A DNA stretch of 64,000 bases from Psococerastis gibbosa (lineage: Eukaryota > Arthropoda > Insecta > Psocodea > Psocidae), in assembly GCA_963971405.1 (NCBI GenBank), contig OZ020486.1, positions 4,526,001-4,590,000 on the forward strand, given 5' to 3'. Position 1 is the first letter of the stretch. Each line of letters starts with the position of its first letter. Below, piece after piece: positions 1 through 64,000 of the stretch. The translations under genes were made by a program, and so were the position numbers. Below the pieces are notes generated by a model that saw only the letters and a program-made list of their open reading frames with translations, did not search any database and had not been told where the DNA came from.

Positions 1-37
1 AGAAAAAAGAAAAAGAAGGAAAACCCCTGCCTCTTCC

Positions 38-665
38 CAGTGCCGGATTAACCCCTGGGGGGGCCGGGGGCACAAGATATGGGGGGGGGCGTGGGTGCAA
101 ACCAGAGGCGGACGAGGGGGCCCCAGACAGAGGCGGTCCCAGACCTCATAAAAGGGGGAGGCACTTGTCAGTGGCGTAACGATCGGTTTTCGAAGGTGTG
201 GTATAATTTGGTGCCTCTGCACCCACTTTAATAAAAGTTGCTCAGGAGACGGAGGTCTGAAATATTGGTGTTTTCCACATTTTGAGAGCAAGAAAGCCCG
301 GGGGTCTCCCTCGGGAGAAAAGTTTTGAAAAATAGGGCTGAAATGGGGAGGTTTTGCGCATTTTGAGTGCTGTAACACTTAGATTTTAGAGGCAAAGAAT
401 ATAACTCCCTTCCAAAGGGGGGAGGAGGGCGATAGCAGGTCGCTTCGTCAGCCTCTGGTGCAAGTTGCAACCTCCTCTAAAATTCATAAATCTACCTACC
501 AGCATTGCAGAAAAAAAAAAAAATAACACTACTTCCCGCCAATTTCAATACTTTTAAATTCTAATTTTTATATTTTAATCTTAAAATATCTCATTCTGGG
601 GGGCATTTCTGGGGGGGGGGGGCGGGGACCTGTGCTCCAAGTGCCCATGGGTTAATCCGGCACTG
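38..665. mobile_element. Non-autonomous hAT element with 8-bp TSD
   Basis: Terminal inverted repeats CAGTGCCGGATTAACCC and GGGTTAATCCGGCACTG flank 628 bp. A perfect 8-bp target duplication CCTCTTCC lies at 30-37 and 666-673. The interior is low-complexity with G runs and includes a block (125-470) that recurs at 45567-45730. No transposase is visible. Confidence 0.9.
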
Positions 666-762
666 CCTCTTCCTGGAAATGGGGGGAGGGGGCAACCAGG
701 GTCTGAGCCTAGGCCTAGGCCATTGTTTGGTCCAACTGTCAATATAGCCTATATAAAACACT

Positions 763-840
763 ACATTTTCTGGCTATGCTTCGGAGGGCATGTAAAACAG
801 GCGGTCCCTGGCCTTCCTAGTTGTGTGTAAGGGAGGGCTG
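763..840 (+). repeat. SINE-A fragment
   Basis: Matches the middle of the SINE-A consensus (CATTTTCTGGC...CGGTCCC...CTAG). It is truncated at both ends and joined directly to a fragment of the ribozyme-bearing repeat. Confidence 0.75.
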
Positions 841-935
841 ACAATGGGCTCCACTGTAATTGTTCAATGACTATGAGGCCGATGCCTCTAATGCGATGTA
901 ACTCCAACTTACCCTTTGTTAAATACACAAATCAT
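840..935 (+). repeat. Fragment of the hammerhead-bearing repeat (downstream half)
   Basis: TGACAATGGGCTCC, AATTGTTC, ATGAC and AACCCTTTGTTAAATA-type blocks align with the portion 3' of the ribozyme core in the 42.5-kb copy. The core itself and about 13 bp of the arm are missing. Confidence 0.6.
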
Positions 936-1394
936 CCTTTTCTAACATATAAACATAGGAAAACAATAATTGTTTTAATTATTAAAACATGTTTACATGC
1001 TCAATTAGTAGGCGTGTTTGTGTTACAAAAACATTAATTAACTAATTTGCATATTCAATACATACATTATCAGCGTGCGTATAATTTTCGCTAGAACTTA
1101 CCCAATTGGTTTGCCATTACAGCAATAAATACGTATTATAGAGTATTTGGGGGTCTTAGGGGGGGGGGGGGGTGCGACTAAATACAATACGATACTGACC
1201 ATGTCAAACGAGGAAATCAGTGCATTGTTTTCCATAAAAATTCAAAACTTACATTAAATTTGGTATTTGTTTGGTTCTAAGTTCTAAGGCTGCATCAGGA
1301 ATTCTGAGAGGTGGGGGGAGGGGGGGGGGGGTTCAGCAGTTGAAATTACTCTTTGATATGAAAAATATTGAAATGACGAATTATGACGCCATAG

Positions 1395-1617
1395 TAAATA
1401 AATAATAAATAAACATTGACTCTTTTGCTCTATTACTAAGCCAACCCAGCGGAGTTAGGGATATGAAGCCCTCTCTTTCACTCAACTACGAAAGCCCGGG
1501 ACCGCCTGCTTTACATGCCCTCCGAAGCATGGCCAGAAAATGTAGCAAGTGTGGGACTCGAACCAACAACCTTTCGGGTGAAAGTCGGAGTCTGTACCAC
1601 TACTCTACATGTCCTGA
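1395..1617 (-). repeat. SINE-A, near full length
   Basis: tRNA-derived. Read on the minus strand it has an A-box-like GTAGAGTAGTGG and a B-box GGTTCGAGTCCC, then a tRNA-unrelated body ending GGCTTAGTAATAG and an (AAAT)n-like tail at 1395-1415. Confidence 0.85.
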
Positions 1618-1907
1618 AGTCCTATGCAATTTATACGATATGCAGTGCAGCATAAAATGCAATGCAAGAATGCAAGATCCTTATAGTGTTGCATAAAATT
1701 ACTGTTATTAGTGATACGGAGTCTGACGCCCAACCCATACTTTTCTGAATGAAAAATTCATTAGACGATAAGTACAAAGTCCTATTTAATAACAACTCGG
1801 TACAAGGTTGGTAAATGAGAAGTATAGACTATAAATAATTGTGTAGGAATATTATGGGCCTAATAATAATAAAATAGGTGGGGGATCTACGATATAGTTT
1901 CCTCGTA

Positions 1908-2028
1908 TAAATAAATAAATAAATAAATAAGGACTTTCTATTGTTTCTATTACTAAGCCAACATAGCGGAGTTAAGGCTATAAAGCCCTCTCTTACACTC
2001 AACTAGGATGGCCCGGGACCGCCTGTGT
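1908..2028 (-). repeat. SINE-A, 5'-truncated
   Basis: Keeps the (ATTT)n tail and 3' body only; the promoter head is missing. Confidence 0.8.
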
Positions 2029-2050
2029 GTAGGCTATACAGTACACAAAG

Positions 2051-2201
2051 GGGACATGGAAGGAGCCTCCCCGAAGATTGCGCTTATGAGCGATCGGGCG
2101 TCCCTGGTAACGGCGGGAATTACCCCGTCGGCCAATCCTTCCACCACCGGGTCAAGCGACAACAACGTGTCCTAGGCTCGGACACGTTAAGTAAGTAAGT
2201 A
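2051..2201 (+). mobile_element. Short retroelement with (GTAA)n tail and 11-bp TSD
   Basis: About 150 bp ending in a GTAA microsatellite, flanked by perfect 11-bp duplications AGTACACAAAG (2040-2050, 2202-2212). It is almost identical to 17031-17175. This is probably a 5'-truncated LINE 3' end or a SINE mobilised by one. Confidence 0.85.
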
Positions 2202-2320
2202 AGTACACAAAGTACCATATTTGCCTTCGTTAGTATTTTACTGGTACTGCAGTATTCATAAGGTTGTATTTGAAGTAAGTCCGGCAAACCATCTACTAAC
2301 TATGCTAATTAAAAACTTAC

Positions 2321-2540
2321 CAGCGCGCCATCTTGGGACAGTAACGAAGACTTTGTCCTGCCAGAACTCTACGCCGACGGGCAGGTTGTTCTCAGGCACA
2401 AACGCGCCGGACCTGATGGCATGTTCTCTGGTCTTCTCGTCCGGGTAGGCAAAGTCGACGGTCTTCCAGCTGTAGCGAAGCTGGAGTTTAGACGCGAGCT
2501 CGGCTTCAGCTGCGAAGATTACGTAAGCGACACACGCAAA
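2321..2540 (-). CDS. Internal exon of a yellow / MRJP-family protein (partial gene)
   Basis: Yellow-family proteins are secreted beta-propeller proteins involved in insect cuticle pigmentation and related processes. This exon reads from a pyrimidine-rich TTTTGCAG acceptor to a GCGCTG|GTAAGT donor (220 nt, phase 0 in, phase 1 out). The first residues (ACVAYVIFAAEA) look like the end of a split signal peptide. Then come KLQLRYSWKTVDFAYPDE, SGAFVPENNLPVGVEFW and DKVFVTVPRWRAG, all hallmark N-terminal motifs of the family. The upstream exon with the ATG should lie to the right but is not recognisable; downstream exons should lie to the left, probably beyond position 1, because 1-2320 holds only repeats. 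Which yellow paralogue this is cannot be decided from one exon. Confidence 0.92.
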
Positions 2541-2639
2541 CTGCAAAAGAAGGGAGTAAAGTTTTAGTAAAAGTGGTTTTTGAAGGGCTGTAGGTAGGAT
2601 AGGGGGTAGTAGTAGTGACTTGACTTAGGTAGGCGCATC

Positions 2640-3240
2640 CAGCCCAGGGGGACTTTTGGCCGTTGCCACTACACCACGCTAGCTTCCAGTCTCGGGTGAC
2701 GGTGGCATGCACATCTTCTAGGACTTGGTCTGAGCGTTGGCCTACCAGGCAGCCTAGTGTGGTTGAAGGCGTCTTCCAAAGCTAGCTTCAGCGCCCTCAT
2801 CACCGCCTGAATTCGGTGCACATGCTGACCCAGCCAGATTGGGAGAATTGAATGAAGATGGTAATAGTAAATTTGGCAAAGTCCCAGGCCACGGTGAGGG
2901 CCCTCAGAACACGCCCCATCTTTCTCACTCGGACAATTGCGGCCGTGAAGAGCGCCACCGCCTTTGGGCGAAGCTGATTCCCTGCCTGTAGTCCTCCCAT
3001 TGCGAAACCGACCGTGGTTCTCGCCAGACAGCCGGGCGGTTCATCAGCACGTGCGACACGGTTTTAGCGCCACGATCGCAGAAGCGGCAATCCTGCGAGG
3101 GAACCTAGACGGCTATACATCCAAGCGAGCAAGGTGATCTCGGAAGGTGCAATGTCCCGACAGCATAGCAGCGGCACAGCGTACTGCTTGTTGACTGCTG
3201 GAGATAACGTCTCGATTTAGCCGCTCGTCCAAGTGTAGGA
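2640..3240 (-). pseudogene. Non-LTR retrotransposon C-terminal fragment
   Basis: Minus-strand translation gives AAAMLSGHCTFRDHLARL, then CRFCDRGAKTVSHVLMNRP, the CxxC...H zinc-knuckle-like end found after the RNase H region of I/R1/Jockey-type elements. Frameshifts and stops break it. It lies to the right of the yellow exon, in the intron that should precede it. Confidence 0.7.
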
Positions 3241-3314
3241 GGCATAAAAGTAAATTAAAATTCATTATTTATGCATATGCCTACAGCCATGCCTAGTTGA
3301 ATCCACGAGGACTG

Positions 3315-3403
3315 AGCCTGTTCCAAACTGCAGCAAACTTGGTAGTGTGCAGAGCGTTGACTGGGGAACATGGGGGGACATGATAACGCGCTGAGTCTGC
3401 GAG
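3315..3403 (-). repeat. SINE-B fragment
   Basis: Matches the GGGGAACATGG...GATAACGCGCTGAGTC head of SINE-B. Confidence 0.65.
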
Positions 3404-5589
3404 TGATGTACGTGTCAATTTCTGGGCACATCCGTATTAGTCGAGTGGCTTTACTATTTTCCCCAAGCTAAAATAATTTTAAAAATTTATCACAAGTCGA
3501 CCATCTTCAGAACCTTGCCGTGGGAAGCCACGACATCACTAATTTTTCGAATATTGATGGTATTGTTTCCGTATGAGTTTTGGCCACCCAGAAACTGGCA
3601 CACTTCCTCGATGCTTCATACTATTCAATTAAAAACTGCGAAGAAGAGGGAAATTTCGCGGTTTTTCCAACATGATGCAATGGGGCAAAATGGCAATGTT
3701 AAGAAATTCGAGAAGAGCCGTCCAAAATCTATAAAAATGTCTGAATATATTTCCCTTAGCCCCCTTTTTTTCGTACCAATTAACTCTTATACGTCCAGAC
3801 GTGCATTATTAATTAAATTACACCCTCTTTAACCTCATCAAAAACCCTTTGGGTACAGAAATTAACAATTCCAAAAAGTGGTATTTTTTTGTGGTTTAAA
3901 AGGTTTGAATTCGTTTCAGAGCTTCACCCCTGGCAGCTGATTGTATGTTGCTGATGATGTGAATTCATGTAAGCGAATGAATATTGAAAAGCGCTGAGAA
4001 TTTCCGAATAAAGTGGCAGCCGTTTTTACCTTAGGGTGAAAATTGAATGAGGGACTGACCACAATAATGAACTTGTTTGATTTTATTGAAATACCAAACT
4101 GGGAAGGATTTCGTATTCCATATTTAATAGGATGTAAATAGAAATTGCTGTATTGTATCCTGTGGTTTTCGAGGTAAAAATAAACAGAATGCAATAGACG
4201 GAGCCTTATAATATCAAATAGGCTGCTTTGTTTAGGCATGTAAATTTCATGGGTTAGTAATGTAAGAGTCAGCCGAAAGACCCAAAATTCACCCATATGG
4301 AAAATATAGACAATTTTCTTTCTTTCTTTCATTCTTGGGACGAGAACCTATTAAGGGTACTGGTTGAGAAAAAGCGCGGGTCCTGTCCAGTGGTATTGTT
4401 TTCTTTTTATGTCGATTCCCGATCTTTGAACTTTCGTTTTATAAATTTTGGACTATTCTAGCCCGTGTTTTTAAGGTAAAAAAAAATGTTCTTTTATTCT
4501 TGCAAATAAGCTGTATTACCCAATAACTTACTTAATATTGTACCTACTGGTAAACTAAGAGTCATGTATAGTATACACCACTAGGGCCAAACTTCAGTTT
4601 CTACGTTCAGACAGTTTTGGTATTTCTAATCCCTTAGCTGATGTAGGCCCTATATATACAGTAAGATGCCAGTACTGCTAGTCAAATCAGATCTACTACA
4701 ACTGCGAGTGCCCCCCCCCCCTGATGAAAATCCAAGATTTTCAGGCCCTGTCCTATAAATGGGCCGACTGGGCATTTGCCCAGGGCACCAGTTGCGGCGG
4801 GGGGGGGGGGGCAGTCAAAATGAAGAAATGCCTCATACGAAATTCATGACAATCGGGGAAATAATAATAATAATAATAATTGTAATATGAAGTAAATAAA
4901 AAGCACGGAGTGGACTTCAAGTATCATCTGAAAGTGGCGCGAAATGTGAGTCTATTATTTTTATGCATGGTGCGAGCATGCGCATGTGGGCGGGAAAAAT
5001 ATGGCGTCAACCATGATTTTATATTTTGGTCGTATTTCTTACAATTTACTTTCGCAACATTTTGTTTTAATGGGGTAAGGGGCACTGGAAGACTAACTTG
5101 TTGCCCAGAGCCGCGAAATCTCAAGGTCACGGGGCCTAAAGATTGGCCCCTAACTTCATTTTATGTAAAGTTTAGTCTGTAATGTGATATGAAAAAATGT
5201 ATCATTACTATTTAAACTACTTTATGTACATGCTGAATTATCCATTAACCCATAGTGTATGATAAGCCCCCCCCCCATTTTCATTTTTTAGATCCGATCT
5301 TGGTTGACTGAAAAAGGGTGTGGATACATGCCACTATGGTTTCATCTATCTGACAAGTACTCTAATTTCTGATAGCTTTCGTGTCGCTACGTATAGTAAA
5401 GCCTTTAAGCCTTAGCTGACACATAGGCTGTTGACGTAATGCCTACAGTATGCCTCGGGTCTGTATCGGAGTGTTATTACAACTTCCAAATGTAATTATA
5501 TTGTAATTTGTATACTTGAAGAAAAATTATAACTATTATTATCATATTTATAAATAAATAAATAACAATTATGTGATCATGCCTTGTTT
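3404..5589. other. Gene-free stretch with scattered repeat fragments
   Basis: No coding exon recognised. It holds a LINE-tail-like block at 4255-4335 (relatives at 25930-26010 and 35325-35380), poly-C/G tracts at 4709, 4799 and 5267, and an ATA-rich microsatellite at 4861. The long frame on the minus strand at 3916-4332 runs into the LINE-tail block and has no domain. Confidence 0.6.
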
Positions 5590-5968
5590 AGGCGCCCATT
5601 CCACCGACCGGCTAGGGCTATTTACAAAAACGGTGACGTGATAGCAGACATTCAAGACTTAGGTGGCGTCTCCACCGACCTCGCATTGCAGAATTGACGG
5701 AAATGTTTATTTTCCTCTATGCCATAATTAAAATTGATCAATGATCATACAGTAAAATCACAAACAAACTAAAATTAAAAAATGGCGTCATGGGATAAGT
5801 TAAATACAAACATTTTAATAGATTTCTAAAAAAAGAAAAATTCTAATTTCCGTCAATGTCATTTGCATTCTGCAATGCAAGGTCGGTGGAAACGCCACCG
5901 TCCTGAATGTCTGCTACCACGTCACCGTTTTTGTAAATAGCCCTAGCCGGTCGGTGGAATGGGCGCCT
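5590..5968. mobile_element. AGGCGCC MITE copy 1, intact
   Basis: 379 bp with terminal inverted arms of about 120 bp (AGGCGCCCATTCCACCGACC at each end, inverted). Short AT-rich interior, no ORF. Confidence 0.9.
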
Positions 5969-7270
5969 AAGCAGCACTGTATAAGTCCTTTGTCCCAATC
6001 AAGCGCTAGCTTGGGGATGCCGGCATTATGGTATTATTTGTATTGTATTTTGTGAATATTATATGCTCCTTTTCCAGTGAATACTGGGCAAGGAAATAAA
6101 AGAAAGAATAAAGAAAGAAAGATTATTATGATTTTTTTAAGGACTTTTAATGGACCCAGGCCTACTTATAGTGGCCCATGGGCAAGTCCGTAACCAGGAT
6201 TTTTTTGCGGGGGGGGGGGGGTTGAAATTTCATTGGATATTACATAGTGGTTTTTATTTTTCCTCTCAAAATTCAAATTCTATCTAGTATCAAGCCGTTT
6301 CATTTCGGGGGGGGGGGGGGTTGAACCCCCCCCCCCCCTACGGCCTTGCCCATAGGTCCCTTGCACAAATTCAATTTTGGGGGCGAGTAGCCCATCACGA
6401 CGCCAATGCTTACAAGCCAAGTCAGAAAATCCCTCTGATGAGATCTTAAAAGCATACTGATACTCTGAAGGTCCAAATAAAAAGAGCCATTACTCATATT
6501 CTCGGCCTATTAATAATTAAATCCGCTCTAGTTATCAATTGTAACAATGGAAGTACAGGCACTATAATACCTGGCCTACCTAGGACATAAAGCAGGGCAC
6601 TTTCAAGGTACAATAACTGTCGTGTATTTGACGGATAGCCAACCTGAACTAACTACTAATGTCTTCTCGGCCACAAGGTATAATTATTTGCAAGAAAGCG
6701 GACCGTATCATCCGTCGTACCTATTTATTAAAATTACGTGACACAAGTCCGTTGATCGTACGTCGTAACCCTGTATTCATTGTACTTCATTGTCAGGTCG
6801 ACTCGTAGCCCGAACTTGGATAACAGTTTCAGTGATTTTGGGTCACTTATCAACCCACCGGGAAATTTTTTTTTCTGACTCCCGTAAAGTGGGACTGCAG
6901 CTGCCCCGCGCTCAAAACACAGTAGAAGAACATATTATAGCTTGGTGGTTTAAAATGTTACCGCGCACTTATTTGACGAGTCTGGCGGCCTATCTTATTG
7001 AAAAGTCTACATATTCTATTTTTATTTATTATTAAGCAGTTTATGTAAATGTATATCGCAAAGGGTTAAGTCACGCTCATGATGTCTGTTACAATAATGA
7101 AAACAAGCACGTCATAGCTTGTTCGTTGTCATGAAGGAAATTTTGGAAATTTGCCAGTGACTCTCTCGTACTGTACTCGTACTGTAAAGGTACGAGTGAA
7201 CGCGTACATGCTCTCCTTTTTATCAATTAAGTTATAGTAATAGCTCCTTGTTAAAAAGGAGCCGTTTCTA
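5969..7270. other. Gene-free stretch
   Basis: G and C runs at about 6208 and 6307 belong to hAT-like debris. The segment 7040-7240 (GGTTAAGTCACGCT, GGTACGAGTGAAC) is shared with copies near 10 kb, 11.5 kb and 16.3 kb, so it is part of a larger dispersed repeat. No exon seen. Confidence 0.55.
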
Positions 7271-8501
7271 CAGTGCCGGATCAGCAACTAGGCACACTAT
7301 GCTACTGCCTAAGGGCCTACGAACTTTAAAAAAAGTTAATTTATTATGTAATTTTTCAAAACTTTTCATAATACCTTGAAAAATGTGCTTTTTACGTACA
7401 TTAATGTAAAACTCAAATTTTTGAAACAGAAAGTTTTCCTTCAACAACTCGTTGGCGTAAATTCCCAAAATTTCTGGGTGGGGGGGCTTTAGGACCCCAA
7501 GACTTTGATCCCCGGAGAAAAATAAATCATGGGCCCAAATTATTGAGGTTTTACGCATATTATACCCTGGAGAAAGGGGAGCTCGGGAGTCTCCCCGGGA
7601 GAAAAAAAAATTGATGAATAGGCCCAAATTAGGAAGTGTTTACGAATATTCAACCATGGAGACAAGGGGGGCCCGGGGTCTCCCCCGGAGAAAAAAAAAT
7701 TGATGAGCAGGCCCAAATTAGAGAGGTTTTACGCATTTTGCAAGCAGTTCAGAGGGATTTTGCCGACGAATAAACCTACCACTGAGGGGGGCCCGGGGGT
7801 CTCCCCCGAAGAAAAATTTTGAAAAAATAGATCTGAAATATTGGGGTTTAAAGCATTTTGAGTAATATATTTTTGTGAAAGTACTTGCTCAATATGTTGA
7901 TTTTTTCATGTAAAATAAGCATACTAATTAATTTATTTAATTAATTTCCCTTCTGTTATTGTGAATACCATGCCTTTCGCCTTCATAACGTCTTTGTCAC
8001 CAGAAATTCTTGGGGTAAGCCCCCCTTATTTACGCCAATGTTTGCAAGCAATTGAGATATTATAACGACGAATAAACCTACCATTGAGAAAGATTTGGAA
8101 AAAAATAGCTCTGAAGTATTCAGTATTGGGGTTTTAAGCATTTTGAGTAATATAGTTTTTGTGAAAGTACTTGCTCAATATGTTGATTTTTTTCATGTAA
8201 AATAAGCACACTAAGAATTAATTCCCCTTTCATTAATCATTACTGTGGGTACTATGCCTTTATCCTCCATAACGTCTTTGTCCCCAGAAATCCCCCAGAA
8301 AGCCCCCCCCCCAGGACTCCCCTATTTACGCCAATGCAAAAACTATATGCACTAAAAATATACTGTAACTAAAAATTTTGTATTTAGTATTTAGTTCTTA
8401 GTTGCAATGTCAGTCCCCTTACCTAGTAAGACTATAGACGTAGAGCCCATAAAAGAGGGAGGGGGTTACCTAGGGGCCCATAAATGGTTAATCCGGCCCT
8501 G
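7271..8501. mobile_element. Non-autonomous hAT element, 1.2 kb
   Basis: Ends CAGTGCCGGATCAGCAAC and GTTAATCCGGCCCTG. Flanking 8-mers CGTTTCTA (7263-7270) and CATTTCTA (8502-8509) differ by one base. The interior has three or four diverged direct repeats containing CCCGGGGGTCTCCC and GAGAAAAA blocks. Related to 38-665. Confidence 0.82.
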
Positions 8502-8509
8502 CATTTCTA

Positions 8510-10195
8510 AAATGTTTTTAAAAACCAATGTTGACTTTTTTGGAAAGTGAAACCCCTTCAAAACACTGAACTGATCGATAGGACAATTATATAGTCACGA
8601 ACGGGCAGCCCAATATACAATAATACAACACAGTAATACTACGTACAATATAGTATATATAATATAGTATAAATAGAAAAGCAATAAGATCAAAAATCAG
8701 TGGGGTCGTGGGCCAAGTGAAGCTGATCGGGCCACTGTAATTCTCCTCCTATACTTAAATTAATGTAGCATTCGTGTGGACCTTAATTGCATGGACAGCA
8801 TCCCTCTCGCATTTCAATAAGCCCCCCCCCCCCGGATTCACCCTTCTAATTTTCGAAAGCATGTCAGATGTGCACTTGTGCAACAGTTAGACATTCAGTC
8901 CCACACGTCAACCAAGTAGAGTGCTATATGGCCAACACGTTTGTCATTCAAAGTCTCAGTTTCGAAGTGTAATTTGCGTGAAAGATGTCATTAGTACGTT
9001 ACTTAAAAGTATGTACGTGCAACATGAAACTGCATCTAACCGAAATTAGCGATGTATCGTTTGTCAGGAAGCTTTAAGGCGTCCTGTCGGAACGTGTTTG
9101 TCTACAGTATAAAGTATATTGATGTGTGCAAATAGATTGCTTCTTCTTGAAATCTCTGACTAGCAGTAACGTGTCAAAATAAACAATCTGACAATATACA
9201 TCCCGCTGTCAGCTGCCGCTATATGCTGGATTGTCTCAATGACGTTGTACATAATAAGATGAACTACCAAAAACCTGTCTGAATGTGCAAAAGCAGGTAT
9301 GACAGCCGATAGGAGTTGGCAAGTTTGTGAGGCGTTCTTTGAGGGGCTACTCTAACAGTCACGAATAAGACCAGGACTAAAGGGAAGCCTAAACTATTTC
9401 AGTCTTTTAGCAACTAGATTTAGTCCTGAAGCTACTTTTGTAGGCACCAGAACTAAGGGAAGGGGCAACCAGAGGGACACAATTAGAAGCCGACACAGGG
9501 GGGATGGGGTTGTCGCAATATTATAAAAACTTTATTTATATTTATTATATTTTACTCCGCTTGCTATTCTCTCCGACTATCATGAGGTATAGGAGTATCC
9601 CCAGTATAGTAACACTCCGCCCATAGACAACTAGTTTAACAATAAACAATAATAAAAACAAGCTGGCGTACCTGAATGATCCTCATTGTGTTGACAAACA
9701 CGGTTCGCGGCACTGACTGGCCGAGACAGGTCCAATCATCGAAGATGAAACCTGCACGGGTGGGGTGTGGTGGGGGGTGCAGTACTGTTACGCCTGATAT
9801 TGGCTATTTCCTGATGCCACGGCCAAAATCAGCGGCCTACCTGTTACTATAATGGGACATGTCGAGGTCTGTCAAAGAATTATTTTTATATGTAGATCGG
9901 ACATGACAATTACTTATCCTTTTTTATTGCAGTACTGTATGTATGTAGATGTATATGCAGTCATTGACTATGTCCCATTACTCCCATTGGACTCGTATCT
10001 GTACTGGCCGGTTAAGTCATGCTCTCGCCTGTTTCATTGCGTGAATGGTAAGCTTGTCTCAGCTTGTCCATTATGGCTTGTAGCCGGCGTGGGTTGACAC
10101 TGAGATCATTAAGATTTTTTTTTTTTTGGGGGGGGGGTCCAGTTGTCATGAAACATCAGTATATAAAGTTTGCCCTTATTACGAGTACCACAGAT
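8510..10195. other. Gene-free stretch, dispersed repeat segments
   Basis: No exon recognised. 8570-8760 and 9970-10100 match parts of 11.6-11.75, 16.26-16.38 and 16.69-16.86 kb, showing a multi-copy family of unknown type with no coding signature. Confidence 0.55.
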
Positions 10196-10483
10196 CAGTG
10201 GCGTAATGATAGGTTGTCGAAGGGGTACTGTTTGATTTGCCCCCCCCCCCATTTTTGGGGGAATGATTTTGAAAAAAATAGGCCTGAAATAGATTGTAGG
10301 CAAAAAAAAAAATGATTTTTCAGACGCGAAATTTATTAACAAAATGGGAAGCAGGGGGACCGGGGTCTCCCCGGCGGATTTAAAAAAAAAAAAAATTTAA
10401 AAAATTTGCTATTTTTCTCATTTGGGGGCGGGGTCCAGACCCAGACCCCCCGCCCCCCCCCCCCTTCCGTGGCTACGCCATTG
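10196..10483. mobile_element. hAT-like MITE, ends only
   Basis: Inverted ends CAGTGGCGTA and TACGCCATTG enclose G/C tracts and an AAAAATAGGCCTGAAATA block shared with the other G-rich hAT elements. Flanking 8-mers do not match, so the borders are tentative. Confidence 0.5.
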
Positions 10484-10715
10484 ATAGGCTCATATATGTT
10501 TCTCAGCATGAAATATTTGCAATTAACTGTAAATTTGCAATTTGTAAAACGTTTATGCTTTATTTATTTTTAATTCTTCAAGATTTAGACTTTAAATTAA
10601 ATAATCATTTTTTTAATTAATTGTAGCAATTTGTCACCCTTCGTGATGCGTCGCTCAGAAGCGGCTACTTCACTGCTTCAATAGTCGGCTCGGTGCGGCG
10701 TTGTTGTCCCCCATA

Positions 10716-11017
10716 AGGCGCCCATAGAAATCTTTTAAAATGTTTGTACTTAACATATCCCATGACGCCATTTTTTAATTTTAGTATGTTTGTATGTGAT
10801 TATACTGTATGATCATTGATCAATTTTAACTATGGCATAGAGGAAAATAGTACAAACATTTTAATAGATTTCTATAAAAAGAAAAATTCTAATTTCCGTC
10901 AATGTCATTTGCATTCTGCAATGCGAGGTCGGTGGAATAGTCACCAAAGTCTTGAATGTCTGCTACCACGTCACCGTTTTTGTAAATAGCCCTAGCCGGT
11001 CGGTGGAATGGGCGCCT
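10716..11017. mobile_element. AGGCGCC MITE copy 2, left arm deleted
   Basis: Starts AGGCGCCCAT then jumps straight into the interior; the right arm of about 120 bp is complete and ends GGGCGCCT. The interior lies in the opposite orientation to copy 1. Confidence 0.85.
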
Positions 11018-11732
11018 ATCGCCAATTCTGGCCAATTTGATTGTTTTAGAACCGAATTCAAAATATTTTGGAATATAAGTAATAGGCTACGTAATTAATA
11101 GGCTATTTGAATTTTTTTTAGAACTTATTCTAATGTATTAGGAGATGTATTTCCTGATAATTATTGTTTTTAAAAACATGATTTACATTTTTATCACTAT
11201 AGATACTGCCAGTTCAGCTTCTATGGTAGGTACGTGCATCTGCATCAAGTGAAACGTATTTAATAAGAACGAGTACTTCTAATTTCTGTGGACGACAAAA
11301 ATTGTGTTATGTATGAATTAAGAGCCCCTGAATAAGGTACCAACAAGGTATATAATGAATTAGAAGAGAAGATTTCTTCTGATTCCTGAGTGGTGCACTT
11401 AATTCCTATACACTTGAGTTTTGTTTCACAAACATATTTATTTCCACTCGCTGTTGCACTTAACAACTTTCTATTTTTAATGAAACTTTCATAACTTTCC
11501 AGTCAAATTTCATTAACATTCTAATTAATTTTGCTAGGTGCTGTATGTGAAAAGAACCGGTACGAGTGAACCCGTTCATGTTTTTCTGTTTATCAATTAG
11601 GATAGTTACCGTAATAATTCATTTGTAAATAATTGTCCAATGGTAAACTTGGGATGCCTTCAGTTTCCCCATCCCAAAGCACCGAATAAATTGATGGGTC
11701 GATTGCATAGTCAAGAATGGGCAGACCAATCT

Positions 11733-11830
11733 CTATATATAAAAATATTATGTTTGTTTGTGTACGCTTCAAAAACTCAAAAAGGTCTGCACCGATCGAG
11801 CTGAAATTTAAGCATGATATATAATCCGCA
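11733..11830 (+). mobile_element. Possible Helitron-type 5' terminus
   Basis: TCTATATATAAAAATATTAT followed by a block ending CGATCGAGCTGAAATT resembles 5' ends of insect Helitrons. No replication or helicase protein is present and no 3' end is defined. Confidence 0.35.
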
Positions 11831-11942
11831 TCAAGGATTGTTTTTATCTAATTTTTGCACATCAGTCACATATCCGTAACCGCGAAAAAAAAGCGAGGAA
11901 AACACTCGCTGACAACTGTAATAGTAACGTTGCAGTCACATT

Positions 11943-12117
11943 TATCGGCTTCGATGGCAAGGTGGTAGCGTGCTTGTACTTGTGCGAGTCACTACGCGCC
12001 ATGCGATCGGAGACGTGTCGTAGCTCAGCACAAGTATTAATTTACTCATTGAGGCGACTGAAGAGGTCAATCGGATACATTCATTAAATTGTTTGTATGC
12101 GATTAACCTTTTCATAA
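11943..12117 (+). repeat. SINE-C
   Basis: tRNA-like head (CGATGGCAAGGTGGTAGCG) and conserved end GTATGCGATTAACCTTTT. Six copies occur in the window. Confidence 0.75.
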
Positions 12118-12125
12118 AAAAAACA

Positions 12126-12290
12126 TGCCAGCCCCGAAGGAGCGAGCTGCGCAATGCCCAATACGAGGCCCCGACGGGGCGAGCTGCCGCCCGCCGCAGT
12201 AGTAATGGTGCAGTCACATGCGAGCCCCGAAGGGGCGAGCTGCAGTATGCTACAGGCGCAAGGGGTGGAGTCAGCAGCCGGAGGCTGCGG
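12126..12290. repeat. GC-rich hairpin repeats (GAGCCCCGAAGGGGCGAGC)
   Basis: Three direct copies of a self-complementary module CCCCGAaGGgGCGAGCTGC at about 12133, 12166 and 12223 in an otherwise AT-rich setting. Similar GC hairpins occur in some Helitron-like repeats; the assignment is unproven. Confidence 0.55.
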
Positions 12291-12629
12291 AACCGCTTTT
12301 GTAATATAATTATATTATAGGAATATAAAAGTGTTAGTGGTAGGGTATGCTTCTCTATGTATTTGGCCATGAATTATCCATAATTTGTTCATAAGAAAAT
12401 GTTTATTTTTATTAAAAACCAAAACTTAACTTGGGAGAGCAACCTGTTCGGTTCTGTTACTCTATTTAACACTTAAATATACTACAACTTAGTAAGTATT
12501 GATAGAAGAGTTCCGCAGAAAAATTATTTTTTAGTTATTTTTCATGAAACTGAGTTTTTTATTATTATTATTGAGTTGGCCTAAAATAATTAATAAACAT
12601 AAAAATTGATTTGATTTTGGCGAACGTAC

Positions 12630-12845
12630 ATGCCTAATTTTATACATATACAGCGAGTAGTTTAGCCACAAATCAACGAACAAACAGACTGACCATCAGA
12701 CAGACTGATAGACAGACAGACAGACAGACATTTCGTTAAATCCACTTTTTTGGTTCCTGGGACCTCAAAACGTGTAAATCCATTAAAATCTCGAAAACAA
12801 AAATTTTGACCATCACGAGGCTTTCCTTATACTACGTATAAATAG
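12630..12845 (-). repeat. Dispersed repeat E (ATACTACGTATAAA end)
   Basis: Contains (GACA)n, TTTCGT, GGTTCCTGGGACCTCAAAA and CACGAGGCTTTCCTTATAC. Other copies: 14330-14395, 24893-25200 (opposite strand), 38510-38960 (opposite strand) and 54715-54895. No ORF; class unknown. Confidence 0.7.
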
Positions 12846-12849
12846 AAAA

Positions 12850-14300
12850 CCAATAATGGTAGAGAACCAAGGGAATCAGAAATCACTTTACCACATAATA
12901 AATTGTGAATATCCGGCCGGCTATTAGTTACTAAATTGGGCATTCAGTGAATTAATTACAATGATATCCTGTGCATCCATAAATAATTAAATACCGCGGT
13001 ATAATACCATATCTTTTCAATGTCAACACCTACGTGGTTGGCTACCTTATGACCCAATACAACTTGTCTGCTCAGTGACCTATGTAAGCGGTTACACATT
13101 ATATTCTCGCTTGACTTTGTTTCTTTAGTATAAGGGCTGTTAACCCTCTCATACTATTTCTGTGTGCATCTCAAGGCCGTGCTATAATAAGTATAGAGTT
13201 ATTGTCAGTACATAGTACAGTGAATAGACGAGGTTAAATTTTTTTAAAAAGTTATTTATTTATTTTCAGACCAACGAAGCTATCGAAGGCGATCATCTAA
13301 AACAGTTAGCCATTAATTATTGATTTTATTGTTAAAAATAAATATTAATAGCATCCAGACAATTTTATGAATGTCGATTCTTCACTCGCCTTTGTAGGTT
13401 TACCAAACCATTTTACCAAAGCTATATTATAATGAACGACAATAAAGAATAAAGTAAATTACAAGCATATCAGTTAAAATGAAATCAGTCGAGAACGAAT
13501 CAGATAAGTGCGTTATGGATATATGTTCTTCGAATTCACGCACCAGCTGGACTCAGGAGTAAAGTAGTGGGAAGATTACATTATAGGTGTACCGGTAACT
13601 ACTAGAAGTGCAACGTCTCTACGAAGGTATAAACGTTATTTGACTTAATGAATAAGTGTGGCCGTATCTGTTATCCATGCAAAATGGGAATCTTCATACC
13701 TTGAGATGGACCGCAAAAGAACCGACTATAAAATGAATTCAAAAAACAAATAATTTGACGGGAATCAGTTACAAAAATGTCGCATCTCTCCAATAAAGGT
13801 CTTTCAAAATGATTAAATGTGGGATCTGTAGCAGTCAGCTATGTCTCTAATAGGTGTTAGTGCTACCTCGTTAACATTTGTAATCTTTGAAAGTCAAAAT
13901 CGGATTTATTCCGACCTGCAGATGATTAATTAGATTATGATGATATGGGGCCCCTCATGCAAGCTATCATGCAATTGGGAAGGGGAGGGGGGAGGGGGGG
14001 GGGTAATTGCAAGGATGAGTAAACACGCAAGGATGCAAATTTTTGAAAGGTGAGGGTGGGAGGTGTGAGGTGCTGCCCATGATAAAATAGGGGTTTGTCT
14101 ATCAGAGTAGTGTCGGGAAATCGGGGGGAGCGGGTGCTTTTTTTTTAAAATAATGGGTAAAGTTTCTTAAGCCCCTGAAAATAATAAAGTACGCTGGGTG
14201 ACCCGAACAAGAGTAATATGAACTTCAGTTTTTTTTTTGGCAAATTTTTAATATAGTAATGTGATTATCACGCTCGAGCTTATGCTTATCTTACGATTTT
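12850..14300. other. Gene-free stretch
   Basis: AT-rich sequence with no recognised exon, SINE or terminal repeat. A G-rich tract lies at 13979-14005. Confidence 0.5.
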
Positions 14301-14329
14301 TGTGTAGTGGCACTGAAAATGGTCATTTT

Positions 14330-14395
14330 TATTTTTGATAACAATAATAACAAAAATTTCGACCATCACAAAGCTTTCCTTATACTACGTATAAA
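14330..14395 (-). repeat. Repeat E fragment
   Basis: ACCATCACAAAGCTTTCC and ATACTACGTATAAA, matching the end of repeat E. Confidence 0.65.
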
Positions 14396-14427
14396 TTGGA
14401 GAGCAATAACAATATCAATGACACACA

Positions 14428-14495
14428 GCAGTGGAGAAGAAGACTACAACATTCACTGCAAACCAATCAATAGATTGCAACTCAAGAAGAAGAAA
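14428..14495 (+). repeat. LINE 3' tail fragment
   Basis: Translates QWRRRL...LQTNQ-stop and then GAAGAAGAA, the same end as the retrotransposon at 57475-57990. Confidence 0.65.
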
Positions 14496-14499
14496 TACT

Positions 14500-15535
14500 G
14501 TACATACATAAAAATAAACTTAAAAAAGATACAAGTTACAAGATATGTTTACCTACTTTACTTACTTGGTTCCCACTAACTACAGTATGTTCCATTAAAT
14601 ACGCCTCGAAAATAAAAAATTTCCAACCCACTCATTTCTTTCATACAAAATTTCTTTTTCATTTGAATATAAGTTTAAATGAAAATACTGTTTCTGTATT
14701 AGAGAGATACAATTTAAGGGAAGTTATAACTGCTCGTATGTGGAAGACCTTTCTCCATTCGTACGAAATTGAATGGTTTTTAATATCAGATATACTCGTG
14801 AATAAGAAATTGAAAAAAAATGCTGACAAGCTTTGTTACAAGAATCTTGAATGATTTATTTGAGTTTTGGAAATCACTGGCAGAATTATTATTTTCAGTA
14901 AGTTTGCTGATTCAGTGTTCAAAATTATATGTAAATATTTGCCTTTGGGGGGAATTCCGGGGAATGCTTAAACTTTTTTGGAGAACAACATAGCCTACGG
15001 GCAACCAATCTCACAGAAAACTTTCCTTCGAGTAAATGTGACCCTTGGTTCCATGTTCAGTAAACCCAATTTTACCTTCTTGAAAGCTTTAGTTGTGATC
15101 ATTTCAATGTAGCAAAAATAGAAAATTAAATGCCTACATTTTTCTCTACAAATTGAAACAATTCAAGCATGAAAGTTCCAGGGTCTTAATGAGCCAAATA
15201 TATTAATTATACCACTATTCTTTGTTTCACATACTTACTTACTAGCTAAATAACATATTGTACGTTTGTACTTGTTTATATTTTAATGTGTAACCGGAAG
15301 AAGGAATACCGTATAATATAATATTTAATTTTATAAACGTTTATTTTTGTGTAATGGAATTGGTACCTGTACTGTTTTAAAATATTACTATTATATTTTT
15401 AATTTTTAATTATATTATTATTAATAGTTATAATGGCATTTGGTAAGTTTAAACCTTTTGAAAGTTTCCTCGCAGAAAGTCTTCCAGAATGTCTGGTGGT
15501 AAGTGATTTTCTCGGTATACCTGCTGTATTCTATA
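14500..15535. other. Gene-free stretch
   Basis: The short frame at 14663-14854 has no recognisable domain. 14985-15085 matches 16190-16290 and continues into the dispersed repeat of unknown class. Nothing else identified. Confidence 0.5.
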
Positions 15536-15750
15536 ATAATAAAAATTGACTTTTTTTGTTCTATTACTAAGCCAACCTAGCGGAGTTAGGGCTATAAAGC
15601 CTTGTCTTACACTCAACTAGGAAAGCTCGGGACCGCCTGCTTTACATGCCCTCCGAAGCATGGCCAGAAAATTTAGCTAAAATTTGGGACTCGAACCAAC
15701 AACCTTTCGGGTGACAGTTGGAGTCTGTACCAATAACCTACATGTCCTGA
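15536..15750 (-). repeat. SINE-A, near full length
   Basis: Complete body and head on the minus strand, with a changed base in the A-box region. Confidence 0.85.
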
Positions 15751-16259
15751 CTTGTCCTATACTTCTACCATATTTACTTCTAGTAAGTTAAACAAGTTCA
15801 GGACTATATACCTTAATGTCCTACTGACAGGACAACCTAATGTAGATGAAGCGCATGGAGAAATGTACCTGGATAGGTACCTACTCCGACCTTGACTGTG
15901 ACCGTCACTTCCATATTTCGCCCTACCTATAATTGACTATTAATCAACTAGGTACTTCACTGAGGCTCTCAATGAACTAAAGAGTTTCAGGTACGCGTGT
16001 TGTCGAGGCGTGCCGTGACTGTGCACTAACCATTATTAAATAGGTGTGACCGGTAGGTAGGCTACTGTTTAAAAATTTGCTAATAATGTACCTGAACCAG
16101 GAAATAAAAATTTCGCCAAAAGTAGCTTTTATTGTAGTGGTTTTTATTATGATTATTCGCTGGAGGTTAACACTATACACATTTCAATGGATGTTCCTAC
16201 AAACTTCCAGAAAACTTGCCTTAGAGTTTATGTGACTGCCAGAAGGTTTTATCTTCAGT

Positions 16260-16870
16260 AAACTCATTTTTACTTTCTTGAAAACTCGTATCTGTACTTG
16301 GTTAAGTCACGCTTTCACCTGTCATATTGTCTCAATCGTAAGCTTATCTCAGCTTGTCCATTATCGCATGTAGCAGGGACGCCGAGTATTAAAAATTCTG
16401 AGGGGGGGGGGAGCAAGAATTCGGTACTTTGGAAAGTATTAAGAAAATGCATTGGTAAATGGTTACTTAAAATAACAATAATGCAGAAAACGTTGATCGA
16501 CGTACACTCGCTCTTTCTATAAAATTATTAGTTATTTATTTTTATGTGATTATTTATTTTTATCTTAATGTTTGAAATATTAAGGGAGACAAATAAATAA
16601 ACTGCACCAATGGCTCTGCTTCGGGGGGGGGGGGGGGGCGCTGCCCCCCAGAAACTAGTCTACGGGGGCAATATGGACCGTGTCCCCTCCAAGTCGGCGT
16701 CCCTGGCTAGTAGCCAGTGTAGGTTGACATTGAGGAAGTATACCAGTTTACCAATGCCCATAAATGCATACGAAAACAACACAAATAATGTCCGAAATCT
16801 ATGGGGTCGTTGGCATTGGACAACGGACCAATGGGCCACTTTACGTATGCCAAGTTTCATAAAAAGTTTC
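16260..16870. repeat. Dispersed repeat segments with a 17-G tract
   Basis: 16260-16380 and 16690-16860 match 7.06, 8.7, 9.97 and 11.6-kb segments. A run of about 17 G lies at 16622-16638. No coding content recognised. Confidence 0.5.
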
Positions 16871-17030
16871 TCAGAACATTATTATTACTCTATTATTATT
16901 GTTACCTGCTTGAAAAAAAAAATTCCTGGGATCATTTCTGTCCTGCCAATAGCAGTTGGTATGTTTACCATTTGAAAGTACCTAGGTATGTGCTGAGAAT
17001 GTTTTCTGTGTTAAGGTGTTAACAGTGGAA

Positions 17031-17175
17031 CATGGAAGGAGCCTCCCCGAAGATTGCGCTTATGAGCGATCGGGCGTCCCTGGTAACGGCGGGAATTACC
17101 CCGTCGGCCAATCCTTCCACCACCGGGTCAAGCGACAACAACGTGTCCAAGGCTCGGACACGTTAAGTAAGTAAG
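17031..17175 (+). mobile_element. Short retroelement with (GTAA)n tail, second copy
   Basis: Nearly identical to 2051-2201. Perfect 11-bp target duplications TAACAGTGGAA at 17020-17030 and 17176-17186. The high identity and intact duplications point to recent activity. Confidence 0.87.
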
Positions 17176-17189
17176 TAACAGTGGAAAGA

Positions 17190-18070
17190 GGCAAGAGCAA
17201 GAGGAAAAACCGAGCTCAAGATGTTAGCGATCGACCGGGTCGAGTACAAGAAATGAGTCAAAGAAATAAGAGGGAAGAGGAAGAAGAAGAAGACCATTAA
17301 AAATGTCTCCAATAATTTTGTACCACAATGCATCGAGGAGCATCCAGTCAAATGGACCGTGGTCAACTTGAATGTGAACTTCCACCAAACACTTCATCAA
17401 CAGCGGCCGGCGTTTGAAATCTTCCAAGGCACTAGACTGACTTCAAAGAGTGCATATCAGTTCTGGCTGCACTATAGCACGCAAATTATATAATGCAATG
17501 TAATAATGCATTAATATATAATGTATTTAGGGATGCGTGACGTTGTTTCATACCATGACTATGCAGTACTTACTATTAGGTAGAGTAGGAACAGTATGAG
17601 CCTGTACCTCTTTGGAAGTCTATGGCAGGCCTATTTGTAGGGATAAAAGTGCACTTATGAGGAAGTAAGCTTGCTAAGATTGTAGTAATCTGCGTTACGT
17701 ATCAATACTGTCGCGTTATTTAATAAATAAAAGGTACCTCGACACCAAAAGTTTTTATATAAGATATAGCTTGCTTTGGGGTAGGGTAAACATCCATGAG
17801 AGAGTTTCTCCAGTGACTTCATTGAAGTGATACATGACAAATAAGAATATAATTACTAATAACTGAATGAACGTGTATTGAATATAGAAAAAAACAATTT
17901 AAACACAATAATTGTAAGGCCACGCTAGTAGACCTATAACAATTTTCCCTGCCCTAAAACAAAAAAAAAACAATTAGACGTACAAACTATTAAGCTAAAC
18001 TTACATATTAATAAAAAATCTCTCGTGAGCCCATAACAGTCTAGTCCCCTATTTCAAATAAGGATTCTTT
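17190..18070. other. Gene-free stretch
   Basis: AT-rich with no recognised exon or repeat family member. Confidence 0.45.
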
Positions 18071-18073
18071 GCA

Positions 18074-18214
18074 CTTTGCACTTACTTCCACAAAATATAT
18101 ATATATATATTTTTTTAATTATGACAGCTGTTTCAGGATGGTGTCACACCGAAACACCTGTCATAAAAAAAGTCATAAAAAAAAAATATACATTTTTTGG
18201 AATTAAGTGCAAAG
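18074..18214. mobile_element. Small foldback element with inner hairpin
   Basis: Outer inverted repeats CTTTGCACTTACTTCCA and TGGAATTAAGTGCAAAG enclose a hairpin TTATGACAGCTGTTTC / GAAACACCTGTCATAA (18119-18165), with (TA)n between. Confidence 0.7.
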
Positions 18215-18955
18215 TTATTTATAATTTTATTCTTGTTTGTCTTGAAGGGTAAACATAGTCTAAATGTCAATTAAAGTTACATCGTGTAGCGCAATGACGG
18301 AAAGTTTGTACCTTAACCCATTTAGCTCCGAGTACAGAGATACAATCTAATGTTCCAATTATGAAAAATAATTTTATGACATTTCCAAGCTAAATTAGTG
18401 GAGTAAGTAGGCAATAAATTCAATATTCAACCCAGCAAGTCTCGTTTGGTAACTTTACCAAGTTTAGCAACGGTCCTCCTAATTAGGCTATCACGCTTTT
18501 TTTAACTGACCTATACCGCGCAAAATTACCCACAAAATTACAAGTCCAGACCTCGTTAATCAATGCAGCAATAAGCAGAGTTATAATAAACAGGAATACG
18601 CCTATTATACTGACCTTAACCAGCCTAATGGTCCATTTTTATAGCATATTGTGCTGGGTTAGAATAATTGTCAATGAAATGCAGTTTGGGAATTGGGGCA
18701 ATGAACTGTATTGCAAGGTCCTGCTCATTTTTGGAATAACAGGTGTTTTTCAAATATGGTCCAGATATTTGAAGGTATACGTCATAGCACAGTTACGTTG
18801 GGGCTGGGCCAAGTGGCGAGATGTGGCGGGGATTTTGAAAGACAGCGGAATGCGGGAATAGCTGAAAGGGTGTATTTTTTTTAGTGTATATTTTTTTTGT
18901 AAAGATAGAAAAATAAACTATTCATTCATTCATTCATTTGGAAACAAGCAGTGAG
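18215..18955. other. Gene-free stretch
   Basis: No coding exon recognised; a frame at 18628-18861 has no domain. An ATTC microsatellite lies at about 18921-18940. Confidence 0.45.
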
Positions 18956-18959
18956 GCTT

Positions 18960-19190
18960 GTATACTAGGTAATGCAGTGGTTTCCCGTTGCCTTCTGCAT
19001 CCTTATGCCGTTGACTCTTCATTTAGTTCCTCCGCCTTCGGGGTCCAACTCCAGGACAAATGATTCGCTTATCCCGGCTCAAACTCGGTCCTCTATCTGT
19101 TCAGTTACCATTACGCACTACCATCTTCACCTCGAGAATTTACAGATTACGCATTTTCGCGTCTTAGCTTCTGAGATAATAAAGCAATGG
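18960..19190 (-). repeat. LINE 3' region, family K
   Basis: Inverted relative of 23430-23720 and 40020-40560. Shared blocks include GGTTTCCCGTTG, ATCCCGGC and GTCCTCTATCTGTT. Confidence 0.65.
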
Positions 19191-19216
19191 TCAGAAGCTC
19201 AGCACTTTTGACGACT

Positions 19217-19344
19217 TACTACCCGACCACGATAAAATGACACGTGGAACACTTTGTTTATTCGAGAACCTGCATAAGTGGAACACTGAATTTAATCGAT
19301 TTTTATAAGTGTTCCAAGTACCACCCTATCGTGGTCGGTTATTA
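19217..19344. mobile_element. Small MITE (ACCCGACCACGATA ends), copy 1
   Basis: About 128 bp with inverted ends TACCCGACCACGATA-like and TATCGTGGTCGG. The second copy is at 41374-41502. Confidence 0.75.
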
Positions 19345-20160
19345 CTTACTTTACTGTATCCAAAGCCTACTCCTGGCGTTACCGCCATCAAGTGCTATGC
19401 CTGCCAGTAGAATGAAGTCAGGTCTTTCTTTAGATTTTGAATCGATTGACACGCTTATAGGTGGGCAGCATCCATGCGTCAGGTCCTGTCAGACCTGAGT
19501 TGATAGGTTCGAGTAGGTATCGTATAATAACATAAAATTAAAGCAACAAGCCCTTGAAAATCACAGCAAAATTATACAAGTCACGCTTTAATTACTATTG
19601 TAATAAGGCTAGTTATGTACCTACTGTAGGCTATGTCGTACCTGATTAGGCTACTGGCAACTGTCATCAAGTTTAAAAATATGCAATTAATTTGCTTATT
19701 TGCCATATAAGCATATACGTCTGCCTTGGTACTAGAATTCCAGGTCTGTTAACTGTCGGAACTATTTGCTCTGATTTATACAATAAATTATTAGTTTACC
19801 CTGCCATTGTTAAAATAGGGCGTTTCTGTCTTGAAGACTGAAAATATGAGACGGGAAGAGGTGGAATCCTTATTTGAAATAGTGGATTAGACGTTAGTAT
19901 GGTACGTTATTAGAGATACGTTATTAATCTGTAAGTCTAGATGTAATAGTTGTATATATGTTTAATTTTTTAAAATGCAATGTTATGTCAGACTGATTTC
20001 ACATTGGAGATATACCGTACTGTAATATCTGGTTCATTATATTGTAAGTGTCACATAATGCAAATTCACCATGTGTATCGTTGAGTATCGGTTGAACTCG
20101 TCATGAACTATATACAAGACTATTCAACACAAAAGGCTGTGATGCAGTTCATCAGGACTG
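19345..20160. other. Gene-free stretch
   Basis: 19350-19500 resembles a LINE-tail block also seen near 58110-58210. The rest is AT-rich without recognised features. Confidence 0.4.
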
Positions 20161-20259
20161 CCCGTCAGAGGACAAGCAGGCAGGCAGAAATGAAGTGGTG
20201 GTGGGTGGAAGAGCCAATGTTGAGGAGGATAGCGAGAAGGAGACTGCAATAAAAAAAAA

Positions 20260-20440
20260 TCAGGCTTGTAAAGCGAATGGATAACAGAAGGTTCGTGAGG
20301 AAGTGGGTGAAAGTAGAAATCGAGAAAACAAGACGTAGGGGAAAACCAAAGAAGATAAACAGGTTGAGGACCATCACAATAAAGGGGACTGATAGCACAG
20401 GGGTTGCCGAATAATCAAATGTAGAGCGACAGAAGGCAGT
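20260..20440 (+). pseudogene. Retrotransposon RT C-terminal fragment
   Basis: Translation RMDNRRFVRKWVKVEIEKTR, then RGKPKKINRLRT and GVAE-stop resembles the basic tail after the reverse transcriptase of RTE/Jockey-like elements. Heavily decayed. Confidence 0.55.
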
Positions 20441-20461
20441 GGTGGTGGTTTATATATCTAA

Positions 20462-20472
20462 TGGTGATGATT

Positions 20473-20510
<38 letters not shown>

Positions 20511-20600
20511 AATGAATATAATGATGAAGATGAAGACGAAGAAGATGAAGAGGAAGAAGAGAAAGATGAAGAAGAAGAAGATGATGATGATGATGTTGAT
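20462..20600. repeat. (GAT)n / (GAA)n microsatellite
   Basis: An interrupted trinucleotide tract produces long Asp/Glu (plus) and Ile/Phe (minus) frames that are artefacts. Confidence 0.95.
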
Positions 20601-20979
20601 GAATGGTCGGTCCATATGGCAAATTAATTAGTCAATAGCGTCATTAAGAGTTAATAGGTAATTATAGTTGCAAAGTTGGCCATACTGCGACAGGTTACAC
20701 AGTTGAGCTACCATAATGGATGGCACAGTGTGTGACATCACGAAAAACTGGACTTTTGTATGGTTTTTACGGAAATAGTAATTATATGATTATGTGACTA
20801 ACTCGTATAATTGGCTATTCTTACAGTATATAGGCTATAGGGACGAGGAAATAATACTGTAATAGGCTATTTGGAATTAATTATTTTGTTTATTTGAGAG
20901 TAATACAGTTTACCATTTAATGTATTGTATTTTGTAGCTATTAAGTACTATTGGCATGCATGCGGTACAAGTAAATCGT

Positions 20980-21140
20980 GATTTCGGCTACTATCGTAGG
21001 TTTTTGGCTCATCATTTCTATGAATACACCACTCTCTCTATCCCTCCATCACTCCCTGATTTTGTTTTGAACTGGTCCACACACCTTTCTGAAGATTTTA
21101 CATCCCCCCCTTTCACCCCTCTCCCCCTGTTGCCTGCATA
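20980..21140 (-). repeat. LINE 3'-tail relative of 59940-60060
   Basis: Shares CACTCTCTCTATC, CTGATTTTG and CTGGTCCACACA blocks with 59990-60055. Confidence 0.5.
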
Positions 21141-21144
21141 ACTA

Positions 21145-22320
21145 GAACAATTACATACTTCATATCCAATATAATTCAATTCATTTCAATTCAATTCATT
21201 TCTTTTTGGTAGTTGAGCCAGATGGGATAAAATAATGAAAATTTAAACGAACCTCCGTCTTGCCAGCTCCCTCCAACAAAAGAGCCACAGATAATATCAT
21301 CCAGTTCCTAAGAGCCACCGGCCGCTTTTTCAACATTTAACCCCCCCCCCCCCCACTACTTACACAACAAAGCAGATAACCCTATCCCACAAAATAATCG
21401 TTAAACATCCCCAATTCTCTAGCGCAAATCCCCAATAAACAAAAAATAATAATAATTTCTTACATGCGACTAATTATTTATTTCCTTATTGCTGCAGTAG
21501 GCTGCCTGCCGTATATATATCGTACCTCTTATCTGAAATGTCTGGATTAAGGTCCGTAGTCCAAGACTGAATGCACTGATTTCCAGTTGCCGACTTTTCT
21601 GTGAGCAGGCTTTCTTTTTTTCACTGTCAACTCAGCTCTTGAAATTATAGCCTCCCTGCTGGAACCAAGGCAGTTGGGGCTGGCACAACATTTCGGGGTC
21701 GACTGGCCATGGTAGGGTATTTTGGGGGAATTTTTACTTACCCCAGGACAAAACGATGAAATCACTTTTCATTTCCCCTATTTCGGGCGGGAATGAAGTC
21801 AAGAGCCGTCCCGCATCCCGTTCCGCAGCAGAAACCTGCTGTCCTACCTCTCATCCCGTCTCGCTTGACCATAGCTTTTAAGAAGACAATTCCTTTTAAA
21901 CATGTTTCTTTCTTTTCCTGACACAACATGTTACCAATCCTCAATACAAATTCCTATGTATATACGTATACTATATGTTGATGCTGTGCATTCAAATGTA
22001 GCTTTTCTGGAGTATCGCCTTGACCTCCCAGGGCACTCGAAGGGACGTCTACGCCTCTGTACAATATACTCACGTACATTGCTCAGGTAGATTGGTCAGG
22101 TACACCATGAATAAGTTGCCAACCGTCAAGAAATCGTTCATGAAATTTAATGAGAAGGTTCTGTATCATCCGGCGAGAGACCGTGGGTCCTGAGGTCTTC
22201 CCTCACTTTTTTTTCAAGTGACATCCTCGTTCGTCCTACAGGTCTTGTGTCCTCCACCGTATAGTACTCCACACGTTGTATAACAGGTCCATCTTATTCT
22301 TTTCGTGTGGAAGCTCGGTA
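21145..22320. other. Gene-free stretch
   Basis: An ATTCA/TTTCA microsatellite at 21172-21205 and a C tract at 21341-21354. 21540-21780 and 22180-22290 may be old retroelement debris but no motif is firm. Confidence 0.4.
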
Positions 22321-22329
22321 CTCTCAATG

Positions 22330-22558
22330 AGAAGTAGGCGATCGCTGTAGCAGATTTGGCGTTACCCAGGGTGCACCACGAGGAGGCCTGCTACTTTGCA
22401 CCCCTTTTCACTATGTCACGGTGGAAGAATGGACGAAGACCACCTGAGGGACTGCACGGCTCTCACCTACCCGAACGATAACTTGGTGAACCGCTATTGG
22501 GAAGCTCGGCGACGAATGGTTGAACTACCACGTTCGGGCGTTGGATAAAGTAAGTAAA
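22330..22558 (+). repeat. Retroelement 3' fragment with GTAA tail
   Basis: Moderate-GC segment ending GGATAAAGTAAGTAAAT, like the tails at 2190 and 17165 but with a different body. Confidence 0.5.
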
Positions 22559-23180
22559 TCTTTTCGTGTGGCCCCACCACGCCAGTCTTCGTTGTCAGTG
22601 GAGTATATATAACATATTAAGGGAGTAGGCAAGACTAGATTGCCTCTAGCAATCAAATTGTAGCCGTGGGTGACATTGAATTCTACCAGCCATACCTCTT
22701 ACCGCTCGCATAACGCGAACATCAAAATTAGATCTGGAAAATTATCATTTATAACAACTCACATTAGTTCTATTTTATATTTTAAGACGTTTAATGTCGT
22801 CTTACATATGTGGGAGGGGGGGGGGGTGGACCACTGGGCCACTGGGCTCTGACACCAATTGATAAAGTTTATTTTTAATCTTTTATATATTTAACCTAAG
22901 GTCCAGAGGAGAAAAATATAGAAGAAATCAATTGAGGCTAGGCCTACTTGTATATGCTAATTATAAATAATAGGTGTATGTAGGCCTACAATTGCGTGAC
23001 ATAAGGCCAGTAGGTGTTCCAGGGCACGAAGGTGGTTCAGTTTTAATAGCTAACAATGTTTATAGTTATAGTATATATACAGTATAATAGCCTGAAAAAC
23101 AGGTGCACTAAACTTTTCCTCCTACCTCAAGTGCAACTGCCCGTAAAATTCAGAGAATGGCACATAAGAAAGGCATTAGT

Positions 23181-23395
23181 CAGGATATGTAGAGTAGTGG
23201 TACGGACTCTACCTTCACCCGAAAGGTTGTTGGTTCGAGTTAGGTTCGAGTCCTACACTTCCTACATTTTCTGGCCATGCTTCGGATGGCATGTAAAGCA
23301 GGTGGTCCCGGGCCTTCCTAGTTATGTGCACGAGAGGGCTTTATAGCCCTAACTCCGCTATGTTGGCTTAGTAATAGAACAAAAACTCCTTATTA
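23181..23395 (+). repeat. SINE-A with duplicated B-box
   Basis: Full-length copy. The B-box region reads GGTTCGAGTTAGGTTCGAGTCC with a short internal duplication. Confidence 0.88.
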
Positions 23396-23429
23396 GGTAC
23401 TGACTTGTGGGAACTTGATTCCCATACTT

Positions 23430-23720
23430 CAAATTAGCTGAGCTTCTGAGTAATCACCCGAAAATCCCAAATCTGCACCTCCTCGTAGGGAAGATGGAAG
23501 CGCGTAGTGGCGACTGAACGGATAGGGGACAGAGTTTGAGCCGGGACAAGCGAAAAACACAGCCTTTTTTGTGCAGGGCACTCGTTTGTCCTGGTGTTCA
23601 GCAACTGCGACCGGCAGAGGAACTCAATGAAGAGTCAACGGCAAATGGTAGCAGAAGGCCACGGGAAACCACCGCATCACAATCGCCATGCTGATCGCCA
23701 ATCTTCTTGGTGGGCTTGGT
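23430..23720 (+). repeat. LINE 3' region, family K
   Basis: Homologous to 40020-40640. It ends in CAATCGCCATGCTGATCGCC, which encodes the IAMxIANL end of the retrotransposon ORF. Confidence 0.7.
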
Positions 23721-24316
23721 GAATAGTTGGTGCAAACCCACAGAGTCTTTCAGAAGATTTCTAAGAGGTGACGTGTCCAGAGGATAACCGTATACATTGG
23801 TGCGGTCGGCTTCGCGTCGGCATAAGGCCAGCCTCATAAATCTGTGAAATTGACACAGTGGTTACCCATTTGCCAAAAATAATAATAATAAATCGTTGGC
23901 AATCACCCAGTTAGTAAATTCATGTACTGGGTATTATTTGCACGGCAAGGTAATAACTTTATTTTAACCGTTTGTAAATTGACCAGTATGCACACTGTTC
24001 CTGTCATGGTGATTTATGGCCAATCATCAGCCACGCAACTCGTATACCTATCAATTGGCTGTTATTTATTATGCTTGCAGAATTATTTAGTTAGGCTGTA
24101 GAGAAACAAGTTACTCGATATAGTTGATCCAATGAAGATAAACCTGTAGCGATTTTGCTTGGACATTGAATTAATTGAGCGGCTAATCATATATTTGTGG
24201 TGACACCATCCTTCAATACAACTCTTCAGCAGTATCAATAAAATAAAAAATAAATTATTAGTAGTAGTAGTAGTTTTTTTTTTTTTAAGACGCAGGCCTT
24301 TTTCAGTTATTTAGAG

Positions 24317-24730
24317 TCAGGTTAGGTGCTGGCCCTTGAGAAAGGCCGAAGAGCAAAGACTGCATGTGGCCGAGATGTGGATGCTGAGACGGTCCCTGGG
24401 CTTCACACTAGCTGATTGACGCCGGAATAACGAAATAAGAGCTGAAATGAGGACCACAAACTTAGTCGATAAAGCGCGGGAACGACGAATATCATGGTGA
24501 TGCCACGTCGAAAGAAGGCGGCCAAATGAGCCTATAAGGCGGATAAAACACATCGAAGCCGAGGGAAAAAGAAGGCGAGGACGGTCCAGACTGACGGTAG
24601 AAGCAAAAGTCCGCCGAGACCTCAGGATTGTAGGAGCGACCGCAGCCGAACCACAAAATTGCAAGGAGTGGATGAGAACGTGCCGTATCGCTGACCCCTC
24701 TTAGAGATAAAAGCGAGGAAAGCGATGAAA
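24317..24730 (+). pseudogene. Retrotransposon RT C-terminal fragment (RTE-like)
   Basis: Plus-strand translation with one stop per 30-40 codons: AEMWMLRRSLGFTLAD, then RNNEIRAEMRTTNLVDKARE, RISW, HVERRRP and HIEAEGKRRRGRSRLTVEAK. This is the post-RT domain of RTE/BovB-type LINEs. The minus-strand frame at 24317-24664 is its shadow. Confidence 0.75.
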
Positions 24731-24892
24731 ATGAAATGAGAGTAAGCTACGTTTTTTAGTAAGAGCAACCGCTATGCGTTTTTGTTGCGAAGTCCCAAAC
24801 ATTTTATTTAGAAGCTCTTCGTGTATGGTGCATAAATGGAGTGTATATGGTCTGTTACTTTTAAGTTTTGAATATTGTACTTTTTGCTTTCC

Positions 24893-25200
24893 AATTTATA
24901 CGTAGTATAAAGAAAGCTTTGTGACGGTTTCGATTCCGAGATTACAACGGATTTACATGTTTTGAGGTCCCAGGAACCCAAAAAAGTGTTTTTTTACGAA
25001 ATGTCTGTCTGTTAGTCTGTGCGTTGATTTTCGGGCAAACTACTCGGTCGATCTTGATGAAATTCGGCATGTAAGTTCACAAAAATCATACCTCGGATCA
25101 ATTTTTTTTTTTTTGGGCTAACTTAATTTGGGGGGGGGGGGGGTTATTCTGAAAAAACTCCAAAAAAACGTCTGAAAAAATTATTTATTTTAAATTCACA
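24893..25200 (+). repeat. Repeat E, longer copy
   Basis: Starts TATACGTAGTATAAAGAAAG and includes GGTCCCAGGAACC and GTCTGTCTGTTAGTC. It is followed by a 14-G tract at 25131. Confidence 0.7.
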
Positions 25201-25735
25201 TATATTGTAGACGTTATTAATATTAACGAAATGCGTGGGGTCGCTTGCCCCTTGATAGGTTGCTTCTGGGGGTAAAAAAATAAAAATAACTAAATTTTAA
25301 TGAAAAATGACTAAAAAATAATTTTTCTGCGAATCCTTTCTATCGATGATTTCTACCTTCAGGCATGTTTTAGGTGTTAAATTGAGTAACGAAACGGGAC
25401 AGTTTGCTTTCCCAGAAAAGCATTTGGTTTTGTAAAAAAAAATGTTTTTTTGGAAAAATGATAGAAAATTCACGCTCAAATGCCTTGCGTGCCCTGCCTG
25501 TATTGCTGTGTGGTAATGTGTTGGTCTGACCTATCTAGAATTTACCTCACCTCCAGTGACGTCAGGTGGACACCCCCCCCCCCCCCCGACATATCGGAAA
25601 TTTAACCATAGGAAAATTATTTACCATGAAATTACTCATTTTCTCTATCTACTAATTTTGATAAATTGGAAAGCATGTTCGAGTAAACTCGGACCGGTTC
25701 CTTCAGTTAAATTTGTAATTTTATAAAACAATGTA
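25201..25735. other. Gene-free stretch
   Basis: Part may continue repeat E (compare 38780-38960, including TTTTCTGCG and TTTTAGGTGTTAA). A 17-C tract lies at 25573. Confidence 0.5.
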
Positions 25736-25893
25736 GTTCGATGGCAAGGTGGTAGCGTGCTTGTACTTGTGCGCGTCTCTACATGCCATGCGACCGGAGT
25801 TGACCCGTGTCTCAACACGGGTGCTTACCTTCAGAGGCGACTAAAGAGGTTATTCGGATACATTCATTTAATATTTTGTATGCGATTCACATT
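25736..25893 (+). repeat. SINE-C
   Basis: GATGGCAAGGTGGTAGCGTG head to GTATGCGATTCA end, followed by an A-rich tail. Confidence 0.75.
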
Positions 25894-26099
25894 AAAAAAA
25901 AAAATTAAAATAAGAAAAGTATTTATTATTGGTTAATTGTAAGAGTGGGTCGAAAGGCCCGAAATTCGCCCATATGAAAATAATGAGAATGTTCTTTCTT
26001 TCTGTCTTCATTTCGATATTTGACATGTGTTCTACACCAACGCCAATTAGCCTAAATTCTTGAACTCCTTCCTCTACAGTCTAGATTAACACACCACCC

Positions 26100-26135
26100 T
26101 GCTATTATGATCGCCAATCTTCGAAAGAAGAGACA
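26100..26135 (+). repeat. LINE ORF end fragment
   Basis: ATTATGATCGCCAATCTTCG encodes IMIANLRKK, the shared C-terminus of the LINE family. Confidence 0.6.
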
Positions 26136-26171
26136 TCAAAAGAGAGCTCAACTGGCAACAAGGCTTTAATG

Positions 26172-26550
26172 CAGTGGTTCTCAAACTTTTACGGCCGTGG
26201 CTCACATATAAAGAAGCCAATTTGTCCTTGGCCCTCTAGTCAGTTTACAAGGAAAAAGAAATCAATATCAAAATACATTGCTCCTTTTTTAATGTGGCTG
26301 CATTTGACGGACAAAGTTTTGATGTTGGGACGAATATTTAGCGAAAGAGCCACTCTCAGCTCCTTGTTGAGGTCTTGTAGTTTGTTTCGGCCCTTCGATT
26401 TTAATCTAAAGACCTTTCACTCTTTCTGTGTCTTAGCTACCAATGTTGGAATGTCATCGGCCACACTTTCTTGAAATTCATAAATTTTTCCTCCCGAAGT
26501 CCCATGGCCCACCTGACAGGGCGTTGTGGCCCACAGTTTTAGAACCACTG
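26172..26550. mobile_element. Non-autonomous hAT (CAGTGGTTCTCAAAC type)
   Basis: 379 bp with ends CAGTGGTTCTCAAACTTTT and AGTTTTAGAACCACTG, a widespread hAT terminus. Flanks CTTTAATG (26164-26171) and CTTTAGTG (26551-26558) are an 8-bp duplication with one change. No intact ORF. Confidence 0.9.
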
Positions 26551-26559
26551 CTTTAGTGC

Positions 26560-27170
26560 ATACGAAAAAACATGCCTGCTCCAATTAAAAAAACATAAAT
26601 TTATCATAAGAAGAGTAAGAAATAACACTTTTCTTTGCATTTACTCATACTGTATTTTCATACAATATATTTTCATGATAACACCGTTCACATTCAGTTT
26701 TAATTCAGTAAAAGTATAAATAATTTCATTTTTTTTTAATATAGGTCTTCATTAAATACAAGACAAACTTCCAGCAATCCATTTAGCTTATGTTAATTTA
26801 TAATAAAATAAAATACATGTAATACAATAAATAAAAACATTTTGGTTATGCTGGTTACAGATAGACAATTTCTTACAACTAGCCTAATAACTTAGCCTTA
26901 AAATAATTTAGTTTACAAACATCAACCATCAAAAGCACCGTTTTAATACAATAATTCGTTTTTAGTTCCAGTTTCGTTTTGCTTTAATCATAAACTTAAG
27001 TAACTGGTAATCTATTCATAAAAAAAATCATGAACAGATTATTACAGCCACGTAACAAATTACTAGACGATTTGAACGAACCAATAATTGATGTACACTG
27101 CAACTACTTTCAGGAAGACAGTGAAACGCTTCTTAATGTCCGGGTATGTATTTTATGTTTTAAAAATTTC
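26560..27170. other. Gene-free stretch
   Basis: AT-rich; no exon or repeat family member recognised. Confidence 0.4.
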
Positions 27171-27171
27171 C

Positions 27172-27245
27172 CGAAACGTCGCCCCCTTGCCCTGGCAATG
27201 ATTGTTCGATGACTGTGAGCCCTCTATCTCTAATGACCATCCCAG
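27172..27245 (+). repeat. Hammerhead-repeat fragment (3' half of core)
   Basis: Begins CCGAAACGTCGCCCCC, the catalytic GAAAC and GUC cleavage triplet of the family, then GTTCGATGACTGTGAG. The CUGAUGA half is absent upstream. Confidence 0.6.
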
Positions 27246-27499
27246 CAGACAATGTTTTAGTCTAACCAACCATTTGCGTGTCCATCAGATAAGAACACAG
27301 CCTTGGGAAATATGCATATGGAAATTTCGGTACAGATGCACTCAGGCGCGGATCTACGGGGAGGGGCCATGAGGGCTATAGCCCCCCCCCCCCTCCCCAT
27401 TAGGGTCCTCAAAATGCGTAAGACCCCTCTATTTCAGTCCTATTTTTCACACATTTTCTTCCGGGGGAGACCCCCGGGCCCCCCTTGTGCTCCATTGTA

Positions 27500-28320
27500 T
27501 TAACCAGTGGCGGAGCGTGCATGGAAGGCGGGCAAAGCCGCATTACACTCAACAAATCCCTAGTATGTATTAAGAGCATCGTTGGAATCTATAGGAAGCC
27601 GCGATCAAATAAGATTGTATGAGCATGATGTTATCAACGCAGTTTAAGAAAATTAAGAATCTCGTCACGTTAGAAATCAAATGTTTTCTTTTTTGTTTTC
27701 AAGTGTTTACTTTTTAAGAAGATAGAACATGCTACATAAAATGATTTTTTTGAAACTTAAAATAAATATTTGCAAGCATTACACTCGCAATTATCTCCGC
27801 AAATGCCGCCAATGCTCTGTTGAAGCATTCCTGTCACGATATTATACATTTTCTATCTAGGCCTTGTCATACTTCGAATTTTGAGGACCAGCTGCAATGG
27901 AAATTTGAAGGGAAAATTCACATAAGATCACAGTATCAGAAATAAAACCACTTATCTTTCTGCTATAGTTACCCCTCCCAATCCACACTTTTGGATATAT
28001 ATACTCTTAAATTACAATATAATTTTATAACCTAGTACAAGAGCACCGCCAGCTCTCAAGTTAGGGTTGGCAAGGCTTGTAGCACTGACTGGTACTTTTG
28101 CCGGTAGCAGAAAAACGTTGCTGCCGGATGTGTTGCTGACTACAACAACCAAATAAAGCAGACAGATGATGATCGTCCACCAATGCACAGATACCTTCAT
28201 TGGCTATGTATTGTCGCGTCACAGTGTTTTTTGTTTTTTTAATTCAATTTTGAAATTAAATTTACTTTAACTTGAAGAGGCAACCTTCTCAGGACACAAT
28301 AACCGAATTAGAACATCGGT
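27500..28320. other. Gene-free stretch
   Basis: Preceded by a G/C-rich hAT-like block (27345-27495). No exon recognised. Confidence 0.4.
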
Positions 28321-28328
28321 GGAATTCA

Positions 28329-28447
28329 ACTCAACTAGGAATACTCGGGACCGCCCGTTTTACATGTCCTTCGAAGCATAGCCAGAAAATGTAGTAGTAA
28401 ATGGGACTCGAACCTTTCGGGTGAAATTCAGAGTCTGTACCACTACT
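28329..28447 (-). repeat. SINE-A, truncated
   Basis: Head and part of the body, with several deletions in the B-box region. Confidence 0.75.
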
Positions 28448-28689
28448 CCCTTCCAATCGAGTTGAAGGTTATCCGCTTTAGTAAGAGCTTTTTAAATAAA
28501 TCTAAAAATTTCATTTATAAAGATAAACATTTATTTCAGACTGCTTCTACTATATTTTATACTTTTTGACTGTTATTTATTTTGTATAAACTTATATAAC
28601 TATAATTTTTGACCCCAGCGTGACAAGTCTTTTTTGTACTTAATGCCGGGAATTTATGCTAGTGTGCTCATTGATTTTTCAATTATGTT

Positions 28690-29042
28690 GTTGTTTCTAA
28701 CGCCTGCTTTCAGCATTTCTGCTTTAAGTAACCCTGTCAGCCTGGCGGGGGGAGTGAGTCTGTTTGTTAACTTGAGGCACCCTAAGGGCAGACTCTTTCA
28801 CCTCGGGGAAAGGGGAGTTGACTAACAGGGTGGACCTCCTGATTATAGTGGATTCCGAACCACTTGGGGAACATGTTAAAGTCACACGATTAAATCGGAG
28901 GTGACCAGGACTCGACTTATACTGCCTAAGCGAGTTATCATGTCCCACCAGGTTCCCCTGCCAACGCTGTGCACACTACCAAGTTGCCGCAGTTTGAAAC
29001 ATGCTCTGCTGTAATGGAATCAACATGGTAAGGCCGTTGGCT
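28690..29042 (+). repeat. SINE-B, near full length
   Basis: About 350 bp. Read on the minus strand it has a tRNA-like head (GATAACGCGCTGAG-type A-box region, TGTCGAGTCCTGG B-box). Related copies at 51262-51618 and 40709-41003. Confidence 0.75.
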
Positions 29043-29087
29043 AAATAATGAAAAATAAAAATTGTTCAATTATATACTTAGGTACTT

Positions 29088-29141
29088 AGGTTGGCTGAGT
29101 AATAGAACAAAAAAGTCCTTATTTATTTATTTATTTATTTA
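29088..29141 (+). repeat. SINE-A 3' end only
   Basis: GGCTGAGTAATAGAACAAAA followed by an (ATTT)n tail. Confidence 0.75.
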
Positions 29142-29144
29142 CCT

Positions 29145-30205
29145 ACTCTATATTATGTCCTCAACCTAAAACAATGCCCGGCAAGGTATAGATGGTAGGT
29201 TCACGCCCCAGTGAGCTTAGCTTTTTTTATACTATTTCGGATATATACTCTTCTGAATAATTTTAAAAAATTGGACTCCTAGGGCTGTAGCTGCCCCTCC
29301 CTGCCCATAGCTGACGACGCCCTTGAACTCACAGTATAAGTAAGTCTTTATATATTCATACATTTTTTTTCGTGGTGCTTACATTAATTAGGTACATAGT
29401 AATACAAATATATTAATAGTTAATATAATAACAGTGTAATATTTTATGATATACAATATTGTTAGTAAGCGTTTTGTCGATACCATAATACAATATTTAT
29501 GTAATTTTTAACACACCAAACACACGTTATTTTTATAGATTATTCTTTGAATCGACGTTTATGACTGGAGGTTTTTTTGATTAGGTTAAACTTTAATAGC
29601 TAACTCAGCACAAATTTCATACAACCAGTAAAATTAAAATTTCCATATGGTTCGATGCATTTATTAGTCTTCTACAACTTGAATAGTCTAAATCTTTAAT
29701 AGATTGCGTAGTAAGTTTATAATAAAGTACCAATTTCCAACGGTCCATATCCCCCTCTCAAACACTCCAGAAACCAGTTTTTACAACATTTCTGACAAGA
29801 AACAGAAAAGAAGCCGAAGACCATGACTCAGTTTAAAGACGAATACAAAAAATCCAAGGAAACGGAAAAACGAGATAAGTAAAAACCGGAAGTTGTCTTT
29901 CCGTTGTCTTTCAGAAAATTGGAAAAGAGGAAAAGCTAAGGAAAACTATGTAGGATCTGTATACAGTATATGTAGGGGTGGTTTGAGCATTGAATAAAAA
30001 CAAGATTGCCCAAGATTGGGAACTTTTTACTGCAAAAGCGATTGAGTTTAACAAACTATTTTATCTGTATCGGATTCAATGAAGTCTTTTTTCATATACT
30101 TGTAGGAGGGTTTGTTGAGTTGAGCTTCGCTTCAAAATATATTGCAGCATTACATCGTACAAATAATACTGGCATTAAACTAACTTGGGTTGAAGAGGCA
30201 ACCTC
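29145..30205. other. Gene-free stretch
   Basis: AT-rich; nothing recognised. Confidence 0.4.
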
Positions 30206-30207
30206 TT

Positions 30208-30345
30208 CAATATAACAGACATTAGAGGATTTAGAAAAAATCTGGACTTGGTGGGAATCGAACCACAATGCTCTGGCATGTATGTATCGTCAGTGCAAAT
30301 CTCGCCAAGTCCATATTTTTTATAACATCTAATTTAGGTTCTTTT
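30208..30345 (-). repeat. SINE-D: tRNA-like core inside a hairpin
   Basis: On the minus strand GGACTTG and CAAGTCC form a 7-bp acceptor-like stem about 70 nt apart, with a T-arm GTGGTTCGATTCCCAC. The flanks AATTAGATGTTATAAAAAAT and ATTTTTTCTAAATCCTCTAA are also complementary. Relatives at 56445-56545 and 62050-62130. The D and anticodon arms are not convincing, so this is not called a working tRNA. Confidence 0.6.
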
Positions 30346-30483
30346 AGAAATAGTTAAATTGAAGGAAAACATTAATATTTATCGTTATATTACTTATATT
30401 TGTATGAATATCTTCGGTTCTTTATCTGCTATAGTATCCACAACTAAATTAATAATTCTAAACACAAATATCCCGGCACCTAA

Positions 30484-30790
30484 ACAGTAGGGCTCTATAT
30501 TAGACAGGTATTGTCATCCGCCATGTTGTATCTATTATAAGTCTGGTGTATAAGCCAAGCATTGGGTGTTTACCTATTAATTTTTAGAAATTTACCGTTG
30601 TTTATTTATTATTATTTAAAAAACGTGCTACCAATTAGGGAAGTAGTTCATAAGAAAATACTAAAACGTATATATTCGTTTTTTCAATATTTTTCAATCT
30701 TTTACTTTTCTTACAATACTTACCATATAGGAAAGGTGGGATACAACATGGCGGATGACAATACCCGGGTATATAGTGCCTTACTAAACA
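30484..30790. mobile_element. MITE with imperfect 55-bp inverted ends
   Basis: ATTGTCATCCGCCATGTTG near 30509 is exactly inverted near 30750 (CAACATGGCGGATGACAAT), with weaker pairing outward to CTATAT / ATATAG. Confidence 0.75.
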
Positions 30791-31194
30791 GCCAACAAAA
30801 ATCGGCAGGCCACAGATCAAGGTAAAATTAGAAAATTTAAATCACAAAAGAAATAACGAGTGAATCTAGTGGCCTGAGAAGGAAACTAAGTAAAGTTATC
30901 TGGAAAATCAGGAAAATACCTTGTAATTTCAGCTGCCTAGTAGTTAATTTTACAATATAAATTCAACTGACATCCGATTGAATTGCAAAAGACAGAACAA
31001 CTTTCAACGCATCAACAGATCAATCAACCGAAGACGACGTCTCTGTCAAGAAGAGGACAGTAGGAAATAGCCCTAATAACGTCGGGACAACTTTTAAAAA
31101 TTAAAACTACCTGCGGGTCTACTATACCCTTTAGTATTCACTTCCTCTCATTGTTAGAAATGAAAGCATATCAATTTTAAATTGCACTTTCAAA

Positions 31195-31372
31195 AGAGTA
31201 CTGAAATTGCTCGAAAACGCTGGAAGGATGAGTTTGAAACTGACCTTCGCAAGTTGGGAGTCCGCAGATGGTGGAGCGTTGTATAAAACCGAGATGACTG
31301 GAGGAGTGTTGGCGAGCAGGCCAAAGCTCATCAAGGACTGTAGAGCCAGAAGAAGAAGAAGAGAAGATACTA
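31195..31372 (+). pseudogene. Retrotransposon C-terminal fragment inside the array
   Basis: Translation RKRWKDEFETDLRKLGVRRW, then NRDDWRSVGEQAKAHQGL matches the typical LINE end (DRDEWR...EQAKAHxGL). One stop interrupts it. Confidence 0.75.
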
Positions 31373-31918
31373 AAATGATCTTGTTTATATATTTTGTCCC
31401 AGGTTAGAATTAAAAATAATAATAGCCACAGTAGCTCCTCAGCACAACTTTTGGAAACTAATACCAAATCATTTTTCCTATCGAAAATATCAGGTGATAA
31501 TAAATTTACAATATACATTCACCTTTGAGACCTGATTGAAGCTTGAATGACAGAACAACTTTCACCGCGTTAACAAATCGATCAACCAACGATCAGATGG
31601 CCTGTTTTTAGGAAAACTACAGTAGGAAATAGAGGCACAAATACTACAATTAGATGAAACTAAGGAAGAACTCAAACCCCGAAACAATTTTTCTAATGAA
31701 AAATCCAGTAATTTCAGCAGGTATTTTTACAATAGAAATTTATTATGACACCTGATTGAAGTGTAAATGGCAGAACAACTTTGAACGCATTTGTGGCAGC
31801 TTGTTCGTACTTGTGCTAGTCTCTACACATCATGCAATCGGTGACCTGTCGTAACTCAGCACAGGTATTACCTACATAGGCAACTGAAGAAGTCATTCGG
31901 ATACAATCATTGAATTGT

Positions 31919-32127
31919 CAGGACATGTAGAGTAGTGGTAAAGACTCTGACTTTCACCCGAAAGGTTGTTGGTTCGAGGCACCCACTTGCTACATTTTCG
32001 GGCCATGTTTCGGAGTGCATGCAAAGCACGTGGTCCTGGGCTTTCCTAGTTGAGTGTAAGAGTGTAACTCCACTAGGTTGGCTTAGTAATAGAACAAAAA
32101 GTCAACATTTATTTATTATTTATTTAA
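31919..32127 (+). repeat. SINE-A, full length
   Basis: Starts TCAGGACATGTAGAGTAGTG, has B-box GGTTCGAGG and ends in an (ATTT)n tail. Confidence 0.88.
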
Positions 32128-32345
32128 GTTATTAAGCAAAAAATAACAAAAACTTTTTAGTTTTAGAAAAACTTGTTATAACAACCCGAATTAGTAAAAC
32201 CTAAATAATCGTTAAGAAATTAACTTTGTCTAAGAAACCCACTTGTGTTAGTATAAAACCCTGAGCGTTTTCGGCAAGAACTGCCATCTACAGAGGGAAC
32301 CCATTAGCACAGTTACACCTTATCTGCGATTTGAGACTTGCTCAA
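32128..32345 (+). repeat. Single arm of the large foldback element
   Basis: Closely matches the left arm of 50772-51168, from AACAAAAACTTTTTAG to CAGTTACACC, and continues into a loop (GCGATTTGAGACTTGC) that is inverted in the 51-kb copy. The second arm is missing. Confidence 0.85.
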
Positions 32346-32999
32346 CCAGAGGAGAAGATGCAAATTATAATTGTTTGTATGCGAACAATCTTAAGAAAAA
32401 AATATCAGACACCAAGATGGCATGGTTTTAGGAAAATTACTGTACAAATATTACGATGGGTTGAAACTAAGGAATGAAGAACTCAAATCCCGAAACAATT
32501 TTTCTTTCTTTTTATTTATTTATTTAAATCCCGAAACAATTTTTCTAATCAAAAATCCAGTAATTTCAGCAGGTATAGTATAAATTCAACTAAGACACCT
32601 GATTGAAGTGTAAAAGACAGAACAACTATCAACGCATCAACAGATCTATCAGCCAACGACCAGATGGCGTGTTTTTAGGAAAACTACGGTAGGAAATTAT
32701 CCCAATACCTAATACGTAGAGACACAAATTCTACGATAGAATGAAACTAAGGAAAAAATAATTCAAATACCGAAACAATTTTTCTAATGAAAAATTCCAG
32801 TAATTTCAGCAGGAAAATTTACAATATAAATTCAACTGTGACACCTGATTGACGTGTAAAAGACAGAACAAATTTCAAAGCATCGACAGATCGATCAACC
32901 AACGTCCAGAATTCTCTTTTAGGAAGACCAGCGTGTAATCTCTCGTTTAAACCGCATTTCACCGCGTTTGCCTTAACCATTTGCCATTAAACAATTCTG

Positions 33000-34420
33000 G
33001 GAACAAGTCAAGTAGTTGTCTTGATCATTATGCGACCATCGTTTCCTACTTGAGTTCCTATTTTTTATACTAGGTAATGCAGCTTCCGAACTCCAGCATT
33101 ATATTGACCCATTATGTAGTGCGCGCATTCTTTTGAGCTTATACGATTTGTTGATCAAGTAATAAGTTGAGCTATTATCGCCTTAGTTGAGTTAATATAT
33201 ATTAGTATAGTTGTTAGATTACTCTGAGCTGCTTGATTGAACGTGTAGTGGATATTTTATAATCGTTCCATAAATGAATATCAGGCCATAGTCTGTCTAT
33301 AACCTATAGATATTTCCCTCTCTGTCCGTAACTACCCTGGCATTAGGTACATGGCTTCAGATTTCACAGAAAATGTAGCTTTCATATTGCAAGATGACCT
33401 GACAGATAATTTCTTACTCTATTCTTTTCAATATGCGCTCATATATGAACGTAGCCAGATTTTACTTGTTGGAAAATTATTTAGCGCAATGCCCATGTGC
33501 GAGGCGGAAAATCTTCCGACAAATATGGCTGAGTTAGCTATCGTATGATACGGTAAGTTGTTTTGTTTTTTGTTCGATTTTTTTTAAGATCACTCTTCAC
33601 ATATCTTTGCTCATTTCTTATCAATATATAAATTGGTCGATACCAATACTCGCATGAAATGTAGGACAATAAAAAGCTCATGTGTTCAGCCTCAGCGTTC
33701 AAGTATCAGCATTTTATTTATACTGTATGTCATACTCTGAAAATATGGGGTCCGGGGGTCCCTCCGTGGAAAGTTTCTATACATAATGGGGGTTATCGTA
33801 TTTTGATAGCAGCGGGCCTACTGTGGCTATTAGTTTAATCTGAACCTAGGCAAAATGTAAACAAGATAATTTTATAATGGAAAGTGATGGTATTAAATTT
33901 TTTTTTTTTAATTTTTAACCCCAAGATTAATTTAATAGTAATCGCCATAGTGGGCTCTCAGTAAGGGATAGATTCTGATAACTAAAAACTAAATCTAAAA
34001 ACGGTCTCCCACGGGGAACATTAATTTTTTGATCAAAGATCAGGATTAACACAAGGAGTCGTAACACTGCAAAAAGGGAACCTGATTTTTTTTTTATTAA
34101 ATAGGCGCGAAAACGTGGGGTTTTACGCAGTTCTATTTCATAAAGTACAGATTTTAACGACTAAGGTTCAAATATTAGTGCATATAGAAGTGGGAAATGT
34201 GTGAAATTGACATCAAATAAATCAACCCCGAAATTAGGGGTTTTCACATTTTTACACCCCAAAACTTATTGAAATGACTTCAAATAGGGGTTCCGGGGGT
34301 CAGCCTTGGAGAATATATTTTTTTAAATAAACGTGCAAACAAATCGGGTTTTACGCCAAAAAAAAAATATTGTTTTCGCGGGGAGGGGGTGATAAAACCT
34401 ATCGGAAAATCCCTCCTGAT
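33000..34420. other. Gene-free stretch with repeat fragments
   Basis: 33815-33956 is a family-H MITE (GGCTATTAGTTTAATC...GTAAACAAGATAATTTTATAA). 33740-34400 includes G-rich hAT-like blocks (CCGGGGGTC, GGTTTTACGC) like those in 7271-8501. No exon. Confidence 0.5.
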
Positions 34421-34424
34421 CCAA

Positions 34425-35115
34425 ATTCGGCTTAATTAGCTATTTGTAAGACGACCTGATAGGCATCTAGTTTCATACTTTTCCTCCATTCTTTTAAGGG
34501 TATGCGTCTACCGCAAAGTCTGACACATGGCGACATGATTGGGCATAGTTAGCTATCATAAGTTGACTTGATAGTCTACTAGTTACATGTACTTTGTCTT
34601 CTTTATTTTTAGTGAATGCGTCGTTCGCAATGTTTGCCACTTGGTGACAAATTTGGCTTAGTTAGCTATCGTAAAATGACCCGTCATTAGCTACATACTT
34701 TTTCTTCTTTCTTTTAAGTGTGTGTGCGCCTACCGTATCGTCTGCAACATGTCGACAAAATTTGGCTTAGTTAGATATCGTAAGATGACCTATAATGGCA
34801 GGTCATTATTTAAATACTTTTTCTTCTTTCTTTTAAGTGTGTGTGCGCCTACCGTATCGTCTGCAACATGTCGACATATTTTGGCTTAGTTAGCTATCGT
34901 AAGATGACCTATAATGGCAGGTCATTATTTAAATACTTTTTCTTCTTTCTTTTAAGTGTGTGTGCGCCTACCGTATCGTCTGGAGCATGGCGACATATTT
35001 TGGCTTAGTTAGCTTTCGTAAGATGACCTAAAATGACAGGTCATTAGTTAAATACTTTCCCTCTTTTCGTCTCACATTGTTCGCATGCCGCCTACCGCAA
35101 AGTCTGCCACATGGC
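34425..35115 (-). repeat. Tandem array at the synaptotagmin stop codon / 3' UTR
   Basis: About six units of roughly 110-119 bp. The start of the TTGGCT(T/A)AGTTAG block recurs at 34653, 34762, 34881 and 35000, with more diverged units before. Each unit, read on the minus strand, contains a relative of the last coding codons and stop (ATGTTGCAGACGATACGGTAG versus the exon's ATGTGGCAGACTTTGCGGTAG) followed by a block resembling the sequence just after the stop. The three right-hand units are nearly identical, which suggests recent expansion. They probably lie in the 3' UTR. Confidence 0.8.
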
Positions 35116-35250
35116 GACAGCCTTCCTTGGACTGGAGATCATCCCCTCCCAGTGTCTTCGCTCAGTGCCGTCTTCCGTCATCCCCAGCAGACAGCAACCA
35201 AGCAGAGGGTTGTGACCAATCAGGTCAGTGCCTTGGTCCAGGACACAGAT
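35092..35250 (-). CDS. Synaptotagmin terminal coding exon 7 with stop
   Basis: Residues 390-441 and TAG (35094-35092). The acceptor is a T-rich tract ending ATTTCAG. It reads ICVLDQGTDLIGHNPLLG, then TERRHWEGMISSPRKAVAMW and ends QTLR. The HWxxMxxxPRKxxxxW layout is the canonical C2B end. Two calcium-site acids (Syt1 Asp365 and Asp371) align with Gly396 and Pro404. The terminal motif is WQTL instead of WHxL. The 3' end of this exon is the edge of a tandem array that repeats the stop region. Confidence 0.95.
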   Translation of the reverse strand: MCVLDQGTDLIGHNPLLGCCLLGMTEDGTERRHWEGMISSPRKAVAMWQTLR

Positions 35251-38200
35251 CTGAAATAAAAAGTAAATATTAAAGCCCGGTAGACACGAACGATTCTCTC
35301 AGTCACGATTTGCTGACGTCTTTTTAGCCCATATGGAAAATAATGACAATTTGTTTTCTTTCATTGACTATAAGTAATTTATGGAAAAAAGTGAATCCCG
35401 TCTATTCTCCATGTGAATACAACTCGGACATTTTCATACCATGAAATGACCGTTGAATATCAAATGAATCAACCACATCTTTATCAATTGGGGAGAAAAG
35501 GAGGGAAGGAGAAAAAACTGACCACTACATTCTTAAATTGGAGGAAGCCTCTAGCCTTCTTTTAATGGACACACTATGAGAAAATGAGATTTTCCGAAAA
35601 CTATAATATTAACCACTTTTTCATTTTTTTCCTTGTCCGGTAATTTTACAGACCAGAAATATTACGAGTACATTCACAAGCTTATTATTTATTATTATAA
35701 ACCATTATTAACTCTCGCCCCCAGGCAAATGGCTGGGATCTCTATGTATTGCCTCGGTGGCAATTACTTGTGCTAGTCTCAACACACCTTGCGATCGGAG
35801 ACGTGTTGTAACTCGACACAAGTACCTACTTAGTGAGGCGATTGAAGAGGTTAATTGGATACATATTAAATTTTTTGTACGCGATGAATCTTTTAAAATA
35901 AAACTTGAGTAAAATTTATATACTTGTATATAGTATATAAGTATATTTTATACAATTTATGTATATTATATATATATATTTACCATAAGTGAAAGTCAAT
36001 ATTTAATAATAAGTATTTTTTATTAATTTTTAACTATCCGCATCTTATTCAATTTTTTTAAATCTAAATAATTATACTAAGTACAATAGCAATAATAATA
36101 AATTCGTTTGGTTTTCATAAATTTTTATATTGACAATGCGACGAATCACTAAAGAACGGAGATCTAGGTAGCTGACAGAAATATAAAAAATATATACTCG
36201 CACAGAAAATAAATAAATAAATAATTTCATAAATCCGCCATAATAAGAAGTCCTAGACCTAATACCAATGGAAACCCCATTCAATAGCATCACTAAATAG
36301 GTAACCGTTGCAAGGTACGATATGAAGAGAGCAGTTGGTTTTCGAAATAAGTCATACTAAAACGTAGTACCTCTGCAATAAAATCTAAATTTATTGATCA
36401 AAAATAAATGGACGTTTCGCATTAGTCGCAACCCAATTAACCTAGTCTCATAACATACCAGGTACAGTGCCTTTAAAATTATTATGCCTTCCTTTCACCA
36501 GCCTATTCCGTTCATTATGCAAGTACTCAGGTATTTGGCATTAGGCAGATATGCCCACGGCTCATCAGTTGTTTAATCGAAGTGTCAGCTGAGCGGTTTA
36601 GCCCCCAAAAATAAATGTTAAGTGGGAAATAAAAGTGAAGGGATCTTAATTACTAATGGCAATTATTTTTTTCTTATTGAAGGTGATATGTCGGCCATGT
36701 TAATAGATATGGACAGAGGCGTATGCATTAAATATATTCGGGGGAGGGGGGACCAGATCCCCTCTACCTCTCAACATCTTGCCGCAGGACTGCGATGAAT
36801 CCTACCAACCAAACCGTTTACTGCTGACTTGTAGACTACATTATATACGTATTACATTATTTTGTGTGACCACCAGTATTTATGACAACTTTACCGCTTA
36901 CATAAAATATATTGTATATTGTTATAAATGAAAATTATACAATATTGATCGATTGATTAATTGATTGATGGCAAGTGGTAGCAAAACATTGAAATTTGTC
37001 GGATTGGATTGTGGCGGATCCACGGGGGGGGGGGGGTTTAGGTGGCCCCCCTAAATAACTGAATTCATAAGATATCAAGTTTAAAAAAAAAAAAAAATTG
37101 AATAAAATCAACTTTTGAACAAACAAAAATACCTTTTACTCGTAAACTTACAAGATTGGCAGGGGAACCTGGTGGGACATGTTAACGCGCTAAGGCATTC
37201 ATTATAAGTCGAGTCCTGGTCACCTCCGATTTAATCGTGTGACTTTACCATGTTCCCCAAGTGGTTCGGAATCCACTATAATCAGGAGGTCCACCTTGTT
37301 ATTCAACTCCCTTTTCCCCGAGGTGAAAGAGTCTGCCCTTAGGGTGCCTTAAGTTAACAAACAGACTCACTCCACCCGCCAGGCTGACAGGGTTGCTTAA
37401 AGCAGAAATGCTGAAAGCAGGCGTTAGAAACAAACAAACAAACAAACTTACAAGCAACTTGTGACCCCCTCCCCCTAATTTTTCCGTTGGATCCGCCCTT
37501 GTAAACAAATCATACATAAGGCCACTTGATTCTTTCCGCAGAAACATCGGAACAGAGCCTGTTAGAACCGGCAGCAAACTTGGTAGAGTGCAAAGTCTTG
37601 GCAGGGGAACATGGTGGGACATTATGACACGCTTAGTCAGTCTAAGTGCGTGTCTAGTCCTGGTCACCTCCGAGTTAATCGTGTGACTTTACTGTGTTCC
37701 CCAAGTGGTTCGAAATCCATTATAATCAGGATGTCCACCCTGTCAGTGAACTCCCCTGCTCTCTGAGGAGAAGGAATCTGCTCTTAGGAGAACATGCTAC
37801 GTAGAAAATGAGCACCCCAAAATTTGTTGTTTTTATGGACTTTTTATTTTTTATTTAATTAACAAAGCAAGTCAATAAAGATTTGGCTCATGGAAGTTAT
37901 AGAGGACTACTTTGGGCATCATATAATCGGGTATTTTTACTTGTCGGTTCTTTAGTTCTTCCAAAAATTCCAGAATACGCATAATTTTAGTCTGTTCCAC
38001 CTACGGCCTTGACTTTGTGTGTCCTTGAAACTCGCATTAATGGGCTGCCCAAAATTGGGCTTTGACGGCTTGACGGCTTTGTCATTCGCTTTATGCAGGT
38101 CGTCAATCTTACAGGGCCCAGATGCCAGATGGCAGTAGTGGACATACCAGGAAAATTACACCCCGACCTTGGCCATTTGGATGTTCATGACCAGTTTCAT

Positions 38201-41200
38201 TCATCCATACAAAATGATTCAATAGCTCAGTTGACTTGCGAACTGCACTACACACCTCCCGAGGGTGTTTAGTTAGCTAAGAAATTATGCAAAATGGCGT
38301 TGCGCCCAGCAAGGTCCCGTGCGGTCAGTACCACAGAAGCGGTCCGTTTGAGCTTAACTATTACAGGAGCTCGTGCTGGGCAATTAATTGCGCAATAAAT
38401 TAGTAAAGGCGTGCGCAAGATGCACCGGACAGTGCACGCGCTCATTGCAATGCCCTTACACAGATTGCATTGCCGGCAACCTTGGAAAATTATTAATTAA
38501 TAACTTTTTAGTATAAGGAAAGCTTTGTGATGGTCGATGGAACCCACACAAGTGGTCTTTACGAAATGTCTGTCTATTCGTCGACTTGTGCGCAAACAAC
38601 ACGGTGGATTTTAATGAAATTTGGCATATACGCTCACAAAAATCACATCATGGGTCACTTTTTTTTCTTTTGGGCTAACTTAGTATGGGAGAGTTTGCCG
38701 TCCAAAAATGTCGAAAAACTGATAAAAACTATTTTTCTTAAGAACGGCTCCAACGATTTTCTTTAAATTCATAATTTATTTTAGTCGTTATTAATGGAAA
38801 TAAAACCCAATAGGTCGCTTGTCTCTCGATAGTTTGATCCTCAATTTTAATCGAAAATTACGAAACAAATAATTTTTCTGCGGAACCTTTCTATTGATTC
38901 TTTCGAACGTCATGCAAGTTTTAGGTGTTAATTAAAGTAACAAAACCAACCCCCCCCCCCCCCGTCTGGCTACGGTCTTGCATGTTACAAGTACGCCAAC
39001 ATCCATAAAATGCCCTTCAGTAACATTGCTCGAAGCCTATAAGATGCACACACGATAGGATAAAGTTGCCGGTCAATGCCTTGCAATTAAATATTATAAG
39101 ACAGTATTGGTAGGTAACCTTGGAAACGTAAATAGCTCATTGCATGTGATATGCAGATATAGTATTGCAAAGACCCATTCATAACGATTAGGTTGGCACT
39201 ACTGGTGCATTATCTCGCGCCTTGCCCTTGTTAGTTGGCAAAGAAAATTGCTTCCTGTACTTGGGAATGAATACTGTATGGTAAAACCGCATAATGCTTA
39301 TTGCAATGTTATTTAGTCGCGTTATGCGGGTTCCGTGTACGTAATTCCAAAAATCTAGAATTATGATATGAACATGTATCGGATTTAATGTAATCAAATG
39401 GTATACTGCATATATAGCAGAGGCTACCCAGGCCATAAGGCGCCCATTCCACCGACCGGCTAGGGCTATTTACAAAAACGGTGACGTGGTAGCAGACATT
39501 CAAGACTTAGGTGGCCTTTCCACCGACCTTGCATTGCAGAATTGACGGAAATGTTTATTTTCCTCTATGCCATAGTTAAAATCGATCAATGATCATACAG
39601 TAAAATCACAAACAAACAAACTAATATTAAAAAATGGTGTCATGGGATATGTTAAGTACAAACATTTTAATAGATTTCTATAAAAAGAAAAATTCTAATT
39701 TCCGGAAATGTTTATTTTCCTCTATGCCATAGTTAAAATTGATCAATGATCATACAGTAAAATCACAAACAAACAAACTAATATTAAAAAATGGTGTCAT
39801 GGGATATGTTAAGTACAAACATTTTAATAGATTTCTATAAAAAGAAAAATTCTAATTTCCGTCAATGTCATTTGCATTCTGCAATGCAAGGTCGGTGGAA
39901 ACCCCGCCTAAGTCTTGAATGTCTGCTACCACGTCACTGTTTTTGTAAATAGCCCTAGCCGGTCAGTGGAATGGGCGCCTTACCATAGTTTCAAGCTTCA
40001 GTAGGGAGCTAAATTGTCTTCAAATTAGTTGAGCTTCTGAGTAATCCCTAATGGTCTCAGAAGCGAAAACTCGAAAATCCCCAATTTAAACCTTCTCGAG
40101 GTGAAGATTGAAGCGCATAATGGTGACTAAACAGATAGGGGACCGAGTTTGGGCCGGGATAAGTGAAAACACTTTTCTGTGCAGTTCTCAATAGAAGAAC
40201 CCAATGATGAGACAATAGCACATTGATCTATATGTATAAATGGATAGGTACCACCATTCACCAAGTGCGTGCCCCAAGGTTACCACCCTCTGCACGGCAA
40301 GAGTTTGCAGCATGCATAAAATAAACTTTAAAAATGGTGCAAAAAGCAAGAAATAACTATAAAAAAACGGTCCAAAGTAATTTTTAAATTAAATTAAAGC
40401 CAATGCACTCGGTAGAATCAATTTCTTTTTGCGAATTTTGCCGTGCAAACCCAATTTGTCTACTGCTGGCGCGACCTTGGGGCACGATTTTGTTGCATTG
40501 CCCATATGGCGAGAACCACCCGCCTGCAATAGCATAAGGATGCAGAAGACAACGGGAAACCACTGCATTACAATTACTTAGGATGATCACCATGACTACA
40601 ATCGCCATGATGATAGCCAATCTTAGATTGAAGAGACATTTTAAGAAGAAGAAGAAGAAGTTACTCGTACTTTTCCAGATGTAAAAGTCGTCATTTCTTT
40701 TCCAAAGCATTTCTGTTTTAAGCTTTGGTGGAGGGAGTGGGTCTGCTTATTAACTTGGGGCACCCTAAGGGCAGACTCCTTCACTTCAAAGAGAAGGGAG
40801 TTGACTAACAGGGTGGACCTCCTGGTTATAGTGGATTCCGAACCACTTGGGGAACATACAGTAGATTCACACGTTTAATTTGGAGGTGACCAGGACTCGC
40901 TACGCACGTAGACAGACTGGTGTAGTCTCAGCGCGTTATCATGTCCCACCATGTTCCCCTGCTAAAACTGTGCACACTACCAAGTTTGCCGCAGTTTGAA
41001 ATACGCACTGCCCTCGTGGTTTCAACCGCAGTTGTTTTACCGTTACCGTTATTGTTGATGCGGTTGCTACAGTGTGTGTTGCTGTTGAATTGGTTATTAA
41101 TATTCATTATTTCTTTATTATTATTATTATTATTAAATAAGCCTATTATAATATTATTATTCCTTACCTCGACAGCAGCTTTGGGCAGGCTGGCGACAGA

Positions 41201-44200
41201 TATGTTGAAAGTCAAAGCTTCGTTCCATACTGGATTTCTGGTGCCCTTACGCACTGCCGTCTTTTTCTTTTTGTTCCTTTTTCCTTCAGCTAACAGGTAC
41301 ACTTTGACAAAAGGATCTGCGAAAAGAAAGCATACAGTAAAAAGGCACTAAAACATTACTCGTTCTACTATTGTAGTACCCGACCACGATAGGATGGCAC
41401 TTGGAATACTTTGATTGTTTGAAAACTTGTTTAGGTGGAACACAGCGAGTTTATTTGATTTCTTTAAATGTTCCAAGTGTCATTCTATCGTAGTTGGGTA
41501 GTAATAAGCAAAAAAAGAAATCTTTATTGTTGGGAAACGAACCCAGTCCTTCCTTCCAACAACAAGTTTGGCTTTACAACCCACACCGACAATGTCATTA
41601 TCATATAGCATGTAGTCCAAACCTCTGTGATGTAATTATAATTCTGGACATAATCGTAAAGGAACCCCACCTTGAACTAAATGCGTATAGCATGTGATAG
41701 AAACATAAATACAGGTACACACACATACATCATTAAACAGAACTACTACTGTAATGACAACAATACCATTGGTACGCAAGAGAGTATAAAAACATTTGTT
41801 ATGGTAATTAAGAACGATCTTTATGGTCAATGGAGATCTAAAAAGGCGAGGCAATGCGCCATTTGCTGAATACTGATTACTCATTGCTCATTATAATGGG
41901 AAAGTTTATGCAGCTAAAGGACAGGAAAAGGGTGGCATGTATTTTACCTCAGCCATGCCGTTTTTAAAGAATTACTTAACCTATGGATTAAAAATGTAAA
42001 CAACCGTACCGGTAGCCGGCGTGTTCTAAAATTATTTTGTTTTTAAATTTTTAACCTCACAATAAGATAAATTCTTTAATCGGCATGGTAGGCAAATTTT
42101 ATGTAAATTAATTTTTTCTACACTGTTTTTGTGGCCGTGTGATGCAGTGAGGCCGCCACTGCAGACTTCGGAAGACCTGCAGGCCCCTGCGCAAGATTTA
42201 TTAGTAGCTTAAATATTTCAGGGCTCAGGTGCAGGCTTCTGGGGGAGGGAGAGGGGGGGGGGGTGGAAAGAGGCCGATACTAAAAGGATCCTTGCACAAA
42301 GGTTCATAGTCGACTACAAAGCGCATTTATAAGGGAAGGAGAACCAGCCCCCCCCCCCCCCAAAAGGTGGGGTCGGCGCTTTTAAGAAACCTTCTTACAC
42401 CTGAGCCAGAGCCGAAAGATCTATTTGTAAAGGTTAACGGCAATGTTGTAATACTATTTCACAAAGGGGTTAGTTGGACTTCCCTTGCCGGTTGTGTTAA
42501 TAGCCATCAGAGGCATGGGCGTCATGGTCATCGAACAATTAGCGCGGAGCCCATTGTCAGGGGAAGGGGGCGACGTTTCGGGAGTGGGTGCTACTCCCAT
42601 CATCAGGCTTAGCCTTGAGCAGGACTCTAATGACTATTAACACAACAGGCAATGTAAGTCCAACTAACCCTTTGTTAAATAGAGCCGAAAGAGATACTTT
42701 TTGTACGCTTGAAAAGGTTTCTAATCCTCCGCGGTTGATAATAATAATGAATTATTTAAAAAAAAAAAAACTGGAATATAATTGGCGGGAAGAACTTTCG
42801 TCAGTAGTACCAGCTTAGCAAATTCGTGACGGCCTTGTTGTGCAAATGATCACGTATAGGCAACCTCTATAACTAGTTACTTCCACGAAAATTGGTTTCC
42901 TCTCATTCTCCAGCGGTAGTAGATGTCAATGACTATTTAGAGAGGCATTTAGGAAGGAAGAAACCTTGACGGAGGATCGTATGTAGGAATTAGGAAAGTA
43001 CAATATACAGACATATTGGGAACGACTAGGGAGGTTTAGCGGATAGTGGAACCTAATTAGAGACTTGCGGGCTTGGATGAGTAGAAAGCATGGACAGCTC
43101 GACTTCCACTAAGGCGCCCATTCCATTGACCGGCTAGGGCTATTTCCAAAAACAGTGACGTGGTAGCAGACATTCAAGACTTAGGCTACGTTTCCACCGA
43201 TCTCGCATTGCAGAATGCAAATGACATTGACGGAAATTAGAATTTTTCTTTTTATAGAAATCTATTAAAATGTTTGTACTTAACATATCCCATGACGCCA
43301 TTTTTTAATTTAAGTGTGTTTGTTTGTGATTTTACTGTATGATCATTGATCAATTTTAACTATGGCATAGAGGAAAATAAACATTTCCGTCAATTCTGCA
43401 ATGCGAGGTCGGTGGAAACCCCGCCTAAGTCTTGAATGTCTGCTACCACGCCACCGTTTTTGGAAATAGCCCTAGCCGGTCAATGGAATGGGCACCTTAA
43501 AGCTGGCCATTAATGAGGGCTCCAAACGGAACTGCGCCAAGCCAAATGGCGCGTCCTGTTCCATATGGCGTTAGCGCAATTTTGAGGGGTCATCACGACT
43601 ACGCTAAACCAGTCGCTCCAAATCTTTCAAATTGTACAGTGTGACGATATGGAAGAGGTACTTTTACACTGTACAATTTGAAAGATTTGGAGCGACTGGT
43701 TTAGCGTAGTCGTGATGAAAATTGCGCAAACGCCAAATGGAACAGGACGCGCCATTTGGCTTGGTGCGAGTCCGTTTGGAGCCATCGTGAATGGCCAGCT
43801 TAACACAGTTTCTAACAGGACTGGCAGTTTTCGGGCTTTCCTTCATGAGTGTAAAAAAGTACAACTAACCGGTGCATGTACAATGGAGAAGAGGATGCGG
43901 CCGCACATACTTTCTTTGTCTGTCGGCGGTGGGAAAACGAGAGGAGGGCATGTGAAGCCAAAACTTTAATAAAACAATATGCTCTTAATTTATATATTGT
44001 AGCATTGTATGACATATAATACATAATATATATAATATACATAATAATCCATTTTTTTAGAAATATATTTAAATGTTTGTACTTAACATATCCCATGACG
44101 CCATTTTTTAATTTTAGTTTGTTTGTTTGTGATTTTACTGTATGATCATTGATCAATTTTAACTATGGCATAGAGGAAAATAAACATTTCCGTCAATTCT

Positions 44201-47200
44201 GCAATGCGAGGTCGGTGGAAACGCCACCTAAGTCTTGAATGTCTGCTACCACGTCACCGTTTTTGTAAATAGCCCTAGCCCGTCAATAGAATGGGCACCT
44301 AACTATGCCACACCAGGCCAATAAAACCCGCATTCAGTTCAGTTCAGCCATTGGTTGACGGATGCGCTACTAGTGCTTTATGTATAGGTAGAAACGAGTA
44401 TTACAAGTCTGCCATATTGTACGCATGACACAACGGAAAAATTCAGGAAGAATAATTGTTATGTGTTAGCTCAGGGGTTCCCAAACTGTGGACCATGGAC
44501 CACTGGTGGACCACAGACATTTATCAGGTGGTCCACGGAGCAAAGTAAGAAATAAGAAAATAACACAGCTGAGATATTGGAATTATGAAGTAAAATACAG
44601 TATATCTTGGCACTCAACTATAAAATCCAACCGATACGGTCAGTCCTAAATATTTAATATAATATTAGCATGTAATTGTAGGCACAAAGTCATCCTAGAA
44701 TTTGACGATTTTCCTGTCGCAGCTACGTGGTGGTCCACGGAAAATCATGAAATAAACCAGTGGTCCATGGACAAAATAAGGTTGGGAACCCCTGTGTTAG
44801 CTAATTAACTAATTTCCAGGTTACCTAAATTGGCCAAATCGCTCGTGAATACTTCTAGCAGCCCTATTATGGCGATTTTGGATTAGCATAATACCGGGGT
44901 TTATTCAATTGTTGTAAACAAATGAGTGCAAAATGCGCGCGAAATTCAAATTGATAAATTAATCCTCGGCTATATTTTTGGTGAGTTTTCAATATTTTCT
45001 CCCTCAGAGGCAGGCACATTAATTAAAATTCATATTATATTTCAAAATTCTACCTGTACATTTTAATGTTCATTAGTATTTTCTTCAATTATTAAAAAAT
45101 GCAACCATTCTCTTGTATTCAAATAGTTTATTAATTTGAATTTCCCGCGCATATTTTAACACCGTCACGTGACATCTTACTAATGCGGTATTAAAAAAAT
45201 AAACGCCGATATTTTTATAAACCCCGTATTATGTTAATCCCAAATTGCTATAATCGGACAACTGAAGTGTATGTGTATATACTTTGATAGTAAGGAACAA
45301 GTTCGTGCTATATTTTGCCGTGTGTTTTTTTTTTTTTTAAATGTGCAAAGATTCAATTAATTTTGTATACAATTAATAAATATCCATTGTCTTTGATTCA
45401 AACGCTGATGTGAAACACTATTAACGGATACAAGGGGGGGGGGCAGGGGGTAGTAGCCCCCAAAAATTAAATAAATCAGTTGTAAGTTAATTTATTACGC
45501 TCTAATTTACTCGATACTACATAATTATGTGCATGTATATGTTATATTTTAACCCACAACTACCAACAGAGGCGGTCCCAGACCTCATAAAAGGGGAAGG
45601 CACTTGCCCCCCCGGGAGAAATTTTTTGAAAAATATGGCCGAAATGGTGAGGATTTACGCATTTTGAATGCAGTAACACTTAGATTTTAGAGGCAAAAAA
45701 TACAACTGCTGTCCAAGGGGGGGGGGGGGGCTCTGACTACCAAAAAAAGCCCCTGATTGGACTCATCAATTAATATTGTAAAACTACAGCAGAAAAATTG
45801 TGTTGAGTTGGTTGAGGCATTTTGTGCAATTCTTACGCGATCAACAATCATATTATAATTAATTGATAATTACAGCCCACACGAAACACTTGCTCAGTCA
45901 ACTTACCGTTATTTTTCTGCTGTGATGTGACATATGAGGAGGCTGTTTACAAACATGGCCAATTCCAAGTTGTAGAATTTTTCAGGATAGCGGATTTTCT
46001 GTTGTAAATTTGATTAAGTTTATAGCTAATCTTAGACTTCACAGAGCTTCTGTGCGCAATCTGGCTGCATTTGTCATTTTATTTTACAACGTGCAGGTGG
46101 ACATTAAAATTTTCTGCAAGGTCGGATCAAAACCCCATTTTGTGATAAAAAGGAGTAGGCCACGTTTGTAACCAAGCTCCTCATATTATGACGTTGTTTA
46201 CCTTAAGTAACGCTCTGTAAGCAGGGACGGATCCTTGGGGGGGGGGCGGTGGGAGCAGTCGAGAAAAATAGCTTTACACTAGATAGAATGGACTTTTGAA
46301 GGAAATGAAGAGAAATTGTTACTCAAGTAAGGGAAACGCGATATTTTTCAGGTCACCATCCCCCCCCCCCGAAAACTTTTTCTGAAACCGTCCCTGTCTG
46401 TAAGCCTACTATGGCGATTAGTATTACCCTAGTCTTGGGGTTAAAAATGTAAACAAAACTATTTTGAATAGCACTTTCCATTATAAAATTATCTTGTTTA
46501 TATTAATCCCAGATTAAGGCTAAAATTAACCGCTCGCTGGAATATTTGTTTCTGACTTTTTCCTTAGCATGTGAGTAAAACAATAATTGCAAAAAATTAT
46601 GTAACTTGAATGGTTAATGTGCGTTCAACCTACAATTATCCGGTAGCCAATAGCCAAGATGGGATTCGAGATAAATGAAAAATCATTAAAGTGCAATTTA
46701 TATGGTGAGCTGCCGGACAGGCAGTCGACCAGGCTAATTTAGTAATTATGGTGATCTACCTGGTGTATTTACGACACAGCGATTAGTTTGTATTAAAGCC
46801 AAGATATAGTGTATGATAGTGCTGGGGCGCGCGATAATATACGAAGGGCGCGATAACTATTCCTGATAAAAAGCTCGATTTAACGTTATTTCACGTCATT
46901 CCAGACCATGACAAAGTCCTTGGACGCTGAAGAATAAAGAGGAGTGAAAGAGTGGCTTAAGTGGTTAGAGAGCTTGTCGGGAGAACGGTAGGTAGTTCGA
47001 ATCCTTACTCCTTAACCTTTACTCAATAATTCAGAGTAGAATACAAGAGCAATGAGTCAATCGTCCAGAAGCCATCAGTCCTTATATCAGGACTAAGTCT
47101 GATGATGGGAGTAGCACCCACTCCTGAAACGTGGCCCCTCCCCCTGACTATGGGCTTCGCCCTAATTGTTCGATGAGCGTGAGGCCCTGCCCCTTCTTCT

Positions 47201-50200
47201 TCAAGCTACTGGCAGCAACATGTGGCCTCAATGCATCCACTCCCCTCGATCCTGGCACGCCCTCTTCAGCTCCACGTATGCATTGGCCCCTACATCATTT
47301 ATAACTTGCTTCAAATACTTTTTTCTCGGGCGCCCAAGACGGTTGACGTCTTTTATTGCTCCCTCTATGATGCAGCTTACGAAAGTTCTCGTGTCGAAGC
47401 AAATGTCCAATCCAGTGAGCTCAATTCTTTTACTTATCGATGGAGTTATTAAATAAATAAATAAATATGGACTTTGTGTTATATTACTAAGCCAACCTAG
47501 CGGAATTAGGGCTATAAGCCCTCTCTTACATTCAACTAGGAAAGCCCGGGTCCACCTGCTTGGCCAGCATGGCCAGAAAATGTAGCAAGTGTGGGACTCG
47601 AACCAACAATCATTCGGGTGAAAGTCGGAGTCTGTACCACTACTCTACATATCCTTACTTTTGTTTCGCTTACTCTGATTAGAACGTCCTCATTTGTAAC
47701 ATGGGCTTGCCAAAGTATACGTAGCATGCGACGATAGCACCACATCTCAAATGCTTCGAGTTTCTTTAGTTGTTTCTCACTTATACACCACGTTTCACAT
47801 CCCTGCCTCTAAAATCGACTTCGATGGCCAGGTGGTAACTTGCTTGCACTTGTGCGAGTCTTTACACGCCATGCAATCGGAGACGTGTCGTACTCATCAC
47901 GGGTAATAACCTACAGAGGCGACTGAAAAGGTCAATCGGATACATTCATTAAATTGTTTGTAAGCGATTTATCTTTTTTAAAAGATAAAAAAAAATGAGT
48001 ATTAACACAGCAGGTAATGTAAGTCAGCTAACCCTTTGTTTAATAATATTACACCATTGCCATTAACCTTTACTTTTTCATTCATTTCACATCATTTCAA
48101 TTAATTCACTTCATTCAGTTTCATTTCAGTACGTTGCGGGAGATTACGGGTCCTAGCACTAACTCATTTAAATACTATTTCTTACCTATTTCAACCTTAT
48201 CTTGCGGGAGGAAGAGATTCCTCGCCTTGAGTATCGTGACTGTAAGACGCTCGGCGGAAGGCAAATAGCTGAGGGACACGAGGATTTCTTGAAATTCCTC
48301 GCGTGATTTCTTGTTTTTGCTAATGTCACTCCACACTTCGACTCCTGAGGCTACTTCGATCTCTGCCAATGACAAACGTACTTCTCCTACGACGTCGTTG
48401 CGCGAGAATCGATCATAATCGAAAATCTAGAATTAAAAAGGATAAGAACCAACTAATTAGAATGCTTAAATTCTGAAATAGCCTGCATTATACTCTGCCT
48501 CTATGCAGGTTTGGCAATCTCAATTTGGATGCATAAGGCTTAGTTTTAGTCTTTAGGGTTTTGAGACCGCTACTGCACATCGGCTGAGGGGAGTTTCTAG
48601 AGTTTCTGTAGCAATTTCATCCCTCTTCTCTAAAACTGTTCATAGTGCAGGTTATATATACCGTACTTCAAAAATTCACATTTTTTTCTAACTAATTTCG
48701 CAATTTTTTTTGGTTTTCCAACACTTCTTTCATACCTGCACAACTAAAGTCTTCTCGCGTAACTCCTCATGAGATACAGGAAACTTGAAAGTCTGATCGA
48801 AATAAGGGTTGTTATCCTGTCGGCTGACAGGAATCTGTCGTTTCCTGTTGTCTACGGCAGGGGAGAGCTGCAGGCGCACGTAAGGGTCATTGTAGCCTCC
48901 ACACTCACTGCCAGCTAGGTCATGTGCTGCGAATCAATTGAAAATGAGACAAAAATGAGTGAATTGGAAATATTTAAAGGACTGGAGTGATATCCACTAG
49001 TAAATTTTATTCCAGTACTTGGACGAATGCTCCAGTGTGATGCTAATGAGCGACTTTAAGCGAAACCACAGCTTTTAGACATTTTAATATGTTATGCTGT
49101 CGGATAACACTACTTAGAGATACTTCTTTTTCTATGCGTCCTATATGTATGCATCTACTTGCGAAGATTAGCAATCAGGATGGCAATTAAGACCTTGGGC
49201 TCTACTGTTCTAAAAAAGGATCTCGTGCTCTTGCCAAACTACTGCCACAGGGTGTTCAACCAGGTGTTCTTCTTCAGCCGGGAGCTCACTGTTCTTCTTA
49301 ACTTCCCTTGGATTATAAAGTGCAGCAGAAAGCGATACCTGATATAGTATGTGAGGTTTTGTTTGTTAACCGGTAGCAGCAACTCGGCTTCTTTATCCAT
49401 TTGCCTCAGGACTTGATCTCTCCAAGATATAATGCACATCATTCGTGTCTATAGGTATATACACCGATTCTTTTCTCCACGGGTGAAAATCCGTCCCTCT
49501 ATATCATATGGAACTTATTGGAGATCCAGAGTACATATACTTAATGGTGAAGAAAACCTCTATAGGCAAGTACAATATATAAGAGAAAGGCAGACATGGC
49601 AAAATTGACGGAAAAAGGATTGAAACTTGAGCCGCCACCCGCCAGAATTGGGCGCAGTGATCAGCATACCCCGGCAAGGTGGAAATATGGGTTTGAATCA
49701 CATTTCCATCCGTTTTTCCATATCTCGCATTAATTAGACTGCACTCAGATTAAAACAATTCAAGAATTCTCTTAACTCGATAAATTACAGACACAACTAG
49801 ATCAACAATGCTGATCTGGATCAACTAATTAACAATAAAGTTATTAACTTAATTTACATACAGTAGGTATGTCGTAATCAACCAGAGCTAGCCAACTACT
49901 GAAGTACTGTACACGTATATCATACTACGCTATAGGTATCCATCAATAACATGGCAGTCCTCAGGCCAATTAGTTGTCAAAGCAATAATTCATAAGACTT
50001 CCACACTTTTGCGCAAAAAGTGGTCTTTTAACTCATTACGCTTTGCGATTACCAGAACCTTATTGTTTCTTTCTTCGTTTTTATAAGGCCTAGTCAAGAT
50101 GAGACTACCAGACCATTTAAAGTTTTAATCATTTCGCTCACAGAGTCAATCCAGTTCTTATTCCTGAATTTTCTCTATAAGGTGCATCGTATTGTAAATA

Positions 50201-53200
50201 GGTTTAGTTGGTAAATAAATCACGATCTATTCTGCTGAATCTAGATTTATCGTCTAGAAGAACAAGTGTTGTCAATGGCAGGAATGAGTGCAGACTAGTT
50301 CATAAATATCTGAGACTTAGTGTTTGATTTAATTTTCTATAAATTTTCAAAATGACTCCTGGAGAGCGCCGTTTATAAACAGTCGTAGAATTAAATGTAT
50401 TGCAGTTATTTAACAGTCATCGGCTCAGAGTAGAGCGGTCAAAGTAGGCCTACAATCATCCACTGTCATTAATAGTTAAAGTTACCTACCCAGGGGCAAA
50501 TACAAGGTTTTCGGCAGATTGTCTTCAAACTTTATTGGGGTAATTGCGACATTTCGTGCATAGAACAAACAGGCCGCAATTTAAAGACAGTATTAGTGAG
50601 CATCAAAGAGAGGTTGGTAGGCAGGATGGTGATATTCTGGCTTTGCAAAACGCTTCAACCTCTCAAGATACATCTCAGGACTCTCAAACTTTAAAATTTT
50701 GCATGATTGTATAATAATGGTCAACATAAATAATTAGATTACTCGTGACTTCGTGGTATTTAATTTTAATAAACAAAAAGTAACAAAAACTTAGAGTTTT
50801 AGAAAAACTTGTTATAACAACCCGAATTAGTAAAACCCAAATAATCGTTGAGAAATTAACTTTGTCTAAGAAACCCACTTGTGTTAGTATAAAACCCTGA
50901 GCGCTTTCGGCAAGAACTGCCATCTACAGAGGGAAACCCACTAGCACAGTTACACCTTATCTGCAAGTCTCAAATCGCAGGTGTAACTGTGCTAGTGGGT
51001 TTCCCTCTGTAGATGGCAGTTCTTGCCGAAAGCGCTCAGGGTTTTATACTAACACAAGTGGGTTTCTTAGACAAAGTTAATTTCTTAATGATTATTTGGG
51101 TTTTAATAATTCGGGTTGTTGTAACAAGTTTTTCTAAAACTCTAAGTTTTTGTTATTTTTTGTTTAATAATGGTCAAAATGGGAAAATTTCCACATTAAT
51201 TTCCATCCTTGTAATGTATTCCATCAACTTCTATAAAACTGTTTTTTTGATGTTTGTTTACCAACGCAACGCCTGCTTTCAGAATTTCTGCTTATAAACA
51301 ACCCTGTCAGCCGGCGGAGTGAGTGAGTTTGTTTGGTAACCATAAGGGCAGACTCCTTCACCTCAGGGAGATGGGAAGTTGACTGACGGGGTGAACCTTC
51401 TGATTTTAGTGGATTCCGAACCACTTGGGGAACATAGTAAAGTTAAACGAATAATTGGGAGGTGACCAGGACTTGATATGCACGTTGACTGACTGGCAGT
51501 CTCGGCGCGATGTCATGTCTCACCATGTTTCCCCGCCAACGCTGCGGACTCTACCAAGTTTGCCAAAGTTTTGGACAGGCCCTCTTTTGGTGGATTAAAC
51601 TTGGTACGGCCGTTGGCATTTCAGTAAAACTTCTAGTAGGTTTTACCTTCAATTAGATGAACTAGTAGATCGGATCGGTCAAAGTCGTATTTGAGACGAA
51701 GATGTATTTTTCCCAGGCTGGGGTCGTTGGACGTCGTATTAATGAACAGCGGTCCGTCCTTCTTCGTGTATAAGTCCGGTTGCAGCGCCCCTAGCGGGCT
51801 GGACGGCGGTACAGGCGACTCATTGGACAAGGACCTCAATGTGCTTGGTATCAGCAAGGGTGACAGACACCTGCTTACGCCTGAAAAGGATAAAAAGGAC
51901 ACGAAATGAGGCAAATTGTCATTGTACGTCTACGATAAAACCTTCCTCATCAATGAAAGGGGAAGAGGGCAGAAATTTCGTGAATAAAAGGTCGCAGACC
52001 GGCTGCGGAAGGCCAAATGTCCCACTGGGGGTTGAGCAAGACCCAATGTGTTGGGTCAAGGTCCGTTCCCATTGCTAACTTTCATTGGGTGTTTTTCGTG
52101 ATGGTGGTTGACGTTGATGGAAAATTGCACGAAGGTGTGGCAGGTGAAACTGGGAAGAGAAGACCAATCAACGATGATAGCGCTTTGAGTTCACAAAATT
52201 TTATTCCTTATGTACATGCATACCAGAGTGGTGGAGGAGAAGGTGCACTATAGATGAAACTTAGGGCGAAAGACTTTTCAGTGAACCTATGCATGGCGTC
52301 TGGGTTGCTCTCGGAGAATATCAATAGGACGAGCGCCCTCATAATAATAATATCATTTTTACTTCTACCAGGTTCACTAGTTGGTCCGACTCTATTGTTT
52401 AAGTTCTCACACCAGATTGGCGTGGAAACTAAGGTGAAATAGATGAAACTGTCCACGAAAGACTCGTCAGAGACCTTACGTTCAGCCCCTCGTATGCCCT
52501 CCGAAGTGATCATGTAGGCAAGCTTCCTAACGATATTAGCTTCATGACTTCCTCAAGGTTCACTGCTAGGCCCTATGCAATTCGTTATGCATACATACCA
52601 GAGTGGCGTGGGGACGAAGGTGCAATAGATGAAACTGTACACGAAAGACTCGTCAGAGATCTTAAGTTCAGCCCCTCGTATGCCCTCCGAAGTGATCATG
52701 TAGGCAAGCTTCCTAACGATATTAGCTTCATGACTTCCTCAAGGTTCACTGCTAGGCCCTATGCAATTCGTTATGCATACATACCAGAGTGGCGTGGGGA
52801 CGACGGTGCAATAGACGACACTGTTGACGAAAGACTGCTCAGTGATGTTTGGCTTGGCGTCTGGGCTGCCCTCAACGGAGATGGAGAACGATTGGCGCCA
52901 TCCCCAGCCGCTGCGTTGTTTCCGGTTTTTCCGTCAGGCGAGAAAGTTCGAATTTGTGGTGAAGATCCTCTATGGTCGGTGCTCTGAAACCAAAACAAAT
53001 TAAACCACCCACGATTATAAAAATATCGGATCATGGTCACCCACAGAGTAGAGAGGTGACAGTGCGTGAAAGACATGGCTAAGTCAGCACCTCCTCCAGT
53101 GACTAGGTCAACTTTAGCTCAGTAGGAGGTCACTCATGAGCTAGGTGCCTAGGAAGCACTGAGAAAAAATATTTGTAGTGGAGAAAACTCAGGTTAAAAT

Positions 53201-56200
53201 AAAGCGAGTCCAATACTGGCAGGTAGTTAAATCAGGTGGACAAACTCTCCCTTGACCCTTTCACCAATAATATACCATGAAGTGATTTCGGGCCAGGTCT
53301 CCAACACTGCCAGCAGCGTAGCCACATTTTTTGGTGGGTCCAGTTTTCATGCAACGTTAATATACAACAATTTTCCCACTTACGAGTATACCACGGACGA
53401 CAGGAATTGTCCATATAAATATACAATAATTGAATCTTACCCTGTCTCAGGGGTGAATGACAATTATAAAGTAATATTAAAATAACCTTTTACCACCAAT
53501 AAAAAGGTTACAAAAGAGCTTTTAACTATTTCTGACCATTTCAACCAATAATTCGTCGCTAGTGACAGTAATAGTGTAGGTAAAGAGATAACATTAGAGC
53601 AAAACCGGTCAGTCGCTCATTCTCCACCAAGTTTCTTAAATATGACTCATCCATTTCAACGATGAAAACGTTCTGAAAAGTTTGCTATTTTTCTAAATCA
53701 ACCCCCTTTGGCTACGCCACTGACCGGAGCCCTCGGAAGCCAACGACTATGAGCCATCCCAATTGATGTCGGAACCCAGATCAAGTAAATAAATAGGAAA
53801 ACTTGTTGAAAACGAGATTCGAATCCAGGTGTTAACGGCACAATTCTGCTGCTATCTCACCTCGCCATTTGAACATGTTCTTAAGAAATGTTCTTAGTGA
53901 TGACAAAAACTGAAGCAGAGTTACCGAACAGCACGGGATAATACATTGTATTATATTGGTAATACCAGCCGTTTCGTTTTTACAATTCAATTTATCAGCC
54001 AAGATCTATAGGTAGACTACTAAAGCCGCATATCCAATCTATTGTATTATAGAGGCCGACTCTGAAAAACATAACTGTGTAAACAACTAAAGATACCATT
54101 TAAGGTCACAGGTTTATTAGTAGTAGGTATTCCAGAGCATGTCATGAGACAATCGGCTTCGATGTATTGGAATTTAACATAAAAAAAGCCGAGCAATCGG
54201 CAACAATACTTCACATACGCAACATTTCCAGGCAACACTGACCTCACATATCAATCAAAGGTGCAAGGTTTATGCGAAATTTCGACATTTTTCTTGGTTC
54301 AACTACTGCATATGTATAAAACTTGAATTTTGGCATATTTAGGTCCGTCCCACCATAAAGTAGAACTGTATGATGCAACAATCTATTGTACTACTGCAGC
54401 GTTTCTCAAAGTAGTGGCGCGACTCCTAGTAGGTGCGTTGGGGGCCTTAGCTTGGTTAAAAAATAAATTGTGGGTTTAAAATTGATACAGAAAATTCCAA
54501 ACTATCAGGGGGCAAGTGACCTCATAAATTTTGTTTACATAAATAACAACTACAATATACAGTATATACATATGTGAATTTAAAAGAAATCGTTGGAGCC
54601 ATTTTTGAAGAAAAGACATTTAATTGCTTTTGTAGGGTAAAACCCAACAAGTAAGCCCAAAATAAAGAAAGTGGCCCCGAGACATGATTTTAACGAATTC
54701 CTACAAGCCTAATTCAATCAAAATGCACAGAGTAGTTTGCTCAAAAAATCAACGAACAGACAGACCGACCGACCGACCGACAGAAAGATAGATAAACAGA
54801 TATTTCGTAAAAAACACTTTTTTGCTACTGCGACCTCAAAACTTGAAATCGAAATTTTCGACCATCACAAAGCTTTCCTTAATACTAACAAATAAATAGG
54901 AAAGCAAGAAATTGTGTTAATGAAGGCCATACAGTAGCCTACATATCCAAGGAATGGAGGAAAGGAACATTTATTCTTCATAAGTAAGTAACTAAACGTG
55001 CATTGAATCATAAAGCTAATAATAAATACAAAATTCATAATATATGTGTACCTTAAGACATCTCATGTGTATTGCATTTGAAATTGGATTTTATTTGTAA
55101 AAAAAACGCACAGTGGGCGTGTCCGATGCCTTCAAATTATTTGACATACAGGACAGTGTGTTTTGTCACTTTCCCTTACAGAGCCTACGAGTCATGGGTG
55201 GTGTAGCTGTCAGTGCCAATTACCTTGACAATATCTTTAGCGTGGCCTATGGTACCAAAATTATGCAAGTTGTTTTTTTTACATAACAGTCGGAATAAAG
55301 TTGTTCTCTTGTTGGTTTACATTATTCGCTAACCTGCACCTGTGTAAAGTGTATTTTATAGGATCCTGTTTGACTAATGACCTGTAACATGCAGTATTGA
55401 TATGTGGTACCTGCGCGATAAGACCTATATTGTCCTCAGCAGGCCTAAATGTCTTAACAGCGCGCTATCATTTGGAACAATTCCAAATAAAGAATATCCC
55501 AAATAGTGTTTGAAATTCTGCTGATAGATTAGTAGGCGTATTGGCAAAGCCGTGCCTAGGTTTTGAATTCGGGGGGAGGGGGCCCAATTTTTTTTAAATG
55601 TAATTTACTAATGAAAGTCCATTCTATCCAGTGTTTAAACTCAAATAAATGTATTCCATTCCAATCCTTCAAACAATACAGGTTTACATTTAAAAAAAAT
55701 ATTTTTTTTTTGGGGGGGGGAGGGGTCCGGACCCCTTCCACCACCCCTGGGCAGCATGGACATGCGCATTATATTGTAAATGCATCTTTGCTATTGCACG
55801 CGCTCGGAGGCAGAGTCACAGAATTGCTACGGACAGGTTGGCAGAAAGATTTATTGAAATTTTAAATAAATAAATAAATTTGACTTTTTTTGTTCTATTA
55901 CTAAGCCAACCTTGAGTTAGGGATATAAAGCCCTCTCTTGCACTCAACTAGAAAAACCCGGGAACGCCTACTTTAAATTAAAGAAAATGTATAGCAAGTG
56001 TGAAATTCGGAGTTTGTACCACCACTCTACCTGACTGAATTATAGGTGAATCCGTCCCACATTTTGACGCCTAACGCTTACCTAATTCGTTAACCTTAAC
56101 TATCCAAACTGCTACCCTGCAGGCTGGCGATACTTGAAGTTTGTTGAAGCCCTAATGAATGTGTTCGACATTTATATAATTGCGCAGAACTGCATTGGAC

Positions 56201-59200
56201 CAGCCTGCAGTTTTTAATTTCCTCACCCGACGAAAAATATGCAACTCTCAAGACCGCCTTGGCTGGAAATATTTGGAGCTCATTGGAGTCACTCCTGGAT
56301 AGGTTATGGTCTGATGTTTCACATTAACATAATTTACGGTACTGCTCTGGATAAATATGTCTCCCAGTCGGGGACCAGCCTAAAATTTATAATTTCCTCA
56401 CATCCAAACTGCCCCAGATGCAGATGCTCATATAGCCTCCATATTGTAGATGGACCGAAATTAGAGGAAAAAATATTGACTTGGCGGGATTCGAACCCAC
56501 GATCTACGCCTATCCAGAGCGTCGTCTTAACCACGTGGACCACAAGCCCGACAAGTACAGTGCCCCCTAAATCCTCTTCTTATGCTCTTATTGACAAAAT
56601 TCGTATTGCAGGACAGGTTAACACAGCTGCACAACTATCTCACTAGTTAGCTGACGAGCTCACTTTATTGCATAAAGCTGTTGCCTTTATTCAATATATT
56701 GCAGTATTATTCGGCTGAAGATAAACTAACCTCATGGATGGAGCTCGTCGAGGCTGTGGAGTCCATGATGGACATGATTTACAAAAATATGGCACAGAAT
56801 GGGACCAAATCATCTCCCTTGTGGGATACCAGCCTACAATTTTTGATTTCCTACCTGGCGAGATATGCAGCTATCCAGACTGCCCTGGCTGGAGATGCTT
56901 GGAGTTCGTTGAAGCCGCGGAGTCCCTCCTGGATAAGATTTAGCCTGATGAGTCAGCTCCAGTGGTGACTTTGGTGGTAAGTCAGGCATCACAGGAGGTG
57001 TTGTCAACCCCGGGTAGATTGGCTGCACTACCCGTTGCTCCTTGGAGACTTGCACCTCCTACGAAAACAATGAAAATAGGGGTGCTCATCAAGTTGTTTT
57101 AATTGAAAAGTAGAACTGGATTATTTCGCATTGATTTAGGCCTACTCTATGGAGAATTTTCTCATAAAAAGAAAATATTAGGGTGGTGGACCTTGACTCA
57201 TTTTTGGTACTGGCCTGGACTGTACACACATTGTATTATTATTTATTTTTGATTGTTATTTTGGCGATTATAAAGCCGAGTCCATGTAGAGCACCACCAC
57301 AGATCACTTGAAGAATTTCAGAAAAAGCCCAGCGTCTGCTGGGCTCCCATTATGAACTCATTACGTTTCATGATGTTCACGAGGAGGTGAGACTGAAAGA
57401 TGTGCATGATCGTTTCTTCCTCCATGCTGGGCTGCTATTTTAGTTAAATCTCTACCAGAATACATCTTGCAAGAGTGGCATTCAACAAAAAATCCAAAAT
57501 GTTTGAATCAAATAATATAGACATGAAAATAAGAAAACGAATGCTTAAAACACTGGTATGGAGTATACTGCTGTATGGCTGCGAAACTTGGTGCATACAT
57601 GAAAGTGACAAAAAGAAACTAGAGGCCTTTGAGATGTTGTGCTACAGGAGAATGCTGCAAATTTCATGGCGAGACCATATCGCGAATGAGGAGGTGCTTC
57701 GTAGGCTAAACGAAAAAAGAACATTAACGATAGCTATATCTACGAGGAGGGCCAGATTTATGGGGCACCTTATCAGGCATGAAAGCCTTCTAAACACCAT
57801 TGTTGAAGGCTCAGTCGAGGGCACAAACCACAGAGGCAGGCCGAGAAAGGAGCACATGGAGGACGTAATGGCGGACATGGAGTGCGGGACCTACTGGGAA
57901 ATGAAAAGGATCGCGGAAGACAGGGAGGAGTGGAGAAGAAGAGTCAAGTTGCTGCAAACCAATCGATAGATTGTAACCCCCAGAAAAAGAAGTTGCCGAA
58001 ACAATCCGGGGTCTGTTATTATCACAACATCAAGCTAGGCGATCGGAGATGTGTCGTACCTCAAAACGGGTACTAACCTGAAGAGTTCAATCGGATACAT
58101 TCATTTAATTGCTACTTTACTTTTATTTTACTCTATCCAATGCCAGCCTTTGGCATCTCTGCCATTCGCTGACGAGCCTCCCAGTAAAGGCTCATCCTGG
58201 AGAGGGCTTGCATGCGATTAACTTTTTTTATGTGTAAGAAAACTGTTTTCATCTTATCCTAGACGAACTTATATTTAATGTAGAAGAGTAGAACTCCAGA
58301 TTATCAGCGTTTCCACTATTAAACAATACAATATTTGGAGTAAGTCTGCTCCGTTCTATTTCTCCAGCGCGCGGGTCTACAATATGGCAATTATGTTTAA
58401 TCTTAACCGGGATTAAAAATGTAAACAAGATAATTTTAAAATAGAAATTGCTATTAAAAATTTTTTTGTTTAAATTTTTATCCCAAGGAATAAATTAATT
58501 CTAAATGGCATAGCAGACCGGCAGGTGCTTTCAAACCAATACAAATATTGTTCGCATTAATTGTATTAATCTAGAGTTGAGCTTATTGAAAAATAGCCAG
58601 TATAGTTTGTATAAATGATGTTGGGGGTGTGTGGGAACTGGGCTCGCGCGCTGTCGCGCTCGTTGATAGGCAGTTAGAGATCAATCATTGATGTGGAGCA
58701 CTACAAATAACGCAACAGGCTATCTACACGCCTAACATTGCAAATACGTCAGACATATCAGAAGCAGAAAAAGTCTTACCAAGGGCAAAAAGCAGTCACA
58801 TATATGTGCTTTGAATCACTTTGACGTATGATAAAAATGTTAGGACAGAACGTAACAACAACACATATTATAAATCCATATATGTTGTAAACTCGTATAA
58901 AAAGTGGTAGTTTTCAATTTCACTCAATCCGGACTGTTTAAAGTACCTACTTAATAATAATGCTGTCATAAGCTGCGTAAAAATGTTCAGCTTTATTTTT
59001 TTTTTAAATCAAGTTTTATAGAACAGTCGACTCTCGTTAATTAGAAAGTCGAGGGACTCTTAAAATATTACGAATTATCGAGTGTTCGAAATATATCAAA
59101 ATAATGGTTCGATGTATCGTTCTCATCTTTATCGTTTCTTTTTTCATTCGTATCTGATAAAATTTCGCCATCGGTTAGTAAACCTGCGACAGCAACATCT

Positions 59201-61003
59201 TCATCCACTTCTGAGCAATGTCAGAAAAACTCACACCGCTTATGTCAACTAATGGTTCAATTGCTGGTTTTTCCGCCTCTTTCTCTCTGCAACTTTGATT
59301 TGTCGAGTGTTGGACGCCGATGAGTTCGAATTAACGCGTCGTTTTGTTATATATGTATATATGGCGGCCGCCATACCAAGTTGAATCCAGCGGACCAGAG
59401 CAGGTTCAAAGCTGCAGGTAACATGGTCGTGTGCACAGTGCCGGTAGGGAAACATGGTAGGACTTGTCCTGGTCACCTCCGAACTAATCGTGTGACTTCA
59501 CTGTGTTTCGCAAGTAGTTCGGAATCCACTATAATCAGGAGGTCCACTGTCCTATGGGCTGGCATATGGCAGTCAAGTTGGGGCGCTCTATGGGCCCAAA
59601 TATGAGGCCTAAGTCGTTTTTAACCCGACGAACACTACGACTACTACTATATATGTATATAGCAATGATTTTTTCATACGAATTACCAAGTGCATAAAAA
59701 TGTATTGATTTAGTTCGAAATATAAAGAGATTTTGTAAGTAACTCGTGATAACTCTGATTTATAGAGGGGTTCGAATTATCGCAGGTTTGAATTAATAAG
59801 ATTCGACTGTAGCTGGTTTGTTTGTACCAATTGGTGTGGCAATTCATTGCTGAATGTCAACCCATTAGAATTTATGCCATCTAGAAATGTAACTTATAAA
59901 GTAAAACATATAGGGCAACATAAATAATTGCAATGGGAGCACCTTACTTACTTACTTACTTACTTACTTACTCCTTGGCGCTACGGCTGAAGTTCAACGC
60001 ATACGCCACTCTCTCTGTCGCTCTCTTTTTCCCAGATTTTGCACTGGTCCACACAGGGGTTGTCCATTAATCTTTTTTATTATTATTTTTATATTTTTAT
60101 TATTAGTCCTTTTAAACATTTTTTAACCCCTCCCTTCCACCTTGGTGATACGTGGTGAGATTTAAGACTATACCCGCCCCTTCCCACCAAACATCACGTG
60201 TATATTTTCGATTTAGAAATCACGCGTTTGCCGAAAAAATAAATACACGAGACATCATACTATACCCCCTCCCCCTTGTGATATTTCGTGATTTTTAACG
60301 AACCCCCTCTCCCCTTTCGAACCTCACGTGATTAATAGACAGCCCCACACCTGTCGGACTATTCACTGGGAACACTTTATTACCAATAAAATATCGATCA
60401 TATAGAGTCATAAATTATAGATGCCATAAAGCAGAAGAAATATTCCTCTACATGTTGATATGTATTGTTGGCCACAGTTTTGAAAGACGTGAACCTAATC
60501 TACAAGTACTACATTTTACCATGCCTTCAAAAACTGTGACCAAACGGTGTTCATATTCATATTACGTAGGTTATCAAAATGTAAAATGCAATTTTTTCTA
60601 TCTTGTGGCATCTCATTTTCACTTCTATCATTGATACTTCATGATATTTTCAACTTTTTTTTTATAGAACACGTGTTGGGGGGGGGGGGGGGGTTCCCTC
60701 ATTAGGAAGCCGCCAACCACCATGTTTATTTAATAAACCTGTAATATAGGCTGCAGAAGCTTTCTTAGAATTTTAGTTTTTCAAGCTTTACCTACAGTGG
60801 TGGGAGCTTCCCTAAGTAATTTTTTTCATTTTCTTAGAGAAATACTTTACCTCGTTGTCTTTGTCAGTTTGCCCAGCAGTCTTTTTCTCCGGGGTCGTTG
60901 GCGGCGTCGGTTTGTGTCGTTCCTTGGCGATTCTCGCCCAGGTTTCCAGTCCTTTATGGGTAATCCAGCACGTGGCCGGACCGAACCCGCTTCCCAGCGA
61001 CAT
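35092..61003 (-). CDS. Synaptotagmin-like protein, seven coding exons (whole gene span)
   Basis: Spliced CDS joining 61003-60851, 52983-52785, 51880-51647, 48926-48736, 48426-48186, 41316-41168 and 35250-35092 on the minus strand: 1,326 nt, 441 codons plus TAG. Every intron starts GT and ends AG and all phases match (0,1,1,0,1,0). Synaptotagmins are vesicle-trafficking proteins with tandem C2 domains that bind phospholipid and SNAREs. Residues 1-172 are a low-complexity Ser/Pro linker, C2A runs about 173-290 and C2B about 305-436. C2A has the GGYNDPYV and FDYDRFSRND loops; by alignment with Syt1, four of five calcium-site acids are kept (D209, D262, D264, D270) with E203 at the first. C2B keeps D340 and D394, but the other sites are Q335, G396 and P404, so calcium binding there is doubtful. 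The polybasic strand GKRNKKKKTAVRKG (351-364) is intact. The terminal WHxL motif reads WQTL (437-440). No membrane segment is visible, so an upstream exon may be missing. The subclass (Syt12- or Syt-alpha-like) is unsure. Confidence 0.9.
35762..35892 (+). repeat. SINE-C
   Basis: GGTGGCAATTACTTGTGCTA to GTACGCGATGAATCTTTT, diverged. Confidence 0.65.
35895..37010. other. Gene-free intron sequence
   Basis: AT-rich, with a (TA)n run near 35968. A G tract near 36740 marks hAT-like debris. No synaptotagmin exon here. Confidence 0.5.
37013..37500. mobile_element. hAT-like element containing a SINE-B
   Basis: GGCGGATCCACGGGGGGG at the left and TTGGATCCGCCCTTG at the right are inverted. A SINE-B (37154-37428, minus) lies between. 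No clear target duplication. Confidence 0.45.
37154..37428 (-). repeat. SINE-B
   Basis: GGCAGGGGAACCTGGTGGGA head to AACGCCTGCTTTC-type end, minus strand. Confidence 0.75.
37565..37800 (-). repeat. SINE-B, truncated
   Basis: Head and middle of SINE-B, directly after the previous copy in the same orientation. Confidence 0.7.
37810..38505. other. Gene-free stretch
   Basis: A compositionally balanced segment (38030-38480) that might be an old transposon, but no motif is firm on either strand. Confidence 0.4.
38510..38960 (+). repeat. Repeat E, longest copy
   Basis: TATAAGGAAAGCTTTGTGAT start, ACGAAATGTCTGTCT, GGGCTAACTTAG, and an end near TTTTAGGTGTTAATT, followed by a C tract. Confidence 0.65.
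39438..39980. mobile_element. AGGCGCC MITE copy 3 with internal duplication
   Basis: 543 bp. About 150 bp of the interior (from GGAAATGTTTATTTTCC) is present twice in tandem (39546 and 39704). Arms intact. Confidence 0.88.
40020..40665 (+). repeat. LINE 3' region, family K, with ORF end and (GAA)n
   Basis: Homologous to 23430-23720. It ends ATCGCCATGATGATAGCC (IAMMIANLRLKR) and then GAAGAAGAAG. Confidence 0.7.
40709..41003 (+). repeat. SINE-B in the synaptotagmin intron
   Basis: Starts TTCTGTTTTAAGCTTTGGTG and ends GCCGCAGTTTGAAAT, about 165 bp beyond the exon 6 donor. Confidence 0.75.
41168..41316 (-). CDS. Synaptotagmin coding exon 6 (C2B polybasic strand)
   Basis: Residues 340-389. Acceptor TTTTCGCAG|ATCC, donor GTCGAG|GTAAGG. 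It encodes DPFVKVYLLAEG, then the lysine cluster (GKRNKKKKTAVRKG) that in other synaptotagmins binds PIP2 and AP-2, then NPVWNEALTFNI, the C2B counterpart of NPxYNE. The 6.9-kb intron before it and the 5.9-kb intron after it are filled with repeats. Confidence 0.96.
41374..41502. mobile_element. Small MITE (ACCCGACCACGATA ends), copy 2
   Basis: Inverted ends AGTACCCGACCACGATAG and CTATCGTAGTTGGGTAGT; about 58 bp upstream of the exon 6 acceptor, in intron 5. Confidence 0.78.
41505..42455. other. Gene-free intron sequence
   Basis: A family-H MITE fragment at about 41985-42085 and G/C tracts at 42252 and 42349. No exon. Confidence 0.45.
42457..42680 (-). mobile_element. Palindromic element carrying a hammerhead-like core
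   Basis: Arms GTTAGTTGGACTTCCCTTGC (42469 onward) and its inverted counterpart ending at about 42672 pair over about 45-55 bp with scattered mismatches. The ribozyme-like core is between them. Fragments of the family lie at 840-935, 27172-27245, 47030-47190 and 47997-48045. Confidence 0.75.
42572..42606 (-). ncRNA. Hammerhead ribozyme-like core
   Basis: Minus strand: CTGATGA, then T, a 6-bp stem GGGAGT / ACTCCC with loop AGCACCC, then GAAACGTC. All core residues CUGAUGA and GAAA and the GUC cleavage triplet are present. Helix III would be only A-U and C-G, as in Penelope-like and dimeric hammerheads. The extra U before helix II and a weak helix I argue for caution. Confidence 0.6.
43112..43497. 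mobile_element. AGGCGCC MITE copy 4
   Basis: 386 bp, both arms intact (right end GGGCACCT), interior opposite to copy 1. Confidence 0.88.
43501..43799. mobile_element. Foldback element flanked by TTAA
   Basis: 299 bp, with arms of about 130 bp (AGCTGGCCATTAATG... / ...TGAATGGCCAGC) that pair to a short centre near 43645. TTAA at 43497-43500 and 43800-43803 suggests piggyBac-type targeting. It abuts copy 4 of the AGGCGCC MITE. Confidence 0.75.
44049..44300. mobile_element. AGGCGCC MITE copy 5, left part missing
   Basis: The interior and right arm end GGGCACCT at 44300. The left arm is replaced by unrelated TA-rich sequence. Confidence 0.85.
44472..44794. mobile_element. Non-autonomous hAT (CAGGGGTTCCCAAAC type)
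   Basis: 323 bp, ends CAGGGGTTCCCAAACTGTGG and GGTTGGGAACCCCTG. Perfect 8-bp duplication TGTTAGCT at 44464-44471 and 44795-44802. The subterminal GGACCACTGG repeat is inverted too. Confidence 0.93.
44874..45254. mobile_element. MITE with 40-bp inverted ends
   Basis: CTATTATGGCGATTTTGG at the left and the inverted CCAAATTGCTATAAT at the right, each with an internal ATAATAC-GGGGTTTAT block. Confidence 0.75.
45567..45730 (+). repeat. hAT-derived block shared with 125-470
   Basis: CAGAGGCGGTCCCAGACCTC, AACACTTAGATTTTAGAGGC and a following G tract match the element at 38-665. Confidence 0.7.
46222..46396. mobile_element. Short hAT MITE with perfect TSD
   Basis: 175 bp, ends CAGGGACGG and CCGTCCCTG. 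Perfect 8-bp duplication TCTGTAAG (46214-46221, 46397-46404). Confidence 0.93.
46405..46530. repeat. Family-H MITE
   Basis: CCTACTATGGCGATTAG start, GTAAACAAAACTATTTTG and TTTCCATTATAAAATTATC blocks. Relatives at 33815-33956, 41985-42085 and 58378-58510. Confidence 0.6.
46945..47190 (+). mobile_element. tRNA-like head followed by a hammerhead-repeat copy
   Basis: GTGGCTTAAGTGGTTAGAGA (A-box-like) and GTAGTTCGAATCC (B-box) at 46953-47002, then a hairpin AGTCCTTATATCAGGACT at 47078-47095, then the ribozyme-like core and downstream family sequence to about 47190. Confidence 0.55.
47099..47133 (+). ncRNA. Hammerhead-like core, cleavage position altered
   Basis: CTGATGA, T, GGGAGT / ACTCCT (one G-U pair), GAAACGTG. 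Compared with the 42.6-kb copy the residue at the cleavage site is G instead of C, which is expected to block cleavage. Confidence 0.5.
47220..47800 (-). pseudogene. Retrotransposon C-terminal fragment split by a SINE
   Basis: Minus strand: EKQLKKLEAFEMWCYRRMLR, then ILWQAHVTNEDVLIRVSE, interruption by SINE-A, then LDICFDTRTFVSCIIEGAIK, GRPRKKYLKQVINDVG and CQDRGEW. Same family as 57475-57990. The intact reading frame on each side suggests a fairly young copy. Confidence 0.8.
47451..47656 (-). repeat. SINE-A inserted in the LINE fragment
   Basis: Near full length, minus strand, (ATTT)n tail at the left. Confidence 0.87.
47816..47985 (+). repeat. SINE-C
   Basis: TCGATGGCCAGGTGGTAACT head to GTAAGCGATTTATC end. 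Confidence 0.72.
48186..48426 (-). CDS. Synaptotagmin coding exon 5 (end of C2A, start of C2B)
   Basis: Residues 260-340. Acceptor TTCTAG|ATTTTC, donor ATAG|GTAAG. It opens with the third C2A loop (IFDYDRFSRNDVVGE), with Asp262, Asp264 and Asp270 aligned to Syt1 calcium ligands. It continues through the inter-domain linker into C2B (EILVSLSYLPSAERLTV, then ILKARNLFLP). The segment QDKVEID replaces the first C2B calcium loop and has Gln at the usual first Asp. Confidence 0.96.
48736..48926 (-). CDS. Synaptotagmin coding exon 4 (C2A core)
   Basis: Residues 196-259. Acceptor TTCGCAG|CACATG, donor GTGCAG|GTATG. It encodes the first calcium-binding loop (SECGGYNDPYVRLQL), the NNPYFDQTFKF strand (the family's NPVFNE equivalent) and the REKTLVVQ strand. 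Glu203 stands where Syt1 has the first loop Asp; Asp209 is kept. Confidence 0.95.
49160..49450 (-). pseudogene. Retrotransposon C-terminal fragment
   Basis: Minus strand: ISWRDQVLRQMDKEAELLLP, then VNKQNLTYYIRYRFLLHFII, VEPKVLIAILIANLRK. It matches the region between RT and stop of the family that also ends in the IANLR motif at 63770 and 40590. One or two frame breaks. Confidence 0.78.
49455..50690. other. Gene-free intron sequence
   Basis: A weak tRNA-like segment at 49627-49700 (GGGTTTGAATCAC B-box). Nothing else recognised. Confidence 0.45.
50772..51168. mobile_element. Near-perfect palindrome of about 400 bp
   Basis: The left arm (50772-50957) and right arm (50979-51168) are almost perfectly complementary around a 21-nt centre. 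Both strands therefore encode the same short frame (MAVLAESAQGFIL...), an artefact of symmetry. Confidence 0.92.
51262..51618 (+). repeat. SINE-B, near full length
   Basis: AACGCCTGCTTTCAGAATTT start to GGTACGGCCGTTGGC end, lying 29 bp beyond the exon 3 donor. Confidence 0.78.
51647..51880 (-). CDS. Synaptotagmin coding exon 3 (linker and start of C2A)
   Basis: Residues 118-196, flanked by a CTTTTCAG acceptor and a GAAG|GTAAAA donor. The first half is Ser/Pro-rich linker, followed by GALQPDLY, a pre-C2A motif typical of some synaptotagmins. C2A opens at LGKIHLRLKYDF (173-184) and runs through DLLVHLIE. It ends in phase 1, and the split codon completes as Ala with the next exon (IE-A-HDLAG). 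A SINE-B copy lies just downstream in the intron (51262-51618). Confidence 0.93.
52224..52850 (-). repeat. 186-bp tandem duplication of exon 2 end plus donor
   Basis: The block ACCAGAGTGGCGTGGGGACG (plus strand) and its relatives place donor-like junctions at 52785 (the real exon), 52599, 52413 and 52224, spaced 186, 186 and 189 bp. Each unit has about 65-110 nt matching the exon end and about 120 nt matching the intron start. Copies 52599 and 52785 are nearly identical; 52413 and 52224 are more diverged. All retain GT at the donor position. Confidence 0.85.
52785..52983 (-). CDS. Synaptotagmin coding exon 2 (Ser/Pro linker)
   Basis: Residues 52-118. The acceptor is a T-rich tract ending TTTCAG before AGC; the donor is CTCTG|GTATGT. 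It encodes a disordered linker rich in Ser, Pro, Thr and Gln (for example SQTSLSSLSSTVSS). The last 60-110 nt plus the beginning of the following intron are duplicated in tandem downstream (donors at 52599, 52413 and 52224). The plus-strand reading frame over these copies is an antisense shadow. Confidence 0.8.
53311..53722. mobile_element. Possible hAT element, unsupported flanks
   Basis: CAGCAGCGTAGCCA at the left and TTGGCTACGCCACTG at the right are inverted, but the adjacent 8-mers differ. Confidence 0.35.
53805..53870 (-). repeat. tRNA-like SINE head
   Basis: Minus strand TGGCGAGGTGAGATAGC and GGATTCGAATCTCG look like A and B boxes. No full cloverleaf. Confidence 0.4.
53875..55555. other. 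Gene-free intron sequence
   Basis: A lone hAT-type end CAGCGTTTCTCAAAGT at 54397 and a repeat E copy at 54715-54895 with an (ACCG)n run. No exon. Confidence 0.5.
55556..55760. mobile_element. G-rich hAT-like foldback
   Basis: CCCAATTTTTTTTAAATGTA and a TACATTTAAAAAAAAT block are inverted, bordered by G tracts, with ends near GCCGTGCCTAGG and CCTGGGCAGC. Confidence 0.45.
55862..56033 (-). repeat. SINE-A, decayed
   Basis: Tail and body with internal deletions; the B-box region is lost. Confidence 0.7.
56100..56950 (+). repeat. Decayed tandem modules with protein-like repeats
   Basis: Modules of about 137-165 bp start with TATCCAAACTGC-type blocks (56101, 56401, 56871) and include GGAGCTCGTCGAGGC relatives (56138, 56275, 56740, 56901). 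In one frame they read CSYPDCPGWRCLEFVEA and YGTEWDQIISLVGYQPTIF. The copies no longer share one open frame. A SINE-D head interrupts at 56445-56545. The gene or element is unrecognised. Confidence 0.55.
56445..56545 (-). repeat. SINE-D
   Basis: Minus strand ACTTGTCGGGCTTGTGGTCC (A-box region), GGGTTCGAATCCCGCC B-box and CCAAGTC. Confidence 0.65.
57475..57990 (+). pseudogene. Retrotransposon RT C-terminal ORF, 5'-truncated
   Basis: An open frame of 164 codons to TAG at 57967. It contains KTLVWSILLYGCETW, EAFEMLCYRRMLQISW, RRARFMGHLIRHESLLNTIV, GRPRKEHMEDVMADM and DREEWRRRVKLLQTNR, the conserved region after the RT palm/thumb of Jockey/RTE-like LINEs. The catalytic domain and endonuclease are absent. 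It is followed by an AGAAAAAGAAG tail. The frame is open throughout, so the copy is young, but it cannot move by itself. Confidence 0.88.
58035..58235 (+). repeat. SINE-C interrupted by a LINE-tail block
   Basis: SINE-C breaks at about 58108 (TTTAATTG) and resumes at about 58211 (CATGCGATTAAC). The inserted block of about 100 bp has ACTCTATCCAATGCCAGCC. Confidence 0.6.
58240..59020. other. Gene-free intron sequence
   Basis: A family-H MITE at 58378-58510. A segment at 58885-58990 is related to 62610-62700. No exon. Confidence 0.45.
59024..59809. mobile_element. pogo/Tigger-like element, decayed
   Basis: Ends CAGTCGACTCTCGTTAATT and AATTAATAAGATTCGACTG followed by TA. Minus-strand codons at about 59150-59215 read EVDEDVAVAGLLTDGEIL, like the C-terminal tail of pogo/Tigger DDE transposases. 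The catalytic domain is missing and a SINE-B fragment is inserted. Confidence 0.75.
59433..59556 (-). repeat. SINE-B fragment inside the pogo remnant
   Basis: GGGAAACATGGTAGGAC to GGAATCCACTATAATCAGGA. Confidence 0.7.
59944..60060 (-). repeat. LINE 3' tail with (TTAC)n
   Basis: Seven TTAC units, then CTCCTTGGCGCTACGGC and CACTGGTCCACACAGG. Relative at 20980-21140. Confidence 0.6.
60061..60850. other. Gene-free intron sequence
   Basis: Includes a run of about 18 G at 60677. Just after the exon 1 donor. No exon. Confidence 0.5.
60851..61003 (-). CDS. Synaptotagmin coding exon 1 (putative start)
   Basis: Codons 1-51, from ATG (61003-61001) to a GAG|GTAAAG donor. The peptide starts MSLGSGFGPATCW and ends in a hydrophilic Lys/Thr/Pro-rich stretch. 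The ATG has a favourable A-rich context (AAGAAATG). The frame stays open for ten codons upstream to an in-frame TGA, and no good acceptor is seen before it, which is why this start is chosen. It ends in phase 0 and exon 2 begins in phase 0. Unlike the C2 exons it has no recognisable domain, so it is the least certain exon; an additional exon in the 7.9-kb intron before exon 2 cannot be excluded. Confidence 0.6.
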
Positions 61004-61249
61004 TTCTTGTTTTTTCCTACCCGACTCTTTTAACCACTTTCACACTGATAATGGTTCCATTAGTTGTGTAAGTGTTGGAGTTGATATTTAAAACAGACAG
61101 ATTATACAATAGCTTTATTGCATGTACATCATATATAGAATTTACCAGATTTGCCAAAAAATATATGGGACCGGATATTATATAAAAAAAAGGTGAGACC
61201 TGTATGATCTATTGCGCTGAGTGCTGGGGTGGGGGGGGGGCGGGAAAGG

Positions 61250-61600
61250 AGCCGTTCTTCCATCATGGTCTGGCGATAAAGATGTACGTGGAGTAACCCT
61301 GGAAGACTAGTGAAGGAATAAACAGCTCAGAGAAAAACGCAAGTTATGGCATAGACATGCCAAAGCCGCCGCCACTCATCTTCTGAAAACGGCTGCAAGG
61401 GATGAGGGGACTGTGGTCCCAGGAAGCAGGGGAAGACGGAAAGCGAAGAAGGTTCCGGGCAGATATGGAACAACTCACACTCTCACCAAGACACCTAGGC
61501 AGAGGGCCGTTGAATAGCCGATTAAGGCCGTACCGCCAACCTCCCCCCCCCCCCGTATAAGGTACACGTACCGTTTATAAAGTAAGTAAGCAGCAGGATT
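61250..61600 (+). pseudogene. Retroelement 3' fragment with GTAAG tail
   Basis: A decayed frame (KLWHRHAKAAATHLLKTAAR) resembling a LINE C-terminus, ending in AAAGTAAGTAAG. Confidence 0.5.
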
Positions 61601-61609
61601 TCCCTCGAA

Positions 61610-61990
61610 CGCTTCTTCTTCTTCTTCTTTAAATGCCTCTTCTATCAAAGATTGGTAATAATCAAGGCAATTTGGACCTTGAAGACTGCTGTTTGACAAA
61701 GAAAGTCGTGCTCTTGCCAAACCACTGCCTCAGGTTTTTCAATTCTAATATGTTCTTCATCTTCCGGGAGCCCTCAGTTCTTCATCCCGTAGATTAATAC
61801 GTGCAGAAGGCGATACTTTTCGATCTTCATCACATGGCCGAAGTATGTTAGTTTCTGTTTCTTAACCGTCATCAGCAACTCAGTTTCCTTATCCATTCGC
61901 CTCAGGACCTCATCATCACGATCTCACCAGGATATGAGCAGAATTCATCTGTACACCCACATTTCAAATGTACTGACTCTGTCCTACATA
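61610..61990 (-). pseudogene. Retrotransposon C-terminal fragment
   Basis: Minus strand: LRRMDKETELLMTVKKQKLT (with flanking ISW), then LWQEHDFLCQTA and VQIALIITN, then a (GAA)n tail. Homologous to 49160-49450. Confidence 0.72.
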
Positions 61991-62049
61991 GCTTTGTGTC
62001 AAAGTCCATCCCTCCATAACATATAGAACGCATGGGAACATAACATTTG

Positions 62050-62130
62050 ACTATTACCGAAATTAGAAGATATAGAAAAAACTGGACTTGATGGGTTTCG
62101 AACCCACGAATACCCTTTTCCAACAGATTA
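62050..62130 (-). repeat. SINE-D fragment
   Basis: GGGTTTCGAACCCACGAA (palindromic B-box region), ACTTGATGGG and TTAGAAGATATAGAAAAAAC flank. Confidence 0.6.
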
Positions 62131-62165
62131 AAAAACCTTTACTGTACTTTTTGCTTGTCGTGATT

Positions 62166-62394
62166 ATAAATAAATAATAAATAAATAAGGACTTTTTATT
62201 GTTTCTATTACTAAGCTAACCTACCGGAGTTAGGGCTATAAAGCCCTCTCTTACACTCAACTAGGAAGGCCCGGGACCGCCTGCTTTACATGCCCTCCGA
62301 AGCATGGCCAGAAAATGTAGCCAGTTTGGGACTCGAACCAACAACCTTTCGGGTGAAAGTCAGAGTCCGTGCCACTACGCTACATGTCCTGACT
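62166..62394 (-). repeat. SINE-A, full length
   Basis: Complete copy with an (ATTT)n-like tail at the left and the ACATGTAGCGTAGTGG head at the right. Confidence 0.88.
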
Positions 62395-62399
62395 TATTA

Positions 62400-63760
62400 T
62401 GCGTTATAACTTATTATGCGTTTTTATTCTACTACCGCACCCACAGTGTTAGTGTAGGCCTAATACAAGAGGCAAGGAGTGGAATTTTAAAAAAAAAGGT
62501 TATAAATTTACATAGCAAATTTGCAGGAAATTCTTCATGAGAAGAATGTTCTGCTACGAGGAATAGAATGTGTTTAATGTAGCTTATTAGACGGGGAAAA
62601 TTAGTATGATTTATGTAAAAAGTGGTAGTTTTCAGTGTTCACTCATTCCCGGCTGTTGTTTGAAGTAATAATAAGGGTGTGTAAAAATGTTCAGTTTTTT
62701 ATAAAATGTTTTAATAAGTTTCAACGTACGGTAGTTGGTTTGTGTGTACAATTTGGTGTGGCAATTCATTAGAATTAGAATCAGGGGCGTCATTTGGGGG
62801 GGGGGGGAGCTAGTGGGGGGCCATTGCCCTCCAAGGAAAATAACACCCCACCCCAACAACCCCAAGTTTTTAAAGAAAATAATCCAGAAAAATGAGGGGT
62901 ACCTAACCTAGTTGTTAATAAAGAAGTTAACAAACAAATAATAACTAACTTTGCTTAGGCCCATCAGAGTGACTATGTTTTTATTTGACTCTTTGTTTAA
63001 TAAATGACGGGAATTTACCTTCCATTATGCCATGTAAAATTCGTTTGAAACTTCAGTTCTTGCAAAGGGTTCATCGTAAAATATGGTTTGTCGCCCCCCC
63101 CCCCCCTCCAGCTATAATAACGCCACTTAATAGCATTTGAGCCATGTATCCCATACGTACCGGTATGGGAAAACATATGGGGCATCATATAAAATTCTGC
63201 CGTGTCCCCATAAGGCATAAAATATCGATAACGTCGTAATTTAGATGTCATATTATAGTTAAAGAAATGTTCCTCTACGGTAAGACTGTAGGTACCTATT
63301 TTTTCATCAAAATTTTAATATAGGAAAAAAATACAACTCTTAATAAAGGTCGCACATTGTCTTGGAAATGCATTAATTCATTCATTAATCCCACCAAATC
63401 GACCCTTCCCTCTAATGTCCATGAGGCAAATGAAATGGGACAAAATTCCCACGGGAGGTTACGGCCCCATTGACATATTATTGGAGGAAACCGAAGGTCG
63501 TACAAAAGCGGAATTAATGGCCTTGCCACATACCACTGCGTTCACCCAGTTTTTTTTATGTATCGGATATCGATACTTTCTCAAAATTATAGTCTATATT
63601 CCAATAATGGGAGCTTTTGAATCCATTGGCAGACCCATATTAGATTTCGGGGAGGCCGGAAGCAGGTTGTGGTCAAGTTGGTAAAAACGGAAAGACAGGG
63701 GGTAGAAGAAGAACATCCTAGTTGAAAAACCTGAGATAGTCATTTGCCAAGCGCACGACT
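62400..63760. other. Gene-free stretch
   Basis: Possible hAT debris at 62783-63117 (CAGGGGCGTCATTTGGGG and inner C tract) without a duplication. No exon on either strand. Confidence 0.45.
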
Positions 63761-63764
63761 TCCA

Positions 63765-63850
63765 TTTTCAGACCAGCAGTCTTCAAGGTCCGAATTGCCA
63801 TGATGGTCGCCAATCTTCGATGGAAGAGACGTTAAAAGAAAAAGAGGTAC
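63765..63850 (+). repeat. LINE ORF end
   Basis: Translates AVFKVRIAMMVANLRWKRR-stop followed by an A/G-rich tail, the intact C-terminus shared by several LINE fragments here. Confidence 0.72.
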
Positions 63851-64000
63851 TATGAATTGGGAGGAGGAGTAGGTACGCAGCAAGAGATTACGCAGAATTG
63901 TACATAGAAGCAGCTGCTTATTTACATATTTCAATTGTTAAGCTAACTATTGAGATTGGAATCAGCGATCGAGTTCGAGTTAGGACACAAACAGATGACT

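What the first reader, a model, noticed from the sequence alone, without database searches (positions are those of the whole stretch)
42457..42680. Hammerhead-like ribozyme core inside a long inverted repeat
Directly seen: on the minus strand CTGATGA, a perfect 6-bp stem with a 7-nt loop, GAAAC and GTC, embedded between arms of about 45-55 bp that are reverse complements. Established knowledge: Penelope-like retroelements and metazoan retrozymes carry hammerheads with a minimal helix III that act as dimers. Inference: this is a small non-autonomous element that makes self-cleaving RNA. The inverted arms are unusual, since retrozymes normally sit in direct repeats. An extra U before helix II and a weak helix I are against it.
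Basis: partly seen in the sequence, partly recalled or inferred. Interest (0 to 1): 0.75.

Follow-up and report, generated by a model that had tools for sequence, protein, structure and literature searches.

The report
Penelope-type SINE carrying a hammerhead-like motif
The hairpin is one of many hundreds of copies of a short jumping element that seems to carry the start region of a Penelope-type retroelement, including a hammerhead-like RNA motif, and its mirror-image arms look like a by-product of the way Penelope-type enzymes insert copies.

Summary
The motif and arms are real. They belong to a 261-bp element (42420-42680, minus strand) between exact 12-bp repeats (42408-42419, 42681-42692). 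It is a shortened copy of a dispersed family; the 35-nt motif occurs 1121 times in the host genome with up to 3 mismatches (one insertion can hold two). Some copies have a tRNA-like head, so the family looks like a SINE. The inverted arm is an antisense copy of the element's own 3' region; it starts at a fixed site, and its length and junction vary between insertions. Of 25 resolved insertions, 23 carry a ~36-nt tail at exactly one end, 2 at neither, 0 at both. Two Penelope-like families (PLEs) in this genome show the same pattern: 5 of 5 clear PLE-B pairs and 4 of 4 PLE-A pairs. PLE-B's ORF starts at an AUG inside its hammerhead-like motif; the SINE has an AUG there, and the 'extra U' belongs to it. 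Best reading: a SINE built on a PLE 5' junction and inserted by PLE machinery. No PLE with the SINE's sequence was found, no Rfam hammerhead model matches, and cleavage is untested. I saw no report of a PLE-mobilised SINE in the listings searched.

The parts
42408..42419 (+). target-site duplication, left copy (AGAGCCGAAAGA)
   Evidence: exact 12-mer found only twice in the window, at both borders of the element
42681..42692 (+). target-site duplication, right copy
42420..42680 (-). insertion: 5'-truncated SINE copy with inverted 5' arm, 261 bp, no tRNA-like head
   Evidence: bounded by the duplication; aligned to genomic copies
42625..42680 (-). inverted 5' arm: antisense copy of the 3' region, begins at the inner site (no tail)
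   Evidence: junction differs in other copies
42572..42606 (-). hammerhead-like motif CTGATGA-T-(6-bp stem, 7-nt loop)-GAAAC-GTC; helix III would be the palindrome ACGU
   Evidence: 1121 genomic matches with up to 3 mismatches, 0 for the reversed pattern
42457..42600 (-). open frame from the AUG at the foot of stem II, 48 codons in this copy
   Evidence: in 9 of 35 motif rows of L001-L028 the frame is open through the tail; same place as the PLE-B ORF start
42456..42512 (-). 3' arm
42420..42455 (-). 36-nt tail at the 3' end, absent from the other end
46979..48073 (+). second SINE copy: tRNA-like B box 46979-47004, motif 47099-47133 (GTC is GTG), 3' end 47994-48073; interrupted in between
27169..27222 (+). 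fragment of the family that begins inside stem II
838..925 (+). 3' fragment of the family
50723..51170 (.). PLE-B solo palindrome: one end with a 43-nt tail, the other without; comparator for the SINE signature

Best explanation
The element is a non-autonomous SINE. Its 5' part, where present, is a tRNA-like RNA polymerase III promoter. Its 3' part has the layout of the pLTR-ORF junction of a Penelope-like element: the hammerhead-like motif, the AUG at the foot of stem II, and 180 nt of frame. By this reading PLE protein takes the SINE RNA as a template. It cuts both target strands roughly 12 bp apart and starts reverse transcription from each: on one strand at an outer site (180 nt after the AUG), which gives the end with the tail, on the other at an inner site (144 nt after the AUG), which gives the end without it. 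The two cDNAs stop at variable points and are joined, which makes the inverted arms. Shown: anatomy, duplications, fixed sites, variable junctions, one tail per insertion in most copies, and the same signature in PLE-A and PLE-B. Inferred: mobilisation in trans by a PLE, two-sided priming, and descent of the 3' part from a PLE not seen here. The hammerhead-like motif came along with this module; whether it cleaves (perhaps as a dimer or with protein) is open.
For: 12-bp exact duplication at both borders. Duplication score 9 or more in 13 of 25 insertions against 5 of 600 mismatched flank pairs. Tail at exactly one end in 23 of 25 resolved pairs, both ends 0, neither 2; permutation p about 2e-5. 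Arm junctions differ between copies. 19 of 23 PLE-B matches end at 142-161 or 196-205 nt into its ORF, and 5 of 5 clear inverted pairs have one tail. In PLE-A 4 of 4 inverted pairs (L031, L033, L034, L038) have a shared extension of about 42-45 nt beyond one end only. PLE-B's 923-aa RT + GIY-YIG ORF begins at the AUG inside its motif. The PLE families whose motif I read (A, B, C, E, F, G) have a palindromic helix III. A purified PLE (PAc, PMC11167929, main-text section read) cuts and extends both strands, starts internally near the ORF start, has two start sites that match a 30-40-bp tail, and has an ORF that begins at stem II of its hammerhead. tRNA-like heads.
Against: No PLE with the SINE's own 3' sequence was found: 25 GIY-YIG loci gave one match, a PLE-A fragment nested in a SINE copy; 20 further PLE 3' ends gave none; 20 SINE copies picked for long frames share nothing in register beyond the tail; the one long frame (617 aa) was a host exon. 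PLE-A, PLE-B and L077 share a CCACGAAGTCAC stretch, in the tail of A and B (by eye); the SINE tail lacks it. At default settings ARAGORN does not call the heads tRNA (0 of 10), and Rfam gives no tRNA match in the 7 SINE-bearing loci scanned. The open frame could be chance and is broken in most copies. Tail lengths differ (36 in the SINE, about 43 in the PLEs). Two of 25 insertions have no tail by script, and L012, unresolved there, shows none at either end. Only the best of thousands of candidates were scored.
Confidence: 0.72

Rival explanations
1. An active self-cleaving ribozyme element of the retrozyme type, whose RNA is cut at GUC, circularised and reverse-transcribed.
For: Catalytic residues intact in the window copy and in 21 of 34 aligned copies; the motif segment is a little more uniform (0.92-0.98) than its flanks (0.89-0.93). 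Palindromic ACGU allows a dimer.
Against: No Rfam hammerhead match at E up to 10. The monomer's minimum-energy fold is not a hammerhead. Stem II changes are one-sided, i.e. decay. Copies were chosen by similarity, which inflates uniformity. No direct tandem arrays of the motif in the loci read. In PAc hammerhead mutants still insert in vitro (PMC11167929). PLE-B has CTGTAGA in place of CTGATGA.
Confidence: 0.2
2. A DNA transposon or fold-back MITE with terminal inverted repeats.
For: Inverted arms flanked by a short direct repeat.
Against: Arms vary in length and junction, a tail is present at one end only, some copies are truncated, some have a tRNA-like head.
Confidence: 0.03
3. An ordinary tRNA SINE moved by a LINE, with twin-priming inversions at the 5' end.
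For: tRNA-like head, duplications and 5' truncation fit any target-primed element.
Against: Twin priming (recalled) inverts an upstream part of the RNA; here the inverted part repeats the 3' region and starts at a fixed site in independent insertions. The same pattern is seen in PLE-A and PLE-B. I did not search for a LINE partner.
Confidence: 0.12
4. An internally deleted PLE (pLTR remnant) rather than a SINE.
For: 3' module, inverted arm and tail are PLE-like.
Against: tRNA-like heads upstream of the motif in several independent copies; no RT or endonuclease coding sequence in the window element; parent PLE not found.
Confidence: 0.1

Closest known systems
Penelope/Poseidon-type PLEs (e.g. 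PAc of Anolis, PMC11167929, main-text section read) and PLE families A, B, E, F, G of this genome
   Same: hammerhead-like motif with a U (in B, E, F and G part of an AUG) before stem II, palindromic minimal helix III; in A and B inverted arms and a one-ended tail of 42-45 nt; in PAc two start sites near the ORF start
   Different: the SINE has no RT/GIY-YIG ORF, some copies have a tRNA-like head, and its sequence matches none of the PLE families examined
Metazoan non-LTR retrozymes (PMC7229834; abstract and two of three parts of the results read)
   Same: small non-autonomous element with a type-I-hammerhead-like motif; PLEs have been proposed as their movers (PMC7761336, passages read)
   Different: retrozymes are short tandem repeats with canonical hammerheads and circular RNAs; here single insertions with inverted arms, a minimal motif with an extra U, and a tRNA-like head
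tRNA-derived SINEs moved by LINEs (recalled)
   Same: tRNA-like head, target-site duplications, high copy number
   Different: the 3' part is laid out like a PLE 5' junction, not a LINE 3' end; ends and arms follow the PLE pattern

Membership tests
Hammerhead ribozyme (Rfam) | covariance-model match | tested here: not met
   no hammerhead hit at E up to 10 in window 42400-42720 or in 8 loci, 7 of them with SINE copies
Hammerhead ribozyme (Rfam) | CUGANGA, GAAA and UH cleavage residues | tested here: met
   window copy intact; 21 of 34 copies intact
Hammerhead ribozyme (Rfam) | stem II directly after A9 | tested here: not met
   one extra U; same in PLE families A, B, E, F, G here
PLE-type minimal hammerhead | minimal palindromic helix III | tested here: met
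   ACGU; PLEs here have ACAGCUGU, ACCGGU, AGCGCU
PLE-type minimal hammerhead | helix I | tested here: inconclusive
   2 proximal base pairs, then mismatches, by inspection; monomer fold is not a hammerhead
PLE-type minimal hammerhead | self-cleavage | not testable with these tools
   needs in vitro transcription
tRNA-derived SINE | tRNA-like head with A and B boxes | tested here: inconclusive
   10 heads in 9 of 29 loci by fuzzy B-box search; ARAGORN 0 of 10 at default, 3 calls at 85%, 13 calls (5 Leu) at 70% threshold; Rfam none; the window copy at 42420-42680 has no head
tRNA-derived SINE | target-site duplication and high copy number | tested here: met
tRNA-derived SINE | 3' part shared with an autonomous partner | tested here: not met
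   same layout as PLE-B but no sequence match found in the PLEs examined; LINEs not searched
Penelope-like element | RT + GIY-YIG ORF | tested here: not met
   none in the 261-bp element; present in PLE-B
Penelope-like element | inverted arms and one-ended tail | tested here: met
   23 of 25; PLE-B 5 of 5 clear pairs; PLE-A 4 of 4
Metazoan retrozyme | direct tandem repeats of 150-450 bp with the hammerhead | tested here: not met
   single insertions with inverted arms in the loci read
Metazoan retrozyme | circular RNA | not testable with these tools
   no RNA data

The most novel reading that the evidence does not exclude
A distinct class of SINE that copies the 5' (pLTR-ORF) junction of Penelope-like elements instead of a LINE 3' end. 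Together with PLE-A and PLE-B its insertions record a general rule of PLE integration: two opposed reverse transcriptions, one from the outer and one from the inner start site, one of each per event.
Probability: 0.6. Interest if true: 0.75.

Novelty: new variant of a known kind. Interest (0 to 1): 0.62.

Why it matters
How Penelope-like elements integrate, what their tails and inverted arms mean, and whether they move other RNAs are open; a review only proposes that PLEs may move retrozymes (PMC7761336, passages read). A family of many hundreds of small, simple insertions with the two-site, one-tail footprint makes these points testable in vitro with one protein and one RNA. It also offers an explanation for the extra U in these motifs: it belongs to a start codon.

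Tried and rejected
TIR transposon: rejected because of variable arms and the one-ended tail. A 617-aa frame at C2:35765049, first taken for the partner PLE: rejected; a SINE copy lies just before a host exon and the frame runs into it. L046, a GIY-YIG fragment flanked by the SINE: a PLE-A fragment nested in a SINE copy with its own ~13-bp duplication (by eye). Search for the partner in 20 SINE 3' flanks, picked for long frames among the 150 hits, and in 20 PLE 3' ends: nothing; one search also lists a few short matches between flanks out of register (dispersed repeats), besides the tail itself and the duplicated L009 segment. A first script for end positions over-extended and stopped; one search replaced it. 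Rows dropped: one of the 27 pairs (L022 697-816, truncated arm) was left out; of the 26 pairs given, L012 was not resolved (no tail at either end); the duplicated L009 copy was counted once; L010, L015, L019 and L028 have only one recognisable end; L046 was left out as nested. In one search, 4 of 23 rows lie at neither site: two old L021 rows, an L044 row cut short by a deletion (its inner end read by eye) and the uninterrupted first L056 copy; the L021 pair was not counted as clear. The L008 insertion, scored as no tail, shows part of one. Literature for a PLE-mobilised SINE; I saw only the listed papers (20 of 41, 19 of 19, 20 of 30, 20 of 132, 9 of 9, 20 of 97, 4 of 4). Two key papers on PLE hammerheads and one on PLE structure were not held.

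Full report
What is there. The minus strand at 42572-42606 carries CTGATGA, an extra T, a 6-bp perfect stem with a 7-nt loop, GAAAC and GTC, between inverted arms of 54 nt at 85% complementarity. The insertion is exactly bounded: the 12-mer AGAGCCGAAAGA occurs twice in the window, at 42408-42419 and 42681-42692, and encloses 261 bp. Outside the left arm lies a 36-nt tail, 42420-42455, that the right end lacks. A descriptor of the motif gives one match in the window against 0.035 expected. Rfam hammerhead models give no match even at E up to 10, and the minimum-energy fold of the 76-nt stretch is not a hammerhead.

The family. BLAST finds relatives at three more places in the window. In the host genome (409 Mb; the window is C3:4526001-4590000) the best 40 of 3095 candidates were scored and gave 118 matches. 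The 35-nt motif occurs 1121 times with up to 3 mismatches and 0 times for the reversed pattern; an insertion with a long inverted arm can hold two. Longer copies continue upstream of the motif into short AGTCCTTMTCAGGACTAAGCCATC repeats and then a tRNA-like head with A- and B-box-like stretches. A fuzzy B-box search found 10 heads in 9 of 29 loci; ARAGORN calls none of the 10 at its default, and makes 13 calls, 5 of them Leu, at a 70% threshold. The second window copy also has this head (B box 46979-47004). This is the anatomy of a tRNA-derived SINE, though the tRNA origin rests on short boxes.

The arms. They are not part of a fixed sequence. In each insertion one arm is an antisense copy of the 3' region that begins at one of two fixed points, and its length and junction vary. 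I gave 26 insertions with two arms to a script; 25 were resolved. The tail is at the left end in 13, at the right end in 10, at neither in 2, at both in none; shuffling ends gives this or more with p about 2e-5. Of the two without a tail, L008 shows part of one; the unresolved L012 shows none. Target-site duplications score 9 or more in 13 of 25 insertions against 5 of 600 mismatched flank pairs; the good ones are about 11-18 bp as scored.

The PLE comparison. GIY-YIG loci (48 matches among 150 scored candidates) and protein searches show several PLE families; the letters are mine. PLE-B is young: the 92 scored matches, the best of 3739 candidates, are 91-100% identical. In the tandem copy L056 its 923-aa ORF, with RT and GIY-YIG domains, begins at the ATG inside CTGTAG-ATG-GCAGTTCTTGCC-GAAAGCGCT. 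Of 23 PLE-B matches, 10 end 142-161 nt and 9 end 196-205 nt into this ORF, and in the five clear inverted pairs (L040, L041, L044, L052 and window 50723-51170) exactly one end has the longer form. PLE-A gives the same result: in 4 of 4 inverted pairs (L031, L033, L034, L038) one end, and only one, continues with a shared 42-45-nt extension (pairing read by eye). The SINE's second ATG sits at the same place in its motif; its frame is open through the tail in 9 of 35 motif rows, many of the rest being decayed or lacking that end; and its ends lie 144 and 180 nt after that ATG, counted on copy L015. Families A, E, F and G have the same U before stem II, and the motifs read here (A, B, C, E, F, G) have a palindromic helix III. 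For E, F and G I did not test that the ORF starts there; in A the frame from this ATG closes at once. Against the reading: A, B and L077 share a CCACGAAGTCAC stretch, in the tail of A and B, that the SINE tail lacks.

Mechanism. The PLE studied with purified protein, PAc (PMC11167929; main-text section read), cuts and extends both DNA strands, starts reverse transcription internally in the first part of the ORF, has two start sites whose distance matches the known 30-40-bp tail, works with RNA cut back to +20 at the 5' side and needs the first 172 nt of the ORF, and has an ORF that begins at stem II with the hammerhead cut site 26 nt downstream. The SINE spans this region. That paper saw no difference in start sites between the strands; here the two ends differ. 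The simplest account is that PLE protein takes SINE RNA as template and starts one cDNA at the outer and one at the inner site on opposite target strands. That step is inference. So is the role of the motif: in PAc it cleaves only with protein added and is not needed for insertion in vitro; here 21 of 34 copies keep all catalytic residues and stem II changes are one-sided decay.

What is missing. No PLE with the SINE's own sequence was found; it may be extinct, rare or decayed. I did not search for a LINE partner. Copies were chosen by similarity to the window element, so conservation figures are upper bounds; the one-tail count should be less affected, because nothing in the choice disfavours two tails.

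Known or new. A review proposes that PLEs may move retrozymes (PMC7761336, passages read), and a curation guide notes inverted pLTRs and short 3' extensions in PLEs (PMC8969392, passages read). Seven searches of the held library showed, among the papers listed, no SINE described as moved by a PLE; most subscription papers are not held and not every hit was listed, so this is weak evidence of absence.

Noticed in passing
window 50723-51170: PLE-B solo palindrome with one 43-nt tail; sub-threshold Rfam microRNA matches (mir-359, MIR4228, mir-7973, mir-785) lie in it.
   Followed up: yes
window 43608-43701: 35-bp perfect palindrome with weak let-7 / MIR8024 matches below threshold; probably a fold-back repeat.
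   Followed up: no
window 43110-43499: inverted-repeat family (107-nt arms, 93%) with copies at 5587-5971, 39436-39982, 44052-44300 and 10724-11017.
   Followed up: no
L055:2463-4316 (G000:C2:35764962-35766815): SINE copy just upstream of a host exon; its frame runs open into the exon (617 aa), a possible source of a new first exon. The exon looks like tamo (recalled, not tested).
   Followed up: partly
L056: PLE-B, a young family, has CTGTAGA instead of CTGATGA: a broken hammerhead core in a mobile family, as if cleavage were not needed.
   Followed up: partly
L031, L033, L034, L038, L035, L039, L032: PLE-A tails share a CCACGAAGTCACGAG-like stretch; the PLE-B tail and L077 carry a like stretch near an ATG. 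It could be a conserved start or protein-binding site of PLE RNA.
   Followed up: partly
L046:1190-2003: PLE-A fragment nested in a SINE copy with a ~13-bp duplication.
   Followed up: partly
window 47099-47133: second SINE copy has GTG instead of GTC at the would-be cleavage site.
   Followed up: yes
window 22346-22406, minus: weak HDV-ribozyme match, 29.4 bits against a cut-off of 50, E = 3; probably chance.
   Followed up: no
G000:C14:4687689 and 4690467: two SINE copies 2.8 kb apart with 99.7% identical flanks (L009), probably a duplicated segment.
   Followed up: partly
L065: SINE copy whose last ~60 nt are repeated in tandem (by eye).
   Followed up: no
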